This document shows positions 1 through 64,000 of a DNA stretch of 64,000 nucleotides, one piece after another; positions within the stretch are counted from its first letter, which is position 1, and each line of letters starts with the position of its first letter. The notes below the pieces were generated by a model, which was given only the letters and a program-made list of their open reading frames with translations, did no database searches and was not told where the DNA came from. Where the stretch lies: the NCBI GenBank assembly GCA_903907955.1, contig CAIVPZ010000109.1, forward strand, positions 124,001 to 188,000, given 5' to 3'. The DNA comes from an uncultured Acetobacteraceae bacterium (GTDB lineage: Bacteria; Pseudomonadota; Alphaproteobacteria; Acetobacterales; Acetobacteraceae). Both the position numbers and the translations under genes were made by a program.

Positions 1-342
1 GCGGTTGAAGTCACTGAGCGGGTGATTGACAGGGCCCGGGTTCTCTCCACCTTTTCAACGAAGGTGCTGCGCCACGGGATCAGCGACTACCTGTTTTTCT
101 TCGCATCGGCGGCACCCACTCCCGAGGCGCGGGCGCTTGCGCGGCAATATCTGGGGCAGGGGCATGACATCAGCTTTCTTCCGGTCAAGGATTGGCTGGT
201 GAGTACCCTCGGGACGATTGGCCCGCGCTGCAGGGCTCAGCTCACGGTTAATTTTCTCGCTCAACTGAATTCGGCGGATGTGCCCGTCACGCTCAAACTC
301 GCCTGGAATGACCATATCCGGCGATTGCTCGAACCAGCGTGA
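1..342 (+). CDS. 3' end of an unrecognised gene (left-truncated)
   Basis: The frame is open from the first base and stops at TGA 340-342, so this is the C-terminal ~113 residues of a longer gene whose start lies outside the window. An internal GTG at 22 is not needed to explain it. The visible protein is soluble and mixed helix/strand, with an aromatic run (YLFFF) near residue 30 and no signal or membrane segment. The general look recalls C-terminal parts of some type II restriction enzymes of the SacI group, but I cannot point to a catalytic motif, so no function is assigned. It converges on the binding-protein gene at 527-1627, with 184 nt between the two stop codons. Confidence 0.5.
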   Translation, partial: AVEVTERVIDRARVLSTFSTKVLRHGISDYLFFFASAAPTPEARALARQYLGQGHDISFLPVKDWLVSTLGTIGPRCRAQLTVNFLAQLNSADVPVTLKLAWNDHIRRLLEPA

Positions 343-526
343 TTCCTGCTGCCGCCTGCGGCCGTGATCGTTGCTGAAGTCCCCAGCATGACCGGGCGAG
401 TCATATCCTGGCTCGGATACGGTCGCTGATTTTTCCAACGGTCCATCAGGCGAAGGCCAGGCGGCAGCAGCCTCCCGGTGACGACGCGCTCCACGCTGGG
501 CCGGATCCAGCGCGGAGCGCTGCCCC

Positions 527-1627
527 CTACATCTGTGCGTAGCTGCCCTTGTGCCAGATCCAGAGCACATAGCCCGCCCCGGTGACATCGCCCTTCCTGT
601 CGTAGGAGATCTTGCCCAGCACGGTGTCCCACGGGCCACCCGATTTCAGCACCGCCGACACCTTCTTCGGGTCGGAGCTGCCGGCCTTGCCGGCGGCCTC
701 GGCCCAGGCCTGGACGGCGGCGTAGGTGTAGAGCACGTAGCCCTCGGGATCGACGCCCTTGTCCTTGAATTCCTTCACCACCGCTGCCGCTGTCGGGCGC
801 AGGCGCGGGTCGGCGGCGAAGGTCATCAGGGTGCCTTCGCCGGTGTCGCCGGTGATCTGCCAGTATTCGTTGGTCTGCAGCGCATCGCCGCCCATGACGG
901 TCGGGTTCATGCCCTGCTGCTTGGCCTGGCGCATGATCAGCCCGATTTCGGTGTGGTAACCACCGATATAGATGAAGTCCACCCCGGCCTGCTTCAGGCG
1001 GCTCACCAGGGCGGAATAGTCCTTCTCACCCGGCGTATAGGGTGAGAACAGAACCTCGTGCACCCCGGCCTTGTTCATGGCCTTCCTGGTCTCTTCGGCA
1101 AGACCTTTGCCGTAGGCCGTGTTGTCGTGGAGAATGGCCACCTTGTGGTCGCGGTATCCCTTGGCGATGAAGGCACCGGCCACCGCGCCCTGCTGGTCGT
1201 CGCGCCCGCAGGTGCGGAAGGTGTTCCAGCTGCCCTCGTCGGTGAATTTCGGGTTGGTGGAGGCCGGGGTGATCTGCAGAATCCCCTCCTCGGCATACAC
1301 CTTGCTGGCCGGGATCGAACTGCCCGAGCAGTAATGGCCGGCGACGAACACCACCCCCTTGCTGGCGAACTGGTTGGCGACCGAAACCGCCTGCTTCGGG
1401 TCGCAGGCGTCGTCGCCGACATTGAGCACCAGCTTCTGGCCGAGCACGCCGCCATGGGCGTTGATGTCCGCCACCGCCTGTTCGGCGCCGGCCTGCAACT
1501 GGGCGCCGAAGCTCGCGTAGTTGCCGGTGATCGGACCGGCGACGCCGATCTGGATGTCTGCCCGCGCCGGCGCGAGCACGCCGAGAGCCAGCAAGGCGGT
1601 GCCGGCCAGCAGGGTGGTTCTGATCAT
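527..1627 (-). CDS. Branched-chain amino-acid ABC transporter substrate-binding protein (LivJ/LivK type)
   Basis: Periplasmic binding protein of the HAAT family (type 1 fold), 366 residues, a usual length. Residues 1-23 form a Sec signal peptide ending APARA, and the mature protein begins DIQIGVAGPITG, the typical first strand of Leu/Ile/Val receptors. The NYASFGAQLQAGAEQAVADIN segment and the later PSLTCGR-like region (FRTCGRDDQQG) fit the family. It should deliver a branched-chain amino acid, amide or related short ligand to an inner-membrane permease, but no livHMGF genes are beside it, so the ligand is unassigned and the gene is an orphan here. It is divergent from cstA across 253 nt. Confidence 0.9.
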   Translation of the reverse strand: MIRTTLLAGTALLALGVLAPARADIQIGVAGPITGNYASFGAQLQAGAEQAVADINAHGGVLGQKLVLNVGDDACDPKQAVSVANQFASKGVVFVAGHYCSGSSIPASKVYAEEGILQITPASTNPKFTDEGSWNTFRTCGRDDQQGAVAGAFIAKGYRDHKVAILHDNTAYGKGLAEETRKAMNKAGVHEVLFSPYTPGEKDYSALVSRLKQAGVDFIYIGGYHTEIGLIMRQAKQQGMNPTVMGGDALQTNEYWQITGDTGEGTLMTFAADPRLRPTAAAVVKEFKDKGVDPEGYVLYTYAAVQAWAEAAGKAGSSDPKKVSAVLKSGGPWDTVLGKISYDRKGDVTGAGYVLWIWHKGSYAQM

Positions 1628-1880
1628 GCTGTCAATCCGTCGCTGGATTTGATGGGTTCCGCCGCGCCGGGCGCGCGGCTGGGTTGCAGCCTAGGCGGTT
1701 CACGCGCCGGCGCAAAGCCCGGTCCGGCCCAGTCGGAATGATTTCCCGGCCCGCGGCGCGGGGCAGAACCGCGGCATCGGGCGTGCGCGCCAGTTTGTGG
1801 TTGCTGCCGTTCCCATCTTGCGATGACCGGGCGTTCGGGTGTGAACTGAAAATCATGCCGAATCTCTGTCGGGAGGAACA

Positions 1881-3971
1881 ATGATCTCAGCTGCCCGGGC
1901 GCCCGGAAACGGCGTCCTTTCCTGGCTGCTCTGGCTCGCGGTGGCCGGACTCGGCGCGGTTTCCCTCGGCACCGTGGCCCTGAGCCGGGGCGAACCGGTC
2001 AACGCCGTCTGGCTGGTCACCGCCGCGGTCTGCACCTACCTGGTGGCCTACCGCTTCTACAGCCTGTTCATCGCCCGTTCGGTGCTGCGCCTCGATCCGG
2101 CGCGCCCCACCCCGGCGGTGCTCCACAGCGACGGGCTGGACTACGTGCCGACCAATAAATGGGTGGTGTTCGGCCACCATTTCGCCGCCATCGCCGGCGC
2201 CGGGCCGCTGGTCGGGCCGGTGCTGGCCGCCCAGATGGGCTATCTGCCCGGCACGCTGTGGATTCTGGCCGGGGTGGTGTTCGCCGGCGCGGTGCAGGAC
2301 TGCATTGTCCTGTTCATCTCGGTGCGCCGCGATGCCCGCTCGCTCGGCGACATGATCCGCCTGGAGATGGGCAGCGTGCCCGGCGGGATCGCCCTGGTCG
2401 GCGTGCTGCTGATCATGATCATCCTGCTGGCGGTGCTGGCGCTGATCGTGGTCAAGGCGCTGGCGAACAGTCCGTGGGGCACCTTCACCGTGTTCGCCAC
2501 CATGCCGATCGCCATCCTGATGGGGCTGTACAGCCGCTTCCTGCGGCCCGGCCGCATCCTGGAGATGTCGGCGATCGGCTTCGTGCTGCTGATGGCCTCG
2601 ATCGTCTACGGCCAGACCGTGGCGCAGACGCCGGAACTGGCGGCGCTGTTCACCTACCGCGGCGAGACGCTGGCGCTGCTGCTGATCGGCTACGGCTTCG
2701 TCGCCTCGGTGCTGCCGGTGTGGCTGCTGCTGGCGCCGCGCGACTACCTGTCCACCTTCCTCAAGATCGGCACCATCTTTGCCCTGGCGATCGGCATCCT
2801 GGTGGTGGCCCCCACCCTGCACATGCCGGCGGTCAGCAGGTTCGTCGACGGCACCGGGCCGGTATTCGCCGGCCAGTTGTTTCCCTTCCTGTTCATCACC
2901 ATCGCCTGCGGCGCGGTGTCGGGCTTCCACGCGCTCATCTCCTCGGGCACCACGCCCAAGCTGATCGAGAACGAGGCGCAGATCCGCTTCATCGGCTACG
3001 GCGCGATGCTGATGGAAAGCTTCGTCGCCATCATGGCGCTGATCGCCGCCAGCGTGATCGAGCCGGGCGCCTATTTCGCCATGAACAGCCCGGCCGGCGT
3101 GATCGGCACCACCGCCGCCCAGGTGGCGCAGACCGTGTCCGGCTGGGGGTTCGTCATCACCCCGGACGCGCTGACCCAGCTTGCCCACGATGTCGGCGAG
3201 ACCACCATCCTCTCCCGCGCCGGCGGCGCGCCCACGCTGGCGGTCGGCATGGCGCATATCCTCTCCGGCGTGTTCGGCGGGCAGGCGCTGATGGCGTTCT
3301 GGTACCATTTCGCCATCCTGTTCGAGGCGCTGTTCATCCTCACCACGGTGGATGCCGGCACCCGCGTCGCCCGGTTCATGATCCAGGACCTGCTGGGCAC
3401 CGTGCTGCCGGGGATGCGGCATACCGAGTCGTGGGTGGCCAACCTGGTGGCGACCGCGCTGGCGGTGTCGGCCTGGGGCTATATCCTCTACCAGGGCGTG
3501 ATCGATCCGCTCGGCGGCATCAACACGCTGTGGCCGCTGTTCGGCATCTCCAACCAGATGCTGGCGGCGATCGCGCTGACGCTGTGCACCGTGGTGCTGT
3601 TCCGCATGAAGCGGCACGCCTATGCCTGGGTGACCATCGTTCCAACCACCTGGCTGGCGGTGTGCACGCTGACCGCCGGCTGGGAGAAGCTGTTCGACGC
3701 CAGGCCGGCGATCAGCTTCCTCGCGCACGCGCAGCGCTTCGGCGGCGCCCTGGCCGAAGGCCGCGTGCTGGCGCCGGCAAAGTCGCTGGCGGACATGCAG
3801 CGCGTGGTGACCAACGACTACGTGGACGCCAGCCTGTGTGCGGCGTTCATGGCGGTGGTGGTGTCGATGCTGGTCTACGGGCTGATCGGCATTGCGCGCG
3901 CCTACGGCAACCCGCTGGTGACGGCGAAGGAGGTGGGCGGTGATCTGCGCGCTGTGCAATCTGGCGCCTGA
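1881..3971 (+). CDS. cstA: Carbon starvation protein CstA-family transporter
   Basis: Polytopic inner-membrane protein of 696 residues, the normal size for CstA/BtsT, which import pyruvate and perhaps peptides. It contains many hydrophobic segments and the family signature around residues 85-115 (PTNKWVVFGHHFAAIAGAGPLVGP). A strong ribosome site GGGAGGA sits 6 nt before ATG 1881, which decides this start. The stop overlaps the small gene starting at GTG 3940 by 32 nt, the usual cstA-ybdD (btsT-yjiX) pairing. A 707-codon open frame lies antisense to almost the whole gene; it is a high-GC artefact. Confidence 0.95.
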   Translation: MISAARAPGNGVLSWLLWLAVAGLGAVSLGTVALSRGEPVNAVWLVTAAVCTYLVAYRFYSLFIARSVLRLDPARPTPAVLHSDGLDYVPTNKWVVFGHHFAAIAGAGPLVGPVLAAQMGYLPGTLWILAGVVFAGAVQDCIVLFISVRRDARSLGDMIRLEMGSVPGGIALVGVLLIMIILLAVLALIVVKALANSPWGTFTVFATMPIAILMGLYSRFLRPGRILEMSAIGFVLLMASIVYGQTVAQTPELAALFTYRGETLALLLIGYGFVASVLPVWLLLAPRDYLSTFLKIGTIFALAIGILVVAPTLHMPAVSRFVDGTGPVFAGQLFPFLFITIACGAVSGFHALISSGTTPKLIENEAQIRFIGYGAMLMESFVAIMALIAASVIEPGAYFAMNSPAGVIGTTAAQVAQTVSGWGFVITPDALTQLAHDVGETTILSRAGGAPTLAVGMAHILSGVFGGQALMAFWYHFAILFEALFILTTVDAGTRVARFMIQDLLGTVLPGMRHTESWVANLVATALAVSAWGYILYQGVIDPLGGINTLWPLFGISNQMLAAIALTLCTVVLFRMKRHAYAWVTIVPTTWLAVCTLTAGWEKLFDARPAISFLAHAQRFGGALAEGRVLAPAKSLADMQRVVTNDYVDASLCAAFMAVVVSMLVYGLIGIARAYGNPLVTAKEVGGDLRAVQSGA

Positions 3972-4161
3972 CCTCCGGCTGTTCGGGCGGCGGTTGAGGG
4001 AAACCGCCAACCTGATGGTGGGGCAGCCGGACTACGACACCTACGTGGCGCACCGGATGGCCACCCATCCGGACCAGCCGGTGATGACGCGGGAGGAATT
4101 CTTCCGCGACCGGCAGGCGCGGCGCTACGGGGCAGGAGGGGGCGGGCTGCGGTGCTGCTGA
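3940..4161 (+). CDS. YbdD/YjiX family small protein (DUF466) partner of CstA
   Basis: A 73-residue protein with the DUF466 pattern: a GQPDYDTYVAHRMATHPD core and an EEFFRDRQARRYG tail. In E. coli the homologues ybdD and yjiX follow cstA and btsT and are needed for full pyruvate uptake; the same role is inferred here. It starts at GTG 3940 inside the end of cstA (32-nt overlap), so translation is probably coupled. The C-terminus ends in a Gly run and CC. Confidence 0.88.
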   Translation: MICALCNLAPDLRLFGRRLRETANLMVGQPDYDTYVAHRMATHPDQPVMTREEFFRDRQARRYGAGGGGLRCC

Positions 4162-4286
4162 GGGGCAGTCAGGGCCCGAGCCCGAACAAACGAGTCGCAC
4201 GAAAAGACTCGCATGGGCCAATAATCCGCAACGATCGAATCCGGAAATGGTGATGACACCGGCGCGGCAGAATCCACCCTGGCGGA

Positions 4287-4580
4287 ATGATCGGGACCGC
4301 CGCCATCAAAGCTCGCTTCAGCGCGCTCTCGCCGCTTCTTGATGAACGCGAGCGGCGTCTGTTCGCGGCCAGTGAAGCGCGCGCCGCCGGGCATGGCGGC
4401 ATCGTCGCGGTCGCGCGCGCAACCGGGATTGCGCGCAGTACTATCGGTCGCGGGCTGGACGATCGCCGTCAGAGGCCCTGCAATCCAGTCAACGGGTATG
4501 CGGGCCGGGCGGTGGCGCAAAGCCGGCGACCGAGACCCAGCCACAGCTTTTGGAAACCCTGATTTCGGCCACACCGATGC
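4287..4580 (+). pseudogene. ISAzo13-family transposase remnant (N-terminal, frameshifted)
   Basis: The first ~58 codons encode a helical N-terminus (RFSALSPLLDERERRLFAAS, then GGIVAVARATGIARSTIGRG) characteristic of ISAzo13-like DDE transposases, including their HTH. The frame is then lost. A second matching piece, PATETQPQLLETLIS, appears near 4527-4573 in a different frame, so at least one indel separates them. Homology ends about 4580, and the catalytic DDE domain is absent. This is a dead fragment; assignment is by recall of the family pattern, without a search. Confidence 0.62.
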
Positions 4581-4720
4581 CGTTTACGCTGCCCGCCAGG
4601 CTATTCCTGCTGTCGCGTTCCGGCAAGAACCCCGAGCGCTTCGTCAGCAAGGCGCAAACGCCGCCCGAAAAGTCCACCGCCGCGTCAAGTATTCAGCAAA
4701 TTGTCTGAGTAAAAAACGGC

Positions 4721-4799
4721 GGGATCGAGGAGGGCATTTTTGCCGAATCACGTTCACATGATGATCGCTATTCCGCCGAAACACGATGTATCGCAAGTA
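4721..4799 (+). pseudogene. IS200-like (Y1/HUH) transposase fragment
   Basis: A short stretch encodes PNHVHMMIAIPPKHDVSQV, containing the HVH metal-binding pair and the following strand of Y1 single-strand transposases (IS200/IS605 TnpA and related REP-associated transposases). A few matching residues precede it in another frame. The reading frame ends abruptly at about 4799, exactly where a palindromic repeat begins, so the gene was probably broken by that element. No catalytic Tyr region survives. Confidence 0.58.
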
Positions 4800-4918
4800 A
4801 TGCCAGTCCGCGGAAAGAACCATTCACTCTGTCATGGCCGGGCTGGTCCCGGGCATGACGGGATGCAGCAGGTGAATTTGTTTGTGGACTCGTATAATTT
4901 GCTTTATTATATGAATAA
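4800..4918. repeat. Interspersed palindromic element, copy 1
   Basis: Nested inverted arms are visible: CCAGTCCGC near the left end against GTGGACTCG on the right, ATTCAC at 4822 against GTGAAT at 4871, and a core from GTCATGGCCGG (4831) to CCGGGCATGAC (ending 4859). The same core, spacer and outer arms recur at 46203-46300, where the core is a cleaner palindrome. Right of the arm both copies continue into a CGTATAAT/GGTATAAT motif. I read this as a small non-coding mobile element (MITE or REP-like). Its left edge coincides with the end of a Y1 transposase remnant. Confidence 0.7.
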
Positions 4919-5169
4919 GTATTATGCACTGGTCCAGTGATGTAAATAAAAGAGGCGAAATTTCTTCGGGCAGAGCTTCTGGGCGCGGGGGTATTTCGTA
5001 TCGACTGTTGGACGGGATGAAAGTTTTATACGGAACTAAATCTGGAACCAAGAGGAGGGTGGCCACCGTTTGGAGTAGTTGAATCCATGGCGCTAGCGGG
5101 CCACTTCAGTGACCTATTGGAACTGCGGTCGCGTCAGCGACCAGAACGGCCGCTTTGAGCGACCAAAAT

Positions 5170-5195
5170 ATTAAAAGCCCCGGCTTTGCCGCGGG
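5170..5195 (-). terminator. Possible rho-independent terminator of asnB
   Basis: On the minus strand, AAAGCC-GG-GGCTTT forms a 6-bp stem followed by TTAATATTTT, lying ~40 nt beyond the asnB stop. The loop is very short and the stem weak, so this is a tentative call. The remaining 4919-5234 region shows no gene that I can support. Confidence 0.35.
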
Positions 5196-5234
5196 ATATT
5201 TACCGTTCGCGCCGATGGGACAGCGCCCCGGATT

Positions 5235-6998
5235 CTATCCAGCGGCCAGCGTTTCGAACACATCCCCCACCGGCGGCAACCCCAGAATATGCGCCCGATG
5301 CCAAAGCGCATAAAACAGCAGGTGCCACGCTCCGGCCCCCTCGCGCCGCCCGCCGGCAGCCCGGAACAGCGCCGCCACCCGCGCCGGATCGGCAATTTCC
5401 GCCACCCCCGGTTGCGCCGCCACCAGCGGCCCCAGCCGTGCCCCCTGGCCGGCGATCCACGCCCCCACCGGCACGTTAAACCCCTGCTTGCGGGCAAACG
5501 GGTGTGCCGCCGCGCAATTTCGCGCCAGCCACTGCCGCAGCAGCCACTTGCCCATGCCGTGCCGCACCTTCAGCGCGTCCGGCAGCCGGAACGCCGCCGC
5601 CGCCACCCCCGGATCGAGGAACGGCGTGCGCCCCTCCACCGCATGCGCCATCAGGCAGCGATCCAGCTTCAGCAGCAGGTCATGCGGCAGCCAGTCCGCC
5701 ACGTCGGTTGCCTGCGCCACCGCCAGCCGGGTCCGCCCGGGCGTCGCGGCCCCCGCCTCGGCCGCCGCGATGCCGTCCCGCCACGCCATCGGAGGTGCGC
5801 GCAGCACTTCCAGCCGGTCGAGCGTGCCGCGCCCGCGCATCACCCGCCCGCCGCGCCACCACGGCCGCATGGCGCTGCGATAGCGCCCGTAGCCGGCGAA
5901 CATCTCGTCGCCGCCCTCGCCGGACAATACCACCTTCACCTCCTGCCGCGCCCGCCGCGCCAGGAACCAGGTGGGGATGATGGCGTAATCGGCCGCCGGG
6001 TCGTCCATGCAGGCGACGATTTCCGGCAGGTGCCGCCAGGTGTCGGCCTCGGTGACTTCGATCGTGCGGTGCCGGGCGCCGAGCGATTTCGCCACAAGCG
6101 CCGCCGCTTCCCGCTCGTCCGCCGCCTCCGGCACGTCGAACCCGGCGGTGTAGGCCAGCACCGGCTGGCTGTTCAGCCGCGCCATCATGGTCAGCACCGC
6201 GGCGCTGTCGATGCCGCCCGACAGGAACATGCCATACGGCACGTCGCTGCGCTGGTGCAGGTCCACGCTTTCTTCCAGCGCCCGGTCCAGCCGGGTCAGC
6301 GCCGCCTCCTCGTCGATCTCCTCCGGCCCGCCTTCGGGCAGGGCGGCGAGGCGGCGGCGCTCCAGCACCCGCCCTTCGGCGCACACCAGCGTCTCGCCCG
6401 GCAGCACCCGGCGGATGCCCTGGAAGATGGTGTCCGCGCCGGTGGTGAACTGGATCTGCAGCAATTCGTCGCGCGCCGCCGGACGCAGCACCCGCGGAAC
6501 GATGCCGGCTTCCAGCAGCGCCCGCGGCTCCGAGGCGAAGGCAAGCCCGGCCTCGGTCTGCGCGGTATACAGCGGCTTGATGCCGAACGGGTCGCGCGCC
6601 AGCGTTACCGTGCGGGCGGCGCGGTCGTGGATGGCGATGCCGTACATGCCGCGCAGCCGGTGCGCGAAGCCCGCGCCCTCGCGGCGCCAGAGATGCAGCG
6701 GCGGCTCGTTGTCGCTGTTGGTGGTGAACCGAATGCCCGGCAGTTCGCGCCGCAGTTCCAGGTAGTTGTAGATTTCGCCGTTGCCCACCAGCGCCGCCGA
6801 GCCGGCGAACAGCGGCTGATCGCCGCCGGCCAGGTCGATGATGGCCAGCCTTGTGTGCACCAGCGCGATGCGGCCGACCAGGGCGTGGCCGGAGCCGTCC
6901 GGGCCGCGATGCGCCAGCGCGTGCGCCAGCGCGTCCAGCACCGCGGCCTCGGGCGGAGCGGCGTCCGGCGCGGCCAGGATGCCGGCGATGCCGCACAT
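5235..6998 (-). CDS. asnB: Asparagine synthase (glutamine-hydrolysing)
   Basis: Converts aspartate, ATP and glutamine to asparagine. The start is fixed at ATG 6998 because processing must expose Cys2 (MCGIAG), the Ntn-hydrolase nucleophile; longer frames upstream would destroy this. The N-terminal glutaminase domain carries AHRGPDG (29-35) and GNGEIYNYLELR (73-84); the synthetase domain carries the pyrophosphate loop SGGIDS (260-265) and later SGEGGDEMFAGYGRYR. Length is 587 residues, normal for AsnB. The coding strand just before ATG is pyrimidine-rich, with no Shine-Dalgarno. Some paralogues make amidated cell-surface sugars rather than asparagine, and nothing nearby distinguishes the two. 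Confidence 0.9.
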   Translation of the reverse strand: MCGIAGILAAPDAAPPEAAVLDALAHALAHRGPDGSGHALVGRIALVHTRLAIIDLAGGDQPLFAGSAALVGNGEIYNYLELRRELPGIRFTTNSDNEPPLHLWRREGAGFAHRLRGMYGIAIHDRAARTVTLARDPFGIKPLYTAQTEAGLAFASEPRALLEAGIVPRVLRPAARDELLQIQFTTGADTIFQGIRRVLPGETLVCAEGRVLERRRLAALPEGGPEEIDEEAALTRLDRALEESVDLHQRSDVPYGMFLSGGIDSAAVLTMMARLNSQPVLAYTAGFDVPEAADEREAAALVAKSLGARHRTIEVTEADTWRHLPEIVACMDDPAADYAIIPTWFLARRARQEVKVVLSGEGGDEMFAGYGRYRSAMRPWWRGGRVMRGRGTLDRLEVLRAPPMAWRDGIAAAEAGAATPGRTRLAVAQATDVADWLPHDLLLKLDRCLMAHAVEGRTPFLDPGVAAAAFRLPDALKVRHGMGKWLLRQWLARNCAAAHPFARKQGFNVPVGAWIAGQGARLGPLVAAQPGVAEIADPARVAALFRAAGGRREGAGAWHLLFYALWHRAHILGLPPVGDVFETLAAG

Positions 6999-7054
6999 CA
7001 GAGGGGGGAGGAAAACATGCGACGGGGTGGATAGCACCCGCGGACCGGGTTGTC

Positions 7055-7131
7055 TTGCCGGGGCGCCGCCCCGGACCCCGGCAGGGGCTTTGCCCCTGCA
7101 CCCCACCAAGGGCCGGCGGCCCTTGGAACCC
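7055..7131. repeat. Modular palindromic repeat cluster A (asnB-mmcB gap)
   Basis: Three palindromes lie in tandem: GGGGCGCCGCCCC (7060-7072), GCAGGGGCTTTGCCCCTGC (7081-7099) and a 21-bp CCAAGGGCC...GGCCCTTGG unit (7106-7126). The same module types occur at 20192-20319, 41004-41046, 55612-55689 and 62880-62896, always at gene ends. Confidence 0.8.
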
Positions 7132-7134
7132 GAT

Positions 7135-7617
7135 CTATTCGGCGCGCAGGGCGCTGCGCAGGGCTGTCAGCGCACCCGGGTCTTCCAGCAGCGTCAGGCG
7201 GGTTGCCGCCAGCGTCGCGAACCGCTGCAACAGGCTGCGCCTGCGGCTGGCCGCCAGCGGATGCACCGGCGCCTCCCGCAACAGTTCGGCAGCGAGGCCG
7301 GCGGCCACGATCAGCCCCACTTCCGCCGGCAGCAATTCCTGCGGGAAGTCCAGATCCACGGCGAAATACAGCGCGTCGCAATAATCCCGGTATTCCGGCC
7401 ATTTCTGATCGGCGAGAAAATCGCGCGCGCCCGACTTCACCTCGATGCAGACAAACCGGCCGTCCGGGCGCAGCGCCAGGATGTCGGCCCGCCGCCCGTT
7501 CGGCAGCGACACCTCGTGCACCGGCGCCCAGCCCAGCAGCACGCACAACCGCGCCGCTGCCCGGCGCACCGCCAGCGTCCGTTCCGGAAATGAGACTGCA
7601 GCGGCATCGGACTCCAT
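7135..7617 (-). CDS. MmcB-family putative DNA repair protein
   Basis: A 160-residue protein whose core (LPNGRRADILALRPDGRFVCIEVKSGARDFLADQKWPEY) matches the MmcB family, a PD-(D/E)xK-like nuclease fold: D in RADILAL and E-x-K in CIEVKSG are the likely metal-site residues. The family is linked to the alphaproteobacterial SOS response through mitomycin C tolerance. ATG 7617 is chosen because GAGAGGG lies 6-12 nt before it and it starts 10 nt after the upstream SEC-C gene stops; the longer open frame into that gene is not coding. It probably shares a transcript with the SEC-C gene. Confidence 0.82.
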   Translation of the reverse strand: MESDAAAVSFPERTLAVRRAAARLCVLLGWAPVHEVSLPNGRRADILALRPDGRFVCIEVKSGARDFLADQKWPEYRDYCDALYFAVDLDFPQELLPAEVGLIVAAGLAAELLREAPVHPLAASRRRSLLQRFATLAATRLTLLEDPGALTALRSALRAE

Positions 7618-7627
7618 GGCGTCCCTC

Positions 7628-9073
7628 TCAGGACAGCACCCGGCCCGGCGCACCGCAGCATTGCTTGAATTTCTTGCCTGACCCGCACGGACAAACATCG
7701 TTGCGGCCCGTCTTGAGCGCGCGCTGCGGTGCGGGGGCGGCCTTGCGCGCCCGCCAGAACGCGGCGATGCCGGCAACCAGCTCCGGCAACTGCGCGACGA
7801 TGTCGGCCACCGCCTCGGGCGACAGCTCGGCCTCGTCGGTGTCCTCCGCAGATGCCGCGAGGCAGGCGATCGGGCCGACCAGCGCCGCGCCCTGCGGATC
7901 GCGGATCAGCTTCTGCCAGCCGCGTTCGCGGATCGCCATGCCCAGCATGAACCCATTGGCCCACTCGGACGCATCGTCCGACAGAGCGTCATCCAGCAGT
8001 GGCGGCCGGACCGGATAGCCCTGCTCGACCCGGGTCGCGATGGTGTTCCAGTGGCGCTCCAGCAGCGCGGTGACGAATTCCTCCTGCTCGGCGTCTTCGA
8101 ACGGCGGGTCGTCCAGCGACGTGCCCCAGATTTCCGGCAGGTATTCCGCCGGCGGCACCGGGTCCGGCCCGATCACCAGCGCGGTCATGAAGCCGTCGAG
8201 GCGCGGCACCGACATCGACTCAAGCAGGAAGTTTTCGCTGCCGACCAGATCATCCAGCCATTCGATCTCGGCATCATTCAGCCGCGTGCCGGCGGCCGGA
8301 TCGGCGTCGCCGTGCCCGGCTTGCGTGTCCCGGGCCAGCCAGGGCGGGGGTTCGGACAGGCAGACCGTGGCGTCGGTCAGCTGTTCGATCCGCCGGGCCG
8401 CGAAGCGGGCAGGGGCCTCGGGGTGGGCCTCGGCCTCGGCCAGCAGCGCCAGCCATTCGGCCTGGCCGGCCTCGCCGGTCAGCGGCAGGCGCCCGTTTTC
8501 CCAGCTCAGGCGCACCCGGCCGGCGCGATCGCCCAGGCCGAGCAGGCCGATGGCGCTCTGCCAGCCTTCCCAGGCGGGATCATCCGGCGGTGCCAGGTTC
8601 TCGGCGTCGAACCGGTCGATCAGGTCCACCAGGCGCTGGCGGTCGGCACGCCCCTCCCACACCAGCCGGGCCAGCACGTCGAACAGCGCCCAGCGGATGC
8701 TCGGGTCGGTGTCGCGGCTCTCCAGCGCGGTGAACAGCGGCGCCGCATCGCCGTCGAACAGCGACAGCGCGGCGCCGACGATGGTGTCGGCGTATTCCTC
8801 GCCCAGCAGCCGCTTGAGCTGCCATTCCTGCACGTCCAGCAGGTCCACCAGCGCCGGCCAGGCCGCGGGCGCGCCGGCGGCGGCGGCGGCATGCAGGCCG
8901 TAGCGGAGAAAATGCTCCTGCCACGGCAGCAGCATGACGCCGCGCCGGGCGCGGTCGGCCAGATCGACCAGGTCGGGCGCCAGCGCCGCGGCCTGCTGCA
9001 CCGCCGCCTGGAGCGCCGCCGCGGAGGGCGGCGCCTGCTTGCCGAGCGCCGCCCGGATCTCATCGAGGGTCAT
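7628..9073 (-). CDS. DUF1186/UPF0149 protein with C-terminal SEC-C zinc motif
   Basis: A 481-residue soluble protein. Residues ~1-270 are helical and repeat-like (DUF1186 type, HEAT-like pattern); ~270-440 match the UPF0149/YecA fold (LDGFMTALVIGPDPVPPAEYLP, EWANGFMLGM); residues ~457-476 are a SEC-C zinc finger (NDVCPCGSGKKFKQCC), found in SecA and many proteins that meet ribosomes or nucleic acid. Function is unknown. It lies 10 nt upstream of mmcB and 32 nt downstream of the pterin dehydratase gene, in one direction, so an operon is likely. Confidence 0.8.
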   Translation of the reverse strand: MTLDEIRAALGKQAPPSAAALQAAVQQAAALAPDLVDLADRARRGVMLLPWQEHFLRYGLHAAAAAGAPAAWPALVDLLDVQEWQLKRLLGEEYADTIVGAALSLFDGDAAPLFTALESRDTDPSIRWALFDVLARLVWEGRADRQRLVDLIDRFDAENLAPPDDPAWEGWQSAIGLLGLGDRAGRVRLSWENGRLPLTGEAGQAEWLALLAEAEAHPEAPARFAARRIEQLTDATVCLSEPPPWLARDTQAGHGDADPAAGTRLNDAEIEWLDDLVGSENFLLESMSVPRLDGFMTALVIGPDPVPPAEYLPEIWGTSLDDPPFEDAEQEEFVTALLERHWNTIATRVEQGYPVRPPLLDDALSDDASEWANGFMLGMAIRERGWQKLIRDPQGAALVGPIACLAASAEDTDEAELSPEAVADIVAQLPELVAGIAAFWRARKAAPAPQRALKTGRNDVCPCGSGKKFKQCCGAPGRVLS

Positions 9074-9105
9074 GCCGGCATCCTAATCCCCGGCGCCGCG
9101 CACCG

Positions 9106-9396
9106 CTACGGGCCGATGGCGTCGATCGCCTGCGCCAGCGCCACGTCGCGCCGGCTCAACCCGCCGGCGTCATGGGTGGTCAGCAGAATCTCCACCCTGT
9201 TCCAAACGTTCGACCATTCCGGGTGGTGGTCCATCTTTTCGGCCAGCAGCGCGACCCGGGACATGAACCCCCAGGCGGCGCTGAAATCGGTGAAACGGAA
9301 GCTGCGCACGATGGCTTCCCGCCCCTCCGCCAGCCGCCACTCCGGCAGCAGTTCCAACATTGCGCCGCGCTGCGCCTCGCTCAAACGCTCGACCAT
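9106..9396 (-). CDS. 4a-hydroxytetrahydrobiopterin dehydratase (PCD/PhhB family)
   Basis: A 96-residue protein that dehydrates pterin-4a-carbinolamine during pterin recycling. The family signature is clear: [19 protein letters not shown], then [18 protein letters not shown], containing the two catalytic His, and [24 protein letters not shown] 9396 is chosen over longer frames because the family is ~95-100 residues long and GGAGCGGGAGAGA precedes it. No aromatic amino-acid hydroxylase gene is nearby; in many alphaproteobacteria this protein occurs alone. Confidence 0.93.
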
Positions 9397-9477
9397 CGGT
9401 CTCTCCCGCTCCTGACTGCTCAGTCTTTGAACTGCAACGCCCTTGACCGCCGGCCGGTGCCGTGCGGCAGTTGCGCC

Positions 9478-9903
9478 ATGCCCCAACATGCCACTCGCCG
9501 CCCCACCTTCACCACCCCGCCCGACATTATCGACATCGAAGCGCTGGCCGGGCGCGCCCTCGCCACCATCCCCGCCCGGCTGCGGGCGCACATCACCAAT
9601 GTCGCCATCCGGGTGGAGGAACTGCCGGACGATGCGACACTGGACGAGCTTGGCATCGAATCGCCGTGGGACCTCACCGGCCTGTATCACGGCACGCCGC
9701 TCAACCAGCGCAGCGTGGGCGACATCGTTCGCATGCCGGATTTGATTTTCCTCTATCGCCAGCCGATCCTGGCCGAGTGGATCGAGACCGGCGAGGAATT
9801 GTACCGGCTGGTCGCCAGCGTGCTGGTGCACGAGGTCGGCCACCATTTCGGCTTCAGCGACGCTGATATCGAGGCGTTGGAGCAGGAGATGGGGGGAGCA
9901 TAA
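9478..9903 (+). CDS. Zincin-like metallopeptidase family protein (DUF1025)
   Basis: A 141-residue protein ending with a metal site [13 protein letters not shown] (HExxH plus a further His), the hallmark of the small zincin_1/DUF1025 family of possible zinc proteases common in proteobacteria and actinobacteria. The N-terminal part ([27 protein letters not shown]) and the [13 protein letters not shown] segment also fit. Start ATG 9478 gives the usual length; the ribosome site is weak. It is divergent from the dehydratase gene, with 81 nt between starts. No substrate is known for the family. Confidence 0.85.
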
Positions 9904-10189
9904 GGCAGGCCCGCGATCCCGCGACGGTCTCAGCGATTGGGAAATGCAGGCCACCGCCTGATCCGAAGAAGTATTCAATCCGGTCAGTATACCCCATCCC
10001 TTCCAGCCGTGCGGCCGAAACTTCCTGGCCAGGCGCGCCACGGTGACGTGGCTTGTTTGTTGCCCGTCATTACACCCTGACTCTGCGGAAATCCGGAAAA
10101 ACCTCTTGCCAACCGATCCGGGAGCGATTCCGGTTGTTCCCATGATCCGCCCTGGCTTCCTGGACCCCGAATCGCGCCGCGACCTGATT

Positions 10190-10596
10190 GCCGTCGCGCT
10201 CGATCTCCTCCGGCCAGACGGCCAGGAAGTCGAGCGCGCGGTGGAGATGATCGACCGCCAGCTTGCCCGCTTCCGGCAGCCAGCCGATGTCGGGCAGCCA
10301 GCGGCTGGCGCAACCGGGCTTCGAGCCGGGGTCGTCCAGACGCTGCGCCGCCATGGCGAACAGCGCCCATTCGTGCGGCGCGGTCAGCTCGGCGCGTTCC
10401 ATGCGGGTGCGGATGGCCTCGCCGATGCCGAGTTCCTCCCACAGGGTGTCGGCGGCATCGGCGTCGATGACGCGCTGAATACTGGCGACCACGCGCTGCA
10501 ATGCGGCGCGGTCGAGTTGGTGGCGCGGCCTAAGCTGTGCACCACCCGCGCTTCGGAGCGCTTGGCCCTTTCGAGGGCGCGGGCCTGAATACGGGA
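10190..10596 (-). pseudogene. IS1634-family transposase remnant (N-terminal, frameshifted)
   Basis: The minus strand encodes two frames that join into the N-terminus of an IS1634-type transposase: RSEARVVHSLGR near 10528-10560, then, after a frameshift, [48 protein letters not shown] and [16 protein letters not shown] down to ~10193. Beyond this the similarity stops and no DDE catalytic region exists. It abuts the stop codon of the phosphoesterase gene at 10601. Identification is from memory of the family; a profile search would confirm it. The gap from 9904 to 10190 shows nothing else. Confidence 0.6.
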
Positions 10597-10600
10597 AATT

Positions 10601-11434
10601 TCAGGCCGGTTGCAGGGCCGGCGCGGTCCGCGGCGCATGGGCGTAGGCGTGCGCCGCCGCCCAGTCGAGCAGTTCAAAGTTTCCGTCCGCATGCTCGACC
10701 AGCGCGGAGCAGCTTTCAACCCAGTCGCCCCCGTTCATGTACAGGACCTCCCCGACCCGGCGCATCTCAGGATGATGGATGTGGCCGCAGACCACGCCAT
10801 CGAAGCCGCGTCGCTGTGCCTCACCGGCCACCGCGACCGCGAACCGGTCGATCGCCTTCAATGCCTCCTTGACCTGTCGCTTCAGGTATCCCGAAAGCGA
10901 CCAGTAGGGCAGGCCGATGTGCCGGCGCGCCGCATTGAACCAGCGGTTGAGCGCCACCGCCGCGTCATACGCCCAATCGCCAATGACCGACACCAGCCGC
11001 GCATAGCGCACCGCGCCATCGAATTCGTCGCCGTGGATGACCAGCAGCCGGCGATCATCGGCAGTGACGTGCACCGCCTCGCGGCACAGCTGGAATCCGG
11101 ACACGACCATGCCGGCGAGGGCCAGGTGCGGCAGCCAGCCACGCAGCGTCTCGTCGTGGTTGCCTGGGACGTAGATGATTTCGGTACCACGGCGAACCTG
11201 CGCGATCAGCAGTCGCAGAACCTCGTCATGCCCCTCGTCCCAGTACCACGACTTGCACAGCCGCCAGCCATCGACGATGTCGCCAACCAGATACAGGCGA
11301 TCGCAGGATATGCGACGCAGGAAATCCGCCAGGAGGGCGGTCCGGCAGCCACGCGTTCCAAGATGGGTGTCAGAGATGAAGACGGTGCGGTAGTGGCGCT
11401 CGGTTCCCCGGAGGGGATGGATCAAGTCATGCAT
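10601..11434 (-). CDS. LpxH-like UDP-2,3-diacylglucosamine diphosphatase / metallophosphoesterase
   Basis: A 277-residue calcineurin-like phosphoesterase with the full metal-ligand series in order: SDTHLGTRGC (21-30), GDIVDGW, GNHDE, HGDEFDG and GHIHHPE. The insertion AVALNRWFNAARRHIGLPYWSLSGYLKRQVKEA is typical of LpxH2-like enzymes, which cleave UDP-2,3-diacylglucosamine in lipid A synthesis, though several homologues have unproven substrates. Start ATG 11434 is kept because it is the first in frame and FISDTHLG then falls near residue 19. It stands alone between two decayed IS fragments. Confidence 0.82.
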   Translation of the reverse strand: MHDLIHPLRGTERHYRTVFISDTHLGTRGCRTALLADFLRRISCDRLYLVGDIVDGWRLCKSWYWDEGHDEVLRLLIAQVRRGTEIIYVPGNHDETLRGWLPHLALAGMVVSGFQLCREAVHVTADDRRLLVIHGDEFDGAVRYARLVSVIGDWAYDAAVALNRWFNAARRHIGLPYWSLSGYLKRQVKEALKAIDRFAVAVAGEAQRRGFDGVVCGHIHHPEMRRVGEVLYMNGGDWVESCSALVEHADGNFELLDWAAAHAYAHAPRTAPALQPA

Positions 11435-11544
11435 GCGACCCCGACAAGGAGAGTTGCGTAAAATTCAATAAACCAGGCGCCGCCTCAGAAACGTGAACAT
11501 TTGATGATTCGGCATCGTCGCTTCACAAGAACGAAATTGTTCTG

Positions 11545-11690
11545 TCATCGGTGAAGCCCCGGCAGCTTGTGCCAAGCAAACAGCGTGCCGGAGGTGATCG
11601 GGATATTGCCCCGGCAAGCCTTGCAGCGCCAGCGCGGTTGGTCCTCGGGTCGCCGGCAGTCGTCGCTGATCATGCAGCCGCAGCCGGGAA
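11545..11690 (-). pseudogene. IS1595-family transposase zinc-ribbon fragment
   Basis: The minus strand reads CGCMISDDCRRPEDQPRWRC then KACRGNIPITSGTLFAWHKLPG before a stop at 11545. This is the Cys-pair zinc ribbon and the 'SVTSGTIFASHK' stretch that open IS1595/ISXO2 transposases. The catalytic domain is missing, so this is a relic. The rest of 11435-12043 carries no gene I can support; a 68-codon frame at 11670-11876 (minus) is unrecognised and probably not coding. Confidence 0.58.
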
Positions 11691-12043
11691 CCCGGCCTGA
11701 CCGGCCAGCATCAGCAAGGCGGCCAGCCGCATGGCCTGGTAGCAGGCGAAGATGGCGTTGTCCCGCCGCTCCGTGCCGCCGAGCCGGCCATCCAGGTCGC
11801 GCGCCCGGTGCAGCGGGCAGGCGACGGGGAACCGCAACGCCTCGAGATCGGCCCCTCGGACCAGGTCAACACTCAACGGCAGTGGCGGAACAGCCTATCC
11901 TGTTACCGGCCCGGGCGAGCAGGTTGCATATCCATGTCGGTCGCCCGCGGGTTGGGCGGGAAGAAGGGCTGATCGAGGCAGCAGCCCGCCTGTTGCGCAA
12001 CAGCTGCGCCGAGCAGCGGTGAACCACCGCTGCCGGCGCGGTG

Positions 12044-13555
12044 CTATTCGTTGGTGAAAAGGTGCCGGATGACTTCGATCTCGCCGCCGCTGGCATGGCG
12101 GGGCGTGCCGGCCAGGATGCCGGTTACCTCACGGAACGGCTTGCCGATATGCATGCCGTGCGCGTCGATGGTGAACTCGCGGATGTCCTTGTCATGGCGC
12201 GATCCGCGCATCTTCAGCACCGTGATGCCGCGCCGCATCTCGCCATACATCTCGACGTAGCGCAGCAGAATGATCAGGTCGGTGATGGTCGAAATATGCG
12301 CCTCGGTCACCGATTCCCCCCCGAGCAGATTGGGGGTGGTCGCCGTGAACAGGCCGGCAACTTCCTGGTGCTTGATGAACGAGGTCAGCCCGACCACGAA
12401 CTCGCGGAACCCGCGCGGTCCCGACACCCGTTCCAGCGCCGACAGGCTGTCCACCGCCACCCGCTGCGGGGCGAAGGATTCGATGGTGCGCTTCATCCGG
12501 ATCAGATGGTCTTCCAGGCCGTCGTTCTCCGGGTAGGCGCAGACCACCTTGAGCTTGCCCTCGGCCTCCATCCGCTCATAGTCGACGCCCCAGCCGGTGG
12601 CGTTGCGGAACAGCTGTTCGCGACTTTCCTCGAAAGCGAACAGCAGGCAGCGCTCGTTCAGCCGTGCGCCGCCCGCCATGAACTCGGTTGCCATCAGGGT
12701 CTTGCCGGTGCCGGTGGCGCCGGAAACCAGGATGATCGAGTCGCGGAAGAACCCGCCGCCGCACATCGCGTCCATGTCGATGCTGCCGGAGGTGATGCGC
12801 ACGTTGGACGACCGCTGCTTGAGCTCGATCGCCGACAACGGGATGACCACCATGCCCTCGCCGTTCAGGATGGCGAACGGGTATTCGCCCTTGTGGTGCG
12901 GCGTGCCACGGAACTTGAGAATTTCCAGGGTGCGCCGCCGCTTCTCGCCTTCCAGCACGTTGCGCAGGATGATGACGTTGTCGGCCACGAACTCCTCGAC
13001 GCCGTAGCGGGCGATCTCGCCGTACTCGGCGGTGCGCTCCGCGGTCAGCAGGGCGGTCAGGCCCAGCCGCTTGAGCGCGGTGGCGATGCGGAACATCTCG
13101 CGCCGCACCGTGGCGCTGTCGGTGAACTGGGTGAAGATGGCGCCAAGCGAATCCATCGAGAGGCGGTGCGCGCCCACCCGCGATACCGCGTATTCGATGC
13201 GGGCGAGCAGCGCGCCAAGATCGTAGTCGCCGACGATCACCGTCTCATGCGAAGGCTCCGGCGAGGCATCGACGAACGCCCAGAGCCCCTGGGCCTCCCA
13301 GGCCGCGATGTCCCAGCCGAAGCCGCTCATGTTGACGCGGACGTCCTCGGCGCTTTCCTCGAAGGTGACGAACACCCCGGACTCGCCGGTGTGACGGATG
13401 CCCTCGGCCAGGAACTGCGCCGCAAGAATCGTTTTGGCACTGCCGGCGCTGCCACACACGAGGGTGGTTCGTCCCAATGGCAGACCACCGTCGGCGACAT
13501 GGTCGAAGCCGGGAATATGGCTGGCAAGCTTGGTGATCGATGTGGTGTTAGCCAT
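12044..13555 (-). CDS. kaiC: Circadian clock ATPase/autokinase KaiC
   Basis: Double-domain RecA-like KaiC, 503 residues. CI: Walker A GSAGSAKT (35-42) and catalytic Glu pair FEE (66-67). CII: Walker A GATGTGKT (279-286), Glu pair 309-310, and the phosphosite context EAHISTITD, in which Ser422 and Thr423 align with Ser431/Thr432 of Synechococcus KaiC. Conserved phosphosites predict autokinase activity. The C-terminal tail after ILAGTP is ~20 residues, slightly shorter than the cyanobacterial tail, and lacks the long coiled coil of some proteobacterial KaiCs. It is the last gene of a six-gene minus-strand operon, 37 nt after kaiB. The rhythm or hourglass outputs it would drive are not visible here. 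Confidence 0.95.
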   Translation of the reverse strand: MANTTSITKLASHIPGFDHVADGGLPLGRTTLVCGSAGSAKTILAAQFLAEGIRHTGESGVFVTFEESAEDVRVNMSGFGWDIAAWEAQGLWAFVDASPEPSHETVIVGDYDLGALLARIEYAVSRVGAHRLSMDSLGAIFTQFTDSATVRREMFRIATALKRLGLTALLTAERTAEYGEIARYGVEEFVADNVIILRNVLEGEKRRRTLEILKFRGTPHHKGEYPFAILNGEGMVVIPLSAIELKQRSSNVRITSGSIDMDAMCGGGFFRDSIILVSGATGTGKTLMATEFMAGGARLNERCLLFAFEESREQLFRNATGWGVDYERMEAEGKLKVVCAYPENDGLEDHLIRMKRTIESFAPQRVAVDSLSALERVSGPRGFREFVVGLTSFIKHQEVAGLFTATTPNLLGGESVTEAHISTITDLIILLRYVEMYGEMRRGITVLKMRGSRHDKDIREFTIDAHGMHIGKPFREVTGILAGTPRHASGGEIEVIRHLFTNE

Positions 13556-13592
13556 TGTTGTACAGCAGTTCTGTTATTTTCTGGGGCATCTG

Positions 13593-13886
13593 TCAGGAAT
13601 TCCGCGGCGGCGACGGCGCGAGGCCGAGCCCCATCAGAACCTTATCGGAATCGGAAAGATCGCCGATGACGCGGCGCATGGGCTGCGGCAGAAACATCAC
13701 CAGCATCGGCGTGGCGATGATCCTTTCCTTTTCGGCGATCTGTGGGTTCTCGAGAATGTCGATGACCTCGACTTCGTAGCTGCGACCGTCAAATTCCTTT
13801 TCGCAAAGCTCGCGCAGGTTGGCGATCGCGCGTTCCGCCCGTGGAGTCTGGCCGATGACATACAGCTTGAGGCGATATTCACTCAT
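13593..13886 (-). CDS. kaiB: Clock protein KaiB
   Basis: A 97-residue thioredoxin-like fold-switching protein that binds the KaiC CI ring. The sequence fits throughout: LKLYVIGQTPRAERAIANLREL, a YEVEVIDILENPQIAEKERIIATPML segment (the fold-switch half) and a short C-terminus. ATG 13886 overlaps the preceding receiver gene stop by 8 nt (ATGAGTGA), implying coupled translation. It is not fused to a kinase, so it is KaiB rather than a SasA N-terminus. Confidence 0.95.
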   Translation of the reverse strand: MSEYRLKLYVIGQTPRAERAIANLRELCEKEFDGRSYEVEVIDILENPQIAEKERIIATPMLVMFLPQPMRRVIGDLSDSDKVLMGLGLAPSPPRNS

Positions 13887-14808
13887 GCGTATTCTTGCCC
13901 GTTGGCGACAGGACCGCGTCGGGATGGCGGCGAATGGCCAGGTTGCGGCTGCGATAGGCGTTCAACACCCGGCCCATCAGTTCGATCAGCGTGAGCCGGC
14001 CGGTCTCCATCAAGGCCCGCGCGCGTCCCGGCGCCTCGCCGGCCGCGCAGGCGGAGAGTGCCCGGTAATGCAGCTCCGTCACGTCGCGTGCGCCGGCGCG
14101 CGTGCGGAACAGGCGCTCGGCAAGGTCGCGAAGGCCGATCGTGACCACATTCTCAATCCGGAAGATACGCTGTTCGAGGGCGTTGCGGAGCAGCGACTGA
14201 TAGGCGGCCTGCAGCTCGGCGAACGCCGCCGGCGCCGTTTCGCTGAGCGGCCCCACGCCGAGCACCCGCGCACTCATCGGCACCGTGCCGGCCGCCGAGT
14301 CGCCAAGCGCGCGGATTTCGGCGTCATAGCTGGCCTGGCGTTCGCGCTCGAACTGCTCGCGCCAATGGCGCTCGCTGTCGCGCAAATCGTCGATCGTGAT
14401 CTTGTGGCGCAGATAGGCATGCACCCGGGCAAGCAGCTCGCGATTGTCCACCGGCCGCGACAGGTAGCCATCGGCGCCCGCAGCGATTCCCTGCACCACC
14501 GAATCGCCGTCGGTGCGCAGGGCTGAACACAGCACGACGAAGGCGCTGCTGGTTCGCGGGTCGGCCTTGATCTGGCGGCAGACCTCCAAACCGTCGATGT
14601 CCGGCAGCATGACGTCGAGCAGGATCAGATCCGGCTGCTGCTGCTGGGCGCGGCGCAGCGCTTCCTCGCCGCTGTGGACCTGGGTGACCGTATAGCCTTC
14701 CCGCGCCAGCAGCCGGGCCGAGCCGGCGGTGATCGTCGCGTCGTCATCGACCACCAGGATATCGGCCGTCCCATCCTTGAAGACCGGCCGTGGTGCCGAA
14801 TTGTTCAT
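13879..14808 (-). CDS. Receiver domain fused to a KaiA/RsbU-like helical domain
   Basis: A 309-residue protein. Residues ~15-132 are a CheY-like receiver with acidic pocket Asp21-23 and phospho-acceptor Asp65 (LILLDVMLPD); the usual conserved Lys is Arg118 (SRPV). Residues ~135-170 are a charged probable coiled coil. Residues ~197-290 form an all-helical domain (YQSLLRNALEQRIFRIENVV, DVTELHYRAL, LIELMGRVLNAYRS) whose spacing recalls the KaiA C-terminal / RsbU N-terminal four-helix fold. There is no DNA-binding or enzymatic output. Its position directly before and overlapping kaiB suggests it feeds kinase signals into KaiBC, as KaiA or KaiA3 does in cyanobacteria; that role is inference. ATG 14808 is chosen because the receiver begins shortly after it; the upstream residues look like read-through. 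Confidence 0.72.
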   Translation of the reverse strand: MNNSAPRPVFKDGTADILVVDDDATITAGSARLLAREGYTVTQVHSGEEALRRAQQQQPDLILLDVMLPDIDGLEVCRQIKADPRTSSAFVVLCSALRTDGDSVVQGIAAGADGYLSRPVDNRELLARVHAYLRHKITIDDLRDSERHWREQFERERQASYDAEIRALGDSAAGTVPMSARVLGVGPLSETAPAAFAELQAAYQSLLRNALEQRIFRIENVVTIGLRDLAERLFRTRAGARDVTELHYRALSACAAGEAPGRARALMETGRLTLIELMGRVLNAYRSRNLAIRRHPDAVLSPTGKNTHE

Positions 14809-14863
14809 CGGACCGGCCCTGTCGCGGCCGGGCAGCCCACCGCCTGAACGTCGTGCCGGCGGT

Positions 14864-15520
14864 TCACGGCTGTACTCGTTGCGCACGGGCGCCCGCTGCG
14901 GCGCGGGCCTGCGATACCGTGGCCTCGACGGCGGCAATCCAGCCCGCCGGAAAGCGTTGCGGGTTGGTCATCCAGCCGCTCAGATTGACAGCCGCGCCGA
15001 TGCTCCCGTCGATTTCGTCGGCCACGGCCGCGACCAGAAGGTGGGGGGTCTGCGGCAGGCGCGAGCGCCAGTAAGCCTCGGTTGCCAGGTCGAAGGCTGC
15101 GGCCAATGCCGCGATCTGCACATCCGGGATATGCGCCTGCCGGGCATCGCGCAGGCCATCGGCGGCCCGGCGCAGCGTGTCATGGACGGCGATATTCGCC
15201 GGAAACGCGGCATCAAGCTCGTCGCACAGGATATTCAGATGCGTCTGCAGGATAAGGGAAGGAATGCCCCGGGTCGCGAGCACCTGGCGCAGCCAGCTAA
15301 TCTGCCCGGCAACGGTGGGCGGGTCAAGGTGGGTCAGGGTGGCCAGCCAGGCACTGTCGCTGCGGGTAAAGCGGTAGCCACGTTCGCCATATCGTTCGGC
15401 CAGATAGGGAAAGCGATGCCAACAGAGATCGCCGGCGCGCAGCGAGGCCGCCAACTCCCGCGGATCGGCCGGCACCGGATGCGTGGCCGCCTCGGCATTG
15501 AGCATAGCTGCAGAAATCAC
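14864..15520 (-). CDS. Unknown helical protein of the clock operon
   Basis: A 218-residue soluble, mostly helical protein with no signal peptide or membrane segment and no family I can name. A central block (residues 66-107; D66, P68, W76, RGIP 84-87, H94-L95, P107) matches, almost without gaps, residues 68-110 of the cobalamin protein two genes upstream (D68, P70, W79, RGVP 87-90, H97-L98, P110), so both carry one shared domain. It may be a partner or dimerisation adaptor of that sensor. It is separated by 154 nt from the kinase gene and by 55 nt from the receiver gene, so a separate promoter in the 154-nt gap is possible. Confidence 0.7.
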   Translation of the reverse strand: MISAAMLNAEAATHPVPADPRELAASLRAGDLCWHRFPYLAERYGERGYRFTRSDSAWLATLTHLDPPTVAGQISWLRQVLATRGIPSLILQTHLNILCDELDAAFPANIAVHDTLRRAADGLRDARQAHIPDVQIAALAAAFDLATEAYWRSRLPQTPHLLVAAVADEIDGSIGAAVNLSGWMTNPQRFPAGWIAAVEATVSQARAAAGARAQRVQP

Positions 15521-15674
15521 CCGGAACTCCGTCGGAACTTCGACAAGGTGTTGTTAAACCAAAAGAAATTTTAGCCTAGCAGTCGGACGCCCGGAATGGC
15601 AAGCGAATCTTCCCGCTGGACCGGGCCGGCTTGCATGTCCAGGCGCGTTGTCACAGATGTGGCGCCGCCCCCAT

Positions 15675-16898
15675 TCAGCCCTCCACCGGGCCTCGCATGG
15701 GCAGGCTCAGGATGAAGCGGGAGCCGCGTCCGACCTCGCTTTCGACGCGGACCTCGCCACCATGCCCTTCGGCGATCCGGCGGACGATGGCGAGGCCAAG
15801 GCCAGTGCTCCTTTCGCCGGCGGTGGGGCGCACGGTGGTCCGGCTGAACGGCTTGAAGAGCTTGGACAGGTCCGCCGGCGGGATTCCCTGCCCCTGGTCC
15901 TCGACCTCGATTGTCACGCTGCTGCCGCTGGTGCCGAGCCGGACATTCACCTGGGTGTGTGCCGGCGAGAACTTGATGGCGTTGCTGATCAGGTTGTTGA
16001 GGATCTGCTCGACCTTGGCGGCGTCGACGGTGACCGGCAGCGTTTCCACCGCCGGCTCGAAACGAAGCTCGATCTGTTTGCGCGCGGCCAGGACCCGGTT
16101 GAGCCGCAGGTTGTTCTGCAACAGTGCCACCAGCTCGGTCGGCTGCAGCTTCAGATTGAGCTGCCCGGCTTCGATTTGCGAGACGTCCAGGATATCGTCG
16201 AGCAACCCGAGCATGAACTGGCTGGTGGCCCGGATGGTTGAGACGAATGCCCGCTGCTCGCTGTCGAGCACCTCCGCCGCCTCGTTTTCCAGGAACTCGC
16301 TGTAGGTCAGGATCACCCCGATCGGACTGCGCAGGTCGTGCGCCGCAATGCCCAGCAGCCGGTTCTTTTCCTCGTTGAGCATCGAGAGTTCGGCGTTCTT
16401 GCGCGCCAGCTCCCGCTGGAGGTTGGCCAGCTCGTTGTTGACGCGCGTCAGATCCTCGAACATCGCGTCGTCGCGATCCCGGTTCTGCGAGGAGACGACG
16501 GCGAGCTTCTTCGCCATGGCGCGCAGCGTATTGGTTTGTTCGTTGTTGATGCGCAGCATCTCCTCGTTCATGCGGACCAGGGCGCTGCGGGTTCGCGCGG
16601 CGACGACCAGCATGCCTTCCTCGGTTCGCACGCCGGCGAAATGGAGCGGCATCAAAACGGTTCCGGTTGGGCCGGCGCCGGTTGCGACGGTGATCTCCCA
16701 GTCGAATGATGCGTCGTACTTGCGGACCGCCTCGGCAAAGGCGTTGAGCTTGTCCCGGGCAACCGGATCGACCAGCGCATCCAGGCGCGCCCCCGGCGGG
16801 GTTCGCGGCGAGAGACCAAGATCGTCGCGCACCACCCGTATGACCGTGCCGTCGGCCTCGCAGCGAAGCGCGATTCCCCCTTCGGTGGCCGTATTCAT
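15675..16898 (-). CDS. PAS-type sensor histidine kinase of the clock operon
   Basis: A 407-residue cytoplasmic kinase. Residues ~8-105 look like a PAS-like domain; ~108-182 a long coiled coil (NEEMLRINNEQTNTLRAMAKK, ELANLQRELARKNAELSMLNEE); then a HisKA domain with His187 (AAHDLRSPIG) and a HATPase_c domain (N box NNLISNAIKF, G1 DQGQGIP, G2 STGLGLAI). There are no membrane segments and no KaiB-like SasA domain. ATG 16898 overlaps the B12 gene stop by 4 nt (ATGA), so the two are translated together. The obvious phosphotransfer partner is the receiver protein at 13879-14808. A longer frame reads into the upstream gene and is rejected. Confidence 0.92.
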   Translation of the reverse strand: MNTATEGGIALRCEADGTVIRVVRDDLGLSPRTPPGARLDALVDPVARDKLNAFAEAVRKYDASFDWEITVATGAGPTGTVLMPLHFAGVRTEEGMLVVAARTRSALVRMNEEMLRINNEQTNTLRAMAKKLAVVSSQNRDRDDAMFEDLTRVNNELANLQRELARKNAELSMLNEEKNRLLGIAAHDLRSPIGVILTYSEFLENEAAEVLDSEQRAFVSTIRATSQFMLGLLDDILDVSQIEAGQLNLKLQPTELVALLQNNLRLNRVLAARKQIELRFEPAVETLPVTVDAAKVEQILNNLISNAIKFSPAHTQVNVRLGTSGSSVTIEVEDQGQGIPPADLSKLFKPFSRTTVRPTAGERSTGLGLAIVRRIAEGHGGEVRVESEVGRGSRFILSLPMRGPVEG

Positions 16899-17983
16899 GA
16901 GCACCCCAGCTTTGCATCGACCAGATTGTTGGCAAGCAGGACCGCCGCGTCCGCGTCGGGTCCGCTGCCGTCCGCCCCGATCTGCTGCCAGAGCCCCGGC
17001 TGGTGATTGAACGGGAAGCCGCCGACGATGACCTTGACGCCGCTGCACTCCGGACGATCACGGACCAGGTCGATCAGGCGCTTCACCTCCTCGATGTGAT
17101 GGGCGATGGTGGCGGAGATTGCCAGCACGCCGGCCCGGCGTTCGATGACGGCCTGGACAACGTCGCTGATCGGGGTGTTGGCGCCGGTATAATACGAGTC
17201 CCAGCCATCGATTTCGAAAAAGTCGGCAACCATGCGCGCGCCCAGCTCATGCAGCTCGCCGCTGACACAGGCGACAACGACGGTGCGGCCAATCTTCTTG
17301 CTGGAAAAGATGTACGAATAAAGCTGTGACATGATGAGCTGGGTTGCCGCCGTCGCGTAGTGCTCCTCGGCAACGCTGATCCGGTTGATCTGCCACAGGC
17401 GGCCGATCTCATGCATGGTGGGCAGGAACACGTGGAGGTAGATTTCCTTGATCGGCGTGCCCAGTTCCGCCATCTGCAGCACCAGACGGCTGCCCAGTTG
17501 CCGGTCGCCGCGGAGCAACGCCCGGAAATAGAGGGTTGCCAGTGGCGAGAGCGGCGCACCCGGCCGCAGGAAGCCCGGCGGCTCATCGGGCAGCTCCGGC
17601 ATGGCCTGCAAGGCCGCCAGCACGACATCGGAAGCCTGGCTGCCGGCATCGTTGGGAAGCCCCCGGCGCACGGCCGCCGCGACATATTCCAGATGCAGTG
17701 CGAGCGCCGAGTCCGGCACGCCCCGCTGGATCAGCGCGGCCTTTGCCCAGCCCACGCAATCGATGAACAGGATTGGCTTGTCCCATGCCAGGGCCCGGCG
17801 AAGGTCGGCAAGGAGATGCCCGGCAATCTGCCGCAGGAACTTCTGCCTGTCGGCGCCATCGCCGCTGCCGTTGGGCTGGGAGGGGGCCGGCACCCGGCCG
17901 GTGAGGTCGCTGACGATTTCGGCGCGTGCCGCGACCAGCCACTCGCTCGCCTGCAGTTGCGGCGACCGGGAGTCGCTTACCAT
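16895..17983 (-). CDS. Cobalamin-binding protein with CarH-like photosensor motifs
   Basis: A 362-residue protein. The N-terminal part (~50-130) is helical and shares a block with the unknown protein at 14864-15520. Residues ~145-225 are a B12-binding cap domain containing W197-x9-E207-H208 (WQINRISVAEEH), the Wx9EH motif that places the upper axial side in light-sensing AdoCbl proteins such as CarH. The Rossmann domain (~233-355) carries SGELHELG with His245 as the lower ligand; CarH-type proteins likewise use GExHExG rather than DxHxxG. There is no MerR DNA-binding domain, so the output is probably protein contact with the kinase encoded by the overlapping next gene. Light or B12 sensing is inference from the motifs. 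It is the first gene of the clock operon. Confidence 0.85.
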   Translation of the reverse strand: MVSDSRSPQLQASEWLVAARAEIVSDLTGRVPAPSQPNGSGDGADRQKFLRQIAGHLLADLRRALAWDKPILFIDCVGWAKAALIQRGVPDSALALHLEYVAAAVRRGLPNDAGSQASDVVLAALQAMPELPDEPPGFLRPGAPLSPLATLYFRALLRGDRQLGSRLVLQMAELGTPIKEIYLHVFLPTMHEIGRLWQINRISVAEEHYATAATQLIMSQLYSYIFSSKKIGRTVVVACVSGELHELGARMVADFFEIDGWDSYYTGANTPISDVVQAVIERRAGVLAISATIAHHIEEVKRLIDLVRDRPECSGVKVIVGGFPFNHQPGLWQQIGADGSGPDADAAVLLANNLVDAKLGCS

Positions 17984-18493
17984 GGCCGGGCCAGCCGGGC
18001 TGCGGTGGCATCGCCGCGGGTGCGGCAGGCCGTCGCCGGACTGTTCAGCGCAACGAGGCCAACCTTGCGGTCAGGCGTTCGCGCGGGTGCGCTTCTCATC
18101 CCCCCTCCAGCGCATCACCATTCCGATGTCTCGCTTGCAACGCCTGGTTCCCTCTCCGCGCCCTTGTCCGCCTGGCCGCCGGCTCAACGGGCCTGGAGTC
18201 CGCCGTTGGAGCCGGAACACCAGGGCAATTTCCGATCGGCCTGCATCGTGCCCGGCGGCGGCGAAATCGTTCGCGCGGTCCTTTGGGGGGAAGGCGCCGG
18301 GAATTCCGACCCTCGCTTGCCAGAGGCGGCCGGGGGTGTCAATCGGCGTTCAAACCCGGCGATCCGGGGCGCGGCAGCCGATCCTTGAGGCTTTGGGGCA
18401 AATGGCTCATTCTGCCGCCCCAGGCCCGGCGGCAGGCACGCATTGTGGTGCGCGGCCAGCTTGGCCATGACCCCAAGCCATGATTGTCGCTCC
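17984..18493. other. Intergenic region between the clock operon and cimA
   Basis: About 510 nt separate the divergent starts. It must hold the promoters for both directions. I found no sigma-54 element, no NifA site, no convincing -35/-10 pair and no RNA gene. Short open frames here lack ribosome sites or recognisable protein. Confidence 0.5.
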
Positions 18494-20173
18494 ATGACGG
18501 CCCTGACGCCCGCTGCCGCCCCGCCCCCGGATCATCGCCCCGCCGCCGCGGCACAGGATCGCCGCATCCTGCTGTACGACACCACCCTGCGCGACGGCGC
18601 CCAGACGCAGGGGGTGGATTTCTCGGTGGTGGACAAGCAGGTGATCGCCGCCGAACTCGACCGCCTCGGGGTCGATTACATCGAGGGCGGCTGGCCGGGG
18701 GCCAACCCCACCGATGATGCGTTCTTCGCCAGCCCGCCGCCGCTGCGCCACGCCGCGCTCACCGCTTTCGGCATGACAAGGCGCCCGGGGCGCAGTGCCG
18801 CCAACGATCCGGGCCTCGGCGCGGTGCTGCAGGCGGACACGGCGGCGGTTTGCCTGGTGGGCAAGGCGTCCGATCTGGCGGCGGAACTCGCGCTGGGGGT
18901 GACGCCGGCGGAAAACCTCGATCTCATCGGCGACACCGTGGCCGAAGCGGTGCGCCGCGGTCGCGACGTGCTGTTCGATGCCGAACATTTTTTCGACGGC
19001 TACCAGCGCAACCCCGAATACGCGCTGGCCTGCCTGCGGCGGGCGCAGCAGGCGGGCGCCTCCTGGCTGGTGCTGTGCGATACCAATGGCGGCACCCTGC
19101 CCGGGCAGATCTCGGCCATCGTCGGCGCAGTGGTGGCGGCGCTGCCGGGGGCGCGCATCGGCATTCATACCCATAACGATACCGAAACAGCGGTGGCCGG
19201 CAGCCTGGCCGCGGTGGCCGCCGGGGCGGGGATGATCCAGGGCACGCTGAACGGCCTCGGCGAGCGCTGCGGCAATGCCAATCTCACCGCGCTGATCCCG
19301 ACTCTCATGCTGAAACTGGGCTACCGGACCGGCGTCAGCGACGATGGCCTGCGCCGCCTCACCGAGGTCAGCCGCATGCTGGATGAGCGGCTGAACCGGG
19401 CACCCAACCGGCACGCCGCCTATGTCGGCGAGAATGCCTTTGCCCATAAGGGCGGGCTGCACGCCGCGGCGGTGGCCCGCGACACCAGCACCTATGAGCA
19501 TGTCGCGCCGGCGCGGGTGGGCAACCGGCGCCATGTCATCGTTTCCGATCAGGCCGGCCGGGCCAATCTGGTGGCCCGGCTATCGGAGGTCGGCATCGCC
19601 GTGGCCGCCGATGATCCGCGCATCCCGACGCTGGTCGAGATCGTCAAGCGGCACGAATTCGAGGGCTATACCTATGACGGCGCCGAGGCCAGCTTCGAAC
19701 TGCTCGCCCGCCGCACCCTGGGCGAGGTGCCGGAATTCTTCCGCGTCGCCTCGTTCCGCGCCATCGACGAGCGGCGCTGGAATGCCAGCGGCGAGCTGAT
19801 CACCCTGTCCGAGGCCACCGTCAAGGTCGAGGTGCAGGGCGCGTTGCAGATGACGGTGGCCGAGGGCAACGGCCCGGTGAATGCGCTGGATACGGCGCTA
19901 CGCAAGGTGCTGCTGCCGCTGTTCCCGGCGCTGCAGGGTATGCGTCTGGCCGATTACCGGGTGCGCATCCTCACCCCGCAGGAGGGCACCAAGGCAGTGA
20001 CCCGGGTGATGATCGACAGCCATGATGTCAACCTCCCCGCGCTCGGGCGCTGGTCCACCGTCGGCGTCTCCGGCAATGTCATCGACGCCTCGTTCAGTGC
20101 GCTGCACGACGCGATCACTTACCGCCTGTTCTGCGCCCGGCTGGAAACGCCGGGGGCGCCCCATCGGCGCTGA
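18494..20173 (+). CDS. cimA: (R)-citramalate synthase
   Basis: A 559-residue enzyme of the DRE-TIM family (alpha-isopropylmalate synthase-like) condensing pyruvate with acetyl-CoA to citramalate for threonine-independent isoleucine synthesis. The catalytic motif LYDTTLRDGAQTQGVDF is at ~27-43, HTHNDTE supplies metal His, and the C-terminal LeuA-type regulatory domain (~405-530) includes EVPEFFRVASFRAIDERRWN. The long CimA type (~530-560 residues) rather than NifV or LeuA is indicated by the AQTQGVDFS variant and GGWPGANPTDD. ATG 18494 is chosen since upstream Met codons add an unconserved tail. A palindromic repeat cluster follows its stop. Confidence 0.9.
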   Translation: MTALTPAAAPPPDHRPAAAAQDRRILLYDTTLRDGAQTQGVDFSVVDKQVIAAELDRLGVDYIEGGWPGANPTDDAFFASPPPLRHAALTAFGMTRRPGRSAANDPGLGAVLQADTAAVCLVGKASDLAAELALGVTPAENLDLIGDTVAEAVRRGRDVLFDAEHFFDGYQRNPEYALACLRRAQQAGASWLVLCDTNGGTLPGQISAIVGAVVAALPGARIGIHTHNDTETAVAGSLAAVAAGAGMIQGTLNGLGERCGNANLTALIPTLMLKLGYRTGVSDDGLRRLTEVSRMLDERLNRAPNRHAAYVGENAFAHKGGLHAAAVARDTSTYEHVAPARVGNRRHVIVSDQAGRANLVARLSEVGIAVAADDPRIPTLVEIVKRHEFEGYTYDGAEASFELLARRTLGEVPEFFRVASFRAIDERRWNASGELITLSEATVKVEVQGALQMTVAEGNGPVNALDTALRKVLLPLFPALQGMRLADYRVRILTPQEGTKAVTRVMIDSHDVNLPALGRWSTVGVSGNVIDASFSALHDAITYRLFCARLETPGAPHRR

Positions 20174-20191
20174 GATCGACGGAAAGGCAGG

Positions 20192-20319
20192 CCAGGGCGC
20201 TGCCCTGGACCCGCAAGGGGGCAGTGGCCCCCTTTTAACCCCATTCCCTGGGTTCCAAGGGCCTGTGGCCCTTGGTGGGTCCAGGGCGAAGCCCTGGTGG
20301 GGCTCGGGGCAAAGCCCCG
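20192..20319. repeat. Modular palindromic repeat cluster B (cimA-mlaF gap)
   Basis: Five palindromes in ~130 bp: CCAGGGCGCTGCCCTGG (20192-20208), AAGGGGGCAGTGGCCCCCTT (20216-20235), a CCAAGGGCC...GGCCCTTGG unit (20255-20275), CCAGGGCGAAGCCCTGG (20281-20297) and CGGGGCAAAGCCCCG (20305-20319). It lies between the convergent genes cimA and mlaF and may serve both as a terminator or an mRNA-end stabiliser. Confidence 0.82.
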
Positions 20320-20352
20320 ACAGGATCACGCTAGAGTTATCTGGCTCTCTCC

Positions 20353-21135
20353 CTACCGCCGCAGTTCCATCTGGATCGGCCCCTCGCGGCTGCCGTGGGT
20401 GAACTGGTCGACCACCGCGTTGCCGGTGTCCATCAGCGCCGTTGCCGGCCCCTCCCAGACGATGCGGCCCCTGTGGATCATGGCGACGCGGTCGCCGATG
20501 CGCCGTGCGCTGGCCATGTCGTGGGTGATCGCCACCGCCGTGCTGCCCAGGCGCCTGACGCAATCGACGATCAGGCCGTCGATTACCGCGCCCATGATCG
20601 GGTCCAGCCCGGTGGTGGGCTCGTCGAAGAACATGATATCGGGCCGGGCGGCGATGGCGCGGGCCAGCGCCACCCGCTTCTGCATGCCGCCCGACAGCTC
20701 CGCCGGCCAGAGATCGCCCACCGTGGCGGCGAGGCCGACCTGGGCCAGCACCTCAACGGCGCGGGCGCGGGCCTCGCGCTTGCTTACCTTGTGGCGGGCC
20801 ACCAGGCCGAAGGCGACGTTCTCCCAGACCGGCAGGCTGTCGAACAGCGCGCCGTTCTGGAACAGCATGCCGATGCGCGCGCGCACCGCTTCCGCCTCGC
20901 GCCGGTCCATTCGCAGCACGTCCTGGCCGTCGAACTCGATGCTGCCGGCGTCGGGCTGCAACAGGCCGAGCATGCATTTCAGCAGCACCGACTTGCCGGT
21001 GCCGGAGCCGCCGATCACCACCATGGAGGTGCGCGGCGCCACGTCGAGGTCGATGCCGTCGAGCACAACCTTGTCGCCGAACGCCTTGCGCAGGCCGCGG
21101 ATGCGTATCGTGGGCGTTTCCAGGGCGTTGCTCAT
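20353..21135 (-). CDS. mlaF: Mla-type lipid transport ABC ATPase
   Basis: A 260-residue ABC ATPase of the MlaF/Mkl group, which powers retrograde phospholipid transport between inner and outer membrane. Walker A GGSGTGKS, Q-loop LFQNGALFDSLPVWEN (typical of MlaF), signature LSGGMQKRVALARAIA, Walker B IMFFDEPTTGLDP and the H-switch THDM are all present. ATG overlaps the mlaE stop by 4 nt (ATGA). MlaD, MlaC and MlaB are not in the window. Confidence 0.93.
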   Translation of the reverse strand: MSNALETPTIRIRGLRKAFGDKVVLDGIDLDVAPRTSMVVIGGSGTGKSVLLKCMLGLLQPDAGSIEFDGQDVLRMDRREAEAVRARIGMLFQNGALFDSLPVWENVAFGLVARHKVSKREARARAVEVLAQVGLAATVGDLWPAELSGGMQKRVALARAIAARPDIMFFDEPTTGLDPIMGAVIDGLIVDCVRRLGSTAVAITHDMASARRIGDRVAMIHRGRIVWEGPATALMDTGNAVVDQFTHGSREGPIQMELRR

Positions 21136-21917
21136 CGGGCGAAGAACAGTTCAGTGAGCACGTAGTCGAAGGCGAGGATCAGCACCGACGCGGATACCAC
21201 CGCGTAGGTGGTGGCGGCGCCGACGCCCTGGGCACCGCCGCGGCTGTTGTAGCCCTGGTAGCAGCCCATCAACGTCACCAGGAAGCCGAACATCGCCGCC
21301 TTCACCAGCCCCGACACGACATCGTCGGTTTGCAGGAAGTCGAGCGTGTTGGTCAGGTAGACCCCGGAATTGTAGCCGAGCTTCACCGTGGCGATGATGA
21401 AGCCGCCCAGCACGCCGAGGATGTCGGCCACGAGCACCAGCAGCGGCAACGCCAGCAGCCCGGCGAGCAGGCGGGGGGTGACCAGGTATTTCATCGGGTT
21501 GGTGGAAAGCGTGGTGAGCGCGTCGATCTGGTCGGTGACCCGCATGGTGCCAAGCTCGGCCGCCATGGCGGCGCCGACCCGGCCGGCCACCATCAGCCCG
21601 GCCAGCACCGGGCCAAGCTCGCGGGTGATCGACAGCACCACCAGGTTGGCCACCGCGCTCTCGGCGTTGAAGCGCGACAGGCCGGTGGCGGATTGCAGCG
21701 CCAGCACCATGCCGGTGAAGATCGCCGTCAGCGCCACCACCGGCAGGCTGTAATAGCCGATGTCGAGGAAGGCGCGCAGGAACAGGCGCCAATAGAACGG
21801 CGGGCGGGCCAGGTGCGACAGGCCCTCAAGGGCGAACAGGGCGATCTGGCCGATCAGCCGGCAGGCGCCCAGCAGCGCGCGGCCGACCGCCGCGACGGCA
21901 TCGAGCAGGGCGTTCAC
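21132..21917 (-). CDS. mlaE: MlaE-type lipid ABC transporter permease
   Basis: An inner-membrane permease of the MlaE (YrbE) family with about five hydrophobic segments and the conserved region LSITRELGPVLAGLMVAGRVGAAMAAELGTM. GTG 21917 overlaps the alr stop by 4 nt (GTGA) and is preferred; an in-frame TTG at 21923 adds two residues. It works with the overlapping ATPase. The pairing with alr and dnaB upstream is probably operonic. Confidence 0.92.
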   Translation of the reverse strand: MNALLDAVAAVGRALLGACRLIGQIALFALEGLSHLARPPFYWRLFLRAFLDIGYYSLPVVALTAIFTGMVLALQSATGLSRFNAESAVANLVVLSITRELGPVLAGLMVAGRVGAAMAAELGTMRVTDQIDALTTLSTNPMKYLVTPRLLAGLLALPLLVLVADILGVLGGFIIATVKLGYNSGVYLTNTLDFLQTDDVVSGLVKAAMFGFLVTLMGCYQGYNSRGGAQGVGAATTYAVVSASVLILAFDYVLTELFFAR

Positions 21918-23032
21918 GCGCAATGGGTCCGGGCGATGCGGGGGCCGAGGCCGGTGAGGATTTCGTAGGCGTTGGTGCCGGCCGCCTGCGCCAGGGCTTC
22001 CGGCGGGCTGTGCGGCCCCATCAGCTCCAGCCAGTCGCCGGGCGCGAGCATGGGGTGGTCGGTCACGTCGCAGGTGGTCAGGTCCATGGAAACACGGCCT
22101 ACCAGCGGGACGGGGGGGGCGTCAAAATCCGCCGCCACCGGCCAGGCTGCCAGATCGTGCCCGGACAGGACGCGCCGCCAGCCGTCGGCATAGCCGATGC
22201 CGAGCGTGGCGATGCGCGACGGCCGGGCGGCGCGCCAGGTGGCGTTGTAGCCGACGCCCTCCCCGGCCTCGATTTCCCGCGTCTGCAGGATGCGGGCGCG
22301 CAGGCGCACCGGCAGGCGCATCGGGTTGGGGCGGCCGGGCGTCGGGTTGATGCCGTAGAGCGCCGCGCCTGGGCGGGCGAGGTCGGAGCCGAACCCGGCA
22401 CCGAGGAAGACGCCCGACGAATTGGCGATGCTGCGCGGCCCCGGCGGCAGCACGGCGCAGGCGGCGGCGAACCGCGCCAGTTGAGCCGCGTTGGTGACAT
22501 CGTCGGCCAGCTCCGCGGCGACGAGGTGGGTGAGCACATACCGAAGCACAAACCCGTCCAGCCGGCCCGGATCGTCGGCGAGGACACGCAGGCCGGCGGC
22601 GTCCAGGCCAAGCCGGTTCATGCCGGTATCGACATGCAGCAGCACCGGAAGGCGGCGCCCGTTCCGGCGGGCGAACGCGCTCCAGCGCTCGATGTCGCCG
22701 AGCGAGGCGAGCACGGGAAGGATGTCATGGGCGAGATGATCGCGCTCGGTGCCCGGCGGCGGACCGTTCAGGGCGGCCAGCATGGCGCCGGGCAGCAGCG
22801 GGCGGAGGGCGACCGCCTCGGCCAGGGTGGCGGTGAAGAAGTGGCGGCAGCCGGCGGCGTGCAGCTGCGGCGCGACCGCCGCGGCGCCGAGGCCGTAGGC
22901 GTCGGCCTTCACCACGGCGGCGACCGCGCCGGTCGGGTGAAGGCGGCGCAGTTCCTGCCAGTTGGCGACGATGGCGGCGAGATCGACGTGCAGGATTGCG
23001 GTGGTGTGCGGGGGGAGGGGGTCAGTCGCCAT
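21914..23032 (-). CDS. alr: Alanine racemase
   Basis: PLP enzyme making D-alanine for peptidoglycan, 372 residues. The N-terminal barrel has the PLP Lys in AVVKADAYGLGA (~39-50); the second catalytic residue, Tyr, is in LGIGYADGWRR; DTGMNRLG and PVRLRARILQTREI also match. It begins at ATG 23032, overlapping the dnaB stop by 11 nt; a second ATG is directly upstream (23035). It is tightly coupled to mlaE downstream. dnaB-alr linkage is common in alphaproteobacteria. Confidence 0.94.
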   Translation of the reverse strand: MATDPLPPHTTAILHVDLAAIVANWQELRRLHPTGAVAAVVKADAYGLGAAAVAPQLHAAGCRHFFTATLAEAVALRPLLPGAMLAALNGPPPGTERDHLAHDILPVLASLGDIERWSAFARRNGRRLPVLLHVDTGMNRLGLDAAGLRVLADDPGRLDGFVLRYVLTHLVAAELADDVTNAAQLARFAAACAVLPPGPRSIANSSGVFLGAGFGSDLARPGAALYGINPTPGRPNPMRLPVRLRARILQTREIEAGEGVGYNATWRAARPSRIATLGIGYADGWRRVLSGHDLAAWPVAADFDAPPVPLVGRVSMDLTTCDVTDHPMLAPGDWLELMGPHSPPEALAQAAGTNAYEILTGLGPRIARTHCA

Positions 23033-24518
23033 CATGGTGGAGATCAAGGTCGGCGAAGCGGGTGTATTCGCCCTCGAAGTAGAGATCAATCTTGCCGGTC
23101 GCGCCGTGGCGGTTCTTTTCGATCAGCAGCTCGGCGCGGTTGTGGACGTGCTCCATGTCGCGCTGCCATTTTTCCACCGCGCCGTGGAATTTGTCCTCGT
23201 TTTCGAAGCCGAGCTGTTTGGGCGCGCGCTGCTGCAGGTAGTACTCGTCGCGATAGACGAACATGACCACGTCGGCATCCTGCTCGATCGAGCCGGATTC
23301 GCGCAGATCGGACAGCAGCGGGCGCTTGTCCTCGCGGCTCTCCACCGCGCGCGACAGCTGCGACAGCGCCAGAACCGGAACCGCCAGCTCTTTGGCGATC
23401 GCCTTCAGCCCCTGGGTGATCTGGCTGATTTCCAGCACCCGGTTTTCCGGCCGCGAGCCGGCGGCGGGGCGCATCAGCTGAAGGTAGTCCACCACCACCA
23501 GCGACAGCCCCTTGGTGCGGGCCAGCCGCCGGCAGCGGGTGCGCATGGCCGACAGCGTGATGGCCGCGCTGTCGTCGATATGCAGCGGCAGTGAGCCGAT
23601 CTCGCGCGACACCTGGACGAAGCGGTCGAAATCCTTCTGGCCGATATCGCCGCGCCGGATGCGGTCGCCGGAGATGCGGGCTTCCTCGGCCAGCAGGCGG
23701 GTGGCGAGCTGCTCGGCGCTCATTTCCAGCGAGAAGATGGCGACCGAGCCGCGCGGCACCACGTTCGGGTCGATGGCCCGCCCCTCGGCCTGGATGGCAC
23801 GGGCGGCACCGAAGGCGATCTTGGTGGCCAGCGCGGTCTTGCCCATGCCGGGGCGGCCGGCCAGGATCACCAGGTCGGAGGGGTGCAGGCCGCCGGTTTT
23901 CTTGTCGAGGTCGCGCAGCCCGGTGGACAGGCCGGAAACGCCGCCGGCGCGGTGGAAGGCGCGCTCGGCGTTCTGGATCGCGTCGGTCAGCGCGTGCTCG
24001 AAGGTGACGAAGCCGCCATTGCTTGCCCCGCGCTCGGCGAGGTTGAACAGCTCCTGCTCGGCGATTTCGATCTGCCCCTGGCCGTCCAGCTCGGTGCCGG
24101 CGCCGAAGGCGTTGTTGACCACCGTCTCGCCGATGTCGATCAGCTGGCGGCGCAGCCATGCGTCGTAGATGGCCCGGCCGTACTCGCCGGCGTTGATGAT
24201 GCCCACCATGGCACCGAGCAGCTGGGCCAGGTAGGTGGTGCCGCCGACCTCGTCGAGCACGCCGGAATGCTCGAACTCGGCCTTCAGCGTAACCCCGTCG
24301 GCGAGTTGGCCCGCCTCGATGCGCCGGGCGGCGGCGGCGTAGATGCGGCCGTGGATGGGATCGACGAAATGCTCAGCGGTGAGGAACTCGCTGACGCGCT
24401 CGTAGGCCTTGTTGTTGGCCAGCAGGGCGCCGAGCAGCGCCTGCTCCGCCTGCTGGTTGGAGGGCGGGATGCGCTGCGACAGGCCGAGCAGCGGGGACTG
24501 CGATTCGATGGTGTTCAT
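23022..24518 (-). CDS. dnaB: Replicative DNA helicase DnaB
   Basis: A 498-residue ring helicase. The N-terminal primase-interacting helical domain begins PPSNQQAEQALLGALLANNKAYERV; the RecA-like domain has Walker A AGRPGMGKTA, SLEMSAEQLATRLL, Walker B LSLVVVDYLQLM and the DnaB arginine-finger/motif region SRAVESREDKRPLLSDLRESGSIEQDADVV. No intein is seen. Start ATG 24518 (MNTIESQ) is chosen by family alignment; the longer frame reads non-coding DNA. Confidence 0.96.
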   Translation of the reverse strand: MNTIESQSPLLGLSQRIPPSNQQAEQALLGALLANNKAYERVSEFLTAEHFVDPIHGRIYAAAARRIEAGQLADGVTLKAEFEHSGVLDEVGGTTYLAQLLGAMVGIINAGEYGRAIYDAWLRRQLIDIGETVVNNAFGAGTELDGQGQIEIAEQELFNLAERGASNGGFVTFEHALTDAIQNAERAFHRAGGVSGLSTGLRDLDKKTGGLHPSDLVILAGRPGMGKTALATKIAFGAARAIQAEGRAIDPNVVPRGSVAIFSLEMSAEQLATRLLAEEARISGDRIRRGDIGQKDFDRFVQVSREIGSLPLHIDDSAAITLSAMRTRCRRLARTKGLSLVVVDYLQLMRPAAGSRPENRVLEISQITQGLKAIAKELAVPVLALSQLSRAVESREDKRPLLSDLRESGSIEQDADVVMFVYRDEYYLQQRAPKQLGFENEDKFHGAVEKWQRDMEHVHNRAELLIEKNRHGATGKIDLYFEGEYTRFADLDLHHDGD

Positions 24519-25252
24519 GTCTTGGCGTTCATGCCGCGCAGCATACCGCCGATCCGGCCCGACACCCAGGGCGATCGGGGTGTGGATTGCGTGGATAAGG
24601 GGGAAAGATAGGCCCGGGCGCGAGACCAAGGCGTTCCGGCGTCGGTGGGGTGTGCCGCCGGCTTCGCGACTGCTCCCGACGATGACCACGGCCCTGGGGC
24701 CGGGCCAGTCAGGTCGTTCCCGGAGCCATTTGGCATCGTGGGGCGGCCCTGCCGCGTGGCTTCCGCACGCAGCCAATCTTCTGACCCTTTGATCGGGCAT
24801 GGAGCGGTGGCGTTGATCGGGCAAGGAGCAGAGGACATGCGTTATCTCGCTAATTACTTGATAGAAAGTTGAAATTGCGAATTATGGCAAGCCGAGCATG
24901 GCCCCTACCTAAGGTCGGCTTAGCGTGCGATTTCGAACAAATCGTCTGGTGACCCCATGAACAAGGGTGTGGCTGCTTTGCTTGCCTGTCTGAATACGTC
25001 CCGCCCGCCTGCGGACTCTGGGGACTTCACCAGGGGCCGCGGGCGGAGGACAGCACAGGACACCGGGCCGGGGTGTGGAAGGCGTGGGCGAACGGCGGAG
25101 AGTCTGGGGCCGGGTTGGTGGGTGCACTGGCAACGGCCCGCAACTCGCGGCGCCAACGTGTTGATACCGTTAGCCTCGGGCGTTTAATTTGCTTTCAATA
25201 CGTGATATGAGGGGGCGTTGAATGTAACCCGATAAGTTGATGGGATGATCGC
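24519..25252. other. Gene-poor region upstream of dnaB
   Basis: About 730 nt with no recognisable protein; the open frames in it are low-complexity and overlap on both strands. A patch at ~24850-24930 is relatively AT-rich with imperfect dyad symmetry (AAGCCGA ... TCGGCTT), which could be a promoter or a decayed repeat. No RNA gene was recognised. Confidence 0.45.
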
Positions 25253-25672
25253 ATGAAACAAATATGCAAGACAGCCTTAGCGCTTGGTTTGGTGCTGTTT
25301 TCGGCCAACGCCTATGCGGCCTGCGTTGGTTACGCCGGCCCTGGAGGGCCATGCTATACAGGGCCGGGCGGCGGACTATACACCGGCCCAGGCGGCGGTG
25401 CTTACACTGGTCCCGGTGGTGGCGCTTACACCGGCCCGGGCGGCGGTGCTTACACTGGCCCCGGTGGCGGCGCTTACACCGGTCCAGGCGGCGGCGCTTA
25501 CACTGGCCCAGGGGGTGGTGCTTACACTGGCCCAGGGGGTGGGGCATCCACCGCTCCGGGTGGCGGAGCTTACGCTGGTCCGGGCGGGCCTTGCTCCTCC
25601 GCTCCGGGGGGCGTGGCGTATGACCGATGGAACCGCCCCTCTCCATACTGCAATCAGTCACAGGGACGATGA
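25253..25672 (+). CDS. Secreted glycine-rich repeat protein (YTGPGGGA repeats)
   Basis: A 139-residue protein with a Sec signal peptide (residues 1-22, ending ANAYA) and a mature region that is almost entirely an 8-residue repeat. After ACVGYAGPGGPC come one YTGPGGGL, seven YTGPGGGA, then variants STAPGGGA, YAGPGGPC, SSAPGGVA, and a C-terminal YDRWNRPSPYCNQSQGR. Cys residues flank the array at both ends and could close it by disulphide. Similar small secreted proteins occur in Bradyrhizobium and relatives, function unknown. Pro-Gly-Gly repeats suggest an extended, elastin- or collagen-like periplasmic or surface polymer. Synonymous changes between repeat units argue for selection on the protein. 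Confidence 0.82.
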   Translation: MKQICKTALALGLVLFSANAYAACVGYAGPGGPCYTGPGGGLYTGPGGGAYTGPGGGAYTGPGGGAYTGPGGGAYTGPGGGAYTGPGGGAYTGPGGGASTAPGGGAYAGPGGPCSSAPGGVAYDRWNRPSPYCNQSQGR

Positions 25673-25774
25673 TGCCCGCTTCGCCGGTCACGTCGAGGGC
25701 TTGAGGGTCTGAGCGGGCTTGCGGTCGCTGCGGGCGGGCGGAGGTTCTCAAGAAAGGAACCCCGCCGCGACCGT

Positions 25775-25807
25775 GTGTAACGGGCAGTAGCAGCTTCCCC
25801 GTTACAC
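25775..25807. terminator. Hairpin downstream of the repeat-protein gene
   Basis: A perfect 10-bp inverted repeat, GTGTAACGGG (25775-25784) and CCCGTTACAC (25798-25807), with a 13-nt loop, about 100 nt after the stop. There is no immediate T run on the plus strand, only an AT-rich tract (25818-25850), so terminator function is uncertain. Confidence 0.45.
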
Positions 25808-25884
25808 CAAGGAAGGCAATTTATATAACAATATTAATATGTTAATGAGGCTCCGAGGGTGATGGGTTCCCCTCCCGCCGCCGA

Positions 25885-25917
25885 CGCCACTCCCCGGACC
25901 CTGTCGGGGAAGTGGCG
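25885..25917. terminator. Hairpin beyond fixX
   Basis: CGCCACTCCCCG (25885-25896) pairs with CGGGGAAGTGGCG (25905-25917), 12 bp with one bulged A and an 8-nt loop. It lies 74 nt past the fixX stop on the minus strand and could end the fixABCX transcript or protect its 3' end; no T run follows. Confidence 0.4.
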
Positions 25918-25990
25918 CGGCACCGGAAACCCGAATGCCGGAGCAGAAACGAATATGCCCGCACCGGGCACAGCCCCGCTCCTGCTTTCG

Positions 25991-26305
25991 TCAGCCGAAC
26001 TTGAATGAAACCCCGTAGCCGCCGCGCGGATAATTCCACTCGATGTCGCCGCTTTCGGCGGTGATGATGCGGCAGGTGCCGCATTCCATGCAGCCGTCCG
26101 GCACCACCTCCACCTTGCCCTGCTCGCTGATCGAATAGCAGCCGGCCGGGCAGACGTTCACCAGGGTCTTCAACTCCGGCGTCGGTTCGAGGTGTTCCTT
26201 CACCCGCACATGCGGGCGGCCGGAATCGACCAGGTAGCGGTTCTGGTACAGCTTCTCCTCGATCTTCTGCGTCGGCTCCGTTCCGTTCGTGCTCTTCGCG
26301 TTCAT
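25991..26305 (-). CDS. fixX: Ferredoxin-like protein FixX
   Basis: A 104-residue ferredoxin-like subunit of the FixABCX electron-bifurcating complex. The Cys motifs [10 protein letters not shown] and DGCMECGTC hold the [4Fe-4S] centres, and the C-terminus ([17 protein letters not shown]) is the conserved FixX end. It accepts electrons from FixC for transfer towards nitrogenase. ATG 26305 overlaps the fixC stop (ATGA). It is the last gene of fixABCX. Confidence 0.95.
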
Positions 26306-27606
26306 CGCCAGGCCCTCGCCATTTTCATCGCATCACCGATCAGACCGCCGATCCCGCGCTGCTTGCGCAGCGATTTCAGGATCTGCGTCTCCTTGGTCTT
26401 CTTGTCCTGCCCGTCCACCCGGAAGAACGCCTGCGCCGCGTTGCTCAACAGCCGCGGATAGAGGCTGAGCAATTGCGGGTTGTTGTGCAGCACGTCGGGG
26501 ATCTTGCGGTATTTCTTCATGTCCTTGAGGACGAAGCTGGCCTCCAGCCGGCGATGGTACTCGGCCAGGTATTCCTTCGTGCAAGGCTCGCGCCGCCGCT
26601 TCAGCCACACGATGGTTTCGGCGGCGATGCGGCCGGAGGTCATGGCCAGGTTCGATCCCTCGCGGTGCACCGAATTCACCAGATGCGCGGCGTCGCCCGC
26701 CACCACCCAGCCATCGCCGAAGATCTCCGGCATGGCGTTGTAGCCGCCTTCCGGAATCAGATGGGCGGCGTATTCCTTCACCTCGGAGCCGGCGATCAGC
26801 GGCGCGATGCTGGGATGGCGCTTGAAGCGGTCGAGCAGGCTGTAGGGGGTCACGCCGGCGGCCGCCAGATCGGCCACCATGCAGCCGATGCCGACCGAGA
26901 GGGATTCACGGTTGGTGTAGAGAAACGCCGTTCCGGTCATCCCCTGGGTGATGGTGCCCATCGCCTCGATGACCACGCCGGCATCGCCGGTGAGGTTGAA
27001 GCGGTTCTCCAGCACTTCCTGCGGGAGAAAATGGGTTTCCTTCACCGCCAGCGCCACGGTCTTCGGCTTCAGCTCGTCGCGCAGGCCGGAGCGCTGGCCG
27101 ACCAGCCCGTTCACGCCTTCCGACAGCACCACCACATCGGCCAGGATCGGGCCGCCATGGCGGTCGGTGAGCACGCCGATCACCCGGTCCCTGCTGTCCT
27201 TCAGCAACTCGGTGACCGTGGTTTCGCACAGCAGAATGGCGCCGGCCTCGCGCACCTTGCTGCTGAACCAGCGGTCGAACTGGCTGCGCAGGATGGTGTA
27301 GCGGTTCGGCCGCTCCTCGTTGAAATCGTCGGAGCGGTAATGCATGCCGGTATGCGACGTGTCGTCCATCATCCAGATGCGCTGCTCGATGACATGCCGC
27401 TCCAGCGGCGCGTCGTCGCGGAAGTCGGGGATCAGCTTTTCCAGCGCGTCGGCATACAGAATGGCGCCCTGCACATTCTTCGCGCCCGGATATTCGCCGC
27501 GCTCGATCTGCAGAACCTTCAGCCCGCCTTTCGCCAGGGTCAGGGCGGCGGCGTTGCCGGCCGGGCCGGCCCCCACCACGATCGCGTCAAAGCGTTCCTG
27601 TGCCAT
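26302..27606 (-). CDS. fixC: FixC flavoprotein (ETF:quinone oxidoreductase-like)
   Basis: A 434-residue FAD protein, homologous to ETF-ubiquinone oxidoreductase, that links the FixAB flavins to quinone. The FAD-binding [10 protein letters not shown] lies at ~12-21 ([15 protein letters not shown]), and [23 protein letters not shown] is the second FAD motif. It starts 10 nt after fixB ends. In diazotrophs FixABCX uses bifurcation of NADH electrons to reduce ferredoxin or flavodoxin for NifH. Confidence 0.95.
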
Positions 27607-27616
27607 GGGTGACTCC

Positions 27617-28717
27617 TCAACCTGCCAGTCGGTTCACGGACAGACGCTTGCGGAACGCCTCGGTCAGCGCCGGCAACAGCTCCACCGCATCGGCGACGAT
27701 GCCCAGATGGGCGAAGTCGAAGATCGGCGCGTGCGGATCGGTGTTGATGGCGATGATCAGATCCGCGCCTTCCACTCCCACGCGATGCTGGATCGCGCCG
27801 GAAATGCCGGCGGCGATGTACAGCTTCGGCCGGATCGTCTTGCCGGTCTGGCCGATCTGCCGGTCGGCCGGCATCCAGCCCTTCTGCACCAGCGGTCGCG
27901 AGCCGCCCCAGTCGCCGCCCAGCGCCGATGCCAGCGCCCGCACGTGCTGCAGGTTCTCCGGCGAGCGCAGGCCGAGGCCGCCGGCCACCACGATGTCGGC
28001 ATAGGCAAGCTGCGCCTTGCTGGAATCGCGGTCGGCCACGAAACGCAGCACCTTGGTGACGATGTCGGCTTCGTGCAGCGCCACCTTGTGCTCGATGAGC
28101 CGTCCGGTGCGCCCGGGTTGGCGCGGCGGCATGGCCATGACGCGCGGCCGGATGGTCGCCATCTGCGGGCGCGTGTTCAGCGTGAAGATGGTGCACAGCA
28201 GCGACCCGCCGAAGGTGGGGCGCGTGGCGGCGAGGCAGCGGTCGTCGTCGATCGCCAGTTCCGTGCAGTCGGCGGTAAGGCCGGTGAGCACCGTGGTGGC
28301 CACCGATCCCGCCAGGTCGCGCCCCAGCACGGTCGCGCCCAGCAGCAGCACTTCCGGCTTGTAGGTGTTCACCAGTTCGGTAAGCACCTGGCTGTACGGG
28401 TCGTTGCGATAGTGTTCGAGCGTCGGGTGGTCAACCACATAGACCAGGTCGGCGCCGTGCTCCCAGGCTTCCACCGCCGCCTGCCGCAGTCCTTCGCGGC
28501 CGGCGCCCACCAGCACGCCGGCGAGTTCCACGCCGAGCTTGTCGGCAAGCTTGCGGCCCTCGCCGAGCAGTTCGAGCCCCACCGGGTGGACTTCGCCGTG
28601 CTCATATTCGATGAACACCCAGACATGCTGGTAGGATTTGAAGCGTTCCGGCAGTTCCTTCTTCATGCCGGCGCGGCTGCCGGCGGCGGCGGGAGCGGGT
28701 TTCGGGGGCGTTGTCAT
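27617..28717 (-). CDS. fixB: FixB, electron-transfer flavoprotein alpha-like subunit
   Basis: A 366-residue ETF-alpha homologue. The C-terminal FAD region ([35 protein letters not shown]) is diagnostic, and the N-terminus ([34 protein letters not shown]) is the Fix-type extension. It pairs with FixA. It lies 16 nt after fixA. Confidence 0.95.
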
Positions 28718-28733
28718 GCTGCGTGCTCCTGCC

Positions 28734-29588
28734 TCAATAGCCGGCGGCCGTGCGCATCAGTTCGGCCTCCATCGCCGGCTGCGCGGCGAAGATGCGCTCC
28801 ATCACGTCTTCCGCAACCGCCTCGTACGGACGGTCCTTCGCCTCGACCTGCTCGGCCTTGGCGGCGCGGGGTGTCGGCGCGAACACGCGCTTGACCACGG
28901 TGGGCGAGCCGCGCAGGCCGCACATCCCCACTTCGGTGATGCCGGCGGCGGCGGCGTTCCACACCTCGATCTTGGCACGGGCGGCCCGCAGCACGTCGGG
29001 CACGGTGCCGCGGCGGATCTCGTTGGTGCCTTCCAGCATGGTGATCAGCGCCGGCAGTTTCGTGCTGAGTTCCTGCACGCCGCCCTCGGCACGCCGTGCC
29101 ACCGCGATGGTGCCGGCTTCGAGGTCGATCGCGTTGATGGCGGCGACGTAGGTGAGCTGGTTCAGGCCGAGCCGGCGGGCAATGCCGGGGCCGACCTGGG
29201 CGGTGTCGCCGTCGATGGTCTGCTTGCCGGTGAACACGACCTCGGGTGCGCCCCAGGTTTCGCCGATCTTGCGCACCGCCTGCGCGAGGGCAAAACTGGT
29301 GGCCAGCGTGTCGGACCCGGCGAAGAAACGGTCGGTCAGCAGCACGCCGCGGTTGGCGCCGATGCCGAGCGCCTTGCGCAGCGCGTCCTCGGCCATCGGC
29401 GGCCCCATGGTCAGCACCGTCACCTCGCCGCCGACCTTGTCGCGCAGGCGGAGGGCTTCCTCCAGCGCGAACAGGTCGTACGGATTGATGATGGTGGGCA
29501 CGCCCTGACGCATGATGGTGTTGGTGACGGGATGCACGCGGATCTGCGCGCTGTCGGGAACCTGCTTGATGCAGACGACGATGTGCAT
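28734..29588 (-). CDS. fixA: FixA, electron-transfer flavoprotein beta-like subunit
   Basis: A 284-residue ETF-beta homologue that carries the bifurcating flavin in the bifurcating group. [41 protein letters not shown] and [17 protein letters not shown] are conserved. It is the first gene of fixABCX and is preceded by its own sigma-54 promoter and NifA site. Confidence 0.95.
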
Positions 29589-29641
29589 GCCTGCTTCCTT
29601 TTCTGCTGAACCTGCTGGCGCAAACTTCGGAACTTGCTAGC

Positions 29642-29656
29642 GCAAGCTTCGTGCCA
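29642..29656 (-). promoter_or_regulatory. Sigma-54 promoter of fixABCX
   Basis: The minus strand reads TGGCAC-GAAGC-TTGC, an exact -24/-12 match (TGGCAC-N5-TTGC), 54 nt upstream of the fixA start. Confidence 0.85.
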
Positions 29657-29709
29657 GCGTGCGGGTGGCGGATTTCCGCGGATTGCCCGCGGCTGTGTCC
29701 GACGGGCGG

Positions 29710-29725
29710 TGTCGGGAAGTGGACA
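29710..29725. promoter_or_regulatory. NifA binding site upstream of fixA
   Basis: TGTCGGGAAGTGGACA fits TGT-N10-ACA and lies 53 bp upstream of the -24/-12 element. It falls in the gap between nifW and fixA, so fixABCX has its own NifA control although it also follows nifW. Confidence 0.78.
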
Positions 29726-29746
29726 TGCCGGTCCGCTTTCGGCCGG

Positions 29747-30082
29747 TCAGCCTTCCGCCGATGGCATGGCGATGGCGGAAAACGGCACGAAGCTGCGGCG
29801 TGCGCCGGGGGCCGCGTCCTTGTGCACCTTGAAGCTGCGCTGCTCGATCGGGGTGGAGGCGACGAAATCGGCGTACGCGCGCGACAGCGCAACCCGGCAG
29901 GCTTCCTCGGCCGCGTCCTCGGTCAGCGCATCCAGCGCGGCGTCGGACATGTACTGGCTCATGCGCCGCAGCACGTGCAGGCGGGCGACCTGCAGCACCT
30001 GCGGGTCATAGGAAACACCCAGCAGGGTGAAGAACTCCTCGGCAGCGGACAGGCGGCGCATGCGTTCGATGAGCTGGCTCAT
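29747..30082 (-). CDS. nifW: Nitrogenase stabilising/protective protein NifW
   Basis: A 111-residue protein of the NifW family, which binds MoFe protein and helps protect or assemble it under oxygen. MRRLSAAEEFFTLLGVSYDPQVLQVARLHVLRRM is the conserved N-terminus. It lies 9 nt after nifS, in the hesB-nifS-nifW unit. Confidence 0.93.
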   Translation of the reverse strand: MSQLIERMRRLSAAEEFFTLLGVSYDPQVLQVARLHVLRRMSQYMSDAALDALTEDAAEEACRVALSRAYADFVASTPIEQRSFKVHKDAAPGARRSFVPFSAIAMPSAEG

Positions 30083-30091
30083 GGTCGATCC

Positions 30092-31297
30092 TCATGCAGG
30101 TTGCAGGGTGATGGCGGATGGGCCGCGCGCCGCCGGCCTGGCGCGCAGCCGCGAGACGATGCCGGGCAGCACGGCCAGCACCCGGTCGATATCGGAGTCC
30201 GTGGTCTCGCGTGACAGCGAGAACCGCACCGCGCCGTGCGCGGTTTCGAACGGCACCCGCATGGCGCGCAGCACATGCGACGGCCCCTGCATGCCGGACT
30301 TGCAGGCCGAGCCTGAAGAACAGGCAATACCGGCACGATCGAGCAGGGTCAGGATGCCGTCGCTGTCGGCATGCGGGAAGGCGAGGTTGCTGGTGTTGGG
30401 CAGGCGGTGGGCGGGATCGCCGGTCACCAGCACGTCACCGATGGCGGCCAGCACGCCGTGCTCCAGCCGGTCGCGCAGCGCGCCCAGCCGCGGCATCGTG
30501 TCGGGCAGGTCCGCCCGCGCCAGTTCCGCGGCGTGGCCGAGGCCGACGATGCCGGGCACGTTCTCGGTGCCGGCGCGCCGCCCGCGTTCCTGCCCGCCGC
30601 CGCGCAGCAGCGGGGTCAGCCGCAGGCCGCGGCGCACATACAGCGCACCGATGCCCTTGGGCGCGTGCAGTTTGTGTCCGGACAGCGACAACATGTCGAT
30701 GTCGGCGGCCTGCACGTCGATTGTCAGCTTCCCGACCGCCTGCACGGCGTCGGTGTGGAACAGCGCCCCCGCCGCATGCGCCAGCGCCGCGAGGTCGGAT
30801 ACCGGAAAGATCGTGCCGGTCTCGTTGTTCGCCCACATCATCGAGACGATTGCGGTGCGCGGGCCGAGGGCGCGGCGATAGGCCTCGATGTCCAGCCGGC
30901 CCAGCCCGTCCACCGGCACCACATGCACCACCGTGCCGCGCGCCTTGGTCAAATGCTGGCACAGCGCCAGCACGGCCGGGTGCTCAACCGCCGAGGTCAC
31001 CACCTCGTCGCGTCCCGGCTGCGTCGCCAGTGCGGACAGGATGGCGGTGCTGTCGGCTTCCGTGCCCGACGCGGTGAACATGATTTCCTGTTCGGCCGCC
31101 GCGCCGAGCAACCCCTGCACGGCCCGCCGCGCCTGCGCCACGGCCGAGGCCACCACGCCGCCGAAGCCGTGCAGCGACGACGGATTGCCGTAATGTTCGG
31201 TGAAGAACGGCAGCATCGCCGCCACCACCGCGGGATCGACCCGCGTGGTGGCATTGTTGTCGAGGTAGACCTTGCGGTCTGGCGCGGCCGGAGGCAT
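30092..31297 (-). CDS. nifS: Cysteine desulfurase NifS
   Basis: A 401-residue PLP enzyme delivering sulfur for nitrogenase Fe-S clusters. Motifs: VYLDNNATTRVDP near the N-terminus, PLP Lys in LSLSGHKLHAPKG, and the catalytic Cys loop CSSGSACKSG, as in NifS/IscS. ATG 31297 is chosen over an upstream Met because the family begins just before the YLDNNATT strand and GGGAG precedes it. No nifU is present in the window; HesB is the only visible scaffold or carrier candidate beside it. Confidence 0.94.
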   Translation of the reverse strand: MPPAAPDRKVYLDNNATTRVDPAVVAAMLPFFTEHYGNPSSLHGFGGVVASAVAQARRAVQGLLGAAAEQEIMFTASGTEADSTAILSALATQPGRDEVVTSAVEHPAVLALCQHLTKARGTVVHVVPVDGLGRLDIEAYRRALGPRTAIVSMMWANNETGTIFPVSDLAALAHAAGALFHTDAVQAVGKLTIDVQAADIDMLSLSGHKLHAPKGIGALYVRRGLRLTPLLRGGGQERGRRAGTENVPGIVGLGHAAELARADLPDTMPRLGALRDRLEHGVLAAIGDVLVTGDPAHRLPNTSNLAFPHADSDGILTLLDRAGIACSSGSACKSGMQGPSHVLRAMRVPFETAHGAVRFSLSRETTDSDIDRVLAVLPGIVSRLRARPAARGPSAITLQPA

Positions 31298-31326
31298 CGA
31301 CTGGCTCCCGAACCTGCTGCTGGCGC

Positions 31327-31638
31327 TCAGCAGAACGACTTGCCGCACCCGCAGCGCTGGGCGTTCGGATTGTCGAAGGTGAAGCCGGCACCGCCGGCAT
31401 CGGTGACGAAATCCACCGTCATGCCCTTCAGGCGCGGCTCGTCGGCCGGTTCGACGAACAGCATTACGCCGTGCTGCTCGACCACGATGTCATCCGGCTG
31501 GGCGGCGCGCACCAGGCCCATGCGGTACTTCATGCCGGCGCAGCCGCCGGCCTGCACGCCGAGGCGCAATCCCTGCACCCCCGCGCTGGTAATGGCGTCG
31601 CGCATGGCGCTCGCCGCGGTCTCGGTCAGGTGGATCAT
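31327..31638 (-). CDS. HesB/IscA-type Fe-S carrier of the nif cluster
   Basis: A 103-residue A-type carrier. The three Cys are in AGGCAGMKY and near the C-terminus CGCGKSF, as in IscA (C-x~64-C-x-C). It begins the hesB-nifS-nifW transcript and ends 29 nt before nifS. The open frame extends upstream, but the family length and the promoter position fix ATG 31638. The role is supplying or trafficking clusters for nitrogenase maturation; the exact step is unknown. Confidence 0.92.
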   Translation of the reverse strand: MIHLTETAASAMRDAITSAGVQGLRLGVQAGGCAGMKYRMGLVRAAQPDDIVVEQHGVMLFVEPADEPRLKGMTVDFVTDAGGAGFTFDNPNAQRCGCGKSFC

Positions 31639-31682
31639 GCTGTCGGCCCTCCTTCGCGAACGTGTCACGGCGGAAGTGCACA

Positions 31683-31697
31683 GCAAACGCCGTGCCA
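31683..31697 (-). promoter_or_regulatory. Sigma-54 promoter of hesB-nifS-nifW
   Basis: The minus strand reads TGGCAC-GGCGT-TTGC, 45 nt before the hesB ATG. Confidence 0.85.
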
Positions 31698-31758
31698 GTC
31701 GGCCCCGCGAGGCGGCAGGCCGGTTTGCGCGGGGCGGCGGTGGTCGGGGTTGCGACGT

Positions 31759-31774
31759 TGTCGGGTCTGCGACA
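31759..31774. promoter_or_regulatory. NifA binding site upstream of hesB
   Basis: TGTCGGGTCTGCGACA fits TGT-N10-ACA, 61 bp upstream of the sigma-54 element, in the gap after nifQ. Confidence 0.78.
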
Positions 31775-31783
31775 GGCCGTTCG

Positions 31784-32401
31784 TCAGGCCGCCAGATCGG
31801 TGGCGCGGCGGGCGCGGGCGAGCAGGCTTTCGCCGCTCTCGTCGCCGAAGCAGACCTCGAAATCATCGCATTCGGCACAGCTCGGCGCGGCGCAGAGCAT
31901 GTAGCCCTCGTCGCGGCAGATCGTGCGGTAGAAGAACTTCTTCCATTTCATGTCGGCGCGGTTGCGCGCCGCCAGCGGGGCGAAGTGGCGGGTCATCAGG
32001 CCGGACAATTCGTCGCGGCTGTGCAGGCCGAGATCCTGCCAGAGATGATTGGGCCGCAGGCAGCGCCGCGCCACCAGATCGGCCAGACGCCCTTCAAACG
32101 CGCTGCCGGTGGTCGTGCCGGCGCGCAGCAATTCACGCAGGCATTCCTCATCAACGCCCGCGAACGGTTGCGGGCGGCCCCGCAGGCCGGCGAACATCGC
32201 CCTGGCCTGCGGAAAGAATTCCGCCGCCAGTGCACACAGATCGTCGCCCGCCAGCCCGGTGGTCTCGGTTGCGGGACGGCCGGCCTCGCCGGCTTCCCAC
32301 AACGCGAGCGCCAGCATGCCGGCGACCGCATGCGCATCCGCCGCATCCGCCATCGGGGCGGCATGCTGCATCAGCATGGCGTGGATGTCGGCGGCGTGCA
32401 T
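31784..32401 (-). CDS. nifQ: NifQ, molybdenum donor for FeMo-co
   Basis: A 205-residue protein thought to carry a Mo-Fe-S cluster and pass Mo to NifEN. The C-terminal metal motif C-x4-C-x2-C-x5-C (CAAPSCAECDDFEVC) is intact, with the preceding WKKFFYRTICRDEGY block conserved. It is the last gene of the long nifH unit, 18 nt after fdxB. Confidence 0.93.
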   Translation of the reverse strand: MHAADIHAMLMQHAAPMADAADAHAVAGMLALALWEAGEAGRPATETTGLAGDDLCALAAEFFPQARAMFAGLRGRPQPFAGVDEECLRELLRAGTTTGSAFEGRLADLVARRCLRPNHLWQDLGLHSRDELSGLMTRHFAPLAARNRADMKWKKFFYRTICRDEGYMLCAAPSCAECDDFEVCFGDESGESLLARARRATDLAA

Positions 32402-32419
32402 GCGGATTGTCTCCCTCTG

Positions 32420-32713
32420 TCAGCCGGCCTTGCCGTGCGTCTGGCAGCCGCTCGGGCAGACGCGGGCGCAGGCACCGCAGCCGATGCAACCGCCGCCATC
32501 CACCATCACCATCACCTTGCGCTCGATCTCGCCGTCATCGTCATCGTCGTCGGTCAGGTCCACCCAGTCGCCGTCTTCGGTAATGCCGCGCAGCGTCATC
32601 ACGTCGCGGCTGCACACCTTGTAGCAGCGACCGCAGCCGATACAGGTCTTCGGATCGATCGACAGCAGGAATTCCGGCTCCCAGGCGCGGCCGTCGCGGG
32701 TTATGGCGGTCAT
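32420..32713 (-). CDS. fdxB: nif-type 2[4Fe-4S] ferredoxin (FdxB family, ferredoxin III)
   Basis: A 97-residue ferredoxin with CIGCGRCYKVCSRDV and CIGCGACARVCPSG cluster motifs separated by an acidic linker containing a long Asp run (residues ~55-60), as in nif ferredoxin III. ATG overlaps the DUF683 gene stop (ATGA). It is a likely electron carrier for cofactor assembly or nitrogenase. Confidence 0.92.
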   Translation of the reverse strand: MTAITRDGRAWEPEFLLSIDPKTCIGCGRCYKVCSRDVMTLRGITEDGDWVDLTDDDDDDGEIERKVMVMVDGGGCIGCGACARVCPSGCQTHGKAG

Positions 32714-32919
32714 GGCGTGGTCTCCGTTTCAAGCTGCTTCAATGCTGCCCGCTTTGCGGCGAGTTCGGCAAACACGGCGTGCGCCCGCGCCGCCACTTCG
32801 GGGATGCGTTCCCAGTCCTTCGGCAATTCCTCGGACAGATCGTGCAGATCCATCTTCGCCGTGGTGGCCTTCGCCGACAGGCGCCTGAGCTCCGCCTTCA
32901 GCGTGTCGATATCGCTCAA
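32710..32919 (-). CDS. CCE_0567/DUF683-type nif accessory protein
   Basis: A 69-residue helical hairpin protein (LKAELRRLSAKATTAKMDLHDLSEELPKDWERIPEVA) typical of the DUF683 family that always follows nifX/DUF269. A cyanobacterial homologue binds Fe or Ni; the role in nitrogen fixation is undefined. Confidence 0.9.
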   Translation of the reverse strand: MSDIDTLKAELRRLSAKATTAKMDLHDLSEELPKDWERIPEVAARAHAVFAELAAKRAALKQLETETTP

Positions 32920-32931
32920 TGTCGTTTCCTT

Positions 32932-33390
32932 TCAGGCGCGCGCCAGATCGGGATGCGCCTCGATCATCGCGACCGCCTGGTCCACCGCCTTCATGCCTTC
33001 CTTCGCCAGCGCGCCGAGATCGTTGAAGCCGAAGCGGTGCACGTCGCGCAGGGTGCGCGCATGCACCACCAGCACGCCGGCGATCAGCACCACCCGGCCG
33101 AATCCTTCATGGCTCATCTTCATCATCGGCGAGGCCATCACGCCGGTGACCCGTTCCACCGCCAGCCCGATCGCCTGGTAGAACTTCTCCACCCGGTCCA
33201 GCGTATCCGGATCGGGATCGCCGATGATCGGAATGGTGCGGCGCTGCTCCCTGGTGATGATGTAGTCGGCCAGCAGGTCGCGGTCGGTCTTGCGGTCCCA
33301 CGCCCCGAAGGCGTCCTCGGCGCGGATGCGTGCCGCCAGGCTCTTCAGGAACGGCGTATCCATCGGGTCCGCTGCGGCGGTTTCGCTCAT
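32932..33390 (-). CDS. NifX-associated protein (DUF269)
   Basis: A 152-residue protein of the DUF269 family, nearly universal in Mo-nif clusters between nifX and fdxB. Conserved text: FLKSLAARIRAEDAFGAWDRKTD and the FGRVVLIAGVLVVHARTLRDVHRFGF segment. Its biochemical function is unknown. It starts 3 nt after nifX ends. Confidence 0.92.
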   Translation of the reverse strand: MSETAAADPMDTPFLKSLAARIRAEDAFGAWDRKTDRDLLADYIITREQRRTIPIIGDPDPDTLDRVEKFYQAIGLAVERVTGVMASPMMKMSHEGFGRVVLIAGVLVVHARTLRDVHRFGFNDLGALAKEGMKAVDQAVAMIEAHPDLARA

Positions 33391-33393
33391 CGG

Positions 33394-33882
33394 TCAGGTT
33401 TCCTCGTCATCCAGGAAGTCCATGGAGCGGCGCGGCTCCTGCGCGCCCATTACCTTGCGCAGCCAGGGCGGCGGATTGCCCGCCATCATCGTCTGCACCC
33501 GCGCCAGGATCGAGTCGATCGGTTCGGGCGCCGCCAGCTTCACCGGGTGGATGTGCGCGCCCACCACCTTCGCCGCCGCCGGCCCGCCAATGGCCAGCAC
33601 GAACAGCAGATGGCAGCCGGTCAGGGCCTCGACCTTGGCGCCGATCCGGTCCGCGCCGTCATCGGAATGCGCGCCGGATTGGTCGGACACGTTGTCGAAG
33701 CTGAGCGCCTCGACGAAGCGCGCCTCGGCGGGGGTGACGTCATAGACGGCGAAGCGGGGCGCCGAGCCGAAATGCGCGTTCAGCGTGCGCATATCCTGCG
33801 TGGCGATGGCCACGCGCAGCCGCGGCAGCGGTGCCTCCTGCGGCGCCGCGGTTTCAATGAGCGACAGGCGACGCGCCAGCAT
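33394..33882 (-). CDS. nifX: NifX, FeMo-co precursor carrier
   Basis: A 162-residue protein of the NifX/NafY family that holds NifB-co or VK-cluster between NifB, NifEN and NifDK. The core RVAIATQDMRTLNAHFGSAPRFAVYDV has the cofactor-binding region with His in AHFG. It starts at ATG 33882, inside the end of nifN (29-nt overlap). Confidence 0.93.
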   Translation of the reverse strand: MLARRLSLIETAAPQEAPLPRLRVAIATQDMRTLNAHFGSAPRFAVYDVTPAEARFVEALSFDNVSDQSGAHSDDGADRIGAKVEALTGCHLLFVLAIGGPAAAKVVGAHIHPVKLAAPEPIDSILARVQTMMAGNPPPWLRKVMGAQEPRRSMDFLDDEET

Positions 33883-35254
33883 GGTGTTTCTCCTGATCGG
33901 CGGTGAAAGGAGGGGGGATGGCGGAGGCGAAGTCATCGGGGCCATGCGTGTGCATGCCGGCCAGGACGGTGTTCGCCACTTCGAAAATCAGGTCGCGGGT
34001 GCCGCGATAGCCGGCGGTGCCGCGATGCAGCGCGCCCAGCCGGTCGAACACCGGAAAGCCGCAGCGCAGCAGCGGAATGTGCAGCCGCTCCGCCGCCTGC
34101 CGGCCATGGCTGTGGGTGACCAGCAACTCGGCCCCGCCGGCGCGGGCGAGATCCTCCAGGTCCATCAGATCGCCGACCACCACGCGCTTCGCCGCACAGG
34201 CCGCCAGATGCGGCGCATTGGCGGTGGCGGCCACCGCCGCCACGATGTCGGCGCCCAGCGCGGCAAAGAAGCCGGACAGCGCGAACAGCAGGTCGGGATC
34301 GGCGCCGATGGCGACGCGGCGCCCGCCGAACTGGAAATGCCCGTCCAGCATCGCATCGAGCAACTGGCTGCGCTGGCGCCGCAGCCCGGCCGGCGCCGGC
34401 CGTCCGGAAATTTCGCTGAGCAGGGCGACGAATTCGTCGGCGGGGCCGAGGCCGGTCAGGCTGCGCAGCACGGTGGCAGGCACGCCGGTGCGCGCGGACA
34501 GCAACTCGGCCGGGGCGCGCATGTGTTCGCCGATGGCGATGGTGTGGCGGGCGCGGCCCATGCGGACGATGTCTTCCAGCGCGGTGCCGCCCAGCGTGGT
34601 GGCGACATACTGCGCCGGCACCGTGCCGTCGAGCGACTGCGACACATCGGGCAGCACCACCGCCGCGAGGCCGAACGCCTGCGCGGTTTCCACCATCCAC
34701 TCGATATCGGCGGCGGTCTGGTGCACGCCGGGCAGCAGATTGACCTGCGGCGGCAGCGGGGCGGCCCCGTCGGCCGGCTCGACGATCGTCTCGATGATGG
34801 CGGCAACCGCGCGCGACCAGCCGTCCTCCAGCCCGCCATGGTAATCCGGCGTATGCGCCAGCACCACGCGCACGCCGGCGAGTTCCGGCCGGCGCGCCAG
34901 GATCAGCCGCAGATCGCCTTCCATGTCCTCGCCGCGGGTTTCCACCAGTGCGGTGGTGGCGATGCCGATGAAGCGCGGCTTCATCCGTTTGGTCAGGTTG
35001 ACCAGCGCCTGCTCCAGATTGTCGGCGCCGCCCATGATGGTCGCCACTTCGTCGAGCGCCGTGGTCTGCAGCGGAATCGCTTCACGGGTGTGGCGCACGG
35101 TCAGCACCAGCGCGAACGAGGTGCATCCCTGGGCGCCATGCAGCAGCGGCACCGCGCCGGCGATGCCCAGATAGGCCAGCGCGGCGCCAAGCGGTGCCGA
35201 GGATTTCAGCGGATTGGTCATCAGCGCCTTGCGGGCGTTCACGAGTTCGGCCAT
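33854..35254 (-). CDS. nifN: NifN, FeMo-co assembly scaffold subunit
   Basis: A 466-residue NifK-like scaffold subunit. LLHGAQGCTSFALV provides one cluster Cys. With NifE it forms the heterotetramer on which FeMo-co is completed. ATG 35254 is chosen (MAELVNARKALMTNPLKSSAPLG), 7 nt after nifE ends. The length is normal. Confidence 0.95.
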   Translation of the reverse strand: MAELVNARKALMTNPLKSSAPLGAALAYLGIAGAVPLLHGAQGCTSFALVLTVRHTREAIPLQTTALDEVATIMGGADNLEQALVNLTKRMKPRFIGIATTALVETRGEDMEGDLRLILARRPELAGVRVVLAHTPDYHGGLEDGWSRAVAAIIETIVEPADGAAPLPPQVNLLPGVHQTAADIEWMVETAQAFGLAAVVLPDVSQSLDGTVPAQYVATTLGGTALEDIVRMGRARHTIAIGEHMRAPAELLSARTGVPATVLRSLTGLGPADEFVALLSEISGRPAPAGLRRQRSQLLDAMLDGHFQFGGRRVAIGADPDLLFALSGFFAALGADIVAAVAATANAPHLAACAAKRVVVGDLMDLEDLARAGGAELLVTHSHGRQAAERLHIPLLRCGFPVFDRLGALHRGTAGYRGTRDLIFEVANTVLAGMHTHGPDDFASAIPPPFTADQEKHHAGASPVAH

Positions 35255-35261
35255 TGCCGCC

Positions 35262-36689
35262 TCACCCGCCCGCAGCGGAATGCGCCGCCGCCGGTGCATC
35301 GGCGCATTCCCACGGCGCCGGCCGCCGCACTTCCTGCCACACCGGATTGGTCAGCGCGCGGTGCAACTCGGCCACCAGCGCCACCACGCCGTCATAGCCG
35401 GCGAAGGCCAGATGGCGTTCCTGGTTGATGTCGCGCCACGGCGTGCGCGCCTTCAGGGCAACGAACTGCGAGCGCCCGCCGGAGAGCATGATATCGGCCT
35501 CGCCGCGGGCAAGCTGGGCGTACATTTCGCGCGGTGGGATGCTGTCCACCATGTGCGCGTCGCCGCCCATCAACGCCCGGATGCGGCCCTTGTCCTCGTC
35601 GGTCGATTTGCGCACGGAGGTGTGGGTGATCACCATGCCGATCTCCTGCAGGGCCGACACGATCGACCAGGATTTCACCCCGCCGGTGTAGAGCAGCACC
35701 CGCTTGCCCCGCAGCGCCTCCCGGTACGGCGCGATGCGCGCCCAGGCCCGTGCTTCCTCCGCCGTGATCAGCGCTTCCGTCCGCTCCGCCAGCGCCGGAT
35801 CGGCGCCGCGCGCCACCAGCATGCCCGCCAGCGTGCGCAGCGAGTCGGAGGTGTCGGAAATGCCGTAGAACGAGCCTTCGAAATACGGAATTCCCCAGCG
35901 TTCCTGCATCACCCGGGCGATGTTGATGAGCGCGCTGGAGCACACCATCATGTTGACCCGGGCGCGATGGCAGGAAGCGATGTCGTTGTAGCGGGCATCG
36001 CCGCAGATGGTGGCCTGCAGCCGGATGCCGATCGCCTCCAGCAGCGGCTTCACCTGCCACAGCTCGCCGGCGACGTTGTATTCGCCGAGGATGTTGACAT
36101 CGGTCGGCGTCACCACCGCCGGCTCCCGCGTGCCGATGACATGCGCCAGCAGCGTCTCGCCGGCCAGCCGGTTGCCGAGATTCTTGGGGCCGACGAAACC
36201 CGGCGCGTTCACCGGAATGCACGGCGTGCCGAGCTTCCCGGTGGCGTGGCGGCACACCGCCTCGATGTCGTCGCCGATCATCGCCGGCACGCAGGTGGCA
36301 TAGACGAACACCGCCGGCGGCGCGTGCCGGGCGATCGCTTCCCTGATCGCGCGATACAGCAGCTTCTCGCCGTTGCCGAGCACGATGTCCATTTCGGAAA
36401 GGTCGGTGGTGAAGCCGAGGCGATAGGTCTGCGGACCCGAACTGCCGGAGTGGCGGTTGTCCCAGCCATTGCCCTCGCAGGCCAGCGGCCCGTGCACCAG
36501 GTGGACGGCATCGGTGATGGGTTGCAGGGCGATCTTGGCGCCATCGAAGGCGCAGCCGCCGGCGGCGGCACCGGGGGTGAGTGGCTTGGAGCAGCCCTTG
36601 CGGCGCTCCTTCTCGGTCTTGGCGTTGTTGGTGGGGCAGGCCGGCTCGTTGAACACCGCGGCGATGCGGGATTTCAGCGCCTCGTTCAT
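35262..36689 (-). CDS. nifE: NifE, FeMo-co assembly scaffold subunit
   Basis: A 475-residue NifD-like scaffold subunit. Conserved: [58 protein letters not shown]. It lacks the full FeMo-co ligand set, as NifE should. It follows nifK by 67 nt and precedes nifN by 7 nt. Confidence 0.96.
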   Translation of the reverse strand: MNEALKSRIAAVFNEPACPTNNAKTEKERRKGCSKPLTPGAAAGGCAFDGAKIALQPITDAVHLVHGPLACEGNGWDNRHSGSSGPQTYRLGFTTDLSEMDIVLGNGEKLLYRAIREAIARHAPPAVFVYATCVPAMIGDDIEAVCRHATGKLGTPCIPVNAPGFVGPKNLGNRLAGETLLAHVIGTREPAVVTPTDVNILGEYNVAGELWQVKPLLEAIGIRLQATICGDARYNDIASCHRARVNMMVCSSALINIARVMQERWGIPYFEGSFYGISDTSDSLRTLAGMLVARGADPALAERTEALITAEEARAWARIAPYREALRGKRVLLYTGGVKSWSIVSALQEIGMVITHTSVRKSTDEDKGRIRALMGGDAHMVDSIPPREMYAQLARGEADIMLSGGRSQFVALKARTPWRDINQERHLAFAGYDGVVALVAELHRALTNPVWQEVRRPAPWECADAPAAAHSAAGG

Positions 36690-36756
36690 CTGCCTCTCCT
36701 CGGCGAGCGTAAAGAAAAGCCGGGCCGGGCGGCGCGCTGCCACCCGGCCCGTGCAG

Positions 36757-38289
36757 CTAGCGCGTCAGGTCGAAGGAGATATCCTCTCCGATCCCAACAG
36801 CATCGTTGTCGAGCTTGTCGAAGATCTTGTCGAGCACCGTCACCAGCACGCGCAAGCCGCCCTGATAGCCCCAGACCGGGAAGCGGTGATGGTGGTGGCG
36901 GTCGAAGATCGGGAAGCTCAGCCGGATCAGCGGCACGCCGCAATCGCGTTCGAGGTACTTGCCGTAGGAACTGCCGACCAGCAGGTCCACCGGTTCGGTG
37001 GCCAGCAGCGACCGCAGGTGCCACAGATCCTTGCCGCCCCAGGCCTTGCAGCCGGCGCCGAACGGGGTGGAGGCGAACAGCGCCTGCATCTGCGCTTCCC
37101 ACGTCGCGTTGCCGTTGGTGGCCAGGCAGTGGCGCGGCTCGCCACCGGTCTCAAGCACGAAGCGCGCCATGCCATAGACGAAGTCGGGATCGCCAAAGAT
37201 CGCGTAGGTCTTGCCGTGCAGATAGGCCTGGCTGTCGGCCAGCGCATCCACCAGCCGGCCGCGTTCCTTCTCCAGTTCCGCCGGGATCTCCTTGCCGGTC
37301 AGTTCGGCAATGGCCTGCAGCAGATCGTCGGTGCCGCCGACGCCGAGCGGGTAGTGCAGGGAGGCAACCTGCTGCCCCTGCGCCTTCGCGTAGTCGAGCG
37401 TCTTGTGGGTGCACCATTCCTGCAGCGACAGGGTGGCGCTGGCGTGGAGCGCGTCCTTGGTCGCCTCGATCGTGGTGCCGCCGTCATACATCCGGTACTC
37501 GCCGTCCGACGGCGTGTCGAACTGGTCGGACACGTCGGAGAGCAGCGTGTACTCGGCGCCGAACAGGTCGAGGATGCGCTTCAGCTCGCGGTTGTTGCCC
37601 ACCGCATAGCCGTCGAACCCGCCGATCACATTCAGCCCGGTGCCGGGGGTGCGCTCGCGCTTCTTCCAGAAATGCTCGAGGATGCCCTTGAGCATGTTGT
37701 CGTAGCCGGTGGTGTGGCTGCCGACGAAGGCCGGGGTGTGGGCATAGGGCACGTCGAAGTCGGCCGGCACCGATCCCTTGTCCCGGGAGGTGGAAATGAA
37801 CGCCTGCAGGTCGTCGCCGATCACCTCCGCCATGCAGGTGGTGGAAACCGCGATCATCTTCGGGCTGTACAGCGTGTAGGCGTTGGACAGCCCATCGATC
37901 ATGTTCTGCAGGCCGCCGAACACCGCCGCGTCCTCGGTCATGGACGACGACACCGCCGCGCAGGGTTCCTTGAAATGGCGTGACAGGTGGCTGCGATAGT
38001 AGGCGACGCAACCCTGGCTGCCATGCACGAAGCTCAGCGTGCGCTCGAACCCGGCGGCGACGAACACCGCACCCAGCGGCTGGCACGCCTTCGCCGGGTT
38101 GATGGTCAGCGCTTCGCGGGCAAAGTTCTTCTCGCGGTACTCCCAGCTTTTCGTCCAGGCGTCGGTCTTTTCCACCTCGGCGGCGGGCGGCATGCATTCC
38201 ATCTGGCGCTTGCGGGCCAGCATCTCCTGGTATTCCGGGGTGCGGAACAACGGGGCGTGGTCGAGAATCTTCTCGGCGGACTGCGGCAT
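36757..38289 (-). CDS. nifK: Nitrogenase MoFe protein beta chain
   Basis: A 510-residue NifK with the P-cluster ligands in [16 protein letters not shown] and [16 protein letters not shown], and the C-terminal DISFDLTR. The N-terminal [13 protein letters not shown] also carries the conserved P-cluster Cys. It follows nifD by 25 nt. Mo-type rather than V- or Fe-only by length and the presence of nifQ, nifEN and nifV; no anfG or vnfG is present. Confidence 0.97.
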
Positions 38290-38314
38290 CAGTTCTCTCC
38301 TTCCGGTTCTCGGC

Positions 38315-39811
38315 TCAGGCCGACTTCTTCCAGGGCGCCTTGAACAAGCCCCAGACCGGGTTGTTGATCGCCAGGTCCATGTCGCGGGCGAAAATGGCGA
38401 ATCCGTCATAGCCGTGGTACGGCCCGGAATAGTCCCAGGAATGCATCTGCCGGAACGGCACACCCATCTTCTGGGTCGAGTACTTCTCCTTGATGCCGGA
38501 GCCGACCAGGTCGGGGCGGATGCCCTCGATGAACTTCTCCAGCTCGTAGCCGGTCACGTCGTCATAGATCAGCGTGCCGCCCTTCACGTAGTGGCCGGTG
38601 CGCTGGTAGTCGTCGTTGTGGGCGAATTCGTAGCCGGTGCCGGCAATCTCCATGCCGAGATCGACATAGGCGTTGACCACGTGGCGTGGCCGCAGCCCGC
38701 CCACGTACAGCATCACCCGCTTGCCTTCGAGCCGCGGCTTGAAGCGCGCCAGCACGGCATCGACGAACGGCTTGTACTTCTCGATTGCGCGCTCGGCGTT
38801 CTCCTGGATCGTCGCGTCGAAGCGGGCGGCGATGGCGCGCAGGCTGGTGGCGATCTGCGACGGGCCGAAGAAGTTGTACTCCATCCAGGGGATGTTGTAC
38901 TTTTCTTCCATGTGCCGGCAGATGTAGTTCATCGACCGGTAGCAGTGGATCAGGTTCAGCTTCGCCTTCGGCGCGTGCTCCAGCTCGGCGAGCGTCGCGT
39001 CGCCTGACCAGTTGCCCACCACCCGGAGGCCGATCTCCTCCAGCAGGATGCGGCTGGCCCAGGCGTCGCCGCCGATGTTGTAGTCGCCGATGACGTTGAC
39101 GTCGTACGGGGTGGTCTCGAAGCCGTCATGGTCCTTCTTGTCGAACACCCAGTCGCGCACGGTATCGTTGGCGATGTGGTGGCCGAGCGACTGCGACACG
39201 CCGCGGAAGCCCTCGCAGCGCACGGGCACGATGGTCTTGCCGGTTTCCTTGTGCTTCTTGCGGGCCACCGCCTCGATGTCGTCGCCGATCAGGCCGATCG
39301 GGCATTCCGACTGGATGGTGATGCCCTTGGCGAGCGGGAACAGCCCGCCGATCTCGTCGATCAGCTTCTCAAGCTTCTTGTCGCCGCCGAAGACGATGTC
39401 GCGCTCCTGGAAGTCGGAGGTGACCTGCATGGTTACGAACGTGTCCACGCCGGTGGTGCCGGTGTAGTAGTTCCGGCGCTGCGACCAGGAGTAGTGGCCG
39501 CAGCCCACCGGTCCATGGCTGATATGCACCATGTCCTTGATCGGACCCCACACCACGCCCTTCGAGCCGGCATAGGCGCAGCCGCGGATGGTCATCACGC
39601 CCGGGATGGACTTGATGTTGGACTTCACGTTGCATTCGCTCAGCGCGGCGTCGTCAGCCGGGCTCACGCCCTCTTCCGGCTCCGGCACGCCGCGGGAGAC
39701 GTCCAGATGCTTCTGGCGCCGCTTGCGCGACTTGTCGGGGTAGGCCTCCAGCACTTCGGCGATGAGGCGCTTGTTGAATTCACCGTCGCCGGCATTGTTA
39801 TCGAGTGGCAT
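38315..39811 (-). CDS. nifD: Nitrogenase MoFe protein alpha chain
   Basis: A 498-residue NifD. P-cluster Cys are in [21 protein letters not shown] and [12 protein letters not shown]. FeMo-co ligands are Cys in [13 protein letters not shown] and His in [15 protein letters not shown]. It is the second gene of the nifHDK transcript. Confidence 0.97.
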
Positions 39812-39860
39812 CGTCGTAATCCTCGTCGCCGATGTGGGGGGTACGGACCGGGGCGGCGGC

Positions 39861-40990
<1,130 letters not shown>

Positions 40991-41003
40991 CAGTAATGGG
41001 GTC

Positions 41004-41046
41004 AAGGGGTCCACCGACCCCTTGCGGGTCCAGGGCAGCGCCCTGG
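41004..41046. repeat. Modular palindromic repeat cluster C (downstream of the SIR2-like gene)
   Basis: AAGGGGTCCACCGACCCCTT (41004-41023) and CCAGGGCAGCGCCCTGG (41030-41046), the latter identical to the copy at 62880-62896. It lies between the SIR2-like gene stop and the terminator. Confidence 0.8.
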
Positions 41047-41056
41047 CCTTACCTTC

Positions 41057-41905
41057 TTACTTACCCATCCCCCCAAGCACCCGCGTGAGTTCCAACAAAT
41101 CCATATCCAGCGTCTCCACATCCTGCTCATCGAGGAAGCGGCGCTCATTGCGCGTCAGCACCATTCCGCCGATGAGCGCAAAATGCCCACCGCCGGAGCG
41201 TTTCATGATTTGCCGTGCATAGGAGCGCAGCATCTGGTCGTTGAAGCGGCAGCCCAGGAACAGGAACCCGCCACCGGCGCGGCGGCGCTTCACCTCGTCG
41301 GGAAGCGGCGTCTGGATGTCGATTTCCGTCATCACCTCGACATAGTCGGAATCCGCCACCAGCACGTTGCGCCCCGGTGCGGCGGTGCCGTGCGGCTTGT
41401 ACAGCAGGGTGCGCCAGGTTTCCGCCTCGGCCACCGGGCATTCCGCGCCGGCGGCATTCCAGGTGCGGTACCAGCGCTGCTCGCCGACGCCGGCGCGCGC
41501 GGTGCCCTGCACCTCGCCCCAGTCAACCTGGCCGGACAGCGCCGCGCGCATCGCCCCGTCGTACCAGGTATCAACGATCAGCGGCGGCGCGGCCTTGGCG
41601 AGGGCGCGGTGCAGAATGGTCGGCACCACCGGCGGCGCATAGGCATCGTTCATCAGCCCGTCCAACGTGCGGCGATGGCGATGGGTTTCGATGTATTGCG
41701 CGGCAGCCCAGCAATTGCCACGGGCGCGCCGCGGCAGTGCCACGCGCGCGCCCAGGTAGGCGGCCAGTTCCTCATGCGTTGTCGGCACCGGGGCGGCGGC
41801 GAGTTCCGCCAAACCGGGTCCGAGATAGGGCAGCAGCGAGCCGGCGCGCAGCCGCTCCGCGATGCCGTGCCCGGGTGACGCGGCTTCGAGCACCGCGTTA
41901 CTCAT
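41057..41905 (-). CDS. SIR2-like domain protein of the nif cluster
   Basis: A 282-residue protein with a SIR2_2-like pattern (GSLLPYLGPGLAEL near the N-terminus, then GFLFLGCRFNDQMLRSYARQIM and HFALIGG). SIR2-like genes of this size are often found beside nifB/nifZ/nifT in alpha- and betaproteobacteria; no function is established, and unlike defence SIR2 proteins it has no effector partner here. ATG overlaps the nifT stop by 8 nt. Confidence 0.75.
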   Translation of the reverse strand: MSNAVLEAASPGHGIAERLRAGSLLPYLGPGLAELAAAPVPTTHEELAAYLGARVALPRRARGNCWAAAQYIETHRHRRTLDGLMNDAYAPPVVPTILHRALAKAAPPLIVDTWYDGAMRAALSGQVDWGEVQGTARAGVGEQRWYRTWNAAGAECPVAEAETWRTLLYKPHGTAAPGRNVLVADSDYVEVMTEIDIQTPLPDEVKRRRAGGGFLFLGCRFNDQMLRSYARQIMKRSGGGHFALIGGMVLTRNERRFLDEQDVETLDMDLLELTRVLGGMGK

Positions 41906-42110
41906 CGCCGCCGCGCTTGCGCGCGTTCACGGTGATCGGCAGGCGGGTGTCGGCGGCCATTTCGGGCAGATCGAACACCCAGCCGTTCTTGAGCTTCACC
42001 CAGCCGCCCCACAGGGTTTCGCGTTCGGTCTCGACGATCGGCTCCTCCAGATCCTTCTTCGGCACATAGCCGGACAGCCCCTTGTCGGTGCGACGGATCA
42101 TCAGCTTCAT
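41898..42110 (-). CDS. nifT: NifT/FixU protein
   Basis: A 70-residue protein matching NifT/FixU: MKLMIRRTDKGLSGYVPKKDLEE and GGWVKLKNGWVFDLPEM. A small accessory protein of unclear function. Its start overlaps the nifZ stop (ATGA). Confidence 0.93.
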   Translation of the reverse strand: MKLMIRRTDKGLSGYVPKKDLEEPIVETERETLWGGWVKLKNGWVFDLPEMAADTRLPITVNARKRGGDE

Positions 42111-42394
42111 GGCGCGGCCTCCTGCGGCGCGTCCGCGGCAGCGAGCTCGCGCGCGCGCATGCCCACCACCGCGCCGCGCACGATGAATTCGACGGCGTAG
42201 ATGTAGTAGCGCTGCAGATACGTGCCGACGTCGCGCACGTAGCCTTCATCGCCTTTGCGCACCAAAATCTCGCCGATCTCGCGCCCGGCGAAGGTGCCGT
42301 CGTTGCGGATATGCATGATGGCGCGCACCTTCGCGCCCGGGGGGAAGACCGGCGAGCGATGCAACTCGCCGTCATCGTCGCGAGGCGATGCCAT
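42107..42394 (-). CDS. nifZ: NifZ protein
   Basis: A 95-residue NifZ, involved in P-cluster maturation of MoFe protein. Conserved KVRAIMHIRNDGTFAGREIGEILVRKGDEGYVRDVGTYLQRYYIYAVEF. It lies 21 nt after the ferredoxin gene. Confidence 0.94.
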   Translation of the reverse strand: MASPRDDDGELHRSPVFPPGAKVRAIMHIRNDGTFAGREIGEILVRKGDEGYVRDVGTYLQRYYIYAVEFIVRGAVVGMRARELAAADAPQEAAP

Positions 42395-42415
42395 GCCGGG
42401 CTTCCCTCGGGTGGG

Positions 42416-42610
42416 TCAGACTTTGACGCAGGTGTCGGGCACCGGGCAGACGGCGGCGCACTGGGCGGCGGGGAAATGCCCCTCGCACTCGGTGCACAGG
42501 GCCGCGTTGATGACGTAATTGCCGCGCTTGGTGGAAATGGCGGCATTCGGACATTCGAACTCGCAGGCGCCGCAGGCGGTGCACTGGGATACGATGATCT
42601 TGTAGGCCAT
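42416..42610 (-). CDS. fdxN: nif-linked 2[4Fe-4S] ferredoxin (FdxN type)
   Basis: A 64-residue bacterial ferredoxin with [16 protein letters not shown] and [18 protein letters not shown]. The longer loop in the second motif is typical of FdxN, which donates electrons to NifH or to NifB. It lies 48 nt after nifB. Confidence 0.92.
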
Positions 42611-42658
42611 GTCAGGGTCTCTCCGTTACAGGGTTGGTCGGGTCAGCCGGTGGTCTGG

Positions 42659-44110
42659 TCACGCGGTCAGGCGGACGGTGCTGCGGTAGCGTTGCGCGTA
42701 CCAGGCAGCGATTCCGGATTCGATCCAGTCATAGGCGTGGTCCTGGCTTGCCTCGATGCCGGCGCCGGTCAGGCTGTTGCGCGGGCAATCGCCGATCTTC
42801 GCCACCAGCACGCAGGCCACGCCGGCGAGCGCGGCCAGCACGCCATCCAGCGTTGCGTCCTCGCCCCAGCCGCTCTGGCAGTATTGCTCGACTCGGCGAT
42901 GGCCGATGAAGCGGATGCCGTCGGGCGAAACCTCGTAGACCTGGAATTCCTGCGCGTGGCCGAAATGCTGGTTGATGCGTCCGCCGCCGCGGGTGGCGAT
43001 CGCCACCAGCACCGCCGGCGCATCCACCGCGGCCAGGTCGTCGCGGGCGGCTTCCCGGTGCGCCGCATGCTCGCCGCGGGTTTCCGCCACCAGTTCGCGG
43101 TAAGTGGCGCGGGGCGCGGGGTCGTAGGCGGTTTCCGCCGGCAACTGGTCGAGGTTGAATTCCTGGCCGCGATCCTCGCCCAGCAGGCCGACGGCATCGG
43201 CGCGGCACTGCCGGCAATGCCGCATCAGGTTGGCGCCGCCTGCCAGACTGTCCTGCAGCGTCTTCAGTTCGGCCGGCGTGGGGCCGCGCTGGCCGGAGAG
43301 GCCGAACGCCGTGCCGTGCGCCGGGTCCGAGATGAGTGGCATGATGTTGTGCAGGAATGCCCCTTTTTGCGTCACCACCCGGTTAACCTCGACCAGATGC
43401 GCGTCGTTGACGCCGGGGATCATCACCGAGTTGATCTTGGCGAGAATGCCGCGCGCCACCAGCATCTCCAGCCCGAGCATCTGCCGCTCATGCAGGATGC
43501 GGGCGGCCTCGATGCCGGTGAAGCGCTGGTGGTTGTGGAAAATCCACGGATGGATGCGCGCGCCGATCTCGGGGTCGATGAAGTTGATGGTGATGGTGAC
43601 ATGGTCGATGCCCATGGCGGCGATGGCATCGATATGGTCGGGCAAAGCCAGGCCGTTGGTGGAGATGCACAGCCGCAGATCAGGAATGGCGGCCTGCACG
43701 CGCCTGAAAGTCTCGGCGGTGTGCCGCCAGTCATAGACCGCATCCCCCGGCCCGGCGACGCCGAGGACGGAAAGTTGCGGCACGCTGTTGGCCACCGCGA
43801 TGATCTTGCGGACCGCCTGATCCGGCGTGAGTTTTTCGGAAACCACGCCGGGGCGGCTTTCGTTGGCGCAGTCGTATTTGCGGTTGCAGTAGTTGCACTG
43901 GATGTTGCAGGCGGGGGCAACGGCGACATGCATGCGGGCGAAGTAGTGGTGCGCCTCCTCGGCGTAGCACGGGTGGTCCTTCACCCGTTCCCACACATCC
44001 GCCGCCATGCCGGCGGGGCCTTGCTGCGAGCCACAGGCCGAGGCGGTGCAACCGGACGCAGGGTCGGCGGCCGGGGCCAGCAGGCTCTCCAGGGTGATGA
44101 TCTGCGCCAC
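42659..44110 (-). CDS. nifB: NifB, radical SAM FeMo-co core synthase
   Basis: A 483-residue fusion of a radical SAM domain (CNIQCNYCNRKYDC) with a C-terminal NifX-like domain (APAVLVAIATRGGGRINQHFGHAQEFQVYE). It builds NifB-co, the 8Fe core. Start GTG 44110 is chosen because GAAGGAT lies 6-12 nt before it and the protein then begins at the usual place; no ATG is suitable. It is the first gene of nifB-fdxN-nifZ-nifT-SIR2-like. Confidence 0.95.
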   Translation of the reverse strand: MAQIITLESLLAPAADPASGCTASACGSQQGPAGMAADVWERVKDHPCYAEEAHHYFARMHVAVAPACNIQCNYCNRKYDCANESRPGVVSEKLTPDQAVRKIIAVANSVPQLSVLGVAGPGDAVYDWRHTAETFRRVQAAIPDLRLCISTNGLALPDHIDAIAAMGIDHVTITINFIDPEIGARIHPWIFHNHQRFTGIEAARILHERQMLGLEMLVARGILAKINSVMIPGVNDAHLVEVNRVVTQKGAFLHNIMPLISDPAHGTAFGLSGQRGPTPAELKTLQDSLAGGANLMRHCRQCRADAVGLLGEDRGQEFNLDQLPAETAYDPAPRATYRELVAETRGEHAAHREAARDDLAAVDAPAVLVAIATRGGGRINQHFGHAQEFQVYEVSPDGIRFIGHRRVEQYCQSGWGEDATLDGVLAALAGVACVLVAKIGDCPRNSLTGAGIEASQDHAYDWIESGIAAWYAQRYRSTVRLTA

Positions 44111-44144
44111 GGGTTCATCCTTCGGTTCCGTGGGGCGATGCACC

Positions 44145-44159
44145 GCAAGGATTGTGCCA
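44145..44159 (-). promoter_or_regulatory. Sigma-54 promoter of nifB
   Basis: The minus strand reads TGGCAC-AATCC-TTGC, 35 nt before the GTG start of nifB. Confidence 0.85.
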
Positions 44160-44204
44160 ACCGGCGCCGGCGGCGGATTCCGCGGTTTCAGAGGCCGGGC
44201 GGCC

Positions 44205-44220
44205 TGTCCGGTTTGCGACA
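44205..44220. promoter_or_regulatory. NifA binding site upstream of nifB
   Basis: TGTCCGGTTTGCGACA fits TGT-N10-ACA, 45 bp upstream of the promoter. The rest of the 343-nt gap to the patatin-like gene shows no other feature. Confidence 0.8.
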
Positions 44221-44453
44221 GAGGACGTGCGGGTCGGGACAGGTGCGGCGCGTCGCCGGGTTCAGAACGGATGCAACGAAACGATTGACCCGCTCGCCCG
44301 ATCAAATTAGCATCAACTGCGCCGGTTTGGTGCTGCGATCTTCACCAAAGCGCGCGACCCTCCGGTTGACCGCAAGGCGGACATCGTTACGTTGCTTGCA
44401 GGAGACTTCGGGCTGGATTCTATAAATACAAACAAACCGAGGGAGATTGGGTC

Positions 44454-46205
44454 ATGCCTGACCAAGACGAAATAATCGCCCGGCTCGGCAAGCCGCTGGT
44501 CGACCGGATCGACCCGAAGACGTTTCGCCTGGGCATCGTCCTCAATGGCACCGTCGCCGCCGGGGCCTGGACCGCCGGTGTGCTCGACGCGCTCGTCGAG
44601 GCGCTGGACGCCTGGGAACTCGCCAAGGCTGCCGACAGGAAGGCGGGCACCCGGACCGTGCCGGACCACAACGTGCGCCTGGACGTCCTGGGGGGCGCCT
44701 CCGGCGGCGGGGTCTGCGCCGCCTTGCTCGCCCGCGCCGCCTCGCGCAATTTTCCGGCTGTGCAGGACCGCAACGGCAATGCGGCGAACCCGTTCTGGGA
44801 CGTCTGGGTCGAAAAGCTCGATATCGACGCCATGCTGGGCGTTGATGATCTCGCGAAAGCCGATGCCCCCGCAGCCTCGCTGCTCTCCGGCAAGGCCATC
44901 GACCTGGCTGGAGACGCCATCCTGCAATGGGGCATCAACACCCCCGGCGTGACGCTCCGGGCGACGCCACGCCCCTGGCTCGCCGATCCATTCCACGTTC
45001 TGGTCACGCTGACCAATCTGCGCGGCGTCCCCTACGGCATCGCCTTCGAGGCGAGCGGCGGTGGCGCGCCGCGGGCGAGCTGGTATGTGAACCATGCCGA
45101 CCACGCTCTGTTCGCTTTCGCCTCCGCGAACGCGCAAACCGCTGCCGGAATCCGGCCGGATGAATGGGTGGTCGATCGCGACTTCACCGCGGCCTCCGGC
45201 ACCTGGGCAGAGTTCGCCGAGTACACGAAGGCAACGGGCGCCTTTCCGGTTGGCTTCCCGCCACGGCGCCTGTCGCGGCCGACCGAGCATTACGCGTGGC
45301 GCGCGGTGGCATTGCCCGGTGGGCAGATCAATGGCGTGCCACAGCCAGCGAAGATCAGCCTGCTGTCCCCGGCATGGGGCGCGCTGCCGCCGGCGGACCA
45401 ACCAGGCGCCACCTACGTGTTCGATTGCGTGGATGGCGGCGCATGCAACAATGAACCGGTCGAGCTGGTGCGGGTGGCCCTGGCCGGGCTGGGCAACACG
45501 CTGGAGCGGGAGGGCAGCAAGGCTGACGCTGCCGTGCTGGTGATCGATCCCTTCGCCGCGGCACCGGACTGCCCGGCACCCGGCGCGCCCCCCAGCATGT
45601 TCGGGGTCGGGCTGGGATTGACCGGAGCGTGGAAGGACGAGGCGCGTTTCGCCACCTCGGACCTGCTGCTCGCGCTGGACACCAATGTCTGCAGCCGTTT
45701 CCTGCTGACCGCCGGGCGCACCAATGCCAAGGGCGATAAGGTTTGGGGTGGCAACGCGGTTTCCGGCTCCGGTCTGGGGGCTTTCCTGGGATTCCTGGAT
45801 CGCGGCTACCGGGTGCATGATTTCCTGCTCGGACGGAAGAATTGCCGCGACTGGCTCCGCAGCTACTTCGTGCTGGACGAGAACAATCCGGTTTTCAACG
45901 ACTTTGGCAAGCAACCGGCGGCGAAAGACTTCCGGCCAGCGGGGAAAGCACAGTTGCCGATCATCCCATTGGTCCCCGCGGTGCAGGGCGCCCTGACCCA
46001 GCCGGACTGGCCGGTGCTCCATCCGGCCACGTTTGGCCTGCGGGGAGACATCGAGCACCGCCTTCGCGCTGTGGCGGACCGCGTCGGCGAGCAAAGCAAA
46101 GTGCCCTGTAACGATCTGCTGGCGCTCCTGCTCGCCGCGTGGGGAGCGACCTATGCCCGCCAGACGATTGCCACGGCGGCGGACCAGCAGAACGGCCTGG
46201 CCTGA
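44454..46205 (+). CDS. Patatin-like phospholipase family protein
   Basis: A 583-residue protein with a patatin hydrolase core: oxyanion glycines in LNGTVAAGAWTAGVLDAL (~31-48), nucleophile Ser in LGGASGGGVCAALLARA (GASGG), and the catalytic Asp in VFDCVDGGACNNEP (DGG). It is longer than short patatins, with a C-terminal region of unknown role (~450-583), and has no signal peptide or clear membrane segment. Substrate is probably an acyl lipid. It stands alone and divergent from nifB and may be an accessory insertion between the nif and hyp regions; a palindromic element follows it directly. Confidence 0.8.
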   Translation: MPDQDEIIARLGKPLVDRIDPKTFRLGIVLNGTVAAGAWTAGVLDALVEALDAWELAKAADRKAGTRTVPDHNVRLDVLGGASGGGVCAALLARAASRNFPAVQDRNGNAANPFWDVWVEKLDIDAMLGVDDLAKADAPAASLLSGKAIDLAGDAILQWGINTPGVTLRATPRPWLADPFHVLVTLTNLRGVPYGIAFEASGGGAPRASWYVNHADHALFAFASANAQTAAGIRPDEWVVDRDFTAASGTWAEFAEYTKATGAFPVGFPPRRLSRPTEHYAWRAVALPGGQINGVPQPAKISLLSPAWGALPPADQPGATYVFDCVDGGACNNEPVELVRVALAGLGNTLEREGSKADAAVLVIDPFAAAPDCPAPGAPPSMFGVGLGLTGAWKDEARFATSDLLLALDTNVCSRFLLTAGRTNAKGDKVWGGNAVSGSGLGAFLGFLDRGYRVHDFLLGRKNCRDWLRSYFVLDENNPVFNDFGKQPAAKDFRPAGKAQLPIIPLVPAVQGALTQPDWPVLHPATFGLRGDIEHRLRAVADRVGEQSKVPCNDLLALLLAAWGATYARQTIATAADQQNGLA

Positions 46206-46300
46206 TACCAGTCCGCTGTAGGATTCACCCACCGCCTCCCGTCATGCCCGGGACAAGCCCGGGCATGACGGAATGCAGCAGGTGAATCATTTTACGGACG
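46203..46300. repeat. Interspersed palindromic element, copy 2
   Basis: A near-perfect palindromic core, GTCATGCCCGGG (from 46241) against CCCGGGCATGAC (to 46269), flanked by ATTCACC (46223) and GGTGAAT (46281), and outermost CCAGTCCGC against ACGGACGGG. The sequence after the core (GGAATGCAGCAGGTGAAT) is the same as in copy 1 apart from one base. It starts at the stop codon of the patatin-like gene. Confidence 0.75.
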
Positions 46301-46362
46301 GGTATAATAAAGGCGAAGCCGAGCAACGAAGTATATCCCGCCGGTTCGCCACTGCCTGGCCA

Positions 46363-47397
46363 TCAACAGATACGCGGCAGTTGCTCCCCCGCAAGCCAAT
46401 CGACAATCCGCCCGCCGCCGAACGCTGTGGTCATCTGCACGAACCGGTCCGCATCCTCCACCACCTCGCCGATCCGCACGGCCGCGCCGCCGAGCGGGTG
46501 GGCGCGCATCGCCTCCAGCAGCGGCGCGGCGGCGTCCGGTGCCGCAATCGCCACCAGACGGCCTTCATTCGCCACATTCAGCGGGTCGAGCCCCAGCAGT
46601 TCGCAGGCCGCGGCGACTTCCGGGCGCACCGGGATGGAATTTTCCGCCAGCATGATACCCACGCCGGATTGCTGGGCGACTTCGTTCAGCGTGGCGGCCA
46701 CGCCGCCCCGGGTGGGGTCGCGCATCAGCCGCAGGCCGGCGCCGGCGCGCGCCACCATGGCAGCCACCAGCCCGTGCAGCGGCGCCGAATCCGACAGGAT
46801 GGCGGTGGCGAAGGACAGGTTCTCGCGGCAGGACATGATGGCCACGCCATGATCGCCGATCGGCCCGGACAGCAGCACGGCATCGCCGGGCCGCGCCCGG
46901 TTGCCCGACAGGAAAAGCCCGGGCGGCACGATGCCGATGCCCGCGGTGCAGATGAACACCCCGTCCGCCTTGCCGCGCTCCACCACCTTGGTGTCGCCGG
47001 CGACGATCGGCACGCCGGCCTCACGGCTCGCCCGCCCCATGCTGGCGGCGATGCGGGCGAGGTCGGCCAGCGGAAACCCTTCCTCGAGGAAAAAGCTCGC
47101 GGTCAGGTGCAGCGGCCGGGCGCCGGACATGGCGATGTCGTTGATGGTGCCGTGCACGGCCAACGAGCCGATATCGCCGCCCGGGAAGAACAGCGGCGAG
47201 ACGACATAGCCGTCGGTGGTCATCACCATGCGCCCGCCCGGCACGTCGAACGCCGCCTGGTCGTTGCCCTGGGCGAGGTATTCGTTGCCGAACTCGGCGT
47301 GGAACACATCGGCGATGAGTTGCGCCATCGCCCGCCCGCCGGCGCCGTGCGACAGGTCCACCCGGCCGGCGGGGATGTCGAGGCGGCGGCGCGTCAT
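46363..47397 (-). CDS. hypE: Hydrogenase maturation protein HypE
   Basis: A 344-residue dehydratase that converts its C-terminal Cys-carboxamide to the cyanide ligand of NiFe hydrogenase; the protein ends PRIC, the required tail. HGAGGRAMAQLI, DGYVVSPLFFPGGDIG and ENSIPVRPEV match. ATG 47397 is chosen by family start (MTRRRLDIPAGRVDLSHGAGG). It is last in the hup/hyp operon. Its partner HypF is not in the window. Confidence 0.95.
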   Translation of the reverse strand: MTRRRLDIPAGRVDLSHGAGGRAMAQLIADVFHAEFGNEYLAQGNDQAAFDVPGGRMVMTTDGYVVSPLFFPGGDIGSLAVHGTINDIAMSGARPLHLTASFFLEEGFPLADLARIAASMGRASREAGVPIVAGDTKVVERGKADGVFICTAGIGIVPPGLFLSGNRARPGDAVLLSGPIGDHGVAIMSCRENLSFATAILSDSAPLHGLVAAMVARAGAGLRLMRDPTRGGVAATLNEVAQQSGVGIMLAENSIPVRPEVAAACELLGLDPLNVANEGRLVAIAAPDAAAPLLEAMRAHPLGGAAVRIGEVVEDADRFVQMTTAFGGGRIVDWLAGEQLPRIC

Positions 47398-47416
47398 CGC
47401 CGGCGGAGCGGCAGCG

Positions 47417-48163
47417 TCATGCGCCGTTCTGCCCCTGGCGCGCCGGCGCGGCCGGGGCCGGCGGGGGCGCGACCACCGGGGCCGGCGGCCCGGAATCGGG
47501 GTGCGGCGTATCCTGGCGTTCGACGCCATAAATTCCGAGCGCCGCCTTGGCGCCCAGGATGGCGCTCATGTAGACCAGGGCACCATTGGCGTAGCGGCTC
47601 CAGGTCAGGCTGGTCAGCGGCACGTAGCCCGCCACCCCGGCAACGAACGGCGAGTAGCCGAACAGCCCGGCGATCACCACTTCCCCGGCGGCGATGCCGC
47701 CCAGTGCTCCGAGCCCGGCCGGCACCAGATTCCAGTACGGTGTGTACTCGTCGCCGGGACCGTAGCCGGACCAGATCAGCCCGGCGGCAGCGCCCGCCGC
47801 GGTCACCAGGCCGAGCGCGCCGGTGGCGGCGCTGGCGGCGCCCTGGGTCACCGCGGTGTAGGCGGTATTGTAGCTCGCCATGCCGATCAGGGCGCCGAAC
47901 AGTTCCCAGGAGGCGAACTGGTTGATCTCGATCTTGGGCGCGGGGGCCGGCGCTTCCGGTTTGGCGGCGGCATCCGGCGCAGCGGTGGTAAACGTCGCCG
48001 CCTGCGCCGGCACGGCCGGGGTACTGCCCACCGGCGGCGGCGCCGCCGCGGCGAGGGTCAGCGCCGCCAGCCCGGCCAGGGCAGCGCGCCGGCGCGCGGA
48101 TGACCGGGGCACCGGCACGGGCGAAACCACGAACATTCCGCATGTTGCGCCGCCACTCTGCAT
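47417..48163 (-). CDS. Unknown membrane protein between hypD and hypE
   Basis: A 248-residue protein I do not recognise. There is a hydrophobic segment near residues 25-45 (signal or anchor after a basic stretch), then several Ala/Gly-rich hydrophobic stretches, probably 3-5 membrane segments (FGALIGMASYNTAYTAV, LVTAAGAAAGLIW, GALGGIAAGEVVIAGLFGY, YMSAILGAKAALGIYGV), and a Pro/Ala-rich tail. AGGAGA before ATG 48163 supports the start. It sits 83 nt after hypD and 19 nt before hypE, so it is cotranscribed with hydrogenase maturation genes; a role as a nickel channel or hydrogenase-related membrane protein is speculation. Confidence 0.72.
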   Translation of the reverse strand: MQSGGATCGMFVVSPVPVPRSSARRRAALAGLAALTLAAAAPPPVGSTPAVPAQAATFTTAAPDAAAKPEAPAPAPKIEINQFASWELFGALIGMASYNTAYTAVTQGAASAATGALGLVTAAGAAAGLIWSGYGPGDEYTPYWNLVPAGLGALGGIAAGEVVIAGLFGYSPFVAGVAGYVPLTSLTWSRYANGALVYMSAILGAKAALGIYGVERQDTPHPDSGPPAPVVAPPPAPAAPARQGQNGA

Positions 48164-48246
48164 GGGCGTGTCTCCTGAGGGCAGCCGGTGATGGGAACCA
48201 CACTGATACGTCAACTCGGCACCGCTGGCCAAGGCGCTGCATCGTT

Positions 48247-49407
48247 TCATGCCGACCGCACCCGGGTGGCGTGCGCCGGCTCGGCGGGTTGCGTCCGCCG
48301 GCGGAACCGCCCGTAGGTCCAGTGCGCCGCGCACGCCCCCTCGGAGGAGACCATGCAGGAGCCCATCGGCGTCTCCGGCGTGCAGGCGCGGCCGAACAGC
48401 CGGCATTCGGCCGGGCGCTTGACCCCGCGCAGGATGGCGCCGCATTCGCATGCCGGATTGTCCGAGGCCGCTGGCGTCGCCATGCCGAACCGCGCCTCCG
48501 CGTCGAACCGGGCGAATGCCGGGCGCAACCGCAAGGCGCTGTGCGCCACCCAGCCCAGCCCGCGCCACTCGAAGCGGTCGCGCAGTTCGAACACCTCGGC
48601 GATGGCGGCCTGGGCGCGCTGGTTGCCGGTCTCGGTCACCGCGCGGATGTACTGGTTCTCCACCTCGGCCCGGCCCGCGTTCACCTGGCGGACAAGGAGC
48701 AGGATAGCCTGCATGACGTCGAGCGGCTCAAATCCCGCCACCACCACCGGCTTGCGGTGGTCCGCGGCGATCTGCCGGTAGGGCGCGGTGCCGATGATGG
48801 TGGAGACATGCGCCGGGCCGACGAACCCGTCGAGCCGCACCGCTGCTTCCCCGCCGGTCGCCAGGATGGCGCGCATCGCCACCGGGGTGAGCACGTGGTT
48901 GCAGAACACCGAGAAATTGGTCAGGCCGTCGCGGGCGGCGCGCTGCACGGCGACGGCGGTGGGCGGCGTGGTGGTCTCGAAGCCGATGGCGAAGAACACC
49001 ACTTCGCGCGAAGGCTCGGCGGCGGCGATGCGCAGGGCGTCCAGGGTGGAATAGACCATGCGGATATCGGCACCGCCGGCCTTGGCCTTCTGCAGGCTGG
49101 TGCCCTTCGAGGCCGGCACCCGCATCAGATCGGCGTACGTGCACAGCGTCACCCGGGGGTCGCGCGCCAGCGCGATGGCGGCGTCGATGCGCCCCACCGG
49201 CAGCACGCAGACCGGGCAGCCCGGGCCATGGATCAGGCGGATGGCGGGCGGCAGCAAATCCTCCAGGCCGTAGCGCGAAATCGCATGGGTGTGGCCGCCG
49301 CAGAACTCCATGAACGCATAGGCGGCGCCGGCGGCTGCCTCGGCGCCGATGGCGGCGGCGAGCGCCCGGGCGCGCGCGGCGTCGCGGTATTCGGCGACGT
49401 ATTTCAC
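48247..49407 (-). CDS. hypD: Hydrogenase maturation protein HypD
   Basis: A 386-residue [4Fe-4S] scaffold on which Fe(CN)2CO is assembled with HypC. MEFCGGHTHAISRYGL, GPGCPVCVLP, FETTTPPTAVAV and the C-terminal Cys set (ACECGAILRGVKRPAECRLFGRACTPETPMGSCMVSSEGACAAHW) are conserved. GTG 49407 overlaps the hypC stop (GTGA); the reading frame upstream runs into hypC and is not coding. Confidence 0.95.
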   Translation of the reverse strand: MKYVAEYRDAARARALAAAIGAEAAAGAAYAFMEFCGGHTHAISRYGLEDLLPPAIRLIHGPGCPVCVLPVGRIDAAIALARDPRVTLCTYADLMRVPASKGTSLQKAKAGGADIRMVYSTLDALRIAAAEPSREVVFFAIGFETTTPPTAVAVQRAARDGLTNFSVFCNHVLTPVAMRAILATGGEAAVRLDGFVGPAHVSTIIGTAPYRQIAADHRKPVVVAGFEPLDVMQAILLLVRQVNAGRAEVENQYIRAVTETGNQRAQAAIAEVFELRDRFEWRGLGWVAHSALRLRPAFARFDAEARFGMATPAASDNPACECGAILRGVKRPAECRLFGRACTPETPMGSCMVSSEGACAAHWTYGRFRRRTQPAEPAHATRVRSA

Positions 49408-49655
49408 GCCGCCGCCCCGGCGGCGATGATGGCCAGATGCGCCGCCGCCGCCTCGTCCAGCAGCGCCAGGGTGCGCTCGGCCTCGGCCGCGTCCAGCCGG
49501 GTCAGCGCGTAGCCGACATGGAGAATGACGTAGTCGCCCACGGCCACGTTCTCCACCAGGACGAGCGAGATCACCAGCGAAACGCCGTCCAGGCTCACCC
49601 GCGCCATGTCGTCGGGCAGCAGTTCGGTGACCAGGGCGGGAATGGCGAGGCACAT
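49404..49655 (-). CDS. hypC: Hydrogenase maturation chaperone HypC
   Basis: An 83-residue chaperone beginning MCLAIPA, whose Cys2 carries the Fe(CN)2CO unit. It works with HypD and the hydrogenase large subunit. It lies 3 nt after hypB. Confidence 0.95.
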   Translation of the reverse strand: MCLAIPALVTELLPDDMARVSLDGVSLVISLVLVENVAVGDYVILHVGYALTRLDAAEAERTLALLDEAAAAHLAIIAAGAAA

Positions 49656-49658
49656 GGC

Positions 49659-50543
49659 TCAGCCCGCCCGGGCGGGAGGGGCGGCGGCAAACGCGCGGGC
49701 GGCATTCGCCTCGATCCAGGCGAGCCAGGCCATCACCCCCTCGCCGGTGCGCGCCGAGACGGTCAGGATCTGCAGGCCGGGATTCACCCGCAGCGCATTC
49801 GCCATGCAGGCCGACAGATCGAAATCGAGATACGGCAGAAGATCGGACTTGTTCAGCAGCATCAGGTCGGCGGCGGCGAACATGTCGGGATATTTTAGCG
49901 GCTTGTCCTCGCCTTCCGTCACCGACAGCACCACCACCTTGTGCGCCTCGCCAAGGTCGAAGGCGGCCGGACACACCAGATTGCCGACATTCTCGATGAA
50001 CAGCAGGCTGCCGCGCACCGGATCGAGTTCATCGAGCGCATGGCCGACCATGTGGGCATCGAGATGGCAGCCCTTGCCGGTGTTCACCTGCACCGCCGGG
50101 GCGCCGGTGGCGCGGATGCGGTCGGCATCGTTGCTGGTCTGCTGGTCGCCCTCGATCACCACGATGGGATGGCGCGACACCAGCGATTCGATGGTCCGCA
50201 CCAGCAGCGAGGTTTTCCCCGAGCCGGGGCTGGAGACCAGGTTGAGGGCGAAGATACCGCGCTGCTTCAGGCGGGCGCGGTTGGCGCCGGCGTATTCGGC
50301 GTTCTTGGAAAGGATGTCGCGCTCGATGCGGACAATCCGCTCCGGGCTCAGCCCCGGCACGTGCACGCCGGCGATCCCGGCGCCGTAATCATGCGTGCCC
50401 TCGGCGGCATGCGCGTGGTCATGGTCATGGCCATGTTCATGGTCGTGGTGATGCCCGTGCGCGTGGTCATGCGCATGGCGATGCGCCGGTTCCGGGGGCC
50501 GCCTGTCCGCGTCGTCATCGCCGCAGCCGCACACCGTGCACAT
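49659..50543 (-). CDS. hypB: Hydrogenase nickel-insertion GTPase HypB
   Basis: A 294-residue GTPase. The N-terminus has MCTVCGCG (high-affinity Ni site) and a His/Asp-rich nickel-storage stretch (residues ~21-46, many His). G motifs: [33 protein letters not shown] 50543 overlaps the hypA stop by one base (TGATG). It delivers Ni with HypA. Confidence 0.95.
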
Positions 50544-50884
50544 CACTCGACCTCCAGTTCGCGAACCCGCAACGCATCGCCGGATGTCATCTGCACCCGG
50601 CTGTGCCCGCATTCCGGGCACGGCGCAAAACGCTCGGCGAGCGCCACCGTACGCTCGCAGTGGAAGCACCAGCCCGCGCCGGGCACAAGCACGATGTCCA
50701 GCCGCGCCCCCTCGGCGGCGGTGCCGCGGCTGACCACGTCGAAGCAGAACCGCAGCGCCTCCGGCTCGGCACAGGCCAGCACGCCGATTTCCAGCACCAC
50801 CGCGCGCACCCGGACGAAATGCTGCCGCCGCGCCTCCTCCTCGATGATGCCGATGACGCTCTCGGTCAGGGACATTTCATGCAT
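50543..50884 (-). CDS. hypA: Hydrogenase nickel metallochaperone HypA
   Basis: A 113-residue protein starting MHEMSL (His2 binds Ni) with a zinc site of two CxxC pairs (CFHCERT and CPECGH). It overlaps the hupK gene stop by 8 nt upstream. It acts with HypB. Confidence 0.94.
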
Positions 50885-51887
50885 CCGCGCCCTCCCGCAG
50901 GGTCAGGCTGCAGCCGACGCAGGGATCGAACAGGCCGACCAGCCAGCGCAGCCGAGCCTCCGCCGCAGCGCCGGCGCCGACCCGCAGGCCGGGCAGCGCG
51001 TGCACCAGCGGACCGTCAGGATGAAAATTCCATTCGGTCGGCGCCAGCACGGCGCAGCCGGTCACCCGGTCCTGCGCATCCACCGCCGCCAGATGGTGCA
51101 TGCGCCCGCGCGGCGTCTCCACCGCGGCAAAGCCGCTGCCGTCCGGCAGGGTTCCGCTGGCGAACCAGGATGCCGGCGCGTCCCCGGCATCGCCGCGCAG
51201 CAGCGCAGCGGCGTGGCGGATTTCGGCGAACCGCGCGGCCAGCCGGTCGCGCGGCGCCCCGGTGCCCAGGCTGCGGGCGAGCGCACCGGTCTCCGGCCGG
51301 CGCAACGGCAGATGCGGCAGGGCGGCGAAGGCCCCGCCCAACCGGGCCAGCGACGCCAGCACCGCCGGGTCGTCCGCCGCGGACAGGGCGTCCACCGTCC
51401 CGGCGCCGTCCGCTGGCGGCCCGGCGGCGTCCAGCATGCGCGCCGCCCAGCCTGACGATGCAGTGTGCAGGCCGAGCACCGCGAGCGAAGCGTCCAGCTC
51501 CGCCCCCGGCGCGCCCGGCCGGGTTGCCGCGAACGCCGCCCGCAGCGCCGCTACCTCCGCCGGTTCGGCCGGCAACCCCAGGGACGCCGCGGTGGTGAAG
51601 GTCGAGCGCAGATGCTCGCCCACCCGCTCGGCGGCGAGGTCGCGCAGCGCCGCCTGCCGGGCCGCCCCGGTGGCATCGCGGCCGCGCGCGGCATCGAGGG
51701 CAAAGCGGGCGGCAATGCGGTGCGATCGGCCGCACAGCGCATACAGGCGCTCGAAGGCGGCGGGCACCTCCGCGGCCGGGCGCCCCAGCATGGCCTGGCA
51801 CAGCGTCACCGGCCGCCCGGCGCGCAGCCGGGCCGCGCGCACCACGCCGCCGGACAGCACCACCTCCAGCGCCAGCCCGCCGGTCAC
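50877..51887 (-). CDS. hupK: Hydrogenase maturation protein HupK (degenerate large-subunit homologue)
   Basis: A 336-residue protein resembling NiFe hydrogenase large subunit but lacking its active-site ligands. The C-terminal block LFDPCVGCSLTL keeps a DPCxxC but not the final His, and the N-terminal side has a single Cys in VTLCQAMLGRP. HupK is thought to act as an assembly scaffold. GTG 51887 overlaps the hupJ stop (GTGA). Confidence 0.85.
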   Translation of the reverse strand: MTGGLALEVVLSGGVVRAARLRAGRPVTLCQAMLGRPAAEVPAAFERLYALCGRSHRIAARFALDAARGRDATGAARQAALRDLAAERVGEHLRSTFTTAASLGLPAEPAEVAALRAAFAATRPGAPGAELDASLAVLGLHTASSGWAARMLDAAGPPADGAGTVDALSAADDPAVLASLARLGGAFAALPHLPLRRPETGALARSLGTGAPRDRLAARFAEIRHAAALLRGDAGDAPASWFASGTLPDGSGFAAVETPRGRMHHLAAVDAQDRVTGCAVLAPTEWNFHPDGPLVHALPGLRVGAGAAAEARLRWLVGLFDPCVGCSLTLREGADA

Positions 51888-52345
51888 GCCGCCGTCCCGC
51901 GGCCGAACAGCAGGCCGCGCCGGCCGGGAACCACCTTTGGCGGCGCCGCCAGCACCGCTTCCAGCGCCGCCAGCGCGGTGGCGCGCGCCAGCGCGTGGCT
52001 GGCGAATTCGTGCATGGGGGAGAACAATGATGCCGCATCCACCCGGCCGAAACCGTCCAGCTCCGTCACCGTGAAGGCGATCGTGCCGGAGGGGAAAGCG
52101 CAGTCCCGGATCGTCCCGGCGCGCAGGGCCGGGCGATCCGGGGTGCCTGGCAGCCCGACCAGCACCAGGTTCATGCACCAGGGCGTCAGCAGCACGCCGA
52201 ACGCCTCACCCGAGAACGCGCCAAAGCCGACCGCGTCCACCTCGAGCACCGGGTTGCAGATCGGCAGGCCCGCCATGCGGTCCCGGCCGATCGCGCGATA
52301 GCAGACCGCCAGAAGCTCGCCCGCGGCGATCGCCGCCGCATTCAT
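51884..52345 (-). CDS. hupJ: NiFe hydrogenase assembly chaperone HupJ/HybE family
   Basis: A 153-residue protein of the HybE family. The segment MAGLPICNPVLEVDAVGFGAFSGEAFGVLLTPWCMNLVLV is diagnostic. It overlaps hupI (ATGA) and hupK (GTGA). Confidence 0.88.
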   Translation of the reverse strand: MNAAAIAAGELLAVCYRAIGRDRMAGLPICNPVLEVDAVGFGAFSGEAFGVLLTPWCMNLVLVGLPGTPDRPALRAGTIRDCAFPSGTIAFTVTELDGFGRVDAASLFSPMHEFASHALARATALAALEAVLAAPPKVVPGRRGLLFGRGTAA

Positions 52346-52545
52346 GCCGTCAGCTCCAGAAAGCGTTCGCGCGGCGCATCGCAGCGCGGGCAGCGCCAGT
52401 GGTCGGGCAGGGCGGCAAAGGCCGTGCCCGCCTTCACCTGCCAGACATCGTCGCCCTGTTCCGGATCGTAGACCTGCCAGCACACCCCGCATTCCATCCG
52501 CGGGCCGTGTTGCTTCCCCAGCCCGGCCGGGGCGGCATCGCTCAC
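52342..52545 (-). CDS. hupI: Rubredoxin HupI of the hydrogenase operon
   Basis: A 67-residue rubredoxin (MECGVCWQVYDPEQGDD, DHWRCPRCDAPRERF), a single Fe(Cys)4 site. HupI proteins support hydrogenase synthesis under oxygen. GTG 52545 overlaps the hupH stop (GTGA) and adds a 16-residue lead before MECGVC; translation from the internal ATG is possible. Confidence 0.9.
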   Translation of the reverse strand: MSDAAPAGLGKQHGPRMECGVCWQVYDPEQGDDVWQVKAGTAFAALPDHWRCPRCDAPRERFLELTA

Positions 52546-53432
52546 GCGAAATACGCCGCCGCGATCTCGCGCAGGCGGTCGGCGGAATCGCGAAAATCCT
52601 CGTCGGCGGCCAGCACCGCTTCGGGCACGTCGCCGATTTCCAGCGTGTCCAGCACCACCTCGCCGCCGGCGTTGCTGTACTGCACCGACCAGACATGCCG
52701 CGCGCCGGTCGCCAGCACCCGGCACGCGCCATAGCCGCTGGCCGCCAGCGCGACCGGCCCGCTGCCCAGGCAGGACTGCAGATACGCCATGTCGGCCGGC
52801 GTCATCGGCAGCAGGGAGAAATTCACCACATGCGCCGGCACCCCCGGCTGCCAGCGCGCCATGCGGTCGGCGATCTCCGCCAGCAGCGGCATGACGTTCA
52901 TCAGGTCCTGGGGCATCGGGTCCTGGGGCATGGCCCCCTCGGGCGGCGCGCCGGGCACGATGGCGGGGGCGGTCAGCGCGGCGGCCTGGCGCACCACCTC
53001 CGGGACCGCCGCCACCTCGACATAGTCGGCCAGATGCTGGCCCTCCGGCCCCAGGAAGCGCACCCGCCACAGCCCGGCGAGCACGGATTCCTGCACCTGC
53101 GCCACCACCCCGCCCGGCAGCGCGGCGGTGGCGGCGACCTCCCCCGCACCCAGCACCTCGCCGAGCAGGCGCGTCTCGTCGGCGGAAAACCCGGTAACGT
53201 CGAACTGCCGGCCGGGCGCGGCGGCGCTCTGCGTGTCCAGCGCCGCGGCGATCTCCGGCAGCATGGCGACGACGCGCGGGCAGGCGCGGATCAGCGCCTC
53301 GGCGGCGCCGGTGGCCAGGAAGGCGGGGGCACCGGTGGCGCTGCGGCCGGCGGCTTCCGGCGGCGCGCCGATCGGATGCAGGGTGATGGCTGCCGCCTCC
53401 CCTTCCGGGGCGATCCAGAAGCCCGGCTTCAT
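52542..53432 (-). CDS. hupH: Hydrogenase expression protein HupH/HyaF family
   Basis: A 296-residue HyaF/HupH-type protein, with the C-terminal domain VVNFSLLPMTPADMAYLQSCLGSGPVALAASGYGACRVLATGARHVWSVQY conserved. It is implicated in maturation of the small (Fe-S) subunit. It overlaps hupG (ATGA) and hupI (GTGA). Confidence 0.88.
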   Translation of the reverse strand: MKPGFWIAPEGEAAAITLHPIGAPPEAAGRSATGAPAFLATGAAEALIRACPRVVAMLPEIAAALDTQSAAAPGRQFDVTGFSADETRLLGEVLGAGEVAATAALPGGVVAQVQESVLAGLWRVRFLGPEGQHLADYVEVAAVPEVVRQAAALTAPAIVPGAPPEGAMPQDPMPQDLMNVMPLLAEIADRMARWQPGVPAHVVNFSLLPMTPADMAYLQSCLGSGPVALAASGYGACRVLATGARHVWSVQYSNAGGEVVLDTLEIGDVPEAVLAADEDFRDSADRLREIAAAYFA

Positions 53433-53863
53433 GCCACCGCCCCGGTGGTATGCACGATGCGCACCTCCGGCCGCGCCGCTGGCGGCAGGACCGGCGCGTC
53501 GGCGGCGAGGCACTGCGCGATGCGGACAAGATATTCCGGCCAGTCGCGGATGCGCGGCAGCACCCCCACCGGATCGGCCCCGCGCGTAATCACCAGGCTG
53601 GGAAACACCGCGACCCGGAAGCGCGGCGCCAGCGCCGGTTCGGCGGCGCGGGCGATGATGCCGGCGCGCAGCCGGCCGGCAAAGGCGGCGAGCAGTTCGG
53701 GCAGCACCACGGCGACATCCGCCGCCTCGCTGCGCTGGGCCGGGTCGCCGGTGAAGAACAGCAGCGCGTGCGGGGTCGCGGCGAGGAAATCGTCCACCGT
53801 GCCCACCTCCAGCACGGGCAGCCCGGCGCGGACGGCGAGCGCCCGGATGAGCGGCGATGGCAT
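53429..53863 (-). CDS. hupG: HupG/HyaE thioredoxin-like hydrogenase chaperone
   Basis: A 144-residue thioredoxin-fold protein without the CxxC (family feature): ALLFFTGDPAQRSEAADVAVVLPELL and FRVAVFPSLVITR. It is a Tat-proofreading chaperone for the hydrogenase small subunit. It is the first gene visible of hupGHIJK-hypABCD-x-hypE. The structural hupSLC genes are not present upstream, so they are elsewhere or lost. Confidence 0.85.
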   Translation of the reverse strand: MPSPLIRALAVRAGLPVLEVGTVDDFLAATPHALLFFTGDPAQRSEAADVAVVLPELLAAFAGRLRAGIIARAAEPALAPRFRVAVFPSLVITRGADPVGVLPRIRDWPEYLVRIAQCLAADAPVLPPAARPEVRIVHTTGAVA

Positions 53864-53980
53864 TTCTTCTTCTCCCCCTCACGATAATCCGTGCCCGATG
53901 GGAGGGGAATTTCCAGCCCCGGTCAAGCGCCGACCGGAAGCAAGGCAGGCTGGGGCGTTCGCCGCCCGTGCCGCGGCCGG

Positions 53981-54889
53981 TCACCTGACGTCGGCAATCC
54001 GGACCCGCGAGCTGCCGCGCATGATGACGACCCCGCCCGTCCCCGGCGCCTCGTCGGGGTGGTGCATGCGCACCGGCTGGCTGACCGCGACGGCAGCGAC
54101 GGGCGCGGCGCGGGCGCGGTCCGACGCCTTCAGCCTGGCCGCGAATTCGGGCGTGTAGCGGCTGTAGTCCGGCCCGGCCGGTTGGCGCGCCGGGCGGGCG
54201 ACCGGCCCCGACATGGCGGCAAGACGCGCAAGATCGGTCCGCATCCGCTTCACCCGGGCGGCGAATTCGGGCGTGTACCGGCTGGTGTCGTCCGCCGGCG
54301 CGATCCCGCGTCGCCGCTGCTCCAGCGTGGCGTCGGGAAACTGGCCGGCCAGCGGCCACATTGCCATCACCCGGGTTTCGTAGCTCGCCCCGATTTCCCC
54401 GGTCCGCGAATGATAGGCGGCAGCCGCCTGCAGCCAGTTGCCGGTTTCCCGGTACAGGGCGCTGAGGAAGCGTGCCCCGTACAGTGTGTTGGCCGCAGGA
54501 TCGAAGGCTTCGTCCAGCGATGCGAAGGCGTTGGGATGGTGCAGCAGGTTGATCTGCATGCAGCCGACGTCGATGGACTGGGTTCCCCCGCGCTGGAACT
54601 CCCGCACCGCTTCGATCGCGCCTGCCTTGCTGGCGAAGATGTGGTCGGTGCCGGCGACGTTGATGGTCCAGGGCCACGGCGCCACCCGTCCGGAGGCCGG
54701 ATCGGTGCGCCCGCTTTCGACGATGCCGATGGTCAGCAGCAGCTTCGGCGGCAGCGCGAACGCCTGCTCCGCCGCCGCGATCCCGGGCAGGCAGGTGTCG
54801 GCAGCGGGCGCCGGCACGCTGTCCGCCGCCTGCGCGGTCACCGCATGGCCGATCAGGCCCAGAACGCAGGCGAGAAGATGGACGCGCAT
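53981..54889 (-). CDS. Lytic transglycosylase, SLT domain protein
   Basis: A 302-residue exported protein: signal peptide (1-21), then an SLT lysozyme-like domain with catalytic Glu58 in TIGIVESG, and INVAGTDH, VGCMQINLLHHPNAF and YHSRTGE segments. The C-terminal region has two copies of SRYTPEFAARxK (near residues 208 and 253), a short internal repeat. It cleaves peptidoglycan; single SLT proteins of this sort often accompany secretion systems, but none is visible. It is convergent with nothing and separated from hupG by 117 nt. Confidence 0.82.
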   Translation of the reverse strand: MRVHLLACVLGLIGHAVTAQAADSVPAPAADTCLPGIAAAEQAFALPPKLLLTIGIVESGRTDPASGRVAPWPWTINVAGTDHIFASKAGAIEAVREFQRGGTQSIDVGCMQINLLHHPNAFASLDEAFDPAANTLYGARFLSALYRETGNWLQAAAAYHSRTGEIGASYETRVMAMWPLAGQFPDATLEQRRRGIAPADDTSRYTPEFAARVKRMRTDLARLAAMSGPVARPARQPAGPDYSRYTPEFAARLKASDRARAAPVAAVAVSQPVRMHHPDEAPGTGGVVIMRGSSRVRIADVR

Positions 54890-55330
54890 GCGGCACGTCT
54901 AGCCCATCGGAACAATATTTGCGACTTTTTCACGTTGCCGGGAGCGGTGCAGGCCAACCTGGCCCGCATGATCCGTCGCGTGGACGCAACGATTCGTTAC
55001 CGGCCGCATGGGTGGCATGCCGGAAACGCCAATGGTGCGGTGCACCATGAAGATGCCAGGAATGTGATGCCGACGGTGGCGCGGCGCCTTTTCCCCCGCC
55101 CGGCCTGCCCTGGGCCAGCCGTCACGCCTCCCGGACCATGCGCCGGGCCAGAAATCTGCCCCCGTGACAACCGCCGTCACGGGGAACGCGAGGGGCGCTG
55201 AGAAACATCCAATTCGTTCTTGCTGTCCGCGGGGCGCGCCAGGCGCCTTCTGCGGATCGATCGCCCCTGGCACGCTGCCCGATGATTCGCCCGGTCCACA
55301 GGCAAGGGGCACCATCAAGGAGAGACTGCA
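54890..55330. other. Intergenic region with a hairpin
   Basis: About 440 nt without a recognised gene. It contains a perfect 9-bp stem, CCCCGTGAC (55160-55168) and GTCACGGGG (55176-55184), with a 7-nt loop and no T run. Transcription start signals for the small gene at 55331 should lie here. Confidence 0.45.
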
Positions 55331-55591
55331 ATGCCGAATGACCACACCGTCGTCGTTGAACTGCCGATGACCCTGCGGGTTTCCATCGCCTTCCCCGCTG
55401 GTACGCCACGCAATCCGCTGGCGGAAGCCTCCGCCCTCGCCGGCTGGGCCGCCAGCAAGCTGAGCCATATCAGCCACGCCCAGATCGACGCCTGCAACGA
55501 AGTGAACCGGCTGTTCCCGCACGGCACGGGCCTGGTGACCAGCGTGGACGCCGAGTTCCACACCACGGGTCTGCTGGATGCGGCGGACTGA
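55331..55591 (+). CDS. Small conserved-looking hypothetical protein
   Basis: An 86-residue soluble protein, not recognised. The ribosome site AAGGAGAG is well placed before ATG 55331, and the composition is protein-like (strands at 6-20, LAGWAASKLSHISHAQIDACNEVNRLF helix). It stands alone between the transglycosylase and a palindromic repeat cluster. Confidence 0.68.
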   Translation: MPNDHTVVVELPMTLRVSIAFPAGTPRNPLAEASALAGWAASKLSHISHAQIDACNEVNRLFPHGTGLVTSVDAEFHTTGLLDAAD

Positions 55592-55611
55592 TTTACAACG
55601 CATGGAAAAGG

Positions 55612-55689
55612 CCAGGGCGCTGCCCTGGACCCGCAAGGGGGCAGTGGCCCCCTTGACCCCAAATCATTGGGTCCGGGGCGGCGCCCCGG
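55612..55689. repeat. Modular palindromic repeat cluster D
   Basis: CCAGGGCGCTGCCCTGG (55612-55628), AAGGGGGCAGTGGCCCCCTT (55635-55654) and CCGGGGCGGCGCCCCGG (55673-55689). The first two units are identical to those at 20192-20235. It lies between the convergent small gene and nifA. Confidence 0.82.
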
Positions 55690-57366
<1,677 letters not shown>

Positions 57367-57509
57367 GCGTCGATCCCCCAGGGTCACGAGGCGACAAAAT
57401 GTCGGCCCCGCGCGTTCATGACGCGACAATGGAACGATAGCGATATGGCAGCGTAACGGGCAACGGCTATTTTGCAATGCAGCATGACATATCGGCAATC
57501 CTGCAGCGC

Positions 57510-57524
57510 TGGCCCGTCCCTTGC
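57510..57524 (+). promoter_or_regulatory. Candidate sigma-54 promoter of the YqeB-like gene
   Basis: TGGCCC-GTCCC-TTGC, one mismatch from the nif -24/-12 consensus, 36 nt before GTG 57561. I found no TGT-N10-ACA upstream, so NifA control is unproven. Confidence 0.5.
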
Positions 57525-57560
57525 TACGCCTCCGGCGCGTGCAGTTCCAGGGAGGTTCAC

Positions 57561-58436
57561 GTGCGTGTGCATCGCCGTTCCACCTTGCCGTCCCTGGGTT
57601 CTCCCATCGTCGTGCTGGGCACCGACGACATCGCATCGGCGGTGGCGCACGCCCTGTTCATTGCCGGCTGGAGCGTGGTGATGGCCCGCGATGCCGCGCT
57701 TCCCGTGCTGCGCCGGCGCATGGCCTTCGACGACGCGCTGGAGCACGGCGCGACCGACCTCGCCGGCGTCCGGGCGCGCGGCGCCGCCAGCATGCTCGCC
57801 GTGATGCAATTGCTACATTCGGCCGAGTTTTTACCGGTTACCGACATTCCGCCCGACGACCTGCTGTGTCTCGGCCTGGTGCGCGGCGTGGTCGATGCCC
57901 GCCTGCGCCGGCACCAGCCGACGGCTGATCTGCGCGCGGTGGCCGGCTTCGCGGTCGGCCTCGGCCCCGGCTTTGCCGCCGGGGTGAACGTGCACCTCGC
58001 CATCGAGACCGCCCCCGAGTTGCCCGCCGCCATCCTGCGCGCAGGCCCGACCCTGGCGGCGCATGGCCAGTCCGAACCGATCGGCGGGGCCGGCCGGGAG
58101 CGTTTCGGCCGGGCGCGCTGGGCCGGAAGCTGGCGCACGCCGCATGCCATCGGCGATGCGGTGGCGGCGGGGGCGGTGGTGGGCAGTTGCGCCGGCACGC
58201 CGCTGCGCGCCCCGCTGGCCGGCCGGCTGCGCGGCCTGGTGCGCGACGGCGCCGAGGTTCCGTCCGGCGCCAGGTTGCTGGAAGTGGACCCGCGCGGCGA
58301 TGGCGGCCAGTGGGCGGGCATCCCCCAACGCGCCGCCCGCGTCGCCGAGGTGACGCTGCAAGCCGTGCGCGAACTGGAATCCGAGGACAGCGAGACGACG
58401 GAAATGCTGGCCGGAATGTCCCGCCGCGCGCCCTGA
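57561..58436 (+). CDS. YqeB-like molybdenum hydroxylase accessory protein (EF2563 family)
   Basis: A protein of ~291 residues with the Rossmann-like N-terminus VVLGTDDIASAVAHALFIAGWSVVM, followed by RRRMAFDDAL and the EF2563/YqeB core (VNVHLAIET, VGSCAGTPLRAPLAGRLRGLVRDGAEV). The family is associated with selenium-dependent or other molybdenum hydroxylases and XdhC-like Mo-cofactor handling. GTG 57561 is chosen because GGGAGG lies 6 nt before it; an ATG at 57477 in the nifA promoter region would add 28 unconserved residues. Placement between nifA and nifV suggests a molybdenum link, which is inference. Confidence 0.78.
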   Translation: MRVHRRSTLPSLGSPIVVLGTDDIASAVAHALFIAGWSVVMARDAALPVLRRRMAFDDALEHGATDLAGVRARGAASMLAVMQLLHSAEFLPVTDIPPDDLLCLGLVRGVVDARLRRHQPTADLRAVAGFAVGLGPGFAAGVNVHLAIETAPELPAAILRAGPTLAAHGQSEPIGGAGRERFGRARWAGSWRTPHAIGDAVAAGAVVGSCAGTPLRAPLAGRLRGLVRDGAEVPSGARLLEVDPRGDGGQWAGIPQRAARVAEVTLQAVRELESEDSETTEMLAGMSRRAP

Positions 58437-58440
58437 CCGG

Positions 58441-58989
58441 TCAGGCGATGGCGTGCTGCCGGCTCGCCGCGGTCTGGCTGCGGGCCCAGCCGGCGATGGT
58501 GTCGGCGCAGGTCGGCAACACCTGTGACGGTGCGCCGTCCAGGAAGCGGTCCCACTCATCGCGCAGCGTGGCCCGCACCGCCACCAGCACCGGAATGCCG
58601 GACAGCAGCGCCTCGGCGATCTCGGCCCGCATGCCGCCGCCCAGCGCCTCCTGCTTGCCGAACCGGCTGACCACCAGCAGGTCCGGCCGCGCCTGCACCG
58701 CCGCGCGCAACGCCTGCGCGGCGCGGGCCAGCGCATCGCCGTCCAGCGTGCAGCCTTGCGCCTCCAGGCCGAGCGGCTGGTCCAGCCGGATCCAGTCGCC
58801 GCTGGCCAGCACCAGCAGGTTCATCTCCCGCCTGCACGGCCCGATCGCCGGGCCAAACATCTGCAGCAACCCGCCCACACGCACGCCGGCATGCCGCAAC
58901 ATGGCGACCGCGACCGCCATGGCGGCATCGGCATCCTCGCCGCTTTCGAACACGACGGCGGCAGCGCGGAGGTCATCGGAACTTTTCAT
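58441..58989 (-). CDS. DUF2478 protein (putative nucleotide-binding, molybdenum-linked)
   Basis: A 182-residue protein of the DUF2478 family, often beside molybdate transport or nif genes; it has a P-loop-NTPase-like layout without an obvious classical Walker A. Features: RAAAVVFESGEDADAAMAVAVAMLRHAGVRVGGLLQ and ARPDLLVVSRFGKQEALGGGMRAEIAEAL (a conserved NRFGKxE-like loop, here SRFGKQEA). Function is unknown. It lies 45 nt after nifV and converges on the YqeB-like gene with 4 nt between them. Confidence 0.78.
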   Translation of the reverse strand: MKSSDDLRAAAVVFESGEDADAAMAVAVAMLRHAGVRVGGLLQMFGPAIGPCRREMNLLVLASGDWIRLDQPLGLEAQGCTLDGDALARAAQALRAAVQARPDLLVVSRFGKQEALGGGMRAEIAEALLSGIPVLVAVRATLRDEWDRFLDGAPSQVLPTCADTIAGWARSQTAASRQHAIA

Positions 58990-59034
58990 TATGTAACTTT
59001 ACCACAGTTCCGCCGCAATTGACAAAGCGTTCCT

Positions 59035-60183
59035 TCACCCCGCCGCCTCGGCGTGCAGCGCCAGCAATTCGGGCGACGTCACCGGCCGTTTCACCCGCCC
59101 GGCCAGCGCGCGCAGGCGGCCGACCAGTTCGGTGATGACCGCTTCACAGGGCGCCACGCCGGCGCGCAGCAGCGCCTCGCGCACCGCCGCCGCGCCGGAA
59201 TGCTTGCCCAGCACGATGCGACGCTCGCGGCCGAACAAGGCGGGGTCCATCGCCTCGTAGGTCGCCGGATCGCGCAGCAGGCCGCTGACATGGATGCCTG
59301 ACTCATGGGTGAAGGCCACCTCGCCGACAATCGGCTGCGCCGGCGGGATGCTGCGCCGCGCCGACCGCGCCACCAGCTCCGCCAGCCCCGCCAGCCGGGC
59401 GAGGTCGATGCGGGTGGCGCCCTGCCGCAACCGCGCCAGCGCCGCCGCCACCTGTTCGAGCGCCGCGTTGCCGGCGCGTTCGCCCAGCCCCAGCACGCAC
59501 ACGCTGGCCTCGGTGGCGCCGCCGCGCAGGGCGGCGAGGGTATTGGCGGTGGCCAGCCCCAGATCGTCGTGGCCGTGGAACTCGAGGGATAAATCGCTGC
59601 CGGCGCGCAGCCGGCGGAACGCCGCTTCGGTGCTGAACGGGTCGAGCACGCCCAGCGTGTCGGCGAAACGGAACCGCCAGGCGCCGGCCGTTGCGGCGGC
59701 GTCCAGCACGCGGGCCAGGAAGTCGGGGTCGGCGCGGCTGGAATCCTCGCCGCCGACCGACACGGTCAGGCCGCGATCGCGCGCATAGGGCACCACCCGG
59801 GCGATGCGCGCCAGCACCGCCGCCGGGTCGCCGCGCAGCTTGGCGGCGATCTGGCGCGGCGAGGTCGGCACCGACAGGTTGGCATAACGCACCCCGGCAC
59901 GCAGGGCGGCGTCCACATCGGCCTCGGTCATCCGGCACCAGGCGGCGACGCGGGCATGCGGGGCGGCGTGCACCGCGGCCTGGATGGCCTCGATCTCCTC
60001 GCCGCCCATGGCCGGCGTGCCGGCCTCGATCTCGTCGATGCCCGCGGCATCGAGCGCGGCGGCGATGGCGGCCTTCTCGGCGACGGTGAAGGCGACCCCC
60101 GGCGCCTGCTCGCCGTCGCGCAGCGTGGTGTCGTTAATGGCGCAGACGGGGATGGCGCGGGCGGGCAGGGAGGTCTGGTGCAT
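59035..60183 (-). CDS. nifV: Homocitrate synthase NifV
   Basis: A 382-residue DRE-TIM enzyme making homocitrate, the organic ligand of FeMo-co. INDTTLRDGEQAPGVAF is the catalytic N-terminus, and LSLEFHGHDDLGLATANTLAALRGGA holds metal His residues. It lacks the LeuA regulatory domain, as NifV does. It is ~15 kb from nifB but has a sigma-54 promoter. DUF2478 follows it. Confidence 0.94.
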   Translation of the reverse strand: MHQTSLPARAIPVCAINDTTLRDGEQAPGVAFTVAEKAAIAAALDAAGIDEIEAGTPAMGGEEIEAIQAAVHAAPHARVAAWCRMTEADVDAALRAGVRYANLSVPTSPRQIAAKLRGDPAAVLARIARVVPYARDRGLTVSVGGEDSSRADPDFLARVLDAAATAGAWRFRFADTLGVLDPFSTEAAFRRLRAGSDLSLEFHGHDDLGLATANTLAALRGGATEASVCVLGLGERAGNAALEQVAAALARLRQGATRIDLARLAGLAELVARSARRSIPPAQPIVGEVAFTHESGIHVSGLLRDPATYEAMDPALFGRERRIVLGKHSGAAAVREALLRAGVAPCEAVITELVGRLRALAGRVKRPVTSPELLALHAEAAG

Positions 60184-60225
60184 GGCGGCGCTCCGGTGCA
60201 GTGCGGCAGCAGCCGGGTTTGCGCA

Positions 60226-60240
60226 GCAAGCGCCGTGCCA
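60226..60240 (-). promoter_or_regulatory. Sigma-54 promoter of nifV
   Basis: The minus strand reads TGGCAC-GGCGC-TTGC, 43 nt before the nifV ATG. No TGT-N10-ACA site was found in the ~200 bp upstream. Confidence 0.82.
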
Positions 60241-60276
60241 TGTTGTTCCGGGCCGGCTCCGGCCGGGTCGCGCCCG

Positions 60277-60684
60277 CTACGTCCGCACCGGCGCGCGCAT
60301 CAGCTTCAGCATGGTCGAGAGCGTGATCGAGCGGAACGTCGCCGCGGCGTGTTCGTCGATTTCGTTCAGCACCCGCAGCAGGGCCTCGCCGGCCCCGGTG
60401 CCCGGCCGCGCCGCCGGCGGCGCGGCGCGCGGCGGCTCGAACAGCGCGATGATGTCCATCAGCGTCAGCCGCTTCGGATTGCCGATGAACCGATAGCCGC
60501 CGCCGACGCCGCGCACCGCGTCCACGATGCCGGCGCGGCCGAGGGTGCGCAGCACCTTGGCCAGATGGTGGGCGGAAATGCCGTGTCTTTCGGCAATCTC
60601 CAGCGCCGAGGGCTGGGCCTGCGGGTCCGCCGCCAGGTCCAGCACCGCGATCAGGGCAAACAGGGTCGCTTTCTGGAGCTTCAT
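60277..60684 (-). CDS. Rrf2-family transcriptional regulator
   Basis: A 135-residue Rrf2 protein: winged HTH (PSALEIAERHGISAHHLAKVLRTLGRAGIVDAVRGVGGGYRF). It contains no Cys, so unlike IscR, RirA or NsrR it cannot hold an Fe-S cluster by the usual three Cys. It lies directly upstream of nifV, and the nifV sigma-54 element is just after its stop, so it could be read through into nifV. Targets are unknown. Confidence 0.85.
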   Translation of the reverse strand: MKLQKATLFALIAVLDLAADPQAQPSALEIAERHGISAHHLAKVLRTLGRAGIVDAVRGVGGGYRFIGNPKRLTLMDIIALFEPPRAAPPAARPGTGAGEALLRVLNEIDEHAAATFRSITLSTMLKLMRAPVRT

Positions 60685-60711
60685 CGGCGAAACGCCGGGG
60701 CGCTGCGCCGG

Positions 60712-61155
60712 CTACTGTCCGTCAAGTTCCATCTCCAGTTCCACAAACGGCCCGGCCATCATCCCCTGGCTGCGGAAGAACGACAGAATGAGGGTGTTGT
60801 CGCGCGCCAGCATGGTCCGCAGCCGGTCCACCCCGGCGGCCCGGAAACGGTCGCGCACCGCCTCGAACAGCTTGGTGCCGACGCCGCCCTGCCGGCAGCA
60901 CGGGCGGACCTGAATGGCGAAGATCCAGCCGCAGGGCGGTGCGCCGAATTCCCAGGCGCGCACCTCGCCGATCACGAACCCCTCCACCCGCCCGTCGATC
61001 GCCGCCACCAGGAAGCTGCGGCGGTCGTCGCTCCGGCCGCCAAAGCGGGCATACACATCGCGCCAGTATTCGGACTTCTCCTGCCCGGTCACCTCGCGGT
61101 CGAGCGCGATGACGCAAGGCAGGTCGTCCGGGGCGGCCGGGCGGATGTGCAGCAT
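60712..61155 (-). CDS. GNAT-family acetyltransferase
   Basis: A 147-residue GNAT protein: IRPAAPDDLPCVIALDREVTGQEK at the N-terminus, WIFAIQVRPCCRQGGVGTKLFEAV (acetyl-CoA loop RQGGVG) and DRLRTMLARDNTLILSFFRSQGM. Acceptor unknown. ATG 61155 is chosen because the GNAT fold begins at MLHIRPA. It lies 27 nt before the Rrf2 gene. Confidence 0.85.
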   Translation of the reverse strand: MLHIRPAAPDDLPCVIALDREVTGQEKSEYWRDVYARFGGRSDDRRSFLVAAIDGRVEGFVIGEVRAWEFGAPPCGWIFAIQVRPCCRQGGVGTKLFEAVRDRFRAAGVDRLRTMLARDNTLILSFFRSQGMMAGPFVELEMELDGQ

Positions 61156-61272
61156 CTGGGCTCCGATCGGGGCGCGGCCTTGACAAAGCGGGGGGCGCAC
61201 GGATGAATGGAAAAGCGCATTTCGGTATAATTATAAGCCATTCAACCACTGGCAGCGATACGGGAGAAAACG

Positions 61273-62871
61273 ATGCTTGACCATACCGTTGCGGTGGATC
61301 GTTCGGTCCGGCCCGCCCGGCTGCGCTTTGCCCCGCGCTTCAACGTCGCCGTGCCCTTCATCGACCGCCATCCGGCCGAGGGAAGGGCCGCCCGCGTCGC
61401 CATCCGGGCGGAGGACGGCGATGTCACCTATGCCACGCTGGCGGACCGCGTGGCGCGTTGCGGCAATGCGCTGCTGGCGCTTGGCCTGCAGCGCGGCGAG
61501 CGGCTGCTGATGGTGGTGAAGGACTGTCCCGAGTTCTTCTATATCTTCTGGGGTGCCATCAAGGCCGGCATCGTGCCGGTGCCGCTCAACACGCTGCTGC
61601 GGGCCGACGACTACCGCTACATGATCGAGGATTCCGCCTGCACGGCCCTGGTCTGGTCGGCGGAGTACGACGCGGCGGTGCAGGCCGCCCTTGCCACCGC
61701 GCAGCACCGCCCCGCCCGCTGCCTGCCGGTGGACGGCGAGGGGCCGACCCTGCGGGCGCTGATCGCCATCGCGCCCGCCGCGCTTGCCCCGGCCGACACC
61801 ACGGCGGCGGATGATTGCTTCTGGCTGTATTCCTCCGGGTCCACCGGCCGCCCAAAGGGCGCGGTGCATCTTCACCGCAGCATGGCGGTGACCAGCCAGC
61901 ACCTGGGCCAGGACCTGCTGGGCGCGCACGAGGGCGACGTGTTCTTCTCCGCGGCGAAACTGTTCTTTGCCTATGGGCTGGGCAACGGCATGACCTTCCC
62001 GCTCTGGGTCGGCGCCACCAGCGTGCTGCTGGCCGGGCGGCCGACCGCGCAGACCACGCTCGCCATGATCGAGCGCCACCGCCCCAGCCTCTATTTCGGC
62101 GTTCCCACCCTCTATGCGGCGCAGGCGCATGCGCTGGAGCGCGCGCCCACCGATTTCTCGTCGGTCCGCCTCTGCGTCTCCGCCGGCGAGGCGCTGCCGG
62201 CGCCGATTTTCCACCGCTGGCAGGCGCTGACCGGCAAGGTCATCGTCGACGGCATCGGTTCGACCGAGGCGCTGCACATTTTCATCTCCAACAGCCCCGC
62301 CGACATCCGCCCCGGCACCACCGGCCGCGTGGTCGATGGCTACGAGGCCCGCATCCAGGGCGATGACGGGCAGCCGGCAGCCCCGGGCGAGAGCGGGCGG
62401 CTGCTGGTGCGCGGCGAGTCCATTGCGCGCTGCTACTGGAACAACGCCGAGCGCACCGCCCGCACCATGCTGCCGGACGGCTGGCTCGACACCGGCGACA
62501 CCTACACGCAGGATGCCGACGGCTATTATGTGTATGGCGGCCGCAGCGACGACATGATGAAGGTCGGCGGCATCTGGTGCTCGCCGTTCGAGATCGAGGC
62601 GCGCCTGGTCGAGCACCCGGACGTGCTGGAGGCCGCCGTGGTCGGCCGCACCGATGCCGACGGCATGATCAAGCCGGAAGCCTGGGTGGTGCTGAAGGAA
62701 CAGACCGATGATGCGGCGGTCACCGAGCAGGAACTGGTCGAGCACTGCAAGCGCGGTCTGGCGTTGTACAAGTACCCGCGCTGGTTCCACATGGTAACCG
62801 AACTGCCAAAAACCGCGACCGGCAAAATCCAGCGGTTCCGGCTACGTGCCGCGGCTGCTTCCGGCGCCTGA
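61273..62871 (+). CDS. Benzoate-CoA ligase family protein
   Basis: A 532-residue acyl-adenylate ligase of the benzoate-CoA ligase group (BadA/BclA type). It has FNVAVPFIDRHPAEGRAARVAIRAEDGDVTY at the start, the AMP loop YSSGSTGRPKGAVHLH, FFAYGLGNGMTFPLWVGAT, the STGDTY-like DTGDTYTQDADGYYVYGGRSDDMMKVGG, and catalytic Lys in LPKTATGKIQRF. GGGAG lies before ATG 61273. It would activate benzoate or a related aromatic acid for anaerobic or box-type degradation; no other aromatic genes are present, so the exact substrate is open. Confidence 0.9.
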   Translation: MLDHTVAVDRSVRPARLRFAPRFNVAVPFIDRHPAEGRAARVAIRAEDGDVTYATLADRVARCGNALLALGLQRGERLLMVVKDCPEFFYIFWGAIKAGIVPVPLNTLLRADDYRYMIEDSACTALVWSAEYDAAVQAALATAQHRPARCLPVDGEGPTLRALIAIAPAALAPADTTAADDCFWLYSSGSTGRPKGAVHLHRSMAVTSQHLGQDLLGAHEGDVFFSAAKLFFAYGLGNGMTFPLWVGATSVLLAGRPTAQTTLAMIERHRPSLYFGVPTLYAAQAHALERAPTDFSSVRLCVSAGEALPAPIFHRWQALTGKVIVDGIGSTEALHIFISNSPADIRPGTTGRVVDGYEARIQGDDGQPAAPGESGRLLVRGESIARCYWNNAERTARTMLPDGWLDTGDTYTQDADGYYVYGGRSDDMMKVGGIWCSPFEIEARLVEHPDVLEAAVVGRTDADGMIKPEAWVVLKEQTDDAAVTEQELVEHCKRGLALYKYPRWFHMVTELPKTATGKIQRFRLRAAAASGA

Positions 62872-62879
62872 AAATGGTG

Positions 62880-62896
62880 CCAGGGCAGCGCCCTGG
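62880..62896. repeat. Modular palindromic repeat, single unit E
   Basis: CCAGGGCAGCGCCCTGG, identical to the unit at 41030-41046, between the convergent benzoate-CoA ligase and CHRD genes. Confidence 0.75.
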
Positions 62897-62903
62897 CCTT
62901 CCC

Positions 62904-63329
62904 TTACTCCCTGGTCACCTGCCCACGTATCTCCCCGCCGGGATTCTGCGCGGTGTGCACATTGGCATACCACCGGCCGGCGATCAGGTCGGCGGCCTGC
63001 GCCTCGGTCAATGTCGCGGTGGCGGTGAACGGGCTGGCCGGGTTATCGCCCCAGGGCACCGCCACCTTGGCATTCGCGCCCGGTTCGGCCGGCCCGTGGA
63101 AATGCGCCATGGTCGCCGGCCCGCTGAGGCCCTGCCAGGTTGCCTTGTAGTCGAGCTTCCTGGTTGCGGTGTCGAGGGTTGCCTCCACCGTGCCGGCCCC
63201 GCCTGTCATCTTCGGCGGCACTTCGGACTGGCCGTTCAGGGTGGCGTGGAACCGCAGCGTCTCGGCCTGCGCGGAGAAGATGAACATACTCGCCGCGGCG
63301 GCGGCCATAACCAGCTTCGAATGAAACAC
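62904..63329 (-). CDS. Secreted CHRD-domain protein
   Basis: A 141-residue exported protein: signal peptide 1-22 (ending SAQA), then a CHRD (chordin) domain, with LNGQSEVPP, MAHFHGPAEPGANA and WYANVHTAQNPGGEIRGQV, the conserved features. CHRD proteins occur widely in bacteria in the periplasm or envelope; function unknown. It stands alone. Confidence 0.9.
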   Translation of the reverse strand: MFHSKLVMAAAAASMFIFSAQAETLRFHATLNGQSEVPPKMTGGAGTVEATLDTATRKLDYKATWQGLSGPATMAHFHGPAEPGANAKVAVPWGDNPASPFTATATLTEAQAADLIAGRWYANVHTAQNPGGEIRGQVTRE

Positions 63330-63532
63330 AGCATTCCCCCTTGGTTCATTCCGGCCTCACCCCAGGTGGGGCCGGTTGGTCTGCACATCAACAGGAATAG
63401 CTCTGGTCAGGACGGGCGGACGACATTTCCCTGCCCTGTTCAGCCCGAAATCCCGGTGCCCGGTTCCGGCTCGAAATGGCGACTGCCGAAATCAACGGCA
63501 GGGGCCTCCAGGGCTTGTGAAGCAAACGAACC

Positions 63533-63603
63533 TGTGAATGAACGCCCGCCGATATCATTGCGCGTTTCCGGCAAGGTCGGAGCGTTGCGGGCATTCATTC
63601 ACA
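63533..63603. repeat. Long inverted repeat downstream of rpoH
   Basis: TGTGAATGAACGCCCGC (63533-63549) and GCGGGCATTCATTCACA (63587-63603) are complementary at 16 of 17 positions, with a 37-nt spacer. It begins 5 nt after the rpoH stop on the minus strand, so the rpoH mRNA would end in a long stem. No T run follows. Confidence 0.75.
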
Positions 63604-63608
63604 AACTC

Positions 63609-64000
63609 TCAGGCGGCGCGTGCCGTCACGGCTTGCCGGCGTTGTTCGGCGACCTGTGCATGCATCGCCTTCTGCAGTTTCTCGAAAGCGCGCACCTCGA
63701 TCTGCCGCACCCGCTCGCGGGAGATGCTGTACTGCTGCGACAACTCCTCCAGCGTGGTCGGATTGTCCTTCAGCCGGCGCTCGATCAGGATGTGCCGCTC
63801 GCGCTCGTTCAGCGTCGTCAGGGCACCGGAGAGCAGCGCCTTGCGGCCGGAAAGTTCCTCGCGCTCGCCGATCTCGGTTTCCTGGCTTTCCGAGTCATCG
63901 ACCAGCCAGTCCTGCCACTCGCCCTCGCTGTCGGCGCGGACGGGGGCGTTCAGGCTGTGGTCGGGGGCGGAGAGCCGGCGGTTCATGCTCACCACGTCCT
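63609..64000 (-). CDS. rpoH: RNA polymerase sigma-32 factor RpoH (C-terminal part)
   Basis: The frame is open to the right edge, so this is the C-terminal ~130 residues only. VVSMNRRLSAPDHSLNAPV is the end of sigma region 3, and LNERERHILIERRLKDNPTTLEELSQQYSISRERVRQIEVRAFEKLQ is sigma region 4 with its HTH; the spacing is that of RpoH rather than RpoD. It directs heat-shock transcription. Alphaproteobacteria often have two rpoH paralogues; this fragment cannot tell which. Confidence 0.93.
   Translation of the reverse strand, partial: DVVSMNRRLSAPDHSLNAPVRADSEGEWQDWLVDDSESQETEIGEREELSGRKALLSGALTTLNERERHILIERRLKDNPTTLEELSQQYSISRERVRQIEVRAFEKLQKAMHAQVAEQRRQAVTARAA

Follow-up and report, generated by a model that had tools for sequence, protein, structure and literature searches.

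The window, the whole 64,000-nt stretch of Acetobacteraceae DNA analysed here, carries six genes on the minus strand, in the order that the original prediction had given, as the open reading frame coordinates confirm:

16895-17983, minus strand: putative photocobilin-type B12 protein, 362 aa, with an N-terminal photoglobin-like domain, a four-helix B12 cap and a Rossmann B12 domain (Pfam PF02310, PF02607)
17564-17848, minus strand: photoglobin-like domain of the B12 protein, residues ~46-140 (family profile, E = 7.5e-23)
15675-16898, minus strand: partner histidine kinase, 407 aa (Pfam HisKA with His187, and HATPase_c)
15521-15674, minus strand: 154-nt gap, possible second promoter (alignment with locus L170, a weak, single comparison)
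14864-15520, minus strand: predicted free-standing photoglobin-like protein, 218 aa, with D55 (photoglobin profile, E = 1.4e-7)
13879-14808, minus strand: predicted KaiA3-type protein, 309 aa, with a receiver (phospho-acceptor D65), a linker helix and a KaiA-like four-helix domain (Response_reg; profile; AlphaFold2)
13927-14232, minus strand: KaiA-like C-terminal domain, residues ~193-294 (profile against PDB, and AlphaFold2)
13593-13886, minus strand: KaiB, 97 aa (PF07689, 2.3e-24)
12044-13555, minus strand: KaiC, 503 aa, with two RecA-like domains and an EAHISTITD phosphosite motif (S422/T423) (TIGR02655 and PRK09302 over cut-off)

The tight junctions described originally are present at three points (a 4-nt overlap of the B12 protein and kinase genes, an 8-nt overlap of the receiver gene and kaiB, and 37 nt between kaiB and kaiC) but not at the other two, where 154 nt separate the kinase and photoglobin genes and 55 nt the photoglobin and receiver genes. 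Alignment of the longer gap revealed promoter-like elements (TTGCCA-18-TAGGCT in the window, TTGCTT-18-TAAATT in L170), and promoter and terminator scans showed no excess over shuffles. At L138, one additional hybrid kinase is inserted in the counterpart of this gap.

The original prediction proposed searching other genomes for the six-gene order, and we found it in full in two further species of the genus (L138, in genome G587, and L170, on contig C395 of genome G935), indicating that it goes beyond chance. Across seven sampled congeneric genomes, the B12 protein and KaiA3 were both present in three and both absent in four, the latter being partly incomplete assemblies. The genome carries two reaction-centre genes (PF00124), in support of the phototrophy suggested originally, as well as adenosyltransferase and heme-oxygenase-family genes, and the window holds three nitrogenase component-1 family genes.

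Judged by its domains, the B12 protein is of photocobilin type (a photoglobin domain plus an AdoCbl domain), and the earlier description of it as CarH-like had to be given up. Its B12-binding and B12-binding_2 domains scored 1.7e-23 and 2.7e-14 (Pfam/NCBIfam), and phmmer matched it to the photocobilin structures 8j2w, 8j2x and 8j2y, and also to CarH. With CarH it shares the B12-binding fold and the adenosine-stacking Trp/Glu-His motif; however, it has no MerR-type DNA-binding domain in the Pfam scan and reaches 60.4 bits against a CarH model cut-off of 400, ruling out that identity. The light-type motifs W-9x-EH and E/DxH are kept in the alignment (W197-9x-E207-H208, E243-x-H245). In PDB, the photoglobin profile of the family matches photocobilins 8j2w/8j2x and phycobiliproteins, and the Phycobilisome Pfam domain is above cut-off in the relative at L181. 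The bilin-binding Asp (Asp270 of SasPcob) is replaced by Ile53; 30 of the 32 relatives in the alignment have D in this column, L170 has V, and the G587 protein lacks the entire photoglobin domain. AbPcob, with His at this position and weak BV binding, is still classed as a photocobilin. Compared with published photocobilins (Zhang et al. 2024, PMC10979010), which likewise join an AdoCbl domain with W-9x-EH and ExH to a photoglobin domain, the window differs in the N-terminal position of the photoglobin domain, the lost bilin Asp, a separate kinase output instead of a fused GGDEF, and an extra free photoglobin gene in the operon.

That extra gene (14864-15520), originally labelled unknown, is by profile match a predicted free-standing photoglobin, retaining the Asp that is missing from the photoglobin domain of the B12 protein: D55 aligns to the bilin-binding column. 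The profile matches all three orthologues (L138 at 61% and L170 at 73% to the window protein), whereas 500 shuffled sequences gave no match and neither did any unrelated ORF. The AlphaFold2 model, built with two sequences (pLDDT 41), was too poor for use, so the identity rests on the profile match. Among bilin-biosynthesis-associated globins, in the available part of PMC10151467, a photoglobin/phycobiliprotein-clade globin gene similarly adjoins a separate B12-binding protein gene, whereas no kinase-Kai linkage was found in that part and the globins there carry CXRD or CXQD where the window globin has TRSD.

The receiver protein is assigned by sequence to the KaiA3 type, its gene lying directly upstream of kaiB and kaiC. 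The receiver domain is recognized by Pfam (Response_reg, 5.7e-27), and a profile of the C terminus searched against 177,635 PDB sequences had KaiA as all eight of its best matches (E = 0.005-0.03). The AlphaFold2 model (pLDDT 85.6) has a four-helix C-terminal domain; the Foldseek matches listed for it were receiver-domain proteins, which neither back nor refute the KaiA-like domain. Of the 'KaiA/RsbU-like' domain proposed originally, the KaiA-like part survives; the RsbU-like part was dropped, KaiA structures being the only credible matches and no RsbU chain appearing among the matches listed. The phospho-acceptor D65 is invariant in A7. In the window KaiA3, as in those linked relatives that were read (YLSRP, YITRP), Arg takes the place of the conserved receiver Lys, a substitution that could weaken or alter phospho-signalling.

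Taken alone, the receiver-KaiA fusion is a known protein, the KaiA3 of the KaiA3-KaiB3-KaiC3 system that Koebler et al. (2024, PMC11372060) described in Synechocystis, other cyanobacteria, Rhodospirillum, Bradyrhizobium, Chloroflexus, Roseiflexus and Chloroherpeton. There, too, a receiver that keeps its phospho-Asp is fused to a KaiA-like domain and encoded just 5' of kaiB/kaiC, with a cognate kinase that its discoverers called unidentified; the window differs in the photocobilin-kinase pair and photoglobin preceding KaiA3. The window KaiC scored 632.6 bits against the circ_KaiC cut-off of 546.25. Outside the genus, KaiC proteins from other KaiA3 or B12-linked loci share 55-77% identity with it (in a comparison whose KaiC tree was without the Synechocystis reference), and the two other KaiC of the genome ~37%.

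The B12-kinase pair is widespread in bacteria and archaea. Among its best 80 loci, relatives of the kinase directly follow the B12 gene in 67, and 9 have kai genes no more than 10 kb away, invariably on the same strand; a simple chance model predicts ~0.4-1.3, an excess of about 7-20x. These nine loci span Proteobacteria, Chloroflexota and Bacteroidota, with B12 gene, kinase, KaiA3, KaiB and KaiC contiguous in Anaerolineae (L181) and in the same order, apart from a single added regulator, in Accumulibacter (L233). The other 71 loci have no kai within reach, indicating that the pair is not clock-specific, and a B12 gene is absent from every kai locus retrieved from 31 other Pseudomonadota genomes. 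KaiA3-KaiB3-KaiC3 and photocobilins are each already published; in the literature we found no report joining KaiC/KaiA3 with cobalamin or a B12-photoreceptor, although a 2022 photoglobin paper (PMC8717448) may mention kai neighbours.

The receiver of the window KaiA3 resembles those that accompany the kinase elsewhere. It shares a median 49% identity with the receivers that immediately follow this kinase at loci lacking kai, and 32% with the other receivers of those loci; for receivers of KaiA3 with no B12 gene nearby the figure is 25-39%. In a receiver tree, all six photocobilin-linked KaiA3 receivers cluster with 19 of the 20 receivers downstream of the kinase (SH-aLRT 90, not starred), and the remaining 24 receivers form a separate clade (SH-aLRT 97). 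The window receiver (PleD/PhoB-like, GADGYLSRPVDNREL) differs in type from that of KaiA3 at Pseudomonadota loci lacking the B12 gene; because linked and unlinked kai sets came from different searches and partly different phyla, this separation may partly reflect sampling. The kinship supports phosphotransfer from kinase to KaiA3, a candidate for the input missing from the KaiA3 discoverers' account.

We consider it likely that the locus is a KaiA3-KaiB-KaiC timer fed by a sensory two-component system of its own, the signal passing from B12 protein to kinase to KaiA3 to KaiC. The B12 protein would bind AdoCbl, and light-driven Co-C bond breakage or a change in cobalamin state would change how active the neighbouring histidine kinase is. 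Phosphate would then pass from the kinase to D65 in the receiver of KaiA3, changing how the KaiA-like domain drives KaiC autophosphorylation and so setting the KaiB/KaiC timer's phase or state. The free-standing photoglobin is probably a separate bilin-binding sensor subunit, standing in for the degenerate domain of the B12 protein. The pathway of the original prediction, from sensor through kinase and receiver/KaiA to KaiBC, is backed by the comparative data (kai at 9 of 80 loci, receiver kinship) in its outline, while cofactor occupancy, phosphotransfer, the effect on KaiC, a light or AdoCbl signal and any rhythm are points that we infer. Tentatively, and with more doubt than belief, we propose a non-cyanobacterial Kai clock that light resets directly by way of a two-protein photocobilin (an AdoCbl subunit and a separate bilin globin), its kinase and KaiA3 phosphorylation, in which the KaiA3 receiver was exchanged for that of a light-sensing two-component system, with wiring common to Proteobacteria and Chloroflexota.

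The B12 protein could instead sense cobalamin supply or redox/oxygen, the operon linking metabolic state to the Kai timer. The pair also turns up in numerous lineages, archaea among them, that are not known to be phototrophic, which is consistent with this, as are I53 and the domain loss in G587; set against the retention of every light-type residue, D55 in the free photoglobin and the reaction-centre genes, we regard it as somewhat unlikely. A kinase acting as output, controlled by KaiC or KaiB like cyanobacterial SasA/CikA and signalling to an unlinked regulator, seems improbable: output-side kinases are common at kai loci, and hybrid kinases follow KaiC in L168, L181 and L233, but this one has no KaiB-like domain in Pfam, is partnered with the B12 gene at 67 of 80 loci, most of which lack kai, and points to KaiA3 as target through the receiver kinship.

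Least credible, and very improbable, is a signalling cluster lying beside kai genes by accident in one genus. The few kai-linked loci and the two loose junctions would fit; recurrence over three phyla, always on one strand, largely refutes it, and receiver kinship and the joint presence or absence of B12 protein and KaiA3 in the genus also argue against it.

The locus bears on how day/night information reaches non-cyanobacterial Kai timers: one gene run holds a protein of light-sensor type together with a kinase, a KaiA receiver that matches it and the timer, an arrangement repeated in distant bacteria. Most of the clock inputs that PMC11372060 lists for cyanobacteria act indirectly (ATP/ADP ratio, quinone redox). 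Because the pairing recurs in distant bacteria, the operon is a candidate route, open to test, by which light could act directly on a clock outside the cyanobacteria, and its single run names the proteins to purify, making the question testable in vitro. The Rhodobacter KaiB-KaiC hourglass is likewise a Kai-based timer in a purple bacterium; it is of KaiC2 type with an extended C terminus and no KaiA (PMC11372060), whereas the window has a KaiA3-linked KaiC of 503 aa without the extension.

The gene order that had been predicted was borne out, with all six frames on the minus strand:

16895-17983, minus strand, B12 protein
15675-16898, minus strand, kinase
14864-15520, minus strand, third gene
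13879-14808, minus strand, receiver protein
13593-13886, minus strand, KaiB
12044-13555, minus strand, KaiC

The tight junctions ascribed to the operon hold at three points (overlaps of 4 nt and 8 nt and a gap of 37 nt), but two others are looser, at 154 and 55 nt. A domain search of the six products returned B12-binding_2 with B12-binding, HisKA with HATPase_c, a receiver, KaiB and KaiC, and the Pfam search gave no match for the third gene (14864-15520). The gap at 15521-15674, before that gene, holds a promoter-like TTGCCA-18 nt-TAGGCT, with a similar pair (TTGCTT-18-TAAATT) in locus L170, so the operon may comprise two transcription units. Three nitrogenase component-1 family genes (PF00148) lie at 33854-39811 on the minus strand, ~16 kb from the B12 gene.

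The B12 protein had been described as CarH-like, a label that did not survive comparison: among solved structures it lies nearest to photocobilins (8j2w, 8j2x) and the B12 protein 8jbs, all above CarH, and the domain search found no DNA-binding domain in it. The AdoCbl-placing residues of light-sensing proteins are kept (W197, E207-H208, E243-x-H245), with the same W-to-EH spacing as the photocobilin SasPcob. Because a profile of its relatives' N-terminal domain matches photocobilins (E 2.6e-8), followed by phycocyanins and allophycocyanins, and the L181 relative passes the Phycobilisome Pfam cut-off, sequence identifies this domain as a photoglobin. Using alignments to the photocobilin structures and the N-terminal profile, we located the column of the biliverdin-binding Asp270 of SasPcob: beyond the window's own clade, 30 of 32 aligned relatives carry Asp there, but the window protein has Ile53 and L170 has Val. 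In the congener G587 the protein no longer has this domain. Searched with the photoglobin profile, the three orthologs of the third gene score E 1.4e-7 to 4e-7, and neither 500 shuffled copies nor unrelated ORFs gave a match; all three carry Asp at the bilin position, adjoining a four-residue gap. The simplest reading is that a separate subunit now fills, by prediction, the bilin-binding role that the fused domain no longer has. PMC10151467 describes other cases in which a globin and a B12 protein are encoded by separate genes.

The receiver protein is KaiA3. In its C-terminal profile search the eight listed KaiA sequences rank first in the PDB (E 0.005-0.03), and its predicted structure (pLDDT 85.6) has a four-helix bundle in addition to a receiver and a long helix. 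Profile and model thus uphold the proposed KaiA-like domain, but the fusion is the KaiA3 already reported in Synechocystis and a handful of other genera (PMC11372060). The phospho-acceptor column, D65, is invariant in 27 aligned proteins. In the alignment of the window KaiA3 (13879-14808) with its relatives, photocobilin-linked KaiA3 carry Arg (YLSRP, YITRP) where most unlinked KaiA3 retain the conserved receiver Lys.

Where a locus has no kai, receivers encoded immediately downstream of the B12-linked kinase share a median 49% identity with the window KaiA3 receiver; the figure is 32% for other receivers in those loci and 25-39% for receivers of KaiA3 without a B12 neighbour. A 100-receiver tree places all six receivers of photocobilin-linked KaiA3 with 19 of 20 downstream-of-kinase receivers and with those of the linked loci's hybrid kinases (SH-aLRT 90), and puts the 24 receivers of unlinked KaiA3 in a clade apart (SH-aLRT 97). 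These identities and groupings suggest that the KaiA-like domain was joined to the receiver type belonging to the B12-linked kinase, and of all the evidence this kinship most strongly hints at a circuit. Most likely, the photocobilin would read cobalamin or light state and signal to the kinase, which would pass phosphate to D65 of KaiA3 and so influence KaiC phosphorylation. The window's genome encodes an adenosyltransferase, reaction-centre genes and a weak, two-piece heme-oxygenase-family match, pointing to a supply of AdoCbl, perhaps of biliverdin too, and to a use for light sensing. Both halves are known separately, as the KaiA3 clock and the photocobilin (PMC10979010); our literature search found no report joining a photocobilin to a Kai system, and as far as it shows, what is new is how the two are joined, that the pairing recurs and that the receivers match.

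Relatives of the B12 protein numbered 356 in a scan of 84,980 species genomes; the 80 that scored best span many bacterial phyla and archaea. Among these 80 loci, a kinase relative directly follows the B12 gene in 67, and kai genes lie within 10 kb in nine, always on the same strand (L168 Thioalkalivibrio, L170, L181, L184, L191, L192, L196, L201 Adhaeribacter and L233 Accumulibacter; L196 has KaiB alone on that contig piece). Simple chance models predict 0.4 to 1.3 such loci (P below 1e-5 for all nine, and 0.00009 to 0.01 when they are counted as five independent cases), and the kai label changes at least five times on well-supported branches of the B12-protein tree. KaiC from linked loci fall together (2 label changes versus 8.9 in shuffles), though the linked and unlinked sets came from different searches. 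Conversely, the B12 gene is missing from every kai locus retrieved in 31 other Pseudomonadota genomes. L181 has a contiguous B12-kinase-KaiA3-KaiB-KaiC order. Relatives of the B12-kinase pair also occur in assemblies named methanogens and Lokiarchaeota (L208, L214, L225, L234, L236, L238).

Two close relatives retain the B12-kinase pair beside kai, with the whole order present in L170, from an Acetobacteraceae metagenome assembly (KaiC 96% identical, other proteins 73-90%), and in G587 (81%, 61-68%), with an inserted 992-aa hybrid kinase separating the kinase from the photoglobin. G587 has two similar 992-aa PAS hybrid kinases, one inside the operon and one just upstream (L138:5298-8276, 10785-13763). 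Three of seven genomes in the genus carry both B12 protein and KaiA3 and four carry neither, two of these four still having other kaiB genes; of 398 genomes in the family, a single one from outside the genus gave a KaiA3 match, and that a marginal one. In the window no hybrid kinase gene follows KaiC; one does directly at L168:8939-11320, L181:7938-9428 and L233:6201-8153, its first receiver being of the photocobilin-linked KaiA3 type, and these kinases are possible output partners. The window's genome has two more kai loci, with KaiC ~37% identical to the window's: one (contig C55, L088) has KaiC, two KaiB genes and a kinase further on, the other (C52, L089) KaiC, KaiB, a kinase and a receiver.

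Follow-up and report, generated by a model that had tools for sequence, protein, structure and literature searches.

To our knowledge, the characterised B12 photoreceptors are MerR-type repressors, the AerR antirepressor and photocobilins. Schneider is said to have proposed, in 2022, that photoglobins and B12 proteins associate in signalling. The available text of the SignatureFinder study (PMC11796333) gives four motifs, GxxW, EH, GxxH and GxxxP, as the signature of light response. Among 128,000 B12-domain sequences, 1561 (after clustering) carried it. In the photocobilins SasPcob and AbDPcob (8J2W, 8J2X and 8J2Y), as far as the sections available of PMC10979010 describe them, one chain combines the W/EH/His motif of the B12 module with a bilin-type globin. 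The globin is C-terminal in the two described members, and the output is a fused cyclase. In SasPcob, Asp270 contacts biliverdin and Trp296 bonds the corrin. Globin and B12 protein may also be co-encoded, as in the BBAG-2/photoglobin-B12 gene pairs, which in the excerpted PMC10151467 are accompanied by a bilin reductase (pre-2) or come from genomes that also encode heme oxygenase. The main texts of the photocobilin (PMC10979010) and SignatureFinder (PMC11796333) papers contain no word beginning with 'kinase'. Among the papers listed by literature searches, none describes, judged by title or abstract, a B12-kinase pairing or a link between such a pair and Kai genes.

The window analysed here is a stretch of 64,000 nucleotides. 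On its minus strand, an ORF starting with ATG (17983..16895) encodes a B12-binding protein of 362 amino acids, with an N-terminal bilin-type globin followed by four-helix and Rossmann B12 domains. Frame 1 of the plus strand is interrupted by stops across 16895-17983. Pfam places B12-binding_2 at residues 152-221 (2.7e-14) and B12-binding at residues 234-348 (1.7e-23). The putative AdoCbl module, of CarH/photocobilin type, spans residues 140-362 (16898..17566, minus strand). All four published light-response motifs are found in it: GxxW at 194-197, EH at 207-208, GxxH at 242-245 and GxxxP at 267-271. Residues G194, W197, Q198, E207, H208, G242, H245, G267 and P271 were confirmed, and the ligand His of GxxH lies in G242-E-L-H245-E-L-G. 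The initial annotation had drawn attention to W197-x9-E207-H208 and GELHELG (His245) in a cobalamin protein with no DNA-binding domain. Both motifs are at the positions claimed, and Pfam returned no MerR/HTH match for the protein.

The same annotation had called the site CarH-like. Motif and fold agree with this, but the protein is nearer to photocobilins, given its N-terminal bilin-type globin and Q198 in place of CarH His132. The AdoCbl module and its motifs are shared with the repressors CarH, LitR and CtMerR, whereas their MerR DNA-binding domain is missing. The position of CarH H132, which provides the bis-His light state, is Q in 73 of 78 family rows; CtMerR also lacks the His. Hence, no bis-His light state is expected. 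The NCBIfam CarH equivalog scores 60.4 bits against a cut-off of 400. Among solved chains, the photocobilins 8j2w/8j2x (1e-23) and CtMerR 8jbs (8e-23) are closest in sequence, then photocobilin AbDPcob 8j2y (7e-17). Behind these, and level with each other, come CarH (3.7e-13) and the Moorella corrinoid protein 1y80 (1.9e-13); the best methionine synthase reaches 1.5e-5.

An AlphaFold2 model built from 78 aligned relatives had a mean pLDDT of 94.7 and a pTM of 0.91. Foldseek placed CtMerR, photocobilins and CarH on top. In VIA-align, with the comparison covering residues 142-359, photocobilins were best (Z 27.0, rmsd 2.0 over 212 residues). The methylamine corrinoid protein 3ezx (Z 23.4) and methionine synthase 1bmt (22.7) came ahead of CtMerR (Z 22.1) and CarH (about 20). 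Hence, fold alone does not single out photoreceptors. The predicted fold is of the general B12-domain type, with photocobilins closest, and the case for a putative photosensor rests on the motif.

We therefore consider the motif with its controls. W-x9-EH followed by the ligand-His motif occurred at one of eight B12-domain loci of the same genome, which is the B12 gene itself, and at none of 29 other loci of the order (29 of the 61 other match rows). Elsewhere in the phylum, 5 of 12 loci were positive. These five (L040-L044) are full-length or partial relatives of the B12 protein. Judged by this sequence comparison, the motif is beyond chance. E207, H208, H245, G248 and G267 do not vary across the 78-row family alignment, in which 75 of 78 rows keep P271. 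In 57 of the 78 rows every one of the four motifs is intact, and 20 of the 21 incomplete rows deviate at G242. Most rows came from a scan with a peptide pattern that covers E192-N200; in those rows, the pattern itself partly imposes the constancy of G194, L196, W197 and N200.

The next gene encodes a histidine kinase of 407 amino acids (15675..16898, minus strand) with HisKA and HATPase_c domains and His187. Its ATG overlaps the stop of the B12 gene (TCATGA, 16895-16898), which is the ATGA overlap that had been reported for the pair. That annotation had regarded such a pairing as unusual; it is rather the rule of the family. Among the best 80 of 226 relatives, a kinase-like ORF is the next gene downstream on the same strand at 74 loci, where a match to the window kinase of at least 15 bits and a start within 700 nt were required. 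The ORF was not found at five loci, and at one more there was not enough room for it. At 53 of the 74 loci the gap does not exceed 20 nt, a count biased towards closeness because the start codon nearest the B12 stop was used; the count of 74 is independent of that choice. The N-terminal domain of the kinase (about residues 1-105; 16584..16898, minus strand) recurs beside the B12 gene and was matched at 53 of the 74 loci. Its sequence gave no convincing match in Pfam or the PDB. The model (pLDDT 87) has a PAS fold, with a best Z of 11.4 and rmsd 2.1 over 96 residues. Motif, fold and conserved gene order support the earlier notion of a CarH-type AdoCbl site that lacks a DNA-binding domain and is coupled to a kinase. 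Compared with the photocobilins in the available text of PMC10979010, the partner is a PAS histidine kinase from the next gene and not a fused cyclase.

Three of the 74 loci (L075, L077 and L134) match by the N-terminal PAS domain only. Here, no kinase core was detected in the PAS-sharing protein that follows the B12 gene, and other outputs may exist. Family loci span Chloroflexota, Bacteroidota, Bacillota, Verrucomicrobiota, Gemmatimonadota, Asgard archaea, methanogens and others. Within the order of the window organism, no other match reached query residues 1-85 (299 genomes, E up to 1e-10), and the B12-globin-kinase arrangement is rare there.

Residues 1-139 of the B12 protein (17567..17983, minus strand) had passed without comment in the initial annotation. 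By family profile, they belong to the phycobilin-type globins; the N-terminus of the window protein has no Pfam match alone. A profile of 27 family N-termini matches the biliverdin-binding globin of photocobilin (4.5e-8) and, from 1.2e-6 onwards, chains of allophycocyanin and phycocyanin. Consistent with this, 17 of the 27 members match Pfam Phycobilisome at E up to 1 (best 3.9e-8). The globin is N-terminal here (1-139, then B12 at 140-362), whereas it is C-terminal in the two members described in the portion of PMC10979010 available. Asp270 and Trp296 of SasPcob, which correspond to chain positions 264/290 by an offset of 6 inferred from alignments and set by W61 and H108, align to positions 53 and 79 of the family. 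The corrin-contact Trp (W79) occurs in 71 of the 72 family rows that cover its position and is kept in the window protein, which also shares with SasPcob, as that source describes it, the Q after the motif Trp. Since this corrin contact is conserved, the globin and B12 domains probably pack as in photocobilins despite their reversed order.

Of the 72 rows that cover position 53, 63 have the bilin Asp. The window copy lacks it, having I53, or Q52 if a one-residue insertion is placed elsewhere. The nearest relative, L065, has Val. Hence, the fused globin of the window protein probably binds bilin weakly or not at all. According to the same partial source, AbDPcob also lacks this Asp and has His there. 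Two genes on from the B12 gene is a separate globin-like protein of 218 amino acids (14864..15520, minus strand), with D55 at the bilin-Asp and W76 at the corrin-Trp position. It scores 25.6 bits against the globin profile (L065 copy, E 2e-7) and occurs in 4 of 385 genomes of the class, own included. A separate globin encoded with a B12 protein is likewise a feature of the BBAG-2/photoglobin-B12 pairs in the excerpted PMC10151467. Those are accompanied by a bilin reductase (pre-2) or by heme oxygenase in the genome, whereas in the window the B12 and globin genes have Kai genes and a histidine kinase gene next to them. Natural split modules were seen at L091, L104 and L124, where a short B12 protein without fused globin is directly followed by a separate globin-like ORF. 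At L139 and, on the opposite strand, L134 such an ORF lies farther from the B12 gene.

The genome of the window organism encodes photosynthetic reaction-centre genes, the cobalamin adenosyltransferase CobO and one heme oxygenase. Since adenosyltransferase and heme oxygenase are both present, AdoCbl and biliverdin are each plausible in the cell. At L143 of this genome (4825-9149, minus strand), the heme oxygenase gene is next to ORFs that, by eye, we take to be bacteriophytochrome-like and PpsR-like. Across the family, heme oxygenase PF01126, the single family scanned, was matched in 4 of 50 genomes; many of the 50 are MAGs. This result argues against biliverdin as the family's general ligand. 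The ligand of the fused globin is puzzling, with a bilin-type Asp in 63 rows against so few genomes with PF01126.

With modest confidence, we favour the reading that the B12 protein is a photocobilin-like AdoCbl photoreceptor of reversed architecture, signalling through the adjacent PAS kinase. AdoCbl binding, light response and direct contact with the kinase are predicted by analogy with described relatives. In the dark, AdoCbl would be held by His245 below, with W197, E207 and H208 around the adenosyl group. Green light would break the Co-C bond, adenosine would leave and the helix with E207-H208 would move. This shift could alter the dimer, or how it touches the kinase PAS domain, and thereby change autophosphorylation. 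If true, the pairing of a PAS histidine kinase with a B12-globin protein conserved this widely would add two-component signalling to the outputs of B12 photoreceptors.

The main rival to this photoreceptor reading is that the protein senses B12 status, redox or oxygen: the kinase would read AdoCbl occupancy or the state of the upper ligand, and light would play no part. We regard it as possible, though on the unlikely side. Many relatives come from lineages that are usually dark or anaerobic, such as Lokiarchaeota, Cloacimonadota and Methanobacteriaceae, so light is hardly the signal for the whole family. The scarcity of PF01126, the loss of the CarH bis-His position and the closeness in fold of light-independent corrinoid proteins also fit a sensor of this kind. 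Against it, proteins shown to be green-light responsive, as the available text of PMC11796333 has it, carry this adenosyl-pocket motif, and photosynthetic reaction-centre genes are present in the window organism. A role as corrinoid methyl carrier, as in MtgC or MtbC, serving a methyltransferase, would also explain why corrinoid carriers align at high Z, and MtgC is the best NCBIfam match. Yet its 66.6 bits are far below the cut-off of 370, W-x9-EH is present, the usual downstream neighbour is a kinase gene and no methyltransferase is among the annotated neighbours in the window. We reject this reading as very improbable. A regulator of the AerR/AppA SCHIC type was also set aside. It has a similar fold (Z 19.9 to 21.1), yet lower sequence scores, and W-x9-EH was present in none of the 29 order loci tested.

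The photoreceptor reading gains a possible target from genes beyond the kinase that the earlier annotation had not mentioned. On the same strand, the kinase gene is followed by a 154-bp gap (15521-15674), the 218-aa globin gene and genes for a response regulator, KaiB and KaiC. Hence, a receiver-KaiA-like/KaiB/KaiC cluster adjoins the B12-kinase pair. The regulator (309 aa; 13879..14808, minus strand) has a receiver domain (Response_reg, 4e-27) with the phospho-acceptor D65 identified by motif, and a putative KaiA-like C-terminal domain of KaiA3 type. A profile of six C-terminal sequences gave 13 PDB matches (E up to 10), of which the first 8 are KaiA chains (best 0.0046); the top match, 1r5q, is named 'circadian oscillation regulator'. 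Pfam KaiA matched one of the six profile members (4e-4), which is not the regulator of the window. The PDB-profile and Pfam matches are each weak indications of a KaiA-like domain. KaiB (97 aa; 13593..13886, minus strand) passes Pfam and is under both NCBIfam cut-offs (101.3 vs 110; 96.7 vs 145.3). KaiC (503 aa; 12044..13555, minus strand) is over both NCBIfam KaiC cut-offs.

A receiver-KaiA-like gene directly before kaiB and kaiC is the KaiA3 cluster order given in the sections available of PMC11372060. Both the window and L065 have it. According to the same sections, KaiA3 keeps a phosphorylatable Asp, as the window regulator does, and its kinase is not yet identified. A 2026 review (PMC13421787) says likewise in the text available. 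Compared with KaiA3-KaiB3-KaiC3 as described in that part of PMC11372060, the window adds a globin gene and a B12-sensor/kinase pair, which lie immediately upstream in the same orientation. L065, from an uncultured Acetobacteraceae bacterium, has the same six-gene order with 73-96% protein identity, and each of the six genes shows a third-position excess between window and L065.

Linkage was also found beyond these two loci. KaiB (at least 50 bits) is near the B12 gene at 8 of 80 loci and KaiC (at least 400 bits) at 6 of 80. These counts are lower bounds, with at least 7 kb of sequence on both sides at 38 of the 80 loci; a KaiC-like ORF of 180 bits at L079 is under the threshold of 400 and uncounted. 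The linked Kai genes share the strand of the B12 gene and lie no more than 6.5 kb from it; they follow it at six loci and are upstream of it at two (L073 and L076). A KaiA-like domain accompanies KaiB at L065, L073, L076, L113 and L138, and partially at L110; none was found at the Kai-linked loci L064 and L094. The association of B12, kinase and Kai genes was seen in three phyla: Pseudomonadota, Chloroflexota and Bacteroidota.

Linkage was then counted per genome. In the unpicked genomes of the first 41 relatives, 13 match KaiB at E 0.001, 10 of them strongly (below 1e-15). For 5 of these 10, KaiB is within 7 kb of the B12-kinase pair on the same strand. We put the chance expectation at about 16 kb in 4 Mb. 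The 50-genome set consists of the first 41 loci and nine hand-picked ones, among them three that are Kai-linked. Here, KaiB was matched at E 0.001 in 17 genomes and strongly (below 1e-15) in 14, with linkage in 8 of the 14 strong ones. KaiA3-like domains occur in 8 of the 50 genomes, 6 of 8 beside the B12-kinase pair. Because 5 of these 6 are in the profile itself, only KaiB was used as linkage evidence. On a tree of 72 rows, for which bootstrap support was not settled, the seven Kai-linked rows need at least 6 changes. Hence, the link arose or was lost repeatedly and is not one inherited copy.

The reverse comparison started from the KaiA-like profile, which finds 22 of 398 Pseudomonadota genomes, own included. 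From 19 other genomes of Pseudomonadota, it took in 20 neighbourhoods of KaiA3-like genes (22 of 26 other match rows; those in G370, G332, G366:C155 and G374:C306 were left out). KaiB, KaiC and a kinase-like ORF were each present in 19 of 20, the one miss for KaiC being a cut contig. All 20 neighbourhoods lacked a member of the B12 family, and neither its PAS domain nor its globin was seen in any of them.

These counts bear on two ways of reading the neighbourhood. The pair may stand alone, unrelated to the Kai genes, so that the locus is two separate units. This is a serious possibility, which we place a little short of even. It accommodates the gap between kinase and globin genes, the 72 of 80 family loci with no KaiB within the stretch examined, the Pseudomonadota KaiA3-like neighbourhoods without B12 family, PAS or globin, and the two Kai-linked loci that show no KaiA-like domain. 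It accounts poorly for same-strand KaiB within 6.5 kb at eight loci, for linkage in half of the strong-KaiB genomes among the first 41 and for at least 6 changes among seven linked rows.

Alternatively, the cobalamin photoreceptor would act through the PAS kinase on the KaiA3-type receiver, so that green light sets a KaiA3-KaiB-KaiC timer in an anoxygenic phototroph, with the stand-alone globin as antenna. We advance this proposal tentatively and hold it to be doubtful as a whole. More speculatively than the steps above, the kinase would phosphorylate Asp65 of the KaiA-like regulator, tuning KaiC, and the separate 218-aa globin could serve as a bilin antenna in trans. If true, the B12-partner kinase would be the missing input kinase for one class of KaiA3 clocks. 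The locus is a concrete candidate for light input to a KaiA3 clock, and suggests a way for light to set it.

Two minor observations concern neighbouring sequence. At L183 and L197, from other Pseudomonadota, two KaiA-like/KaiB/KaiC units lie side by side with other kinases around. Elsewhere in the window (25253-25672, plus strand), a small glycine-rich ORF has YTGPGGGA-type repeats after a signal-like N-terminus.
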